Below, in pieces: positions 1 to 38,202 of a stretch of 38,202 nucleotides of DNA. A program made the position numbers and the translations under genes. Source of the DNA: Myxococcota bacterium (GTDB lineage: Bacteria; Myxococcota_C; UBA6777); the NCBI GenBank assembly GCA_023150835.1, contig JAKLKB010000073.1, forward strand, positions 1 to 38,202, in the 5' to 3' direction. The first letter of the stretch is position 1, and each line of letters opens with the position of its first letter. The notes under the pieces were generated by a model. It saw only the letters and a list, made by a program, of their open reading frames with translations, was not told the origin of the DNA and searched no databases.

Positions 1-282
1 CAGCGTCTGCGCGTCGTGCATACAGCGTGTGTCATGAAAAAACAAAATCCCCGCTGCTTCCGACTTTCGCTCCCTCCCCTGTTCACGGGGGAGGGCTGGG
101 GTGGGGGGGCCAACAAGCGCTTCACCTAACGCCTATGGGGCGCGGCCCCACGCCCTGCGAGGGAGCTTTGCCCCCTTGACCCCATGTTGGCGAAGAGATC
201 GATGGTTTTCCACACAAACGACTCTGTCGCTTGAAGTGTCGCGAACATGGGGTTTTTTGGCAACCGCGTAACTCCTATGGTG
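1..282. repeat. Composite intergenic repeat, left end of window
   Basis: Bases 1-130 are close to the reverse complement of about 6806-6945, including the C/G palindrome around GTTCAC. Bases 131-275 carry a second block shared with 7020-7155, 15471-15635 and 34905-35056: a TGGGGC/GCCCCA hairpin, a CCCTTGACCCC stretch, CTTGAAGTGTCGCGAACA, and a terminal sequence whose reverse complement reads GGAGTTACGCGGTTGCC. That terminus matches the left end of the element at 15471. The MscS stop codon lies inside the last bases of the repeat. No open frame here looks coding. Confidence 0.75.
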
Positions 283-3250
283 ATTCGATTTGGGGGGTAG
301 CCTCTGGTGCAGAGGGAGATCCAGAGGGAGCGGGAGTTTGTGGATCGGTGGGTGGGGTGGTGGTGGAGAGGGGCTGGAGTATGTCAAGGATCTGCTGTTT
401 GAGCGAAGATTCGAGGGATATCTCGCGTTTGGGGAGGGCGAGTTCAATTCCAAGAGCGCGAAAGCGTTTGGATATCTCCATGCGGAGTTCGCTGCGGATG
501 CGAAAGCGCGTGCTGGGTTTGGGGAGGGTGACGCTGAGGGAAAAGATCATGGCGTTGGAGGCGAGTTCGCGGAGTCGGACGACGGGGGCGGGTTGTGCGC
601 CGACTTCTTTGTGTTCTTTGGCGATCTTGATCAAGAGATCGTGGACGACGTGAGGGTCGGTGCCGTGTGCGACTTCGACGATCAGCTTATCGCGAAATGC
701 CGAAGCAGCCGACCAGTTGATCAACTTTTGATTGAGAAGGGCCTCGTTGGGCAAGATCAAAAGTCGCCGGTTTGGGAGTTTGATGGTGGTGCTGCGTGCG
801 GATATCTCGGTGACTTCGCCAAAGTGTTCGCCGACTTCGATGTGATCGCCCACAGAGAAAGGGCGGCCAAACAGGATGATCAGGCCCGAGGCAAAGTTGC
901 TTGCGAGTCCTTGAAGGCCGAATCCAAGGCCGATACCAAGGATAAGAAAAAGCAACAAAGCACCGGCAGTTCCGAGTCCAAGGAATTGAAGTCCCACAAG
1001 GATGCTGAGGAACACGACGATGTAGGAGGTGATCGCGCTGGAGGCGAATTGTGCGCCTTCGGAGAGCGTCAACACAGGGTAGAGATAGGTTTGGAGAAGT
1101 TGGGGCAGCAGGCGAGAGAACCAGATGCCGATGCACAGGGCGATCGCGAAATAGCCGAGAGAAAGGAAGGTGACGACACGACCTTGGTACTCGATAAGTG
1201 GAAAAGACAACAGGCTCGGGATCGCGAGCAGTCCGCCCGGGACAGACCACGATGCAAGAGAAAAGCTGAGGAAACTCAAGGTCAATAGCAAAGAGGCAAG
1301 CAGCCGCAAGAGATGGCCGATACGCAGCGGGCGTTTTTTTTCGGCGGGAGGGTTGGCTTCGCGAAATTCGATGCGTAGGGCGTGTTGGATGGCTTCGTTG
1401 AGCAGCCAGAAGCCGCTATGGTGGATGAAGAAAAGCACGATGGTTCCGAGAACTCCCCACGTGAGGAAGTAGACAAGGTTGCGATAGCCCCATAGGTAGG
1501 AGAGAAAGAGCACGATGGCTCCGCTATAAAACAGCGGATACAGTCGATAAAAGGCAACGATGGCAACGCGATCAAAAAAGTGGTTGCGTGGGAACAAGTT
1601 GATCACGTCTTCGCGGTGGCTCAACAAGGTGAGGACGAGCAGCTGGTTGAAGCAAAGGTAGAACAAAAAGAGGATCTCTACCCATACACGGGGGAATTCG
1701 GTCTGTCTCAAAAGATGGTTCGCAACAAAATAAATTGCGGTCCACAAAGCCAGCAAACGCAAGCGATTGCGAAAGCGGTGGGCTGATTTGTCGCTGATGT
1801 GGACGGCCCATCGGGCTTTTGCGTCTGTGCCAAAAAAGGCTCTTGTGAGCCACCAGACCGCACGCAACATCACCAGCAACGCACCAAACAAGAATGTGGT
1901 TTCGAGCCAGAGACCGGAGGTATCGAGGGTCCAAAACAAGAACAGCAAGCTCCCCCAAAAGAACAACAGCCAACGCAAACGCAGCCACAACGTCAAGAAA
2001 AGGATGCCCGTAAACCGCCAACTTTCGAGGGTTTCGCTGGTTTGAGTGCTGGTTTGTAGGCGATCAAGCCAGCGTTGCGTGGGAAGCTGAAGCAACCACA
2101 GCAACACAAACCACGCCGATGTGGCAAAAAAAAGCAAGATAGGGAGTCCGATTTTCCAGCGTTGGGCTTGATGGGTCCAGCGTTTGAGGAATTGTTTGCG
2201 AAAAGAGTTCGGTGTATCGGGAGCTTGCGTTAGCAGCGTGTGCAGTTTTTTTTGCGAGATCTCCAGATCTTTAGAGGTGAACGAGAGCTTTTTGACGAAG
2301 AATAGGCCACCTTCGACCACGCGAGAGAGGCGTCGAATCGAGGTGTCGAGGATTTTGAGCATCTTGCGGTACGTCTCGGCACGCAGCCGAAGGGCTTCAC
2401 GTTCGAGGTTTTCGTCTTCGAGGCGCAGTTCGAGGAGTTCGGCTTGGAGGCGATGTTTTTCAAAGCGCATCCGTTGGAGTGTGCTAAGCAGCCTGCGTTG
2501 GAGTCGGCTGCGCTGGAGAGTCTTGGAGAGCGGGTTGGTGGTGGGTTTGGAGGTGGGGAGTTTGTAAAGCGGATGGGTGTCGTGTTGTGCAGGGAGGTTC
2601 AACAAGATGCGCTTAGCAAGGTCGAGCGCGGCTTGGTTGGTTTCACTTTCGGTTTGGATCTCTTTGATCTCTTCGAAGTTTTTCTGTAGAGTTTGGAGGG
2701 TTTTTTTGAGGCGAAATTGGATACGTTTTCTGGTTCGCTTTAGCGCGATGAAGCTTTGTGGTGTATCCAGTTCGGGCTGCGGCTTGCGTTGGCGGTGAAG
2801 GAACCCGAGGTGGGCTTCGAGGGCTTGGAGCAACAGCGTCATACTTTGATCGCGGGATATCAGGGCGGAGGGGAGTTTGTCGAGGATGTGGATGCTGTCG
2901 TCGCAGAGGCGAACGATCTCAAGGCGGAGCTGAAGGGTGCGAGCGCTTTCTCGCCAGATCCATGTGTTTTGAGGAAGCCGATTGTCCGCGATGACCTTGC
3001 GAAACCAAAGAGCTTCGCGCTGCCAGCTTTCTCTGCGAGTGGTTTCGCGCTGCTTGGCGTTTTCGACACGCGAAACCATCTCGCGACGGCGTCCATCGAG
3101 CCGTTGTTCTTCAGCGCGGCTTTGATCGGGGGCTTGGGCCTCTCTTCCTGCCCGTTGCAGAAACAGATTGAGCAAAGGGTTGGCGAAAGCATCGGCGGGG
3201 GAAAGGCAAAGAAAGAGGGCTACACAAAGAAAACGACGTAAACAGAACAC
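275..3250 (-). CDS. MscS-family mechanosensitive channel, large MscK-like form
   Basis: A 991-residue protein. The GTG at 3250 is chosen because GGAGGA lies six bases upstream and because the product then begins with a clean signal peptide (LRRFLCVALFLCLSPADAFA, cut before NP). Residues about 25-350 are a charged, heptad-rich periplasmic region likely to form coiled coil. Several membrane segments follow. The C-terminal third is a canonical MscS pore and beta domain, with Gly/Ala-rich TM3 (GLGFGLQGLASNFASG), then GRPFSVGDHIEV and LPNEALLNQKLINWS. In the family such proteins gate under membrane tension and release solutes during hypo-osmotic shock. The size and long periplasmic part resemble MscK/MscM rather than the short MscS. 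A Pro/Ser/Thr-rich tail of about 35 residues ends the protein. It is divergent from the ATP-grasp gene at 3608. Confidence 0.9.
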   Translation of the reverse strand: MFCLRRFLCVALFLCLSPADAFANPLLNLFLQRAGREAQAPDQSRAEEQRLDGRRREMVSRVENAKQRETTRRESWQREALWFRKVIADNRLPQNTWIWRESARTLQLRLEIVRLCDDSIHILDKLPSALISRDQSMTLLLQALEAHLGFLHRQRKPQPELDTPQSFIALKRTRKRIQFRLKKTLQTLQKNFEEIKEIQTESETNQAALDLAKRILLNLPAQHDTHPLYKLPTSKPTTNPLSKTLQRSRLQRRLLSTLQRMRFEKHRLQAELLELRLEDENLEREALRLRAETYRKMLKILDTSIRRLSRVVEGGLFFVKKLSFTSKDLEISQKKLHTLLTQAPDTPNSFRKQFLKRWTHQAQRWKIGLPILLFFATSAWFVLLWLLQLPTQRWLDRLQTSTQTSETLESWRFTGILFLTLWLRLRWLLFFWGSLLFLFWTLDTSGLWLETTFLFGALLVMLRAVWWLTRAFFGTDAKARWAVHISDKSAHRFRNRLRLLALWTAIYFVANHLLRQTEFPRVWVEILFLFYLCFNQLLVLTLLSHREDVINLFPRNHFFDRVAIVAFYRLYPLFYSGAIVLFLSYLWGYRNLVYFLTWGVLGTIVLFFIHHSGFWLLNEAIQHALRIEFREANPPAEKKRPLRIGHLLRLLASLLLTLSFLSFSLASWSVPGGLLAIPSLLSFPLIEYQGRVVTFLSLGYFAIALCIGIWFSRLLPQLLQTYLYPVLTLSEGAQFASSAITSYIVVFLSILVGLQFLGLGTAGALLLFLILGIGLGFGLQGLASNFASGLIILFGRPFSVGDHIEVGEHFGEVTEISARSTTIKLPNRRLLILPNEALLNQKLINWSAASAFRDKLIVEVAHGTDPHVVHDLLIKIAKEHKEVGAQPAPVVRLRELASNAMIFSLSVTLPKPSTRFRIRSELRMEISKRFRALGIELALPKREISLESSLKQQILDILQPLSTTTPPTDPQTPAPSGSPSAPEATPQIESP

Positions 3251-3557
3251 TGGACATCCTCCGTGCCGCGAGGCGACAAGAACAGGGAGAATCTCAAAAC
3301 AGGGGTCGGCGCAAACCCCGAAGGGATGTTGCAAAAGATCCGCTGTAAAGGTCAAGAGGCATCCACATCGTGGGTTCGGGCTGCTGTTTACGTCGGTGTA
3401 GGCTGCGTTTGAGAACGGGGATTGTGTTTATTTCAAACCTGCTTGTATCTTGTTGAAGAACGACACCGACACACCAAAGGCTGTGTTTTGAGGGCAACTG
3501 TGATCTAAAATGCAAGATCAGGCGCGGCTGATCGTGGCGGACAGGAAACAGGTACTT

Positions 3558-3586
3558 TTGTGATGTTGGCCACGAGGTGATCTTAT
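3558..3586 (+). promoter_or_regulatory. Possible sigma-70-like promoter in the 3251-3607 divergent gap
   Basis: TTGTGA at 3558-3563 and TCTTAT at 3581-3586 are separated by 17 bases, just upstream of the ribosome-binding site GGAGG at 3599-3603 for the gene at 3608. The match to consensus is weak. The rest of the 357-base gap between the two divergent genes shows no gene, no strong hairpin and no repeat-family member. Confidence 0.3.
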
Positions 3587-3607
3587 CGGTATGAAAATGG
3601 AGGCCGT

Positions 3608-5089
3608 ATGGCTGTACACAACCCCGCGCACGGAAGACCAGCTTTTTTGGTGCAACCGGGATCATTTCGATACACCGAACACTACTATCCGAAAGTATTG
3701 AATGCGCAGATCCACTCGATGGTTGCGTTCTTTTTGTCGATGACGACCGAACAGATCGTGAGTCGTTATTGTCACCTTCACCCCCAAACGCCGAAGGCTC
3801 TGTTGTCGCAGTGGTTAAGCTATCCGCCCAAGTTCTTTGCATGGTCTGGAGCGGACTTGTTCAATGTGACGACCTCACAAGGGGTTCGGCGGATGGTGCT
3901 ATTGGAGACGAATTCGTCACCGTCCGGGCAAAAGTCGCTGCCGTTGTTGGATGAGCGGGCGGAACAAGGGGGATATCGGCTGTTGTTGGAAAAGACCTTC
4001 AAGCCGATGGTGGAAGCACGCCGCCTGCCAGCGGGAGGGTTGGCTGTGTTGTACGACAAGAATCCGATGGAGACGACAGGTTACACCAAAGTGATGGCGG
4101 ATGTGTTTGGCGAGCCGGTCTTTGGAGTGGAGTATTACGAGGATGATCCTGATCCCTCGGCGCGTTTCGATGACGGTGTGTTGCACGTGCGGGATGCTGA
4201 CGGGGTGTGGCACCCGATACGAGCGGCGTTTCGGTACGTGACGCAACGTCCGTGGACACGCATCCCGATCTTGACCAAAACGTTTCTTTTTAATCCTGTA
4301 TTGGCGTGTTTGTCGGGAGGACGGAACAAGTTGGTTGCGGCCAAGGCATACGAGATCTTTAATGCGGAACTGGTCGGGAGCGGTTTGTCGATCCAGCTGC
4401 CGCATACGATCCGCGACGTGCAAAAAGAAGAGATCCCGATGTGGCTTCAGAGTATGGGAGGATTCGGGGTGGTGAAGATTCCCTACAGCAACGCGGGGCA
4501 GGGTGTCTTTACGATCACCAGCGAAGCGGAGCTAGAGCAGTTTATGGAGCGCGATTATCCGTACGATCAGTTCATTGTGCAGTCGCTGATTGGCAACTAC
4601 AAATGGAGTTCGCGTGTGGCGGATCGGCAGTTTTTCCATGTCGGGACGGTCCCCAACCAACAACAAGAGATCTATGTGGCCGATATCCGCATGATGATCC
4701 ATGCCACAGACGAAGGCTTCCGCCCCTTGGCAACGTATGCACGCAGAGCGCGGATGCCGCTGATGGATGAGCTTCGCCCCGAAGTGGCGTCGTGGGAGAT
4801 GTTGGGGACCAATCTTTCGGTGAAAACATCGGGCGGCGGCTGGGATGCCGAAACAGAGCGTTTGATGATCATGGATCGACGGGACTTTAACCGCCTTGGG
4901 GTGGGCCTTGATGACCTGATCGAAGGCTTTGTCCAGGCCGTCTTGGCAACCATCGCGATCGACAAGATGGCTGCGATGCTGTTGACCCAAAAAGGCCGTT
5001 TTCGCTACAAGCTATATCGCTCGCTCAACAACGACGACGCTTTATTCCGCGAGATCGAGACGGCTTCGCCCCAAAAAGGCGAAGTCTAG
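3608..5089 (+). CDS. Divergent ATP-grasp-fold protein
   Basis: 493 residues, ATG preceded by GGAGG. I do not recognise a named family with certainty. The C-terminal half has the order expected of an ATP-grasp fold: a lysine in VVKIPYSNAGQGV followed by a Gly-rich turn, then a hydrophobic strand (QFIVQSLIG), then YVADIRMMIH as a metal-ligand-like strand, and AIDKMAAMLL near the end. The N-terminal half (WSGADLFNVTT, LLETNSSPSGQKSLPL) has no clear homologue by eye. There is no signal peptide. The M20 dipeptidase follows 217 bases downstream on the same strand. Three more classical ATP-grasp ligases lie at 17.3-24.7 kb, so this could be a fourth ligase of one pathway, but that is inference. A nucleotidyl-binding protein without ligase activity is the alternative. 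Confidence 0.6.
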   Translation: MAVHNPAHGRPAFLVQPGSFRYTEHYYPKVLNAQIHSMVAFFLSMTTEQIVSRYCHLHPQTPKALLSQWLSYPPKFFAWSGADLFNVTTSQGVRRMVLLETNSSPSGQKSLPLLDERAEQGGYRLLLEKTFKPMVEARRLPAGGLAVLYDKNPMETTGYTKVMADVFGEPVFGVEYYEDDPDPSARFDDGVLHVRDADGVWHPIRAAFRYVTQRPWTRIPILTKTFLFNPVLACLSGGRNKLVAAKAYEIFNAELVGSGLSIQLPHTIRDVQKEEIPMWLQSMGGFGVVKIPYSNAGQGVFTITSEAELEQFMERDYPYDQFIVQSLIGNYKWSSRVADRQFFHVGTVPNQQQEIYVADIRMMIHATDEGFRPLATYARRARMPLMDELRPEVASWEMLGTNLSVKTSGGGWDAETERLMIMDRRDFNRLGVGLDDLIEGFVQAVLATIAIDKMAAMLLTQKGRFRYKLYRSLNNDDALFREIETASPQKGEV

Positions 5090-5206
5090 GGGCTTTTCAC
5101 AGGCAGGAAGCTTGACAGAGATGGAACAGAAGGAGCAGCGGCGATAGCGCGAGAAGCTCGTCATGGATAGCTCGGCATGGATAGAGTCGGAAGCTCGGCA
5201 GTCATA

Positions 5207-5345
5207 GGGCAGGAGGTTTTGGTGATGGGAAAAGTATGTGCAGAGGCGCGTTGGGAAGCACAAACACAGGGGGTTCGGTCGTGATCGCTCGGGAGGTTTG
5301 GTGGTGATGGAGAAAGCACGTTTGGAGGCGCATTGGGAAGCGCAA
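5207..5345 (+). repeat. Tandem duplication of the M20 gene's translation start
   Basis: Two imperfect copies of about 55 bases lie at about 5207-5262 and 5290-5345. Each holds a Shine-Dalgarno (AGGAGG at 5211; GGGAGG at 5291), an ATG, and matching first codons: MGKVCAEARWEAQ in copy 1 and MEKARLEAHWEAQ in copy 2. Copy 1 starts at 5225 and reaches a TGA at 5282-5284 after 19 codons. Copy 2 is the start of the intact dipeptidase. Just upstream, 5153-5207 also has short repeats of AGCTCG and CATGGATAG. Confidence 0.7.
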
Positions 5346-6677
5346 GAAGCCCGTTGGTTGGAGGAATGGAAGGCGTTTTTATCGATCCCGAGCATCAGTG
5401 CTGATCAAGCGCATCTTGCGGATTGTGTGCGGTGTGCGGAGTGGTTGGCTTCGCATCTTCGGGCGCTTGGGTTGGAAGCGGAGTTGCGTGACACCGCAAC
5501 CAAGCCTGTGGTGTTTGCGCGCTACAACTGTCCCGATCCCGATGCGCCAACTGTCCTATACTACGGGCATTACGATGTCCAACCCCCCGATCCGCTGGAG
5601 GCGTGGGAGAGTCCGCCTTTTTCTCCCACATACCGCAACGGGCGGATGTTTGCGCGTGGTGCGCAAGACAACAAGGGCCAGACCTTTTATGTGCTCAAAG
5701 CACTCGAAACGTTGTTGCAGCAGGGAGCCTTGCGCTACAACGTGCGGCTGTTGATCGAAGGGGAAGAGGAAACGAGTTCACGGGCGTTTGCCAACGCACT
5801 GCCTGCTTGGGAAGCCGATCTTAAAGCGGATGTCTTGATGGTGTGCGACACCAGCAGCCTTTCGCTTGAGACGCCGACCGTGACGATGGGCTTGCGTGGA
5901 AGCCTGTTTGCGGGGATACGCCTCGATGGACCCGGATACGACGTCCATTCGGGTTCTTTCGGTGGGTTGATCCGTAACCCTGCGGTGGAGATGGCGCATC
6001 TGCTTTCGACATTGCACGACGCACAGGGTCGGATCGCTGTAAAGGGATTTCTCGACGATGTGGCCGAGCCTTCCGAAGAAGACAAAGCGATGGCGCACAA
6101 AGCTCCCTATGCTTGGGCAGATATCAGCGATCGTTTGGGGGTTGCGTTGGATGGGGGCGAATCAGGGATTCCTCCCGCTTATCGTGTTGGATTTCGCCCC
6201 ACTATCGAGGTGAACGGCTTGTTGTCTGGTTATAACGGGCCGGGTGTCAAAACGATCATCCCTGCGTACGCGACCGCCAAGATCACTTCACGATTGGCCG
6301 CAGGCCAAGATCCCGAACGAGCGCTGCGCTGCTTGATCGCACACCTGCACCAACACGCGCCACCCTCGCTGCGCTTTCACATCGAGGCCCAAGGTATCGG
6401 CGGCCCTGCACTCCAATTGAGCGTGCATGAGCCTTGGATCCAACACGCTGCACGCATCCTTGCTCCGCTCGCAAAACGCGAAGTCGCCTTTGCTTGGGAA
6501 GGTGGCTCGATCCCCATTGTTGGGCAGCTGGCCCGACTGTCGGGCGCTACGCCGATCCTTGTCGGTTTTGGCCTCGAAGAAGATCGCATCCACTCACCCA
6601 ATGAGTCTTTTTCTCTTGAGCAAATGCGCATGGGCTTTCTTTATGTTGCGAATTTTCTTTCTTCTCCTCGGGGATGA
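5307..6677 (+). CDS. M20-family metallopeptidase (dipeptidase)
   Basis: 456 residues. An upstream in-frame ATG at 5238 exists, but ATG 5307 has GGGAGG ten bases before it and matches the family N-terminus. Metal and catalytic residues of the CNDP/DUG1-type M20 family are visible: H88 and D90 (GHYDVQPP), D121 (ARGAQDNKG), E154/E155 (EGEEETSS), D181 (VCDTSS) and H429 (IHSPNE). A lid/dimerisation domain lies between about 190 and 370. It should be a cytosolic di-zinc peptidase cleaving short peptides or amides, since no signal peptide is present. It lies downstream of the ATP-grasp-fold gene at 3608, a pairing that suggests one makes and the other opens an amide bond. The short upstream reading frame at 5225-5284 could dampen its translation. 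Confidence 0.92.
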   Translation: MEKARLEAHWEAQEARWLEEWKAFLSIPSISADQAHLADCVRCAEWLASHLRALGLEAELRDTATKPVVFARYNCPDPDAPTVLYYGHYDVQPPDPLEAWESPPFSPTYRNGRMFARGAQDNKGQTFYVLKALETLLQQGALRYNVRLLIEGEEETSSRAFANALPAWEADLKADVLMVCDTSSLSLETPTVTMGLRGSLFAGIRLDGPGYDVHSGSFGGLIRNPAVEMAHLLSTLHDAQGRIAVKGFLDDVAEPSEEDKAMAHKAPYAWADISDRLGVALDGGESGIPPAYRVGFRPTIEVNGLLSGYNGPGVKTIIPAYATAKITSRLAAGQDPERALRCLIAHLHQHAPPSLRFHIEAQGIGGPALQLSVHEPWIQHAARILAPLAKREVAFAWEGGSIPIVGQLARLSGATPILVGFGLEEDRIHSPNESFSLEQMRMGFLYVANFLSSPRG

Positions 6678-6714
6678 CTCTTCGATTTTTTATCACTGTT
6701 TTTCAATCCAACGA

Positions 6715-7160
6715 CTTTCTCGCGTAGAGGGACGCGAATACGGCTTTTTTGGTCACCGCGTAAGTCTTATAAAAGCGAAAGATTGATTGGATGGTCTTTG
6801 TGGGGCGCTGCCCCATAGGCGTTAGGTGAAGCGGAGGAAAGCCCCCCACCCCGCCCTCCCCCGTGAACAGGGGAGGGAGCGAAAGTCGGAAGCCTCGGGG
6901 ATTTTGTTTTTTCATGACGCACGCTGTATGCACCAACTTCCCCCCGTTCACGGGGGGATTGAGGGGGGGAGAAAAAAAGAAAAGGCGATCAAGACCGACT
7001 CTACGAGGTTTCCACCTTAACAAGGCGCGTATGGGGCGCTGCCCCACACCCCGCAAGGGGTCGCGGCCCCCTTGACCCCGTATTGGCGAAGAGAGCGCAG
7101 GTTTTTCAAATCAACGACTCTGTCGCGAGAAGGGGGGCGAACACGGGATTTTGATGACGG
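6715..7160. repeat. Composite intergenic repeat cluster
   Basis: Several blocks are joined. A terminal fragment at about 6740-6770 (GGCTTTTTTGGTCACCGCG then TAAGTCTTAT) matches an end of the element at 15471. A block at 6806-6945 is nearly the reverse complement of 1-130. A palindrome CCCCCCGTTCACGGGGGG at 6940-6957 recurs at 38143-38161. A block at 7005-7155 has TGGGGCGCTGCCCCA, the CTTGACCCCG stretch and CGACTCTGTCGCG, as in 131-250 and 34905-35056. No reading frame here looks coding. Confidence 0.7.
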
Positions 7161-7183
7161 GATTTTTGGAAAAGGTTTTTCGA

Positions 7184-7235
7184 AATAAAAAAACTGCACG
7201 ATGACTCGGAACCGTCCGACGTCGGCATCGTGCAG
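7184..7235 (-). terminator. Rho-independent terminator, minus strand
   Basis: A perfect 10-bp stem CTGCACGATG (7194-7203) / CATCGTGCAG (7226-7235) encloses a smaller TCGGA-ACCG-TCCGA hairpin. Read on the minus strand, the stem is followed at once by seven T residues (TTTTTTTATTT). This is the clearest terminator in the window. No protein gene ends here, so it probably terminates the small transcript described at 7190-7519. Confidence 0.8.
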
Positions 7236-7519
7236 CGGGATTCTAGTTTGTTACACGAGGTCGGGAAACCCAAAGCCTAAGCCGCTTCCCGTTGTGTGCG
7301 TTGTGTTTGCACACGCCTTCGAGCAAGTGACGCACGCGCAGAGCGAGCGGTCAGCTTTGGAACCTCCATGTACCAGCCGGAGAACACACCTGTTTGTCCA
7401 CTGGATCACCTCCTTTCTATTCGGCAACGACGGGGACGCGATTCCCAGCCGCAAACTCTCACCCATGCCGTGTCGGTGAGAGCGTCGGAAGCGCATGGTT
7501 GTGTTGTGCGCCTCGCTGA
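7190..7519 (-). ncRNA. Candidate small transcript with an anti-16S segment
   Basis: This about 330-nt minus-strand unit is bounded by a promoter-like sequence (7526-7554) and a strong terminator (7184-7235). It contains an 8-bp hairpin with arms 7456-7463 and 7475-7482, and the sequence complementary to the 16S rRNA 3' end at 7401-7419. It is either a non-coding RNA or an mRNA for a very small protein. Candidate peptides are a GTG-initiated 16-mer at 7351-7401 (MDKQVCSPAGTWRFQS), ideally spaced after the ribosome-binding site, or a basic 30-mer beginning MEVPKLTARSARAS. A longer frame covering 7251-7500 has no recognisable domain. It does not resemble tmRNA, RNase P RNA or SRP RNA. Confidence 0.45.
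7401..7419 (-). promoter_or_regulatory. Extended Shine-Dalgarno, perfect complement of the 16S 3' end
   Basis: The plus strand reads CTGGATCACCTCCTTTCTA, which is the usual 3' end of bacterial 16S rRNA. The minus strand therefore carries its 19-base complement, with AAGGAGGT at 7415-7408. A GTG follows six bases after AAGGAGGT (7401-7399). Ordinary ribosome-binding sites in this window pair over only five to eight bases. Confidence 0.7.
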
Positions 7520-7525
7520 TTTGGT

Positions 7526-7554
7526 GAGATACCGCAGGGTTTTGAATCGCGCAA
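7526..7554 (-). promoter_or_regulatory. Putative promoter with an A/T-rich upstream element, minus strand
   Basis: On the minus strand TTGCGC (7554-7549) and TATCTC (7531-7526) are spaced by 17 bases. Immediately upstream lies a long A/T tract (7556-7600 contains runs of A on the minus strand), as in UP-element promoters of strongly expressed RNAs. The predicted start is near 7519. Confidence 0.4.
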
Positions 7555-8099
7555 GTCTTTTTTTTGATTTTTTTGTAATTTGTTGAATACAAAAAGGAAA
7601 TAACTTTGCTGGTGGAATTTGAATCATAAGCAATTTCAATGTTTTGAGATTTTAAAGGGGGAATCATTTACGAGATCGCAATCAAAAAGTTCGATTCTTT
7701 TTTGAGGTTTGTGCGGCGTAAAAAATGCGGTGTGCAAAAAAGCCGGTGTTCGCGGCACTTCAAGCGGCGCAGTCATACGATATCCGAGTGATGTACACAA
7801 AGTACGTAGACGCCCTGTTGTTGGGCAGCCACAGGGGGCGAACACTCGGATACTTCGTATGTAAAGCCCATCGAGCGGGGGTCTCTGACATGGGCAGATG
7901 TCGTATCAGCCCACAGGCATCGGGTGAAGAAAAGAGACTGAAATGTCATACCGATACGAAAAAGGCCGATGTTCGGGTGCGAGCGGTTCGCGAACCTACA
8001 ACGGTTTGATTTTTCAAGGTTTCCCTCTTCGACTGCGTCACTCCTATTTTTATGTATGTTTGTTTGCCTTTTTACGTACATCCATGAGAAAGTGTCTTC
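7555..8099. other. Gene-free stretch between the small transcript and purB
   Basis: It begins A/T-rich (7555-7735). It then carries a terminal block shared with the 15471 element (7735-7770, GTGTTCGCGGCACTTCAAGC) and the palindromic element at 7774-7861. A 12-bp perfect palindrome GGTTCGCGAACC lies at 7985-7996. I see no convincing protein gene and no clear terminator directly after purB. Confidence 0.5.
7774..7861. repeat. Small palindromic element with terminal inverted repeats (family B)
   Basis: Ends are inverted: CATACGA + ATCCGAGTG (7774-7790) against CACTCGGAT + TCGTATG (7843-7861), with one and three unpaired bases between the parts. The core is a second hairpin, GCCCTGT...ACAGGGGGC, around TTGGGCAGCC. 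The same core recurs twice at 37315-37475, and a related ATCCGAGTG end lies at 37269-37280. No clear target duplication is visible. Confidence 0.6.
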
Positions 8100-9506
8100 T
8101 CAACGTGATGTGTGTGTGTGTGTGGCGGGTAGATGGGGAGTTTGTGCAGCGAGAGTGGGGGCGTATCCGAGGTAAGAGTGGGGTGTGAGAGCGCAGAGTT
8201 GTTGTTTTTCGTGGGGAGGGAGGGGGAGGGTGTCGAGGAAGGCGTGGAGTGCTTGGGGGGTGAGAGATTGGCCGCGAGTGAGGGCTTTGAGTTGTTCGTA
8301 GGGCGCGTCGAGTTGGAGGCGGCGCATGACGGTTTGGATGGCTTCGGCGAGGACTTCCCAAGATTGGTCGAGGTCTTGTTGGAGGCGGTGCGGGTGGGGT
8401 TCGATCTTAGAGAGTCCTTTTTGGAGGGAGGAAAGGGCGATCAGGGAGTGGGCAAAGGCCGTGCCGCAGTTGCGCAGCGCGGTGGAGTCGGTCAGATCGC
8501 GTTGCCATCGGGAGATCGGGAGTTTTTGTGCGAGGTGTTCGAGCAGGGCGTTGGCGATGCCGAGATTGCCTTCGGCATTTTCAAATTCGATGGGGTTGAC
8601 TTTGTGCGGCATGGTGGAGGAGCCGACTTCGCCTTGGATAGGGCGTTGTCGAAGATATCCAAGAGAGATGTACCCCCAGAAATCACGGGCAAGATCGATG
8701 AGGATGGTGTGGCATCGTGCGATGGCATGGAAGAGTTCAGCGATCCAGTCGTGGGGTTCGATCTGTGTGGTGTAGGGATTCCAAGCCAATCCAAGAGAGT
8801 GGACGAAGGTTTGGGCGATCTGTGTCCAGTCGACGTGTGGATAAGCGACATGGTGGGCGTTGTAGTTGCCGACGGCACCGTTGATCTTGCCGAATACAGG
8901 GGATTCGTGGATGCGTTGATAAGCCTGTTGGAGGCGGACGGCAAAGTTGGCGATCTCTTTGCCGAGGGTGGTGGGGGAGGCGGTTTGTCCGTGTGTGCGG
9001 GAAAGCATGGGGAGAGCGGCGTGTTGGTGGGCGAGTTCGGTGAGTGTGTGATGGAGCGTGCGGAGGTGAGGGAGAAGGACGGTATCTCGGGCTTTGCGAA
9101 GCATCAGGGCGTAGGAGAGGTTGTTGATATCTTCGGAGGTGCAGGCAAAGTGCAAAAATTCTTGATGTGTGTGGAGGGTGGGATGCGTGTGGAAGCGTTC
9201 TTTGAGGAAGTATTCGACGGCTTTGACGTCGTGGTTGATGGTTTTTTCGATCTGCTTGATGCGAAGGGCGTCTTGTGCAGAAAAGTTGTGCAAGATATCT
9301 TCGAGGAAGGTGTTTTCTACATCGGAAAGAGGCGGTATTTCGGGGATATTCGGGTGTTGGGAGAGAGCCTGAAACCAGCGGATCTCGATCCATACGCGGT
9401 GGTGGATCAAGCCGTATTCGCTGAGGAGCAAGCGCAGAGGCTGTGTTTTTTCGGCATAACGTCCGTCGATCGGGGAAAGGGCGAAGAGTTGGGCGTCTTG
9501 GTTCAC
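8100..9506 (-). CDS. purB: Adenylosuccinate lyase
   Basis: 468 residues. It starts at GTG 9506, preceded by AAGGAG that overlaps the stop of the upstream gene. It belongs to the fumarase/aspartase superfamily. The signature GSSTMPHKVNP is at about residues 293-304, and the catalytic region is supported by TSEDINNLSYAL and SRTHGQTASPTTLGKE. The N-terminus (LFALSPIDGRYAEKT) is of the E. coli PurB type, and the length is close to that family (about 456). It cleaves adenylosuccinate and SAICAR, releasing fumarate, in purine synthesis. It is the last gene of a three-gene operon with gaps of only 9-10 bases. The C-terminal tail THTHTS is encoded by a (TG)8 tract. Confidence 0.97.
   Translation of the reverse strand: MNQDAQLFALSPIDGRYAEKTQPLRLLLSEYGLIHHRVWIEIRWFQALSQHPNIPEIPPLSDVENTFLEDILHNFSAQDALRIKQIEKTINHDVKAVEYFLKERFHTHPTLHTHQEFLHFACTSEDINNLSYALMLRKARDTVLLPHLRTLHHTLTELAHQHAALPMLSRTHGQTASPTTLGKEIANFAVRLQQAYQRIHESPVFGKINGAVGNYNAHHVAYPHVDWTQIAQTFVHSLGLAWNPYTTQIEPHDWIAELFHAIARCHTILIDLARDFWGYISLGYLRQRPIQGEVGSSTMPHKVNPIEFENAEGNLGIANALLEHLAQKLPISRWQRDLTDSTALRNCGTAFAHSLIALSSLQKGLSKIEPHPHRLQQDLDQSWEVLAEAIQTVMRRLQLDAPYEQLKALTRGQSLTPQALHAFLDTLPLPPHEKQQLCALTPHSYLGYAPTLAAQTPHLPATHTHTSR
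8109..8124. repeat. (TG)8 dinucleotide tract in the purB 3' end
   Basis: Eight TG units encode the Thr-His tail of PurB, three codons before its stop. A change in unit number would alter only the last residues. Confidence 0.85.
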
Positions 9507-9515
9507 GGCGTCTCC

Positions 9516-10076
9516 TTATTTTTCGGAGTCCTCGGGAGGGCTTGCAGCGAGGCGAGGGAGGGTGTGGCGCTGTGGAAAGCGAGGGTTGAATTCGAGGGCT
9601 TCCATGTCATGGATCTGGCCTTGGGTCAAGGAAAAACGCAGGGCTGTGCGCACGACGTGGTGGCCGTCATAACCTGCGGCACCCGGGTTGATCTGGAGGA
9701 TAGAGGGAAGCGTTGGATCTCGAACCACGCGGAGGATATGCGAGTGGCCGCAAACAAACAGCGCGGGTGGGTGAGTTTGTAGTTTTTGTCGGATATTCGG
9801 AGCATAGCGTTGGGGGTGGCCGCCGATATGTGTGATCCACACCGATACACCGTCACAATCGAAGAAAAGATCTTTGGGGTATTGTTGTCGGATGGCGAGA
9901 CCGTCGATGTTTCCGTACACAGCACACAAGGTTTTGTGTGCGGCGATCTGTTGTGCAACCTCGATCGAACCGATATCCCCGGCGTGCCAGATCTGATCGC
10001 GATCGGCGAACACGTCGAGGATCTGAGGATCGAGAGCGCCGTGAGTGTCCGAAAGAAGGCCGATACGTGTGGTCAT
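9516..10076 (-). CDS. YfcE/MJ0936-like metallophosphoesterase
   Basis: 186 residues from ATG 10076. An N-terminally longer frame exists but reads antisense-like, low-complexity sequence across the preceding gene. Calcineurin-like phosphoesterase metal ligands are visible in order: D10 and H12 (LLSDTHG), the Asp of WHAGDIGS, the Asn of VYGNIDG, H of HIGGHP, and GHSH. The closing NPGAAGYDGHH takes the place of the common NPGS motif. The family hydrolyses phosphodiesters with two metal ions in the cytoplasm, and the substrate is not evident. It sits between the lipoprotein gene (10-base gap) and purB (9-base gap), so it is probably co-transcribed. No strong ribosome-binding site precedes it, which suggests translational coupling. 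Confidence 0.9.
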   Translation of the reverse strand: MTTRIGLLSDTHGALDPQILDVFADRDQIWHAGDIGSIEVAQQIAAHKTLCAVYGNIDGLAIRQQYPKDLFFDCDGVSVWITHIGGHPQRYAPNIRQKLQTHPPALFVCGHSHILRVVRDPTLPSILQINPGAAGYDGHHVVRTALRFSLTQGQIHDMEALEFNPRFPQRHTLPRLAASPPEDSEK

Positions 10077-10086
10077 GGCTTGTTTG

Positions 10087-10845
10087 TTAGTTGCAGATGC
10101 GTCCGCCGCTATTTCCTGCGGCTCCGTCGCAGTCCCAATCTTGGTCATCGCAGCGTTCGCTTTGAGGGGTGATGGCTCCGATGCAGGCTCCCCAAACGCC
10201 GTTGGTGCAGGTTTGTTGTCCAAGTTTGCATCGACCGAAGCATCGGCGGGAATGGACGGAGCATCCGTTGGTTTCGGGCGGATAACAGGGGAGTGTTTGA
10301 CCTTGGGAGCAGGAAGTGTTGGGATCGCGGGGACTATCGGGGAGGGTTTGGGGTTCGGGAGTGGGTTCGGGGAGACGTTCGATGTGTTTGCGTTCGAGTT
10401 CGTCGCTGCCATCGGGGAGAGCGTCAGGGAGAGCGTGTTCGTGGTGGAGGTCGAAGGGAGGTTCGGTGTTGTTCTCGCGGCCTTGGGAGGATTCTTCGGA
10501 GAGGCGAGGAGAATCGGTGGATTTTTCGATGGGAAGGCCCGCGTCGACATCGTTGTCGTCGGGAGATGCGGTGCTTGCGTCAGAGAGGAACCGAGGTTCG
10601 CGGTGGTTTGGGGTGCAGATCGGCTCGCCATCCAGATCGTTGGAACAGACGGCGTCGGCTGTTGCGAGTGAGTAGCAAAGAGAGCGGATGCAAACGGCGG
10701 GCTGTGCGCAGTCTTGGTTTGTGGCGCAAAAGAAGCGTTCTTTGGGAGGGGCGGTGGGAGGGAGCGTGCAGGCTTGGAATCCAAAAGCCGCGCAAGAAGA
10801 GAGTAAGAAACAAGCAAAAAGCAGATGTGTGGGTGGATTCCTCAT
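10087..10845 (-). CDS. Cys-rich lipoprotein with a MopE-like DxDxDG tail
   Basis: 252 residues from ATG 10845. The leader ends in a lipobox (FLLSSC), so it is probably lipid-anchored. The N-terminal part has Cys motifs (CATNQDCAQPAVCIRSLC) like those of the Cys-rich protein at 24941. A long acidic Pro/Ser/Asp-rich linker follows, about residues 75-175. The C-terminus (CFGRCKLGQQTCTNG...CDDQDWDCDG) matches the DNDCDG-type metal-binding motif common in predicted secreted proteins of myxobacteria. The function is unknown, with surface display or metal binding most likely. It is the first gene of the operon with the phosphoesterase and purB, an odd association of a surface lipoprotein with purine synthesis. 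It is divergent from the GGDEF-EAL gene. Confidence 0.75.
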   Translation of the reverse strand: MRNPPTHLLFACFLLSSCAAFGFQACTLPPTAPPKERFFCATNQDCAQPAVCIRSLCYSLATADAVCSNDLDGEPICTPNHREPRFLSDASTASPDDNDVDAGLPIEKSTDSPRLSEESSQGRENNTEPPFDLHHEHALPDALPDGSDELERKHIERLPEPTPEPQTLPDSPRDPNTSCSQGQTLPCYPPETNGCSVHSRRCFGRCKLGQQTCTNGVWGACIGAITPQSERCDDQDWDCDGAAGNSGGRICN

Positions 10846-11073
10846 GATGAAAATCCCCGAAGTGTCGGTGTGAAATGATGCGTTGTGCCAAGGTTTCTTT
10901 TCGTTCGAAGTTTCTTCTGCATGGAGGAGAAAGTGTAGGGCGCGGAGGGTCGGAAGACAAGCAAAGGGAGAAAAGTTTTCTTGTGCGGTGGTTGCGGGCA
11001 GGAGAGGGATGGGGTACAAGGTGGGAGCGGTGGGGGGGGTTGGTAGCGAACGTGCCTTGTAGGAGCGAATTGG

Positions 11074-13404
11074 ATGAGCGAAGAGGCCGTGCGGCGTGCA
11101 AATTCTGAAGAAGAAGACAGCTTGCGGGTTGCGCTGGTGGAGCAATATCGGCGCGAGCGTTCGAAGATGTACGGCCAGTTGTTTAGCAAGTTGGCGTGGT
11201 TGTTGTTGTTTTTTTTGATTGTTGGGCAAGGGACGCGCTGGTTGTATGGTGTGGGGGCGTGGTGGCAGAGCGCTTTTTCTTTTTTTGCGATGGGTTATAT
11301 GCTGAGCGTGAGCCTGTTTGGCGGGCGGATACGGGATCGTCTGATGTCTGCGATGCCGTACGTGTTTGGCATGGTGCTGATCCTCTCGTGGGGAGCGCTT
11401 GTTTGGGGGCCGCCGCGAACGAGCGTGCGCGACGTGATGTCGTTGTTGACAACGATGACGGCGATGACTTCGGTGTTTGTGCTGTTGTTCCTATCTTCGC
11501 AACACAAGCGTGCGTTGCGGGATGGTTTGATCTTTTTGTTGTGCGTGGTGCTGTTGGCGGTGCTTTCGCCGAGCGGCACAGGGTTAAAGGGGGTCGAGTA
11601 CCGCCATTTTGGTTTGGCGATGTTTTTTGGTTTTTTGCCGACGGTGTTGTTGTTGTTTTTCTTGTCACGGCTTTCTTTTCGATTGCAAGAGATGATCGGT
11701 GTTCGAGAGTATCAGTACAAGACTTTATTACAGTACGCATCTGACTTGGTGATTGTTTTGGATGAAGAAGGACGGATCCGTTATGAGAGTCCAGCGGCAC
11801 TTCGGATCTTGGGGTACACCGCAGAAGAGCGGGTCAATCATCGGATGTTGGAGGATGTGCATCCAGACGATCAAGAGCGGATTCGTGCGATCTATCGGGC
11901 GTTGTTGTCACGTCCCGGGCACATCGCGACGCAGGAGGCGCGGCTGCGCCATCGCGGCGGGCATTGGTTGGAGGTGGAGTGCATCGCGGAGAATCTGTTT
12001 GCAGATCCGAAGATTCGGGGGATGTTGGTGAATGTACGGGACATTACGTTGCGCAAGCAGCAAGAGAGCCGTGCAGAGTATTTGTCGCGGCATGATACGT
12101 TGACATCACTACCCAATCGGCAGACTTTTTTACAACATCTGGGGGAAGCGTTGGATGCGGCGTCAGCGGAGGGAGAGCGGCTGGCGTTGTTGCTGGTGGA
12201 TCTGGATCGGTTTAAGGCGATCAATGAGACGTATGGTCCGCGTTGTGGGGATATCTTGTTGCAGGAAGTGGCGCGTCGATTGCGGCGGATGGTGGGGGAA
12301 GAGGCGATGTTGTCGCGATTGAGCGGCGATGAATTTGTGTTGATGCTGCGGGGGCCTTGGCAACAAGAAGAGATCACAGCGTTGGTGCAACGGATCTTGG
12401 TGGGGTTGAGTGAGCCGTATGCGTTGCAAAACAACCATGTGCGGATCACAGCGAGCATCGGGATCGCGTTTTCGCCCGAAGATGGGCGTCGTCCAGAGCA
12501 ATTGCTGTTGTACGTCGATCAGGCGATGTTGGAGGCGAAGAAGGGGGAGCGTGGGTATCAGTTTTTTTCTAGCGAGATTCGGCGTCAATTAAGCGAGCGG
12601 ATCTTGTTGGAAGTGGAGTTGCAGCAGGCGATCGAGCGTCGAGAGTTTGTGTTGTATTATCAGCCGCGAGTGGAATTATCGACGGGCCGCTTGCAGAGTT
12701 TGGAGGCGTTGGTGCGCTGGCAGCATCCGACGAGGGGGCTGTTGCCGCCGGGGGTATTTATTCCTCTCGCCGAAGAGACGGGGCTGATCCATGCGTTGGG
12801 GGATCAGATCTTGGAGATTGCGTGTGGACAATTGCGGTCGTGGGAAGAGGGCGGGTATGCGATGCGGGTGGCGGTGAACTTGTCGGCGCGGCAGCTTCAA
12901 GATGTGGCGCTTGTCGAGCGGATCTTGCGGACGATGGAGCGTTATGGTGTTTTGGGGGGGGCTTTGGAGTTGGAGATCACGGAGTCTGCGGCGATGTTGA
13001 ACATCGACGAGACGGCGATCACGCTTCGTCATTTGAAAGAGGCGGGGATCGCGTTGTCGATCGACGATTTCGGTACGGCGTATTCTTCGCTGAATTATCT
13101 CAAGCGTTTGCCTGTGGATCATTTGAAGATCGATCGTTCTTTTGTGCGGGATCTGGGGCAATCACCGCTGCAATCGCCGCAAGATGTGGCGATCATCAAG
13201 GCGATCGTCGCGATCTCGAAAAGCCTTGGTCTTTCGGTGATCGCGGAAGGTATCGAGTACGAAGAACAAGCGCAGTTTTTGTTGCAACTGCATTGTGATA
13301 CAGGCCAAGGTTTTTTCTTTGGCCAACCATTGTCTTGCGTCGAAGTCGAGCTACTCTTTGACCGCAGCGGCTTGTGGAAGGTGCCTCGGTTGGATCTGCA
13401 ATAG
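11074..13404 (+). CDS. Membrane PAS-GGDEF-EAL cyclic-di-GMP enzyme
   Basis: 776 residues, with AGGAG eight bases before the ATG. Six predicted membrane helices span about 35-205. A PAS domain follows at about 215-328 (YASDLVIVLDEEGRI... VRDITLRKQQ). The GGDEF domain spans about 335-500, and its signature reads SGDEF at about 416, a variant often still active. No RxxD inhibitory site precedes it. The EAL domain spans about 510-765 with EALVRW (542), NLSARQL, ELEITES, DDFGTAYSSL (663), KIDRSF and AEGIE, all residues expected of an active phosphodiesterase. It should tune cyclic-di-GMP at the membrane in response to a signal sensed by the PAS or membrane part. A Ser/Thr kinase gene follows 63 bases downstream on the same strand. 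Confidence 0.95.
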   Translation: MSEEAVRRANSEEEDSLRVALVEQYRRERSKMYGQLFSKLAWLLLFFLIVGQGTRWLYGVGAWWQSAFSFFAMGYMLSVSLFGGRIRDRLMSAMPYVFGMVLILSWGALVWGPPRTSVRDVMSLLTTMTAMTSVFVLLFLSSQHKRALRDGLIFLLCVVLLAVLSPSGTGLKGVEYRHFGLAMFFGFLPTVLLLFFLSRLSFRLQEMIGVREYQYKTLLQYASDLVIVLDEEGRIRYESPAALRILGYTAEERVNHRMLEDVHPDDQERIRAIYRALLSRPGHIATQEARLRHRGGHWLEVECIAENLFADPKIRGMLVNVRDITLRKQQESRAEYLSRHDTLTSLPNRQTFLQHLGEALDAASAEGERLALLLVDLDRFKAINETYGPRCGDILLQEVARRLRRMVGEEAMLSRLSGDEFVLMLRGPWQQEEITALVQRILVGLSEPYALQNNHVRITASIGIAFSPEDGRRPEQLLLYVDQAMLEAKKGERGYQFFSSEIRRQLSERILLEVELQQAIERREFVLYYQPRVELSTGRLQSLEALVRWQHPTRGLLPPGVFIPLAEETGLIHALGDQILEIACGQLRSWEEGGYAMRVAVNLSARQLQDVALVERILRTMERYGVLGGALELEITESAAMLNIDETAITLRHLKEAGIALSIDDFGTAYSSLNYLKRLPVDHLKIDRSFVRDLGQSPLQSPQDVAIIKAIVAISKSLGLSVIAEGIEYEEQAQFLLQLHCDTGQGFFFGQPLSCVEVELLFDRSGLWKVPRLDLQ

Positions 13405-13467
13405 GATCCGTTCCAAAGAACATCGCTTGGAGGGGAAACCGACGCATCCTTGAGAGAGGAGGCTTGT

Positions 13468-15462
13468 GTGGGTGAGATCGCGTATTTGGCGGATGTCTCG
13501 ATGTTAACGACGCTGTCTACGGACGAGGCGATGGAGACGTTGGCGCAACGGTTTGAGGCGTTGGGGATCGCGTGGGGGGAGGTGAAGGCCAACGAGAAAG
13601 GGACGTTGTTTGCGGTTCCGGCTTCGGAGGACGTGCATTGGCTCAGGTCTTTGCCTGCGCTGTCTTTGGTGGAGGAGAAAAAGATCGAGGGGAGGGCGAG
13701 CGGTGGGGTGACGGATCTGGTGGTGGGTGAGATCCTTGGGGAAGGAGGGATGGGTGTGGTGCGGAGCGCGTTGCAAGTGCCGCTGCATCGGGAAGTTGCG
13801 GTCAAGCGGTTGCGGGTCGAGAAGAACAGTCGCGCAGAGATCTTGTCGTTGTTGCGGGAGGCTTGGGTGACGGGGATGCTGGAGCATCCGAATATCGTGC
13901 CGGTGTATGCGTTGGGGCGTGACGCAGAGGATCGACCGATCTTTGTGATGAAGCGGATCGGTGGGGTGCCTTGGCAAGATCTGATGTTTTCGCCCGAGCA
14001 TCCGTATCGGATCCAAGACAAGCGATCGTCTTTGTTGTGGAACCTTGATGTGTTGATGCAGGTTTGCCGTTCGGTGCATTTTGCCCACAGCAAGGGGATC
14101 TTGCATCGTGATATCAAGCCGTCGAATGTGATGATCGGCGAGTTCGGCGAGGTGTATTTGTTGGATTGGGGGATCGCGTTGGCGTTGTCGCCGCATCCAT
14201 CGTTGCCTTTGCCCTTGGCAGCGGAGGTTGCGCGTTTGGAAGGGACACCCGCTTACATGGCTCCAGAGATGGCGGCGGTGCATGGCGAACGGATCGGGGT
14301 CCAGACGGATGTGTACCTTTTGGGGGGTGTCTTGCACGAGATCTTGACAGGGAAGCCACCGCATCAAGGACCGACGTTGTTGGCGGTTCTTGCAGACGCG
14401 ATGATCTCTGCACCGCACACCTACGCATCGGATATCCCAGAGTCCTTGGTGGCGATCTGCCATCGTGCGATGAACGCGGATCCAGCGGCGCGCTTTGAAA
14501 GTGTCGAGGCTTTTCGGTGTGCGATTGCAGATTTTTTACAGCAAAAAAACTCCATTGATCTGACCGAAGAAGCCAAAAAAGAGCTACAAGATCTTCAAGA
14601 AAAGATGGAGAGCGAAAAAGAGAAAACGGATCTGCGTTCCTTGTTTTTTCGTCTGGGCGAGTTGCGTTTTGGTTTTCATCAGGCGTTGCATTTGTGGCCC
14701 GAAAACCGAGACGCGGCAGAAGGTCTGCGAGCGTGTATGGTGTTGACTTGCCAAGTGATGATCGCAGACGCTTATCTCGAGGCTGCCGAGCAGCTGTTTC
14801 GGGAGATCGAGCAGCCTCCCGAAAGTTTGCGTGCGGCGTTGGAAGCACTTCGCGAACAAAAAGAGCAACAAGAGAAGCATCGAAGGCGGCTTGAGTTGGA
14901 TACAGACAGCACCGTTGGGAGGCGTACACGTCGTTTTATTGTGACGGTGATGGCGATCTTTTTTATTCCGTTTTGGTTGTCTTTTGGTCAGACCTTTGCT
15001 CTTTTTTCTTTTCAATACACAACGTATTTTTCGTTGGCGGTGGGGGAGATCGTATTTTTTGGAGCTTTTTCGGTGTGGGCGCGGGACACGATGACCCGCA
15101 ATGCGATCAATCGGCGTGTGTTGCTCGCGATCTGGTTGTTTGTGTTGTCGGGTACGCTGTGGTTTGTGTATGCGTGGTTTTTTCGGCTGCCGATGGAGCA
15201 GACGTTGGCGGTTCATTTGCTGTTGCAGTCGTCGATCTTTGGGGTGTTGGCGCTGTTAACGGATTTGGCGCTGTTGTGGAGTGTTGGGGTGGGGGCGTTG
15301 TGTTTTGTGGGGGTGATGTTGTGGCCGCGTTGGGTCTATGAATGGATGGCGTTGTCGTTGGGGGCGGGGTTGTTGCAAGCGGCGTATGTGTGGAAACCGA
15401 AGGGGCCGCTGTCTCGGATCGAGCAATTTTTAGAACGATGGCGTGCGTATTTTTCGTGTTAA
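13468..15462 (+). CDS. Ser/Thr protein kinase with C-terminal membrane domain
   Basis: 664 residues from GTG 13468, which has GAGGAGG five bases upstream. An in-frame TTG at 13450 is less likely. Kinase motifs: Gly loop GEGGMGVV (about 90), Lys in VAVKRL (about 112), HRDIKPSN (about 212), DWG in place of DFG (about 232), and YMAPEM (about 264). DWG occurs in other bacterial PknB-like kinases and need not mean inactivity. A helical, partly coiled segment (about 350-480) leads to about six membrane helices (about 490-650). Unlike PknB, the kinase domain is N-terminal and the sensor is a C-terminal membrane bundle without an obvious extracytoplasmic domain. It is probably co-transcribed with the cyclic-di-GMP enzyme upstream. 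Its stop codon overlaps the target duplication of the insertion at 15471. Confidence 0.93.
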   Translation: MGEIAYLADVSMLTTLSTDEAMETLAQRFEALGIAWGEVKANEKGTLFAVPASEDVHWLRSLPALSLVEEKKIEGRASGGVTDLVVGEILGEGGMGVVRSALQVPLHREVAVKRLRVEKNSRAEILSLLREAWVTGMLEHPNIVPVYALGRDAEDRPIFVMKRIGGVPWQDLMFSPEHPYRIQDKRSSLLWNLDVLMQVCRSVHFAHSKGILHRDIKPSNVMIGEFGEVYLLDWGIALALSPHPSLPLPLAAEVARLEGTPAYMAPEMAAVHGERIGVQTDVYLLGGVLHEILTGKPPHQGPTLLAVLADAMISAPHTYASDIPESLVAICHRAMNADPAARFESVEAFRCAIADFLQQKNSIDLTEEAKKELQDLQEKMESEKEKTDLRSLFFRLGELRFGFHQALHLWPENRDAAEGLRACMVLTCQVMIADAYLEAAEQLFREIEQPPESLRAALEALREQKEQQEKHRRRLELDTDSTVGRRTRRFIVTVMAIFFIPFWLSFGQTFALFSFQYTTYFSLAVGEIVFFGAFSVWARDTMTRNAINRRVLLAIWLFVLSGTLWFVYAWFFRLPMEQTLAVHLLLQSSIFGVLALLTDLALLWSVGVGALCFVGVMLWPRWVYEWMALSLGAGLLQAAYVWKPKGPLSRIEQFLERWRAYFSC

Positions 15463-15644
15463 TGAGAGCAGGAGTTACGCAGTTGCCAAAAAAGCCGTGT
15501 TCGCGGAGGTTCAAGCGGCTGTGCTGTTGGTTTGAAACACCATCGTTCGCCCCGCCAACACGGGGTCAAGGGGCGATAGTCCCTTGCGGGGTGTGGGGTG
15601 GCACCCCACAAACAGCAACCAACTGCGTAAGTCTTATGAGAGCA
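15462..15644. mobile_element. MITE-like element, 165 bp, with 9-bp target duplication
   Basis: Direct repeats ATGAGAGCA at 15462-15470 and 15636-15644 flank an element at 15471-15635. Its ends are inverted: GGAGTTACGCAGTTG on the left and, as reverse complement on the right, AAGACTTACGCAGTTG. Inside is an 8-bp hairpin TGTGGGGT-GGC-ACCCCACA. It has no coding capacity. Other copies or fragments lie at 131-275, 6740-6770, 7020-7155, 7735-7770 and 34905-35056. It inserted directly at the stop codon of the kinase gene. Confidence 0.75.
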
Positions 15645-15658
15645 AAGGTAGGTTGTGT

Positions 15659-17134
15659 TTAGGGGTTGTTTGCGGGGGCGACGGCGACCATGCCCCAAGA
15701 GCCGGCACCGAGAGCGACTTCCATTTGAGCGGGGTTGACTTCGATCGATCCGCCTTTGACGAGGGGATCGCCGACGATGTAGTTGCCTTCGGGGGTGCGG
15801 CCAAGGACGGTGACAAAGTGGCCGCCGGGATCGCGAGAGTTGAGGTAGTTTCCGTTGGCTTTTTGTTCTGCGCCCCAAGCGTCCCAGACTTTGTTGGTTC
15901 CGAGGATGACGGGCATTCCTTGTTGGAGGGCGTTGTCGATATTGGAGAGGGCTTGGACGGGGTCGCGTGTGACGGGAAGGTCGATGCCTTGGGCTCCATA
16001 GGCAGTCAGTCCATTTTTGAGGGTGGCAAAGCCCATGGTGTTGGAGGTGGTGGTGTCGTGGCCGTACATGGAATCGCGCATGGCGTCGATGGCGCTGTGA
16101 GCGGTTTCAGGGGTGGGTTGTTGGGTAAGGCCGAGGGTGTTGAGTGCCATGAGGGCGGAGGTGGGGCCGCAATCGCTGTATCCGTAGGGGATATCACGAC
16201 TTCCTGCGGGATCGTTGTAGGCGGTGGGTCCCCATTGCGTCAGAAAAGATTGATTGGCTTGTTGTGTGGAGGTGGGGAGGGATTCGTTGATGGGAGGGGG
16301 AGGAGGGGTAAAGCTAGGGCCTTGGATCAAGCGTTGTTCGAGGGCTTGTGAGGTGGCTTGGTCGTAGATGCCGGTGACGGGGAGGTTATGTGCGCGCTGG
16401 AAGCGTCGGACACCGCCTTCGGTGCGAGGGCCAAAGTTTCCGGGACCGCTGTTCATATCGGCTTGGGTGAGATAGCCCGTGTCGACGAGGCTTTGTTGGA
16501 GTGCGCGGACATCTTCGCCGTGCGCTCCGCGTTCAAGCGGGGCAGCGGGAGCCACAGTGGTGGAGGGGGCAGGTTCGGTGGGCGGAGTGGGGGCCGTTTG
16601 GCTCATGGCTTGTGCGGTGGATTGGTCGTAGATACCGGTGGCAGGGAGGTTATTGGCGCGTTGGTAACTGCGCACAGCGGCTTCGGTGCGAGGCCCAAAG
16701 ATACCGGGGCCTGTGTTCATGTCGGCTTGGGTGAGGTGTCCTGTTTGGACGAGGTGGTTTTGGAGGTCGCGGACATCGCTGCTTTGAGCGCCACGTTGGA
16801 GCGGTGGAGCGGGGAGTTGTGGAGCGGTGGTGCTGTTTGAAGCGGTGGCTGCGGTGCTTGTTGTTGCGGCGGTGTGGGCTGTTGCGGCGGATCGAGTGGT
16901 GTCGTTTCCTTGTTTGACGAGGAAGTTTTGGATCAAGTTGCTGCCGAGGTTGTGCATACTGCCGAGGTTTTCGCGTGTGGTGCTATAAGAATTGGAAGAG
17001 GTTGAAGCGGGGGTTGTGGTGGAAGTATTGGTGTTTGTCGTGGAGGAAGCGCGGGGGGCGGTGGTGGTGCTTGCGGCTTTGGTGGGTGCGGGTGGTGCGG
17101 GTGCGGGTTGGGGCTTGTTTGATTGGATCTTCAT
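15659..17134 (-). CDS. Double peptidoglycan-binding domain protein with C39-like peptidase
   Basis: 491 residues, ATG preceded by AAAGGAG. Residues 1-110 are a Thr/Ser/Ala/Pro-rich low-complexity leader, without a recognisable Sec signal or lipobox. Two PG_binding_1-type repeats follow at about 112-182 and 205-272, each with a DVRxLQ, FGPRTE and YQRANNLP/FQRAHNLP pattern. A C39-like Cys peptidase closes the protein: Cys322 (YSDCGPTSALMAL), His439 (GGHFVTVLG) and Asp456 (VGDPLVKGG). The fold predicts cleavage of peptides bound to or part of the cell wall. How it leaves the cell is unclear, and a non-Sec route (contractile injection or phage-like lysis) is one possibility. It lies 200 bases downstream of the ATP-grasp/esterase cluster on the same strand. 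Confidence 0.8.
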   Translation of the reverse strand: MKIQSNKPQPAPAPPAPTKAASTTTAPRASSTTNTNTSTTTPASTSSNSYSTTRENLGSMHNLGSNLIQNFLVKQGNDTTRSAATAHTAATTSTAATASNSTTAPQLPAPPLQRGAQSSDVRDLQNHLVQTGHLTQADMNTGPGIFGPRTEAAVRSYQRANNLPATGIYDQSTAQAMSQTAPTPPTEPAPSTTVAPAAPLERGAHGEDVRALQQSLVDTGYLTQADMNSGPGNFGPRTEGGVRRFQRAHNLPVTGIYDQATSQALEQRLIQGPSFTPPPPPINESLPTSTQQANQSFLTQWGPTAYNDPAGSRDIPYGYSDCGPTSALMALNTLGLTQQPTPETAHSAIDAMRDSMYGHDTTTSNTMGFATLKNGLTAYGAQGIDLPVTRDPVQALSNIDNALQQGMPVILGTNKVWDAWGAEQKANGNYLNSRDPGGHFVTVLGRTPEGNYIVGDPLVKGGSIEVNPAQMEVALGAGSWGMVAVAPANNP

Positions 17135-17242
17135 GCGAAGATATCTCCTTTTAGGCCGATGGATGGGATGTTTGTGATGGATGGGTGAAAGAAAAAAACA
17201 GAAAGATCACATCGTTGCGAAAAGAGTATCGGCAACAGAGGT

Positions 17243-17260
17243 GATCTTGTTCACAAGATC
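17243..17260. promoter_or_regulatory. Inverted repeat upstream of the C39-like peptidase gene
   Basis: GATCTTGT-TC-ACAAGATC, with 8-bp perfect arms, lies 109 bases upstream of the start at 17134. It has no T-run after it on either strand, so it is more likely an operator than a terminator. Confidence 0.4.
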
Positions 17261-17334
17261 TTTGTGAGAGAGGGGGGAAACAGGTAGGGAGGCGAGGAGA
17301 GGAGAGGGGGCGAAACGGCGTTTGCTATTCCGTG

Positions 17335-18558
17335 TTAATCTTCGAATTCAACGCGGATGGTGTTGATGAGGCGTTGGAGGGCTTCTTTGACGACTTCGGT
17401 GTCGGTGTGTCGGACGACAACGTAGCCTTCGCCTTCGTAGCTAGTAGAAGAGTGCTGACCGACTTGAGGGAGTTTGGCTTCGATGACAAGGGAGCCGACT
17501 TCGCGTTGGGCTTGTTCGATGCCGTGAACGGCTTTGACGCGGCCTTTGCCCATGCCACGGAGGAAAGCGGCCCCTGCGGCGTATTTTTGTTGTGGGAAGG
17601 GGAAGGTGCCAAGGATCATCAATTCGACCCATGCTTTGTGGAAGTCGAAGTCGTAGCCGAGGGCGGTGAGGGTCATGATCTGCGCGCCCGGGGGGCGAGC
17701 CGCGACTTCGGAGATGGCGATGCTACCGTCATCACGGAGAAACCATTCCATGTGGGTGAGTCCGGTTTGCATACCGAGGGCTTTGAGGGCGTGTTTGTTG
17801 GCTTCGGTGATCTGCTGATAGTGGGGGGCATCGAGTTCGCGGGGGAGCAAGACGCACCATTGAATCCAAGGATTCTTGAGGACTTCGAGGGGAGTGGGAT
17901 AGTATCGTGTCGAAGAAAACCACACCAGTTTTCCGTCGATACTGACGCCTTCAAAGGAGTATTCTTGGCCTTTGATGAATTCTTCAAAGAGGGTGGGATC
18001 TTCGGGGGAAAGTTTGGCGACAGAGAGGTAGTCGTTGAGTTGTTGGTCGTCGTTGATCTGGAAGGTATTGCGAGCGCCAGCACCAGCGGGGGGTTTGATC
18101 ACGATGGGGAAGCCGACTTGTTGTCGGAACTGACGGACTTGTTCGGTGTTTGTGGCGAGCAGGTGGCGAGCGCAGGGAAGCCCGTTGGAGCGCAAGATAT
18201 CCTTCATGCGGGCTTTTTCGCGGAAGTTTCGAGCGACAGCTTCGGACATACCGTAGATACCGAGGTGATCGCGGACAGTACCGAGGGTGATTTGGAGATC
18301 TTCGAGGAAACCGATCAGGCGATGGATGGGGCCATTTTGTTGCATCAGAAAGCGGCAAGCGACGACGACTTGGCCGGCATCAAGGGTGTTGTTGACGCGG
18401 TAGTGGCCGACCATCTTGTCGCGGTATTCTTGGGGGAAGCGTTCGACAGGTTCGTGGGTGACGACGCTGACGCCGACATCGGGGATCTCAAGCATCGGCT
18501 TGAAGAAACGGAAGGTGGTTTGACCGAGGTAAGGGACGACGAACACAACGTGTTTCAT
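17335..18558 (-). CDS. ATP-grasp carboxylate-amine ligase-like protein 1
   Basis: 407 residues from ATG 18558, with a short GAGG site upstream. It has the three-part ATP-grasp layout: an N-terminal Rossmann-like pre-ATP-grasp domain (MKHVVFVVPYLG), a linker FREKARMKDILRSNGLPCAR, then the lysine strand FPIVIKPPAGAGA, FEEFIKGQEYSFEG, and the metal-binding strand THMEWFLRDDGSIAISEVAARPPG. In the family these enzymes activate a carboxylate as acyl phosphate and join it to an amine. The substrate cannot be read from sequence. It is the last gene of the six-gene minus-strand cluster, and 146 bases with a 22-bp direct repeat separate it from the upstream esterase gene. The residues needed for catalysis appear intact. 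Confidence 0.9.
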   Translation of the reverse strand: MKHVVFVVPYLGQTTFRFFKPMLEIPDVGVSVVTHEPVERFPQEYRDKMVGHYRVNNTLDAGQVVVACRFLMQQNGPIHRLIGFLEDLQITLGTVRDHLGIYGMSEAVARNFREKARMKDILRSNGLPCARHLLATNTEQVRQFRQQVGFPIVIKPPAGAGARNTFQINDDQQLNDYLSVAKLSPEDPTLFEEFIKGQEYSFEGVSIDGKLVWFSSTRYYPTPLEVLKNPWIQWCVLLPRELDAPHYQQITEANKHALKALGMQTGLTHMEWFLRDDGSIAISEVAARPPGAQIMTLTALGYDFDFHKAWVELMILGTFPFPQQKYAAGAAFLRGMGKGRVKAVHGIEQAQREVGSLVIEAKLPQVGQHSSTSYEGEGYVVVRHTDTEVVKEALQRLINTIRVEFED

Positions 18559-18606
18559 AGGGGGGCCTCTTTTGTTCTAGGGATCTGAGGGTACGCGGGG
18601 TGTTTC

Positions 18607-18692
18607 CGCAGTAAAGGTACGTTTGGAGCGAAGCAACAATCGCTTTTCTCCAAACCTGCTAAGTTGTTTGCGCAGTAAAGGTACGTTTGGAG
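18607..18692. repeat. 22-bp direct repeat and hairpin between esterase and ATP-grasp 1
   Basis: CGCAGTAAAGGTACGTTTGGAG occurs exactly at 18607-18628 and 18671-18692. Between the copies an inverted repeat GTTTGGAG (18621-18628) / CTCCAAAC, with an inner GAAGC/GCTTT stem, forms a strong hairpin. No T-run follows on either strand. The placement in a 146-base intergenic gap suggests an operator pair or an RNA control element for ATP-grasp 1. Confidence 0.6.
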
Positions 18693-18704
18693 TGGACGAG
18701 TGGT

Positions 18705-19442
18705 TTAAGGGACCATGTTATCGAGATATTTGGGGAGCATATCGCGCCATGTGATCCAATCGTGATCCCATTTGTGCCAGATATCAAGGCGGTGGGGGAT
18801 CTGTTTGGAGGCGAGGATGTGGGCGACACGTTCGCTTTCTTGGGGTTCTTCCCACTTGCCGTCACCTGTGGCGAGCAGGATAAAACGCTCGCGGAGTTGT
18901 TGGAGTTGTGGGCCTTCTTGGAGGTTGGGGAGAAAGTGAAGGGGAGAAGAGAAATAGAGATCGAGGCTGTGTTGGCCTTTGGCCCAGCGTTGGATATCGA
19001 AGGTTCCGCTCATACAGATGGCGCTTGAGAAGATATCGGGGGAGCGGGTGATGGCCGCGAGTGCATTATAAGCCCCAAGAGAAGCTCCGGCAGTAATGAT
19101 CGGGATATCAGGCGTATGACAATCGTGTCGGATGGCAGGGACAACTTCGTGGGTGACGAAGTGGTGATAGGCATTTTGCATGGCGGCGCGCTGGAGGCCC
19201 GAGACATGGGGATCAAGCCACGTGCGCCCAGCGACACTATCGCAAGAGTAGACTTTAAGGCGGCCTGCTTCGATCAAGGGTCGAAGGGCGCGCATCATCA
19301 AGAAGCGTTCGCCTTCTTCGGCATCTCCGCCTGCGGTGGGAAAGAGCAGAAGCGGTTGTCCGTAATAGCCAAAGCGAGCGACGAGGACGTCTTGGTGGAG
19401 GCGTGTGGAGTACCAACGAGAGGCCAGTTTGTAAGGGAACAT
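18705..19442 (-). CDS. Fes/esterase-D-type alpha/beta hydrolase, short form
   Basis: 245 residues from ATG 19442, with AAGGAG six bases upstream. The frame extends further but without a better site. An alpha/beta hydrolase of the putative-esterase family (PF00756 type): nucleophile motif GASLGAYNAL, and the C-terminal catalytic His in WHKWDHDWITWRDML, the usual ending of this family. There is no signal peptide, so the substrate is intracellular. Members include enterochelin esterase and S-formylglutathione hydrolase. It lacks the N-terminal domain found in its neighbour at 19579. It lies between that gene (136-base gap) and ATP-grasp 1. Confidence 0.88.
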   Translation of the reverse strand: MFPYKLASRWYSTRLHQDVLVARFGYYGQPLLLFPTAGGDAEEGERFLMMRALRPLIEAGRLKVYSCDSVAGRTWLDPHVSGLQRAAMQNAYHHFVTHEVVPAIRHDCHTPDIPIITAGASLGAYNALAAITRSPDIFSSAICMSGTFDIQRWAKGQHSLDLYFSSPLHFLPNLQEGPQLQQLRERFILLATGDGKWEEPQESERVAHILASKQIPHRLDIWHKWDHDWITWRDMLPKYLDNMVP

Positions 19443-19578
19443 GCAACACTCCTTGAGGCTTTTGGTGGAGCGGTTTGTGTAGTCGCCCACTCGACGCATT
19501 GGGGGGATATCTCGGGCGTGCCGAGTGGATGCGTTGGTTTGTTTACGCCCGATGCTTGGGTGTTTGAGAGCGACAGCG

Positions 19579-20715
19579 CTATTCGTAGATCATCCAAAGA
19601 GGCCCGGGGAAAAGCCAAGTGAGCGCATCGCGCAGGTGGTCACGCCAGTTGATCCAGTTGTGACCATCGCGGGATTCGCGGTACTCGACTTCCATCCCTG
19701 TTTTTTGGAGGAGCGGAACAATCGAGCGATTTTCGTAGATCAGAGATTCGTACATCCCGCACGTGACAAAGACTTTTTCGCTAGGTTTACCGGGATGTTT
19801 TCGGAAGCGGTTCATAAAGTCGACCACAGGGTCAAACAGGGGGCCGCGTTTGTTTTCTCCGATATCCGTAAAGGCAAAGGAGCCGGATTGGAGGAGGAGT
19901 CGGCCAAAGACTTCGGGGTGTCGCCAAGCGGTGGAGAGGGTGGCGACGCCGCCAAAGGAAGCGCCCATGAGTCCGCGCATTTGGGGGATATCGTGGATGG
20001 GGTAGCGTTCTTGGAGGAGGGGGAGGACTTCGTGGACGGTGAATTGGGCTTGAGCGGGGTGATCGGGGTATTCTTGGAGGCGTTGGATGGGGTGTTGGAG
20101 GGCGACGATCAGGGGGGCGACTTCGCTGCGGTGGATGAGGTTGTCAAGGACGAACTTGAGGGAAGAATAGCGTTTGTAGTCGGGTCCGTCGTGGACGATC
20201 AAGAGGGGATAGCGTCGTCGGGGTCGGAAGCGAGCGGGGAGATAGACGGTGAGATGGCGTTTTCCGCCGTAGGCTTGGCTATCGATCTCGATATCTTCGA
20301 GTGTTCCAGCGCGGCTTTCGGTATCTTCGAGTGTCCATTCGGGGGTGAGGTAGCCTGCGCCTTGGCAGACGGAGTTGGCTCCAAAAGGATCGTAGGCGAG
20401 GTGTTTGTTGAGGGGATCACGGATCCAATGGCTGTGTCCGCGTTGAACGACTTCAAACTTGTATTCGATGCGGGACTGGTGAGGGATATCGGCTTGGAGC
20501 ACCCAGTGGCGGGTGCTGGGGATACGGAAAAAGTCTTGGGAGGAGGGGAGTCCAAAGATCCAATGGCGGAGGCGGACTTGTTCGGCATCGCCGCGATAGA
20601 AGAAGAGGACGGTGTTTTCTTCGACCCAAGGGAAGGCATGGATCTGCAAGAATTCATCGATTTCTGCATCGGAGACAGGGATATGTTGTTGTAGTCGGTG
20701 GATCAGTGATTTCAC
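19579..20715 (-). CDS. Enterochelin-esterase-like hydrolase with N-terminal sandwich domain
   Basis: 378 residues from GTG 20715, preceded by AAGGAG. Residues about 25-125 look like the immunoglobulin/CBM48-like domain of Fes-type esterases (VLFFYRGDAEQVRL, YKFEVVQRG, WIRDPLNK). The catalytic alpha/beta hydrolase follows, with nucleophile motif MGASFGGVATL and His in RDGHNWINWRDHL. No signal peptide is seen. The start overlaps the stop of the S51-like gene by four bases (GTGA), so the two are translationally coupled. In siderophore systems such enzymes hydrolyse ester bonds of an intracellular product. Here no siderophore synthetase is present, and the substrate may be the product of the neighbouring ATP-grasp enzymes (inference). 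Confidence 0.88.
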   Translation of the reverse strand: MKSLIHRLQQHIPVSDAEIDEFLQIHAFPWVEENTVLFFYRGDAEQVRLRHWIFGLPSSQDFFRIPSTRHWVLQADIPHQSRIEYKFEVVQRGHSHWIRDPLNKHLAYDPFGANSVCQGAGYLTPEWTLEDTESRAGTLEDIEIDSQAYGGKRHLTVYLPARFRPRRRYPLLIVHDGPDYKRYSSLKFVLDNLIHRSEVAPLIVALQHPIQRLQEYPDHPAQAQFTVHEVLPLLQERYPIHDIPQMRGLMGASFGGVATLSTAWRHPEVFGRLLLQSGSFAFTDIGENKRGPLFDPVVDFMNRFRKHPGKPSEKVFVTCGMYESLIYENRSIVPLLQKTGMEVEYRESRDGHNWINWRDHLRDALTWLFPGPLWMIYE

Positions 20716-21866
20716 CGCGACTCTCCTTTGGGGGCGAGGGTTGGGATCTCGGTGGCGCTGGTGAAGGAGGCGAGAGTTGGGATCTTGGTGGAGCTGTTGA
20801 AGGAGGCGAGAGTTGGGATCTCGGTGGCGCTGGTGAAAGAGTCGAGTGCTGCGGCCTTTTCGGCGCTAGGGAGGGCATCGCGAGAAGGGAATTGGTTGGC
20901 ATGTTCGGAGGCATGGGGAGAAGGGAGGACAGTGGCGTGTGAAAAGTGTTGGACATGACCGTCGGAGTGGAGGAGGCGGGTGTGTGGGTAGATCTTCCAT
21001 CCCGAGGAGGTGGCTTGGATGCGAGAGCCTTCGTCGAGGGCGCAGCAGAGGGAAGGGTGGAAGCGTTGAGCGAGAAGAGCGACACGAGCGGGGTCGTCGA
21101 GGTTGAGGCGTCGTTTGGCGTGCGGGAGGGGGAGGAGTCCTTTGAAGTAGCCAAGTCCGAGGTCAAGGATCTCGGGAGTACCGGCCCCTTGGGGTGGGTG
21201 ATCATGAAAAAGCACGACGCGATCGCTGAGCGCCATCGCCCCGGCGGACCAAGCGACAAGGCGTCGGTTGGCGAAGAAGGTTTCGATCCCAAGCATACGG
21301 ATACGATTGAGAAGGACAGCGACGTGGCCGCCAGCGATGGCGATGGTGGGGCAGTATCCGAGGACAGAGTGGATCTCTTCGCGCTGTTGTTGGATGGCGG
21401 GGCGCTCAAGGGAGCGCCATCGGGTTTCGAATTCTTGGTGGACGAGTTGGAGACGTTGGAGGTGGTGTTGATCGAGGCGTTGGATGGCGGCGATGGCGTC
21501 GGCGCGTTCGGGGAGGACGAGAGCGGGATCGCCTAGGTGTCGGAAGAGATGTTGTGCGGCTTCCACGAGTTTATCGAGGCGAAAACGGTAGAGGTTTTGG
21601 AGGTCGCGGAGTTGATCTTGGCGGGCGCGGTGGGCCTCAAAGAGATCTGTATCGGCGTGGAAGACATCTTCGCAACGGGCGTGGATGCGGAGGTTATGGA
21701 CACGGCATTGGGAGCCGAGGACTTCGCGGAGTTCTTCGTCTTCTTCTTCGCGTTCTTGCCATCCAGCGGAGACGAGTGCGATATCGCCGTCGATGCCGTG
21801 TTCTTTGAGGATATGGTGGACGGTGGGTTCGAGGCGTTGGGGTCCAAGCACGATCAGGTGTGGCAT
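20712..21866 (-). CDS. S51-like (cyanophycinase/dipeptidase E superfamily) protein
   Basis: 384 residues from ATG 21866, preceded by AAGGAAG. A longer upstream frame is Cys/Arg-rich and looks unreal. The core has IAIAGGHVAVLLNRI followed by the nucleophile motif AWSAGAMAL (Ser207), FHDHPP and LPHAKRRL, as in the S51 and cyanophycinase group of class-I-glutaminase-like folds. The N-terminal 150 residues contain an acidic helical part (EREEEDEELREVL). The last 45 residues are three near-identical 12-residue repeats of the type ASFTSATEIPTL. The family cleaves Asp-containing peptides or amides. It lies between ATP-grasp 2 and the Fes-like esterase, a grouping that recalls cyanophycin synthetase with cyanophycinase. 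The 259-base gap upstream holds no convincing gene. Confidence 0.72.
   Translation of the reverse strand: MPHLIVLGPQRLEPTVHHILKEHGIDGDIALVSAGWQEREEEDEELREVLGSQCRVHNLRIHARCEDVFHADTDLFEAHRARQDQLRDLQNLYRFRLDKLVEAAQHLFRHLGDPALVLPERADAIAAIQRLDQHHLQRLQLVHQEFETRWRSLERPAIQQQREEIHSVLGYCPTIAIAGGHVAVLLNRIRMLGIETFFANRRLVAWSAGAMALSDRVVLFHDHPPQGAGTPEILDLGLGYFKGLLPLPHAKRRLNLDDPARVALLAQRFHPSLCCALDEGSRIQATSSGWKIYPHTRLLHSDGHVQHFSHATVLPSPHASEHANQFPSRDALPSAEKAAALDSFTSATEIPTLASFNSSTKIPTLASFTSATEIPTLAPKGESR
20736..20843 (-). repeat. Three tandem 36-bp repeats in the S51-like gene
   Basis: Units at 20736-20771, 20772-20807 and 20808-20843 differ at only a few positions. They keep the reading frame and encode Ser/Thr-rich 12-residue repeats with alternating Glu or Lys. 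Three units with no spacers rule out CRISPR. Confidence 0.9.
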
Positions 21867-22125
21867 GTGGTTTTGGCTTCCTTGTGCGGGGTCACTCGGC
21901 AGCGCGGGCAAGGCACCTTGGGGTCTTGGGTGACGCGAGCAAGGCTTTTCGGTGCGTTGGGGGGTGTGCGAGCGACAAACACCGGCGTTGAGTAGGCACG
22001 AATCCATTCGGTGCATACGAGGCTTGAGCAAGGAGCGGTGTGTGTTTGTTTGTGCGCACCAGCGCAAACCTCGTCGAGCATGATAACGCAGATCGCAAGG
22101 AGTTCGCACAAATTCGCGGATCGGT

Positions 22126-23346
22126 TTAGCGGGAAGCGTACATCTGGATGTCTGTGGCGGCGATATCGGCCATGTGAAGGGCATCTTCCCAGCGAGGATG
22201 ACGGACGATCAGAAAGCCATCGCTGACGAGGGTTTGTTTCCAGTTGCGTCGGTGAGCGCCGATGGGGAGAAGTTGTTCGGTGCAGATCCATTGTCCGAAG
22301 CGTTGTTTGTAGGCATCAAGTCCGTGTATAGCGCGGATCGTGCCTTCGCCTTGTGCGCGTTTGAAGATGATGGCGGCGTTGTAGAGGCGGCGGGTGGGTG
22401 CGGAAAAGTGTTTGTGACAGACAGCGCGGGCCCATTCGCGGAACAGATCGATATCGCTGGTGTAGTTCATTTGATCGACGAGATGCGCTCCGCCCGGTCG
22501 ACAGCCGATCTCGCCAAAGACGACTTCGCCGTTGGGCTTGTAGTACCATTCCATGTGCGTAAAGCCCGTGCCCATGCCGAGAGCTTTGAGAACGCCTTTG
22601 CCGAGTTCGATGCCAGCGCGGATCTTGGGTTGGTTGAGATCGGAGACTGTGACGATCACAGGGCTGATCCACTCGTTGGTGCGGGCGATTAGTGGGCGAG
22701 GGAGGTATTGTGCGACGTTCATATAGACGGGTTCACCGTCGATGCAAACGGTGTCAAAGGTGAATTCTTCGCCGTCTACGAATTCTTCGACGCTGACTTC
22801 GGGGACATGGCGGAGGGCAGGGAGGACGCGGTGGAGTTCTTCGTCGTTTTGAATGCGGTAAGTATCGGCGCTACCGGCACCTGCGATGGGTTTGATGATG
22901 ATGGGGAATCCGATCAGATGGGCGGCGTCGATCACATCTTTTTCGGTGCTTGCGCGAAAGGCGTAGGGGACGCGCAAACCAGCGCGTTCGACGCGTTCTT
23001 TCATCAGTTGTTTGTCGCGAAATCCGAGGACGGTGTTGTAGGACATCCCCGCGACACCGAGTTGTTCGCGCAGTCGGGCGGCTGTGAGGACAAGGATCTC
23101 CCATTGGGCTTCGATGCGATCGACATGACGGCCTCCGAGCCATTGTTTGACGCGAGCGATCAGGTCGCCTTCGTTCATGATGCTTGGGACTTGGAGATAA
23201 TCGCTGAGGTAGGGGCGGACTTTTTCGGGGAGGGCGTGTGCGGGTGTGTCGCCAACGCCGAGGACACGGGCGCCGACTTCGGCGAGGCCGCGAGTATACT
23301 CGATCATCTCGGGTGGATAAGCCGGGCTGAGGAAGAGAACTTGCAT
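22126..23346 (-). CDS. ATP-grasp carboxylate-amine ligase-like protein 2
   Basis: 406 residues from ATG 23346, with AGGAG upstream. It shares the layout of the proteins at 17335 and 23444: pre-ATP-grasp domain (MQVLFLSPAYPPEM, GVGDTP), linker FRDKQLMKERVERAGLRVPY, lysine strand FPIIIKPIAGAGSADTYRI, VEEFVDGEEFTFDTVCIDG, and THMEWYYKPNGEVVFGEIGCRPGG. A C-terminal lid domain of about 80 residues ends in DGFLIVRHPRWEDAL. It is closest to ATP-grasp 3 at its N-terminus and probably arose by local duplication. It lies 97 bases downstream of ATP-grasp 3. Ligase activity is predicted from intact motifs and the substrate is unknown. Confidence 0.9.
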   Translation of the reverse strand: MQVLFLSPAYPPEMIEYTRGLAEVGARVLGVGDTPAHALPEKVRPYLSDYLQVPSIMNEGDLIARVKQWLGGRHVDRIEAQWEILVLTAARLREQLGVAGMSYNTVLGFRDKQLMKERVERAGLRVPYAFRASTEKDVIDAAHLIGFPIIIKPIAGAGSADTYRIQNDEELHRVLPALRHVPEVSVEEFVDGEEFTFDTVCIDGEPVYMNVAQYLPRPLIARTNEWISPVIVTVSDLNQPKIRAGIELGKGVLKALGMGTGFTHMEWYYKPNGEVVFGEIGCRPGGAHLVDQMNYTSDIDLFREWARAVCHKHFSAPTRRLYNAAIIFKRAQGEGTIRAIHGLDAYKQRFGQWICTEQLLPIGAHRRNWKQTLVSDGFLIVRHPRWEDALHMADIAATDIQMYASR

Positions 23347-23443
23347 AATGGACTCCTGCGAAACGCACAGGCGGCGTTCAAAAGGCTAGACGGTCGGGTG
23401 TTGTGGGGGATCTTTGGATGAGGTGATTGTGGATGGGAGGGTG

Positions 23444-24673
23444 TTAGTGCGCCCACATCTTGACGGTTTGTCCGATGTCATCGAGCATTGCGCGGCAAGC
23501 ATCGTAATCGGGGTGACGCACCCAAACCCACGCATGAGCGAGATAGCCCGCACCGACGGGCGATGTCGCCGATCCTTCGGGTGGAAAGTGCGCAGCAAGA
23601 ATCCAAGGGTTGTATTTGGCGAACATCTCTTCACGTCCGCTGTATCCTGCGACATGGCCGTCTTGACTGGGTCGCAAAGAGATCAGTCCAGCGGAAAAGC
23701 GGCGGCTTGGTTGTGGGGAGGCTTGGCCGAACATCAAAGCGCGGGCCCATTCGGTGTAGAGGTCAAAGTCATTGGCGTAGTTGTAGAGATCCCACAGGCG
23801 GCATCCGGGGGGACGAGCGCCGATCTCGCTGAAAGTGAGGCCCTTGTCGCCGACAAACCATTCCATGTGAGTGGCGGTGGTTCCGAGTTGAAAGAGATCG
23901 ATCACGCGCTCGCCAAATTGGCGAAGGGGCTGATAACCCGGGGAGTCGATGCGGTTGGTGAGGACGATCTGCGGGCTGATCCAGCGGGTGCGCATGGCTT
24001 CGAGGACGTTGGGATAATAGTGACAGATGCCGTCAAAGATCACTTGGCCGTTGCAGGTCAAGGTGTCATAAAAGCCTTCGTGGCCTTCGATGAATTCTTC
24101 CATGGTAAAGAAGGCGTTTTGGCTGTTGGAAAGACCCGTTTCTGCGAGGGCTTGTTTGAGTTGTTCGGCGTTGTCGATACGATAGGTGGCGTGTGCGCCC
24201 GCGCCATCGCGAGGTTTGAGGATGACGGGATAGCCCGTTTCTTTAACAAACAGCCATGCTTTTTCGGCGTTATTGACGGCAGCGTTGCGCGCACAGGGGA
24301 CGCCTCTTGCACGCAAGAATTGTTTCATCTGAAATTTGTCGCGGCAGAGGTTGATGGTTTCCGAAGATATCCCGGGGATCTTGGCGCGTTCGCGGACACG
24401 AGCAGCAAGCAACATATGGCTTTCGATGGTGGCCTCGAAGCGATCGACCCAAGGCCCACGGTCTTGGATACGGCGTACGGCTTGGTAGACAGCTTCTTCA
24501 TTGCCGACAGAAGGGACTTGTTCGTATCCGTAGAGCCATCCTTTGATCTCGTGATCGAGATGAGAGAGCGGTGTTTCGCCGATGCCTGAGACGCGAGCGC
24601 CGATCCCCGCGAGTGCGCGGACAAATTGTCGTTGGTTGGATGGGAAGTGGGGGGCTAAAAAGATGATGTGCAT
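23444..24673 (-). CDS. ATP-grasp carboxylate-amine ligase-like protein 3
   Basis: 409 residues from ATG 24673. GAGGTG lies five bases upstream, and the TTG just before is less likely. Motifs: MHIIFLAPHFPSNQ, linker CRDKFQMKQFLRARGVPCAR, YPVILKPRDGAGAHATYRI, MEEFIEGHEGFYDTLTCNG, and THMEWFVGDKGLTFSEIGARPPG. It is the first gene of the six-gene minus-strand cluster, so the control region should lie in the 267-base divergent gap 24674-24940. That gap shows no hairpin or repeat-family member. The three paralogues keep catalytic motifs but differ in the central substrate-facing segment, as expected if they add different building blocks (inference). Confidence 0.9.
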   Translation of the reverse strand: MHIIFLAPHFPSNQRQFVRALAGIGARVSGIGETPLSHLDHEIKGWLYGYEQVPSVGNEEAVYQAVRRIQDRGPWVDRFEATIESHMLLAARVRERAKIPGISSETINLCRDKFQMKQFLRARGVPCARNAAVNNAEKAWLFVKETGYPVILKPRDGAGAHATYRIDNAEQLKQALAETGLSNSQNAFFTMEEFIEGHEGFYDTLTCNGQVIFDGICHYYPNVLEAMRTRWISPQIVLTNRIDSPGYQPLRQFGERVIDLFQLGTTATHMEWFVGDKGLTFSEIGARPPGCRLWDLYNYANDFDLYTEWARALMFGQASPQPSRRFSAGLISLRPSQDGHVAGYSGREEMFAKYNPWILAAHFPPEGSATSPVGAGYLAHAWVWVRHPDYDACRAMLDDIGQTVKMWAH

Positions 24674-24940
24674 CAAAGCACCTCGCTTGCTTGATCGCGG
24701 CGTGATCGCGGTGAGACTGTGTTGGGTTGGTTGGGTGTGAGAACACCTGAGAAATTGGTGGTTTCTCTAATGGAGATCGCGCTGAAAGTCAAGCGGAGTT
24801 TGGTGAGAGGCCACAAGGCAAAGGGCAGAGGCGAAAGAACTGGCGGGATCTGGTCTTTGTTCGGGGGGTTGGTGTATGGTGTGAGTTTTGAGGCTGGTGA
24901 TCTGGGAGAATTCCCTGAAACTGGTGGGTTGGGTTGTTGA

Positions 24941-27244
24941 ATGTTTGTTGTGAAGAGTTTGATCATGCCGATACATGGGACATTGCGTCATTGTCAGAAA
25001 AGCAGCGTTTGGAAGCGATGGAGTTTGTGGGGGCTGTGGTTTCTTGGGTTGATGTTTCAGAGTGCTTGTTTTGTCGGTTCTTTTTCGATGGTGGGATATC
25101 CGTGTGCCGATGCCGAAGAAGGGAGAGCGCGTTGCGGTCCCAACGAGCGGTGCGCAGAGGGGATCTGCACACTACTTGATGCGCCCGGGCCACCGTGTAA
25201 AGCGGCGTCCGATTGTCGCAGCGGCTTGTGCAACAAAGATGGTTTTTGTATGGCTTGCGCAAGCGCAAAAGACTGTGAATCGGGCGTTTGCGTCCAAGGC
25301 GTTTGTAAGTCTTGTGTCGATGCCAAGGATTGCGGAGATCTGCGTTGCGATGCAGGAGTCTGCAAACCTTGTGATACCAACGAACAATGCGTGACTGGGC
25401 GTTGTATCGAGGGTCGCTGCGTAGCCTGCGCAAAGCGAGAAGACTGCCGCTCGGGATTTTGTGAGCAAGGTGTGTGCAAACCCTGCAACAGCGACAGCCA
25501 ATGCCTCGGATACTGCGACGAACTCAACGGTGTCTGTCTTCCTTGCAGCCAAGACAACCAATGCCCGGGCTATTGCGACAAAGCGAGCGGTCTTTGTAAG
25601 CCTTGTGAAAAGCGAGAAGATTGCGTACTAACACTCTTCTGCAAGATCGCCGAAGGGCGCTGCGCGCCGTGTGATCGAGATAGCGATTGTCCCGGTGTAT
25701 GCGCCTCTACGGGTCGTTGTGTGCCTTGCAAAAAAGCTGACGATTGCTTGGAAACGTTTTTTTGCGGTGCGGGCGGCGTCTGTACCAAGTGCAATAGCGG
25801 AGCCGATTGTGGTTCGGGCGTTTGCGAAAAGGGCATTTGTCAGAAAAGCTGCGCGAGCGATGCGCAGTGTTCGTCTGGTCTGTGCAAAGCAGGGCGTTGT
25901 GAGAGCTGCGAAAAAGCCGAGGATTGCGCTTCGTTTCGATGTTCGGATGGACGTTGCTTGGGACCTTGCACACGCGATGATCAGTGCTTGAATGGTCGTC
26001 TTTGCAAGGGAGGCCGATGTGAACTGCCCGCCGAAGGGGAACCGTGTTCGGCATTGGCGGGGGCGGGTTGCCAAAAGGATCTCGTTTGCGTCTCGATTGA
26101 TGGGCAAAATCGTTGCCGTCAAGCTTGCGATCCGCTGGTGGTGTCGTCTTGTTCGGGCGGAAAAGCCTGCTCCTTCTTACAAGGCACTGCCTCGGAGGTC
26201 TTGGGCGTTTGCTTGCCTACACGCGCACAAGGAAAAAAAGTCGGCGAAACCTGCGATGCCTCCGCAAGCCCTTGCGACGTGGAGTTGATCTGTCGCAGTG
26301 ACGGCCTTCAGAGCTTGTGCCGCAAGGTCTGTGACACCAGCCTCCAAGGGATGTGCGCTCAAGGCGAAGAGTGTATCGCTATCGATCAACCCCGTTCAAA
26401 GATCGGCCTTTGTCTTCCTCCGACTTGTGAAAATATCCCGGGAAAGTGTACGAGCGGGACGTATTGTTATCAACGCGATTGTCGAAAGACTTGTGATCCT
26501 GTGAAGCCGACAGCCCTCCCTTGCACAATCACCGAATACTGCGAGGCGATCAGCGGCGGTGGCGTGGTCAAAGGCGTTTGCCTCGAACGAAGTTGCGGTG
26601 TTACGGGGCGCGTTTGCACATACCAACAAGTCTGCCGAGATCGGTTGTCTTGTCAGACGGCCACTCCCGCCAAGCCATGCAGCACGCAAGGAGATTGCGC
26701 AAGCGGTGGGTCTTGTGTGGATTGGGGCGGAGCCAAAACATGTGCCCTCGGTTGTACCGTCCCCAACAACACCGTCGATTGCGCCAAAGATTATCTTTGT
26801 GTCGCACAATCCGTCCTTTCCCCCGAAGTTCCGCGCTCTGCGTGTGTCCCTTCGCGTGGAGGAGGCTTGCAGGGCGCTGCGTGCGGAACCGTCAACACGT
26901 TGTGCGAGCGATCACACACATGCACTGCTTTTGGTGATGATGCGCTATGCCTCTTTACATGCGAACCGCGCCGAACCATCGGCCAACAAGGATGCACCTC
27001 AGGATACCGCTGCACCTCGCTACAAAATGGATTGGGCGTTTGCGTGCGCGATACCGTACGCAAAAATGCCGAAGAGTGCAGTCCCTTACTGGGGTTTTGT
27101 GAAAGCACCCATCTTTGCGTTAGCGAAACCAACCAACCGAAGGCGTATTGCCGCAAGATCTGCACGTCGTCTCTGGATTGCAGCAGCGGCGATCAGTGCT
27201 TTAGCATCGCAGGCGGCACACGCCAAGTTTGTTTGAAACCGTGA
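24941..27244 (+). CDS. Cys-rich repeat lipoprotein
   Basis: 767 residues from ATG 24941. ATG 24965 is an alternative start, and neither has a strong ribosome-binding site. A positively charged leader with a Trp/Leu-rich hydrophobic stretch ends in FQSAC, a likely lipobox, so the protein is probably lipid-anchored and faces the periplasm or outside. Residues about 55-360 hold about fifteen short modules of the form C..C....DC.SG.C..G.C, and residues about 360-767 hold longer modules (for example CQKDLVCVSIDGQNRC). This density of paired cysteines implies a rigid disulfide-bonded stalk. Such proteins are frequent in myxobacterial genomes. The function is unknown, perhaps adhesion or surface structure. 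Confidence 0.8.
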   Translation: MFVVKSLIMPIHGTLRHCQKSSVWKRWSLWGLWFLGLMFQSACFVGSFSMVGYPCADAEEGRARCGPNERCAEGICTLLDAPGPPCKAASDCRSGLCNKDGFCMACASAKDCESGVCVQGVCKSCVDAKDCGDLRCDAGVCKPCDTNEQCVTGRCIEGRCVACAKREDCRSGFCEQGVCKPCNSDSQCLGYCDELNGVCLPCSQDNQCPGYCDKASGLCKPCEKREDCVLTLFCKIAEGRCAPCDRDSDCPGVCASTGRCVPCKKADDCLETFFCGAGGVCTKCNSGADCGSGVCEKGICQKSCASDAQCSSGLCKAGRCESCEKAEDCASFRCSDGRCLGPCTRDDQCLNGRLCKGGRCELPAEGEPCSALAGAGCQKDLVCVSIDGQNRCRQACDPLVVSSCSGGKACSFLQGTASEVLGVCLPTRAQGKKVGETCDASASPCDVELICRSDGLQSLCRKVCDTSLQGMCAQGEECIAIDQPRSKIGLCLPPTCENIPGKCTSGTYCYQRDCRKTCDPVKPTALPCTITEYCEAISGGGVVKGVCLERSCGVTGRVCTYQQVCRDRLSCQTATPAKPCSTQGDCASGGSCVDWGGAKTCALGCTVPNNTVDCAKDYLCVAQSVLSPEVPRSACVPSRGGGLQGAACGTVNTLCERSHTCTAFGDDALCLFTCEPRRTIGQQGCTSGYRCTSLQNGLGVCVRDTVRKNAEECSPLLGFCESTHLCVSETNQPKAYCRKICTSSLDCSSGDQCFSIAGGTRQVCLKP

Positions 27245-27282
27245 AGATGGGGAAGGTGCGAAAAGGCGGAGGGATGGGGAGT

Positions 27283-27774
27283 TTAGAGGCCGGGTTCGTC
27301 GGCTTGTTGGCCGGGATGGAATTCGGAGTAGACGTAGATGGGGATGTGGAGAGAGCCGAGATGTTGTTGGATGAGGGGGAAGACTTCTTGCCAATCGAGT
27401 CCGCCGACGCCTGTGGCAAGCCGAGGGAGCGCGAGGCTGGTAAAGCCTTCTGTTTCGGCGAGTTTGTGGAGTGCGCGCAATGCGTGATTGACGTGGGCGA
27501 CGGTGGCTTTTCCGGGCCGCGAACCATGATCATAAGAGGCTTCTTGGGTCATTAAGTTGACGATACGCACTCCGCCCACACTACCCCACATCCAGATATC
27601 GCCTGCTTCGGGATGGGAGGTGTGGCAGTGGTGGCGAAAGTCTTTGTAGAGTGCGGGCCATTGTTCGCGCAAAGCGTGTGCGAGACCTTGATTGAAGGGA
27701 TCGTTGGGGGCGACTCCGTGGGCGATGGCTTGTGCTTTGGTTTTGAGGATATCGCCGCTAACTTCGTAAATCAT
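27283..27774 (-). CDS. Macro-domain protein
   Basis: 163 residues from ATG 27774, with AAGGAA upstream. A single macro domain fills the protein: MIYEVSGDILKTKAQAIAHGVAPND corresponds to the adenine and ribose-binding first loop, and LALPRLATGVGGLDW to the diphosphate-binding loop. Family members bind ADP-ribose or remove it from proteins or from ADP-ribose-1''-phosphate. The sequence is closer to the TARG1/Poa1-like group than to the MacroD group (by eye). It lies 18 bases downstream of the TraR/DksA-type gene, so the two are probably co-transcribed. It converges on the Cys-rich lipoprotein gene. Confidence 0.88.
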   Translation of the reverse strand: MIYEVSGDILKTKAQAIAHGVAPNDPFNQGLAHALREQWPALYKDFRHHCHTSHPEAGDIWMWGSVGGVRIVNLMTQEASYDHGSRPGKATVAHVNHALRALHKLAETEGFTSLALPRLATGVGGLDWQEVFPLIQQHLGSLHIPIYVYSEFHPGQQADEPGL

Positions 27775-27792
27775 GGTGTAATTCCTTTCTTA

Positions 27793-28131
27793 TTATGTTT
27801 CAGCAGATTCTGCGCACTTGATGCAGCGGGTTGCATAAGGGATGGCTTCGAGGCGCTTGGTTCCGATGGGATCGCCACAATCGTTGCAGACGCCGTAGGT
27901 TCCGTTGTGGATACGTTGGAGTGTTTGCTCGATCAGTCGGAGTTTTTGATGCGTCTGATCTTCGAGAGCAGCGAGGACTTCGCTGTTTTCGAGTTCGACG
28001 GCTTGTTCTTCAAAGTCCGCGCTGAGTGCGCCGTCTTCTTGGCGCAGATCGCCTTGGATCTTTTGAAGGCGGTGGCGCAGGGTTTGTGCTTCGGTTTCGA
28101 GCTTGGCGCGAAGGGTTGGGTGGTTCGTCAT
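27793..28131 (-). CDS. TraR/DksA-type C4 zinc-finger protein
   Basis: 112 residues. ATG 28131 has GAGGAGG close upstream and is preferred over an earlier in-frame start at 28197. Residues about 1-75 form a coiled-coil hairpin with an acidic tip region, and the C-terminus is a C4 finger CNDC-x17-CIKC. Members bind in the secondary channel of RNA polymerase and adjust transcription with ppGpp or alone. The acidic residues at the tip (DGALSADFEEQ) do not match the DksA DxxDxA motif exactly, so it may be a YbiI/YocK-like paralogue rather than DksA itself. The macro-domain gene follows. Confidence 0.88.
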   Translation of the reverse strand: MTNHPTLRAKLETEAQTLRHRLQKIQGDLRQEDGALSADFEEQAVELENSEVLAALEDQTHQKLRLIEQTLQRIHNGTYGVCNDCGDPIGTKRLEAIPYATRCIKCAESAET

Positions 28132-28552
28132 CTCGCCTCCTCGGGTGATGTGGCGTTGGGATGGGAGTTTGGGGGGGTGTGAAGAATGCGGGAACATCAG
28201 GAAAGAACAAGTGACTAGAAGGAGTCTGTTTTTGAATGCCTGTGTTCGGGGCTTTTTTCGCAGCGGTTTTCAGTATAGTTTGGGCGGATAGAAAAGCGGT
28301 GTGCAGATCAACAAGAAAGTTGACGCAGATCAACCGAGCAGTGAGGTGCATTTGCGGTTGAATGCTTGTGAAAAGGCCAAGTATCCGAGGTTTTGTGCGA
28401 GAAGGCGTCGTGTGTTGGAGGCGAGATTTGCAAAAAAAGAGAGGCCGCAAAGATCGCAGGGCACGAAGCCTCGTTTGATGCAAAATGTTTGAGTTGTATT
28501 CGCCTCCCGCAGATGCGGGATCTTGTGAGGAACGATACACAAAGGAGGACAG
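28132..28552 (+). promoter_or_regulatory. Upstream region of the giant secreted-protein gene
   Basis: The 421-base gap carries GCAGATCAAC twice, at 28303-28312 and 28325-28334, 22 bases apart and thus on the same helix face. A TATAGT box lies about 20 bases before them near 28275. A 6-bp hairpin CCCGCA-GA-TGCGGG at 28506-28519 lies in the likely leader, 33 bases before the start codon. No gene is seen in the gap. Confidence 0.35.
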
Positions 28553-31500
28553 ATGAGGCGGAGTTACGCGATCATCTTGCTTGGTTGGTGTTGCCTGTTG
28601 GTTTGGGCCGCGCCTGTGCAAGCGGAAGAACTCGGTTTTCTCGAACGTTTTGCGCTTTCTGCAGAGCGCAAAGCAGCGTTGAAGCAGTTGATTCCCGGGA
28701 CGGGAGATGCGTACTACTTTGAAAGTTTGTACTTGCAGCATCAAAACAAGTTGAAAGAGGTCGACGCTCTGTTGGTGCGGTGGCGTCAGCGATTTCCGTA
28801 TGATGGTCGATTGCAAGAGATCGAGCATCGGCAAGCATTGTTGCGCTATTCGAGCGATCCGAAGGCGGCCTTGGATTACTTGCGCGAAAAGCTGAATCTG
28901 TATTTCGGGCATCAAAGGCGGGTGCGCGGGGCAAAACCGACGCTACCCACTTCGCTCGATCAAAGCAAGATCAGTCGAGAGACTTTGTACAAACGGGCGA
29001 TGCGGCGATATTCGCCGATGGGTCGGTTTACGTCGTATGCCGAGCAGTGGTTGTTAGAAGAAAAGACAGAGCTCTCGGAGAGCCAGCGGGGAGAGATCTT
29101 GGGGCGGGTGACGCGGCCCGATATCAAAGATCTACCCGATATGATCGTGCGTGAGCTTCAACAAAAAGACACCTCGATCTCGTTTGGTAGCCGCACGATT
29201 CATGGGAAGCTGACGCTGGCGCAGCTTGATGCTTGTCGTCGGATGATGCCGTCATTGCGGGATGATAGCAACTTTGTTCGGACGTATCTTGAGCGCCTGA
29301 AACCTGTGGACGATGTAGATTTGACGCATGATCTTGTCGCACGTGAAGCCCATCTCAAGCGCGTGTGGGAGTTTGCGAAGAAGCTTGGCAGCGTACACGC
29401 TCCATTGAAGCTCCATGTTTTGTACCACTGGTTGGAAGTGGAAGAACAGCGTGGTGTCTACAACCGCAGCCGCTTTGTTCAATATCTGCGGATGCCCCGC
29501 CAAGTGTCTTACCTGCCGTATGCGTTTCGCCGTCGTCATGGTTATTCGCTGCCATCGATGGGAGGGGATTATTCGTCGATTACAGGGCAAGCAGCCGTAT
29601 ACGACGATTGGGCGTTGGTGCAGCGCTTTTTGCAGCAGTATTTTGTGAAGGACGCCAGTTATACGGGCTTTTCATCGTTGATCGACAAGAGCCACCTGCA
29701 ACCGTTGTTTGCGCGAACGAAGCTAATGGCGGGGGTGGGTTCTGCGGAGCGATGGATCGCGATGCTGTCGCCCTCAGAGTACCAGAGCTTGCGCGATCGG
29801 GTGGATCTGGACTTTGCGCGCAGCAACACCGATCACTTTGGCGTCGCTCAAGAAGTCAAACTCGATCTGTTTTTGAAGAACGTGAAAAAGCTGATCGTCA
29901 AGGTCTATCGGATCAACGCGGAGAGCTATTATCGGCAGCACAAAAAGGAAGTGACAACGGCGTTGAATCTGGATGGTTTGGTCGCGAATAGCGAAGAGAG
30001 CTACACGTATGAAGAAGCGCCGATCTTGCGCGTTCGCCAGTCTTTTTCGTTTCCGTCGCTCAAACAGCGCGGCGTGTATGTGATCGATTTTATCGGCAAC
30101 GGCAAGAGCAGCCGAGCATTGATCCGCAAAGGGAAGTTGTTTTACTTGGAACGCCAAAGCGTGGCGGGGCATATCTTCACGATCCTCGACGAAGAAGGAA
30201 AGCCCGCTGCAAAGCCAAGCATCTGGATGGATGGGCGCGAGTATACCGCCGATAAGAAGGGGAAGATCGCGATCCCTTATTCTAACCACCCCCGGACGAG
30301 CAAGATCCTGTTGGCGAGCGGGGACTTTGTTTCGCTTTCATCCTTTGAACATCGCGCCGAACGCTACGACTTTCGCGTTGGGTTTGCGTTGGATCGAGAA
30401 TCGCTGCTTGCAGGGAAAAAAGCCAAATTGCTGATCCGACCGAGTCTTTCGATTCATGGTCAGCCTGCTCCGTTGAGGCTGTTGGAAGAAGTGAGTCTTG
30501 AGATGACGGCGACAGATCGCTTTCACGTGTCTGCCTCGAAACGCACCGAAGATTTGAAGTGGGTGGCAGGGCGCGAGTACGTGCATATTTTCCGTGTGCC
30601 CGAACAAGCGAGCCGTTTGTCTTTTGTGCTGCGCGCCAAGGTCAAGAATTTGGCCACAGGCAAAGAAGATGCGTTGTCAGCAAGCAGCACCAAGGAGATC
30701 AACGGCATCGATCGCGGCAGCCAGCTTCATGCGCTACATCTGATCCACGCGGGCGGTGCTTATGCGGTGGAGTTGTTGGATCGCAATGGCCAGCCGATCC
30801 CTGATCGTGTGGCACGCATCACCTTGAAGCATCGGCTGTTTACGGATAGCGTGACGGTGCGCCTGCGCACAGATCACAACGGACGTGTTTCGCTTGGAGC
30901 GTTGTCCGAGATCGAAGAGATCAACGCTTCGTCACCAAGCGCATCTTCGAAGACTTGGCCGCTTTTCCCTGACCGTACGGCCTATCCGCATACGATCCAC
31001 GCACGCGCAGGAGAAACCATCTCGATCCCTGCACATCCGGGGGCTGCGTTGTCTTCGGAGCATCTGGCCTTTTTTGAAAAGCGCGGCGAGGGCTATCTCC
31101 ACGATCTGTTTGATCGCGTGCGCTTGGAAAAAGGCTTTTTTGTGCTGGATGATCTGAAGGCCGGAGAATACGAGATCTTCTTGAAAGGCACACGTCAAGC
31201 CATCGCGTTGCGCGTCGCAAAAGGCGATTTGCGCGGCGACAAAGACAAACCACGCGACCCTTATGTGGTCAGCAAAGACTTTTTCTTGCAACATAACTAT
31301 CGACAGCCTGTGAACTTACAAACTTCGGTGGATGCGAAGCAAGTGACCTTGCAAGTCAGCCATGCGACACCGCAAACGCGGGTGCATCTGATCGCGACGC
31401 GGTTTTGGCCGGAGTTTGACGTGTATGGGGATCTGTTTCAGAGCTATGCGTTGGGAACGCGATCGATGAAGCTCGAACGCCCGCTTTCGCAGTATGCGAC

Positions 31501-34500
31501 TGGTCGGGATATCGGTGACGAGTACCGTTATATCTTGGATCGCAAGTACGCCAAAAAATACCCGGGGAATATGTTGCGTCGGCCCGGTCTGCTGTTGAAT
31601 CCGTGGGCCGTTCGTTCCACGCAAACTGCCCTCGATCTGGCGGGTGGCGGTGGCGGTTTTGGCGGTCGCGGTGGCGGTCGCGGTGGATGGGGTTCTGGTG
31701 AAAGTTTCGGGCGAGGGTTCCGTCACATGGTTTCGGGTGTTTCGCCGAATCTGGACTTTTTGAAGTATCCCTCGGTGGTTCTCGAAAACCTGACGCCCAA
31801 CAAACAAGGCCAGATCGTGATCGATCGAGCGCTCTTGAAGCATCATCACCTGCTTCATCTGGTGGTGTTGGATGACAACCAAGGCATCTATCGCGTGATC
31901 TCGATGCCCGAAGTGGCTCCTGTGTATCAGGATCTTCGTTTGATCGTCAGTCTGCCGTCGAAGGGCCACTTTACGCAACAAAAGCAGGTCGCAAACGTCG
32001 CAACGGGCGGGCAATTCAAGTTGGCCGATATCACTTCGTCTGAGATGGAACGGCTCGATAGTTTGGAGCGCGTGTTTACGCTGTTGCAGACGCTGTGCAG
32101 CGATAGCCGCCTCAAAGACTTTGCTGCGTTGATGCGTTGGCCCTCGATGACGGAGACGGAAAAGCTGGCCTTTTATGGTAAGCACGCCTCACATGAACTG
32201 AACTTTTTCTTGTTCCGCCATGATGCAGCCTTCTTTGCCAAGGTGATTCGGCCCTATCTGGCGAACAAATACGAAAAAACGTTTTTGGATCGTTGGCTGC
32301 TTGGCGAAGAGGTCGTCTCGTTCTTACAGCCTTGGGCTTATAGTCAGTTGAATGTGTTTGAGCGGATCTTGTTGGCCCAGCGGATCAAAGGCGAGTTGCC
32401 GCACACCGCGCAACGCCTTGCGGATGAGTTGGCGTTGCGTCCGATGGATCCGCAAGCATGGAGTCGGTTGTTTGATGCGGTGTTGGGGCTTCGAGCCCTT
32501 GATCAGTCCGATGATACAGGGATTCGTGATGCCCGCGAAAAAAGCATGGAAGAAGCGCGCACCCGTGCATACGATGCGATGAAAGAACGTGCTGCGGATA
32601 TGCCCGCTCCACCGCCTTCAATGGCCGCCCCGTCAGCACCCATGCCGAGCAGCGGTGCTGCGGGGTTTGCAGCCCGTTATCGAAGGGGCCGCCGTATGTA
32701 CAAACGCAGCGCACGCCCGATGAAAATGAAGATGGCTGACGAAGAGGCGGCCAAGCCCGCCGAGAAAAAAGAAGACGAGGATATGGATCGTCGCAGCCAA
32801 CTCGCACAGTTCTTTCGCCAAAAAGAAAAGACCCAAGAATGGGCGGAAAACAACTATTACAAGCGGGTTCTGGCGGAGCAAAACGCCGCATTGATCGGAA
32901 ACAACCGTTTCTGGCACGCACTGGCGCGTCACGACGGCAAAGGCCCGTTCTTGTCGCGTTATATCGTCGAAGCCTCCAGCAACGCGAGTGAAGCGCTGCT
33001 TGCCTTGGCTGTCTTGGATCTGCCGTGGAAAGCGGGCACGCCCAAAGTGGATTACAAGGGCAGAAGCTTGCTGCTGACGGCTCCCAAAGCGATGATGATC
33101 TTCCACAAACAGATCCGCTCGGTGGATGCACCCAAGCAAAAAAGCCCGCTGTTGGTGAGCCAAGGCTACTTTGATGCTGCGCGTCGCTATCAGTATGTAG
33201 GCGGCCAACGTGTCGAGCGTTATGTGACCGAAGAATTCTTGTCGCAAAAAGTCTATGGCACGCAGGTGATCATCACCAACCCGACCGCTGCACGCCTCAA
33301 ACTGGAAGTTTTGTTGCAGATCCCCCAAGGCGCGATGCCTGTTGCCAATGGTCGCGTGACGCATACGCAACTGATCCATCTCGGGGCTTACCAAACAAAG
33401 CGCCTTGCTTATCTGTTCTACTTCCCGTCCAACGGTCGATTTGAGCATTTCCCTGTGCATGTTTCCCAAGATGGCCGTCTGTTGGCCTTTGCCGCGCCCT
33501 TTCTGTTTAAGGTCGTAGGCAAGCTGTCCAAGATCGATGGCGATAGCTGGGAATACATCTCGCAAGAAGCTCCCGAAGAAAAGACCTTGGCTTATCTCCA
33601 AAAAGCCAATCTTACACGGGTGAATCTGGCCGATCTCGCTTGGCGGATGAAGGATCTGACCTTTTTCCAAAAAGCTCTCGCGACCCTGCAACAACGCCAC
33701 TACTTCCACCCCTTACTTTGGTCTTACAGCATCCATCACAACCAGCCTTCGGTCATCACCGAATACCTCAAGCACCAAGACAGCTTCCTTTCGGTGTGCG
33801 GCTCCTATCTGCGCTCCCCCTTGGTGCAGATCGACCCCGTCGAACGCAAGCTGTATGAACACCTCGAATATCGGCCTCTTGTGAATGCCCGAGCGCATGC
33901 CTTGGGCAAAGGTCGCAAGATCCTCAACGACCGATTCCGTGAACAATACCAGCGCTTGCTCAAGATCCTCTCTTACAAGCCCGCACTTTCGGCTCACGAT
34001 CACATCGCCGTTGCGTACTACCTCTTGCTTCAAGATCGCACCGAAGAAGCCTTGGCACGCTTTGCCTTGGTCGACGCCAAGCAGCTTTCCTCGCAGATCC
34101 AGTACGATTATTTCCGCGCATACATGGGCTTCTTTGGTGAAAAGCCCGATGATGCCCGTGTGATCGCAGCTTCGTACAAAGATCACCCCGTACCGCGCTG
34201 GCGAAAACGCTTCCGTGAAGTGCTTTCGCAGTTGGATGAGATCGTCGGAAAGACCGCTGTTTCTGCACCCATCGAGAAAACGGCGGCCAAGGACACCAGC
34301 CCTAGTCTGACCCTCAAACTCGAAGGTCGTAAGCTGTCGTTGCGCTTTGCGAACCTCAACACGATCCAGATCCGCTATTACCCGATGGATGTGGAGCTGC
34401 TGTTCTCGCGCAGCCCGTTCTTACGGCAGCTTTCGGGACGCTTTACTGTGGTCAAGCCAGCCTTCGTCAGCACGCAACAGGTCAATACCGCCCAGCGTGC

Positions 34501-34873
34501 GCTTGATCTAGAGCTTCCTGCCCAATTCCAAAACAGCAACGTGATGATCGAAGTGTCTGCTCATGGACTCCATCGCAACGTCGTTTCGTACGCCAACGCG
34601 CTTGATGTGCAGATATTCGAGCAACAAGGACACCTCCAAGTCTTACACGAAAAGACCCAACGCGGTATGTCGCGTGTGTACGTCAAAGTCTATGCCCGTC
34701 TCAACGGTGGTTCCGTCCAGTTCTACAAAGACGGATACACCGACCTTCGCGGGCGTTTTGATTACGCTTCTTTGAGCACAGATACACTCGATCGCGTCGA
34801 GCGCTTCTCTGTCTTGATCCTCTCCGAAAAAGAGGGTGCCGTCGTCCGCGAGATCTCTCCCCCCCGCCAATAG
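28553..34873 (+). CDS. Giant secreted macroglobulin-like protein, 2106 residues
   Basis: ATG preceded by AAAGGAGG. A Sec signal peptide (RRSYAIILLGWCCLLVWAAPVQA, cut before EE in two parts: charged start, hydrophobic core) is clear, so it acts in the periplasm or outside. Residues about 430-700 look like macroglobulin-type beta sandwiches: LKNVKKLIVKVYRI, GVYVIDFIGNGKSSRALI, and DEEGKPAAKPSIWMDGREY. A Gly-rich stretch (about 1029-1057, GGGGGFGGRGGGRGG) and a Pro/Met/Lys-rich segment (about 1349-1412) act as linkers. The C-terminal 700 residues alternate beta-rich and helical repeats. No CxEQ thioester motif was found, so a trap mechanism by covalent bonding is unlikely. The family is not certain. 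It stands alone, flanked by long intergenic regions. Confidence 0.75.
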   Translation: MRRSYAIILLGWCCLLVWAAPVQAEELGFLERFALSAERKAALKQLIPGTGDAYYFESLYLQHQNKLKEVDALLVRWRQRFPYDGRLQEIEHRQALLRYSSDPKAALDYLREKLNLYFGHQRRVRGAKPTLPTSLDQSKISRETLYKRAMRRYSPMGRFTSYAEQWLLEEKTELSESQRGEILGRVTRPDIKDLPDMIVRELQQKDTSISFGSRTIHGKLTLAQLDACRRMMPSLRDDSNFVRTYLERLKPVDDVDLTHDLVAREAHLKRVWEFAKKLGSVHAPLKLHVLYHWLEVEEQRGVYNRSRFVQYLRMPRQVSYLPYAFRRRHGYSLPSMGGDYSSITGQAAVYDDWALVQRFLQQYFVKDASYTGFSSLIDKSHLQPLFARTKLMAGVGSAERWIAMLSPSEYQSLRDRVDLDFARSNTDHFGVAQEVKLDLFLKNVKKLIVKVYRINAESYYRQHKKEVTTALNLDGLVANSEESYTYEEAPILRVRQSFSFPSLKQRGVYVIDFIGNGKSSRALIRKGKLFYLERQSVAGHIFTILDEEGKPAAKPSIWMDGREYTADKKGKIAIPYSNHPRTSKILLASGDFVSLSSFEHRAERYDFRVGFALDRESLLAGKKAKLLIRPSLSIHGQPAPLRLLEEVSLEMTATDRFHVSASKRTEDLKWVAGREYVHIFRVPEQASRLSFVLRAKVKNLATGKEDALSASSTKEINGIDRGSQLHALHLIHAGGAYAVELLDRNGQPIPDRVARITLKHRLFTDSVTVRLRTDHNGRVSLGALSEIEEINASSPSASSKTWPLFPDRTAYPHTIHARAGETISIPAHPGAALSSEHLAFFEKRGEGYLHDLFDRVRLEKGFFVLDDLKAGEYEIFLKGTRQAIALRVAKGDLRGDKDKPRDPYVVSKDFFLQHNYRQPVNLQTSVDAKQVTLQVSHATPQTRVHLIATRFWPEFDVYGDLFQSYALGTRSMKLERPLSQYATGRDIGDEYRYILDRKYAKKYPGNMLRRPGLLLNPWAVRSTQTALDLAGGGGGFGGRGGGRGGWGSGESFGRGFRHMVSGVSPNLDFLKYPSVVLENLTPNKQGQIVIDRALLKHHHLLHLVVLDDNQGIYRVISMPEVAPVYQDLRLIVSLPSKGHFTQQKQVANVATGGQFKLADITSSEMERLDSLERVFTLLQTLCSDSRLKDFAALMRWPSMTETEKLAFYGKHASHELNFFLFRHDAAFFAKVIRPYLANKYEKTFLDRWLLGEEVVSFLQPWAYSQLNVFERILLAQRIKGELPHTAQRLADELALRPMDPQAWSRLFDAVLGLRALDQSDDTGIRDAREKSMEEARTRAYDAMKERAADMPAPPPSMAAPSAPMPSSGAAGFAARYRRGRRMYKRSARPMKMKMADEEAAKPAEKKEDEDMDRRSQLAQFFRQKEKTQEWAENNYYKRVLAEQNAALIGNNRFWHALARHDGKGPFLSRYIVEASSNASEALLALAVLDLPWKAGTPKVDYKGRSLLLTAPKAMMIFHKQIRSVDAPKQKSPLLVSQGYFDAARRYQYVGGQRVERYVTEEFLSQKVYGTQVIITNPTAARLKLEVLLQIPQGAMPVANGRVTHTQLIHLGAYQTKRLAYLFYFPSNGRFEHFPVHVSQDGRLLAFAAPFLFKVVGKLSKIDGDSWEYISQEAPEEKTLAYLQKANLTRVNLADLAWRMKDLTFFQKALATLQQRHYFHPLLWSYSIHHNQPSVITEYLKHQDSFLSVCGSYLRSPLVQIDPVERKLYEHLEYRPLVNARAHALGKGRKILNDRFREQYQRLLKILSYKPALSAHDHIAVAYYLLLQDRTEEALARFALVDAKQLSSQIQYDYFRAYMGFFGEKPDDARVIAASYKDHPVPRWRKRFREVLSQLDEIVGKTAVSAPIEKTAAKDTSPSLTLKLEGRKLSLRFANLNTIQIRYYPMDVELLFSRSPFLRQLSGRFTVVKPAFVSTQQVNTAQRALDLELPAQFQNSNVMIEVSAHGLHRNVVSYANALDVQIFEQQGHLQVLHEKTQRGMSRVYVKVYARLNGGSVQFYKDGYTDLRGRFDYASLSTDTLDRVERFSVLILSEKEGAVVREISPPRQ

Positions 34874-34875
34874 CC

Positions 34876-34901
34876 CCTTCATCCTTCATCCTTCATCCTT
34901 C
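34876..34901. repeat. Tandem CCTTCAT heptamers
   Basis: Three full CCTTCAT units plus CCTTC follow the stop of the giant gene and abut the repeat element at 34905. They are intergenic. Confidence 0.85.
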
Positions 34902-34904
34902 GTA

Positions 34905-35056
34905 GGACTTTACGCGGTTGGGCTTGTGTTGTGGGGTTCCACCCCACGCCCCGCAAGGGAGCTTTGCCCCCTTGACCCCGTGTAGGCGGAGCGAACAGAC
35001 GTTTTTCACACCGACAACGCTGCCGCTTGAAGTGTCGCGAACACGGCTTTCTAGAA
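34905..35056. repeat. Degenerate copy of the 15471-type element
   Basis: The left end GGACTTTACGCGGTTGG matches the inverted end of the 15471 element. Inside are GTGGGGT-TCC-ACCCCAC, CCCTTGACCCCGTG and CTTGAAGTGTCGCGAACACGG. The right end has decayed (TTTCTAGAAGCGG in place of the terminal repeat). Orientation is opposite to the copy at 15471. No target duplication remains. Confidence 0.65.
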
Positions 35057-35143
35057 GCGGTGATATCTCTCCGCAGCGCAAGGAGGGCGACTTGTGGGTC
35101 TGCTCGTTGCCCTGCCACAGCGCCGAAGAAACAGGAGGAGAAG

Positions 35144-35575
35144 ATGCGATCGGAAATCTACCAATTTACGCCGGCTGAGGCCGCTGCGCTTGCAGAACTG
35201 AACGAAAAGCAAGTTCGCAAAGAGATCGAGTACCGAGTGATCGAGGCAGGCTCTCCACCGAGGCTTTCTTTTTCAGCGTTGGCCTACTTGTATCTTGTTC
35301 GGAGGTCGTCTTTTTCGATGGGGGTGAAAGAACGGAGTCTGGTGTACCAACGGCTGTCTGGTGTTTTGACAGAAGAAGAGATCCCAGAAGAGATCGAAGT
35401 GTTTGATCCTTTTTATCTGCGTTTAGGAGAGAAATTATTGCTTTTTCGTGAGCGTGTGGCTTCGTTTTTAACATGGAAAGAAAAGCTTGTGTGCGATCCT
35501 TGTGTTATGGGCGGAGCGCCTACTTTTGCGGGCACGCGTTTGACGGTGCGTCGAATTGGGGAGGCATTGGAGTGA
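35144..35575 (+). CDS. MerR-like/DUF433 antitoxin, cut by an in-frame TGA
   Basis: 143 residues from ATG 35144, with AGGAGGAG upstream. The N-terminal part (IYQFTPAEAAALAELNEKQVRKEIE... LSFSALAYLYLV) looks like a MerR-type helix-turn-helix. The C-terminal part (VCDPCVMGGAPTFAGTRLTVRRIGEALE) is the start of a DUF433 domain. Directly after the TGA at 35573-35575 the same frame continues with GVSLEELREDYPYL...RAYPATGRPSGE to a stop at 35708-35710, which is the missing DUF433 end. That completed frame would overlap the toxin start by 19 bases, the usual arrangement. A single CGA-to-TGA change would explain it. Either the antitoxin is truncated, or the codon is read through. Confidence 0.75.
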   Translation: MRSEIYQFTPAEAAALAELNEKQVRKEIEYRVIEAGSPPRLSFSALAYLYLVRRSSFSMGVKERSLVYQRLSGVLTEEEIPEEIEVFDPFYLRLGEKLLLFRERVASFLTWKEKLVCDPCVMGGAPTFAGTRLTVRRIGEALE

Positions 35576-35691
35576 GGGGTGTCTTTGGAAGAATTACGGG
35601 AGGATTATCCTTATCTTTGTATACGAGATTTTGATTTTTCTAGAATTTTTGTTCGTGCTTATCCAGCGACAGGGCGACCTTCAGGCGAGGC

Positions 35692-35955
35692 GTGCGCACG
35701 AAGTTTTTGATCGACGAAGACCTCTCGCCCAAATTGGCCGAGTGGGTTTGTATGCGTTGTGGCTTTGATGCTGCGCACGTTCGAGAGCGTGGTTTGTTGG
35801 GGGCCTCTGATCGGGAAGTGTTGGAATTTGCGTTTTTGCAAGATCGCATCCTTGTGACGGCCAACGTCAAAGATTTCCAACATCTTGCACGATCAGTTTC
35901 GCTTCATCCGGGGATAGTGTTGGTTTTGGAGGGATGCTTATCGCGTGATGAGTAG
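35692..35955 (+). CDS. DUF5615 PIN-like toxin
   Basis: 87 residues from GTG 35692, which lies inside the restored end of the antitoxin frame. Motifs of the DUF5615/Mut7-C-like PIN group are present: FLIDEDLSPKLAEW with the acidic pair near the N-terminus, SDREVLEFA in the middle, and VTANVKDFQHLA with an acidic residue near the end. The family is predicted to cleave RNA. It appears full-length and undamaged, although its partner is interrupted. The last residues (EGCLSRDE) are followed ten bases later by a short frame at 35965. Confidence 0.8.
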   Translation: MRTKFLIDEDLSPKLAEWVCMRCGFDAAHVRERGLLGASDREVLEFAFLQDRILVTANVKDFQHLARSVSLHPGIVLVLEGCLSRDE

Positions 35956-35964
35956 TGGGGCTTG

Positions 35965-36081
35965 ATGGAACGCGCCGTGTTATGCCTTGCGGAGGAGATT
36001 TCTGAAGGCAGGAGCATGATCAACCGCGTGTTGGAGATCGATGCAGAGGGCCAGATGGATTTTTACGGTATTCCAAGCTAA
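35965..36081 (+). CDS. Small open frame, 38 residues, unrecognised
   Basis: It begins ATG with only a weak GGGG upstream and encodes an acidic peptide (MERAVLCLAEEISEGRSM...). The TAA is in the same frame as the AgmX/PglI-domain frame that opens at 36118, so it could be the remnant of a gene start, or chance. No motif is recognised. Confidence 0.2.
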   Translation: MERAVLCLAEEISEGRSMINRVLEIDAEGQMDFYGIPS

Positions 36082-36117
36082 GGCGATCGAGCTGGGAAAG
36101 GGAGCAGCCTCCTTGCT

Positions 36118-37221
36118 GTGTGGTTGGTTTTGAGTACGATCCGATGCGCTTTGATCGTACAAAACAAACCAACCAGATCGGCTCAAATAAGGCTACCGCA
36201 GATCCTCAAGCAAGGTCCGTCTGTTTGGCGTTTCACCCCTGCGTTGCTGCACGTTCTTCATGCGAAGACTTTTGTGGGAGCGAGGTTTGACCCGCAAGCG
36301 ATGAAGAAATTGGGTGTTTTGGTGGGGATGATCGAAGCAGGAAAAGCGATGCCGATGGTATCCAAGCAGCACAAGATGCGCCTAGCTTCGTTGTATGCTG
36401 GGATCGCTGCGGAGCCGTGGGCTTTTTTCTCTTCGCCCAAAGCGGAGTTCGAGGATCTTGGACTGGCGCTTTCGTTGGAAAACAAACGCCTCGATATGGT
36501 TGCGAGTTTTACGCAAACAGGGCGCGAGGCGTATCAAGCGGGTCGAAACAATTCAGCACCAACGCTGCGTTCTCGCGCAAAGGACATTCTTGCAGAAGGC
36601 TCTTTGGATGCGGATATACCGGCCATCTTGCAAAAACTGAAAGACGCATTTCCTTGGTCGAAAGGGATCGTGGATCGCTCTCTGCCGTTGGGCGCGGATT
36701 CGTGGACAACAAAGCAGATCAATCAGATTCGTTTGAAGGTGGTGGGGTTTGGTGCGGATAACTACATGGTGATGACGGCCACCCCGCGATTGCAAAAAGC
36801 GGCGGATGGTCGTGTCGTACCGCAAGAGATCGTGGTGAAGGCTTTTTTGCGCGCACCGCCGATCAAACCCCAAGAGGAAACGCATGGCGAGATCCCGCTT
36901 GCCCGTCCGATCATTCTCGGCTCTTTGTCGAAAAAAGTGATCGGTCGGATCGTTCGCCGTTGGTCGAGCCGTATGCGGTATTGTTATGAGCGGCAGTTGA
37001 TCCAACATCCCGAACTTGCGGGAAGATTGGTTGTGTTTTTTGTGATCAACCCGAAGGGGCGGGTCCAAACCGCAAAGATCGCAAGTGCTACGTTAAAGAA
37101 TCGGCCTTTAGAAAGATGCGTCGTCTCGATCTTCCGAGCGATGCGCTTTCCTGCCCCGTTTGGGGGCGGGATCGTTCATGTTCGTTATCCCCTGTTGTTT
37201 CGGCCTGAAGCAGCAAAGTGA
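36118..37221 (+). CDS. AgmX/PglI C-terminal (TonB-like) domain protein, probably 5'-truncated
   Basis: Up to 367 residues from GTG 36118. The C-terminus (residues about 275-362: KKVIGRIVRRWSSRMRYCYERQL, LAGRLVVFFVINPKGRVQTAKI, CVVSIFRAMRFPAP) is the TonB-like AgmX/PglI domain typical of myxobacterial gliding and envelope proteins. Residues about 35-230 form a further, unrecognised domain. No signal peptide is seen, and the first 20 codons fall in a long hairpin (36122-36174), so the true start is unclear. Normal members begin with a signal or membrane anchor, which is missing here. A stop lies in the same frame at 36079. I take it as a gene whose 5' end was lost or rewritten. Confidence 0.6.
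   Translation: MWLVLSTIRCALIVQNKPTRSAQIRLPQILKQGPSVWRFTPALLHVLHAKTFVGARFDPQAMKKLGVLVGMIEAGKAMPMVSKQHKMRLASLYAGIAAEPWAFFSSPKAEFEDLGLALSLENKRLDMVASFTQTGREAYQAGRNNSAPTLRSRAKDILAEGSLDADIPAILQKLKDAFPWSKGIVDRSLPLGADSWTTKQINQIRLKVVGFGADNYMVMTATPRLQKAADGRVVPQEIVVKAFLRAPPIKPQEETHGEIPLARPIILGSLSKKVIGRIVRRWSSRMRYCYERQLIQHPELAGRLVVFFVINPKGRVQTAKIASATLKNRPLERCVVSIFRAMRFPAPFGGGIVHVRYPLLFRPEAAK
36122..36174. repeat. Long imperfect inverted repeat at the start of the AgmX-domain frame
   Basis: GGTTGGTTTTGAGTACGATC (36122-36141) pairs with 36153-36174, whose reverse complement begins GGTTGGTTT and ends GTACGATC. The loop is 11 bases. At least 17 pairs can form. No T-run follows, so it is not a classical terminator. 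Confidence 0.7.
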
Positions 37222-37251
37222 GCACAACAAAGAGAGGCGGAGTGTCGGGAG

Positions 37252-37500
37252 GATGCGTCGTGCTATACGAGATCCGAGTGTCGTGTGATCGCAATGTCCT
37301 TGCGATCCGCTGTAACTGCCCAGTCCTTGGGCAGCCACAGGGTGTACTTGGACCCACTCCATCAATTTGTTTGCGATCAGGGTTCCTACAATATTCTGTG
37401 AGAAGCGCACACATAAGGGCCGATACGATTCGTTGCAAACGCCCTGTCCTTGGGCAGCCACAGGGGGCTGCCCCTACGTTTTACAATCACACAATGAGCG
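37252..37500. repeat. Family B repeat cluster
   Basis: The core CCTTGGGCAGCCACAGGG occurs twice in this gap (near 37321-37349 and 37444-37467), in the second copy as a full CCCTGT/ACAGGG hairpin. A TACGAGATCCGAGTG end lies at 37267-37281. These match parts of the element at 7774-7861. The gap 37222-37533 has no gene. Confidence 0.6.
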
Positions 37501-37533
37501 GATTTCGTATTATCGGCGTGTTTGGGGGCGAGT

Positions 37534-38007
37534 TTAGGCGGGGCGGATCTCGAAGATGGCATCGATCTCGACGCAGCATCCGCGTGGGATAGAGGCCACC
37601 CCCACAGCAAATCGCGCATGGCGTCCTGCATCACCAAGCACCGCCACCAAAAGATCCGAAGCACCGTTGATCACTTCGGGATGTTGGGTGAATTCGGGCA
37701 TGGCTTGGACAAAGCCGCCTAGTTTGAGGCAGCGAACGATCCGCGCTTCGTCGCCTTGGCAAGCGGCCAAAAGCTGCGCGAGCAGATGGAGTCCCACCAA
37801 TCGGGCGGCTTCGTACCCCTGCTCGATGGTGATATCGCCCCCAAGATGGCCTTTGTGTAAGAAACTGCCGTCCTCTTGTTTGGGCAGTTGTCCAGCGATG
37901 TAGACGTGTGTTCCTGATACGCTAAACGGAACGTAGTTGGCCGCAGGAGCCGCTGCCGACGGCAGTTTGAGTCCCAAGGCACTGAGCTTTTCGTGGATGG
38001 AAGGCAT
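37534..38007 (-). CDS. RidA-family (Rid/YjgF/UK114) protein, long subgroup
   Basis: 157 residues from ATG 38007. The frame extends upstream, but only into repeat DNA. It belongs to the roughly 150-residue UK114-like subgroup: SIHEKLSALGLKLP, ANYVPF, VYIAGQLP, KLGGFVQAMPEFTQHPEVINGASDLL, and AGRHARFAVGVASIPRG with the Arg that binds the substrate carboxylate in RidA. The close is VEIDAIFEI. RidA enzymes hydrolyse reactive enamines and imines from amino-acid metabolism in the cytoplasm. The gene is not linked to an operon here and lies between two repeat clusters. Confidence 0.92.
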   Translation of the reverse strand: MPSIHEKLSALGLKLPSAAAPAANYVPFSVSGTHVYIAGQLPKQEDGSFLHKGHLGGDITIEQGYEAARLVGLHLLAQLLAACQGDEARIVRCLKLGGFVQAMPEFTQHPEVINGASDLLVAVLGDAGRHARFAVGVASIPRGCCVEIDAIFEIRPA

Positions 38008-38049
38008 GTGTATGTTTCTCCAAAAATCGAAGGAGTGCAGTTTGGTTGA

Positions 38050-38202
38050 TTTGGTGGGGCTTTGCCCCATACGCGCCTTGTTAAGGTGGAAACACCGGAG
38101 GGTCGAGGATGATCGCCGTTTTGGGTGTTGGCCCCCCCTCAATCCCCCCGTGAACGGGGGGAAGTTGGAACGGGTAGCGTCTGCGTCTCGTGCATACAGC
38201 GT
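38050..38202. repeat. Composite intergenic repeat, right end of window
   Basis: It contains TGGGGC-TTT-GCCCCA, the reverse complement of 7005-7025 (CGCGCCTTGTTAAGGTGG), and the CCCCCCGTGAACGGGGGG palindrome seen at 6940-6957. The last 28 bases (TAGCGTCTGCG...TACAGCGT) nearly equal bases 1-28 of the window, in the same orientation. Confidence 0.75.

Follow-up and report, generated by a model that had tools for sequence, protein, structure and literature searches.

In this study, we report a cluster of six genes from a Myxococcota bacterium (UBA6777) whose best reading is that it represents most of a seven-family module, composed of four ATP-grasp ligases (G1, G5, G6 and X7), an S51-fold protein (S4) and two esterases (E3 and E2). 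Comparative genomics showed that the cluster behaves as a genuine functional unit, co-inherited across phyla. With a probability that we place slightly under even, the module carries out the cytosolic, NRPS-independent synthesis and turnover of a short peptide-like compound. The window, i.e. the whole stretch of DNA analysed, comprises 38,202 nucleotides of contig JAKLKB010000073.1 (assembly GCA_023150835.1). An earlier sequence-only reading had described six genes on one strand, and the genes with their gaps and overlap were all recovered on the minus strand, between positions 17335 and 24673:

23444-24673, minus strand: G6, ATP-grasp enzyme resembling L-amino-acid ligases (409 aa, ATG start at 24673)
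22126-23346, minus strand: G5, second ATP-grasp paralogue (406 aa)
20712-21866, minus strand: S4, protein of predicted S51/cyanophycinase fold (384 aa, ATG start at 21866)
19579-20715, minus strand: E3, alpha/beta hydrolase similar to Fes/enterochelin esterase (378 aa, GTG start)
18705-19442, minus strand: E2, small PF00756 esterase (245 aa, ATG start at 19442)
17335-18558, minus strand: G1, third ATP-grasp paralogue (407 aa)
18601-18692, no strand: two 28-nt direct repeats in the E2-G1 gap (96% identical, 64 nt apart)

Re-reading of the ORFs gave intergenic distances, from G6 to G1, of 97, 259, -4, 136 and 146 nucleotides, the GTG start of E3 overlapping the S4 stop by 4 bases. A mechanically listed ORF of 490 aa for S4 was rejected as over-extended in favour of the start at ATG 21866. 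The 28-nt repeat pair was found nowhere else in the window, for which the chance expectation is 0 matches. The region immediately downstream (positions 15659-17134), which shares the strand of the cluster, encodes peptidoglycan-binding repeats and a C39-like peptidase domain. All six cluster proteins scored below every NCBIfam equivalog cut-off among the matches listed. The nucleophile elbows noted previously (Ser207 in AWSAGAMAL, GASFGG and GASLGA) were present as described.

The assignment of three ATP-grasp proteins was also upheld, as each cleared the gathering score of one or more Pfam ATP-grasp families. G6 was at or over the cut-off for PF02786, PF13535 and PF02222, G5 scored 37.7 bits with PF13535 and G1 scored 55.2 bits with PF02222. 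The LAL_C2 domain was detected weakly in G1 only and failed its cut-off (22.3 bits vs 29.4). The Lys, EE and E-x-x-x-R-P motifs were invariant in G1 and G6, and the P varied in G5. When the G6 family profile was compared with solved structures, the top match was 4wd3 (RizA, an L-amino acid ligase; 2e-23), with BacD and then BL00235 next among the enzymes that form peptide bonds; the solved-structure matches of the ligases are confined to the ATP-grasp core and do not extend to the substrate pocket. L-amino-acid ligases (Lals) join free amino acids into dipeptides (PMC6920838), and RizA, BacD and BL00235 are likewise single-chain ATP-grasp enzymes of approximately 400-470 aa. These matches show that G1, G5 and G6 are related to the Lals, and they may form dipeptides. 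They are unlike the Lals in that they fall into three paralogous groups of ancient origin, found alongside three hydrolases and a RimK-like ligase.

Phylogenetic analysis placed G1, G5 and G6 each in a monophyletic group spanning phyla, with a support of 1.0 for the G1 clade, while G6 had not formed a clade in an earlier, midpoint-rooted tree that included distant copies of the type found on contig C220 of the same genome (see below). The ligases were thus shown to belong to three orthologous groups of L-amino-acid-ligase-type enzymes that are ancient and separate from one another, and since they form separate clades across phyla they are ancient paralogues, each probably having its own function. 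Local duplication as the source of the three genes was rejected, because each ligase belongs to its own cross-phylum clade. A second G5 copy, 61% identical, was located in the same genome (C220:3107-4321; L072:3107-4321), and the sister species likewise carries a second copy (L074).

S4 scored 16.7 bits against the Pfam S51 family PF03575, under the gathering score of 23.9, and a search of its profile against PDB sequences gave nothing beyond weak PdxT matches; fold prediction was therefore used. The predicted model (pLDDT 82) aligned with 7uqv over 217 residues (Z 17.0, rmsd 3.2) and gave Z scores of about 16-17 with 7uqv, 7uqw, 3en0 and 1fy2, the matches including cyanophycinase, pseudo-CphB and PepE. 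PepE-like chains scored between Z 14 and 16.5, and the next fold, that of class I amidotransferases, scored about Z 6. At the level of the predicted structure, the S51/cyanophycinase fold of S4 was thus confirmed despite the sub-cut-off Pfam score. S4 shares the fold and nucleophile elbow of the S51 peptidases (CphB, pseudo-CphB, PepE and MccG) and differs from them in an extra helical hairpin of approximately 80 residues (about residues 73-150 of the model), in an invariant H221 motif, and in having Cys for Ser or lacking H249 in some relatives. The C-terminal segment of about 60 residues was modelled with low confidence. Tandem-like repeats of 36 nt at the 3' end of the gene (window positions 20730-20873) encode a repetitive C-terminal tail that is missing from the other aligned relatives.

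The PepE-type catalytic triad consists of S120, H157 and E192 (PMC9239234). In the S4 of the window, S207, H249 and E279 follow the PepE order. Of these, S207 and E279 were assigned from the alignment with E. coli PepE, and H249 was matched by position, PepE H157 being gapped there. Among 23 S4 family members, the nucleophile is Ser in 18 and Cys in 5, His occupies position 249 in 12, and the full triad (S/C, H and E/D) is kept in just 8, so that S4 may not be a hydrolase in every member; H221 and the PPQG motif (H221-x-x-P-P-Q-G) were invariant in all 23. The comparison with cyanophycinase drawn in the sequence-only reading, which would imply an Asp-peptidase role for S4, is therefore unsafe: the PepE-type triad is complete in the S4 of the window and not family-wide (8/23). 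A second, weaker S4-like family was observed on other Myxococcota contigs, e.g. G156:C134:13094 and G088:C16:15093 (approximately 65-86 bits, with about 180 residues aligned), and a tblastn search of a plasmid collection with S4 gave 0 matches.

The cyanophycinase fold of S4 (Z about 17), together with weak matches of the ligases to the ATP-grasp regions of cyanophycin synthetase, could point to a cyanophycin-like storage polymer, in which a poly-amino-acid made by the ATP-grasp enzymes would be degraded by the S51-like protein. The CphA/CphB pathway does pair ATP-grasp amide synthesis with a peptidase, as the cluster may do. The CphA architecture is seen in no ligase, however, as no Mur-ligase domain was matched by Pfam in any of the six proteins and the ligases are only about 400 aa each. 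The S51 triad is variable within the family as described above, and the two esterases would be left unexplained, which makes a storage polymer very unlikely.

S51 peptidases can also confer resistance to peptidyl-nucleotide antibiotics (PMC9239234), and by this precedent the cluster might serve detoxification or salvage, its hydrolases disarming peptide-like compounds, as S51 peptidases do with microcin C, and its ligases recycling or tagging them. We give this little credence, about as much as a storage polymer: four conserved ligases exceed what such a role would need and the S4 triad is variable. PADLOC returned 0 matches for the seven proteins, which is weak evidence, since its library covers phage defence and undescribed systems are outside its reach.

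E3 exceeded the Pfam cut-off for PF00756 (73.9 bits), and its profile matched enterochelin esterase in PDB (1.4e-17), ferulic-acid esterases also being alike. Against the NCBIfam enterochelin esterase PRK10439 it gave 9.6e-29 and 100.6 bits, under the equivalog cut-off of 222. E3 aligned with Fes/enterochelin esterase at residues 59-367, most of its length, and has the invariant Ser-His and an HNWxNWR motif; Ser253, Glu323, Asp350 and His352 were invariant in 21 aligned sequences. E2 was also over the PF00756 cut-off (43.1 bits), and its Ser120, Glu197 and His226 (A5-fragment numbering) were invariant in 17 homologues. The likeness of E3 to Fes, which opens enterobactin, would suit a role in iron acquisition, through a siderophore or its hydrolysis. 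PF00756 members also include feruloyl and carbohydrate esterases, and the siderophore genes that would accompany Fes were not recognised nearby. The larger ORFs of the window yielded no recognisable TonB receptor, ABC importer or NRPS, and none of these was recognised as recurrent in the relatives. Iron acquisition is accordingly rated marginally below even the storage polymer.

Using S4 as the query against 84,980 species genomes, we obtained 25 loci, one of which is a near twin of the window (97%), the others being 36-52% identical. Their hosts belong to Myxococcota, Acidobacteriota, Planctomycetota, Eisenbacteria and Proteobacteria, and all are metagenome-assembled. Whether homologues of the cluster genes might never co-occur elsewhere, a question raised with the first description, was examined, and the same neighbours were found to recur: of the 24 non-twin loci, 23 have E3 as the gene immediately after S4 and in the same orientation, the sole exception being a contig that ends there, and the commonest S4-E3 junction is one of overlapping stop and start codons. 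Among these 24 loci, G6 was found in 19, E2 in 15, G5 in 11 and G1 in 7, counts that are lower bounds because several contigs are short. Crude ORF clustering over 26 loci recognised no recurrent conserved ORF family of at least 90 aa beyond those described here, no recurrent transporter family beside the cluster and no recurrent precursor-like ORF of at least 90 aa. The ORF families FAM4, 7 and 10 were set aside as probable antisense ORFs of high-GC genes.

The loci also revealed a fourth ligase gene, X7 (about 415 aa), which is usually sited between E3 and E2. It was found in 17 of the 24 loci and in 21 of the 23 genomes bearing S4 loci. The X7 profile weakly reaches D-Ala-D-Ala ligase, and its sequence match to the RimK family is nearly undetectable (20.4 bits vs a cut-off of 143.4). 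An AlphaFold model of X7 (pLDDT 79) aligned best with RimK (Z 17.9, rmsd 3.1, 259 residues), other ATP-grasp folds (synapsin, PurK) scoring within 1-2 Z of it. X7 is therefore predicted from its model to be a RimK-fold ATP-grasp ligase, differing from the RimK family by an additional C-terminal helical domain. In five Myxococcota loci, e.g. L018:11635-13428 and L024:14333-16087, E2 is followed by a CBS-domain protein that weakly matches GCS2-type (EgtA/YbdK) glutamate-cysteine ligases and is possibly a fifth ligase.

X7 is absent from the window, and the window's genome and its sister species hold only a divergent copy (34%). In the window's genome, a mini-cluster at G000:C220:49.1-54.2 kb (L071:5122-10228) contains diverged E2-, G6-, X7- and E3-like genes; a mini-cluster of this type is also present in the sister species (L073) and may represent a related, separate pathway. 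As X7 is missing from the window, the pathway there may be incomplete or modified, the X7 step being either performed by the divergent X7 of contig C220 or lost.

Co-inheritance was analysed by phylogenetic profiling of S4, X7, G5, G1 and E2 (leaving out E3 and G6) in 188 sampled Myxococcota genomes, this phylum being used because the window's own phylum has just five genomes. Orthologue cut-offs were set by eye at a gap in the bit scores. S4 and X7 were each found in 57 of the 188 genomes (30%). Counted as both, S4 only, other family only and neither, the pairings of S4 were 56/1/1/130 with X7 (Fisher p 9.5e-46), 55/2/2/129 with G5 (p 1.7e-42), 55/2/3/128 with G1 (p 3.3e-41) and 57/0/9/122 with E2 homologues (p 4.7e-39), and all five families occurred together in 52 genomes. 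These p-values overstate independence, because the genomes have common ancestry; descent alone is nevertheless an unlikely cause of the co-occurrence, because other phyla show the same neighbourhood. The six-gene unit of the sequence-only reading is thus real as a unit and incomplete in gene number, as X7 also belongs to it (56/57 genomes).

G1, G5 and X7 are at times far from S4 or on other contigs, as could be expected of genes with separate functions that cluster for unrelated reasons. The genome of L010, for example, encodes G1, G5, G6 and X7, its G1 gene being on a separate contig. S4 and X7 lie within 25 kb of each other in 31 of 56 genomes, so that many pairs without demonstrated linkage still co-occur. 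Near-perfect co-occurrence even where the genes are unlinked in some genomes (56/57, p 1e-45) leaves the unrelated-genes reading strongly disfavoured by the phylogenetic profile, and we regard it as the least probable of all the readings considered.

Besides small molecules, LAL-like and RimK-like enzymes could have peptides and proteins as substrates. RimK, the nearest fold to X7, adds Glu to a ribosomal protein, and the ligases might by the same token modify or cross-link a protein or ribosomal peptide in a RimK-like or graspetide-like manner, with S4 and the esterases removing or processing the modification. Graspetide loci do include alpha/beta hydrolases (PMC8939145). Against this, G6 is nearest to ligases of free amino acids, most gaps between the core genes S4, E3, X7 and E2 leave too little room for a precursor gene, and the ORF clustering, which covered ORFs of at least 90 aa within the loci, recognised no extra conserved family. 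Modification of a protein or peptide is thus considered unlikely, less so than the storage polymer, iron and detoxification readings.

We return to the cytosolic synthesis and turnover of a short peptide-like compound as the preferred reading. Each ligase would use ATP to activate one carboxylate as an acyl phosphate and couple it to an amine, and since each activates and couples one carboxylate, the four ligases would work one after another, each on a building block of its own. E3, E2 and S4 would then cleave ester or amide bonds to trim, release, recycle or mature the product, whose turnover may be likened to that of enterobactin by Fes or to that of cyanophycin, which is opened by cyanophycinase. 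That the crude ORF clustering recognised no transporter family recurring beside the cluster favours a compound retained inside the cell, and we infer that it is small, intracellular and amide-, ester- or peptide-like. In the NAGGN pathway, amide bonds are likewise made non-ribosomally by ATP-grasp enzymes with peptidase neighbours; that pathway has a GNAT-ATP-grasp fusion and an asparagine-synthase-like gene, neither of which was seen in the cluster.

The combination of genes had not been recognised as a described pathway in the sequence-only reading, and no description of this gene set was found in the searchable literature; an earlier mention is possible, e.g. in the amidoligase survey of Iyer et al. 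2009. Each kind of enzyme is already known; the combination, its strict co-inheritance and the X7 partner appear to be new. The module may have escaped notice because the loci of the scan are all metagenome-assembled. That four ligases and three hydrolases are so strictly co-inherited implies that many environmental bacteria contain a metabolite to which the set is dedicated. A more specific proposal, held with somewhat less confidence than the preferred reading itself, is that three Lal-like ligases and one RimK-like ligase form an undescribed NRPS-independent pathway, present in at least five phyla and about 30% of sampled Myxococcota, whose product would be a small peptide-like metabolite of a new class, turned over by two esterases and an S51-fold protein dedicated to it. 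The module now stands as a defined gene list, X7 included, which opens the way to heterologous expression and metabolomics, and its ligases are new candidate amino-acid ligases for biocatalysis.
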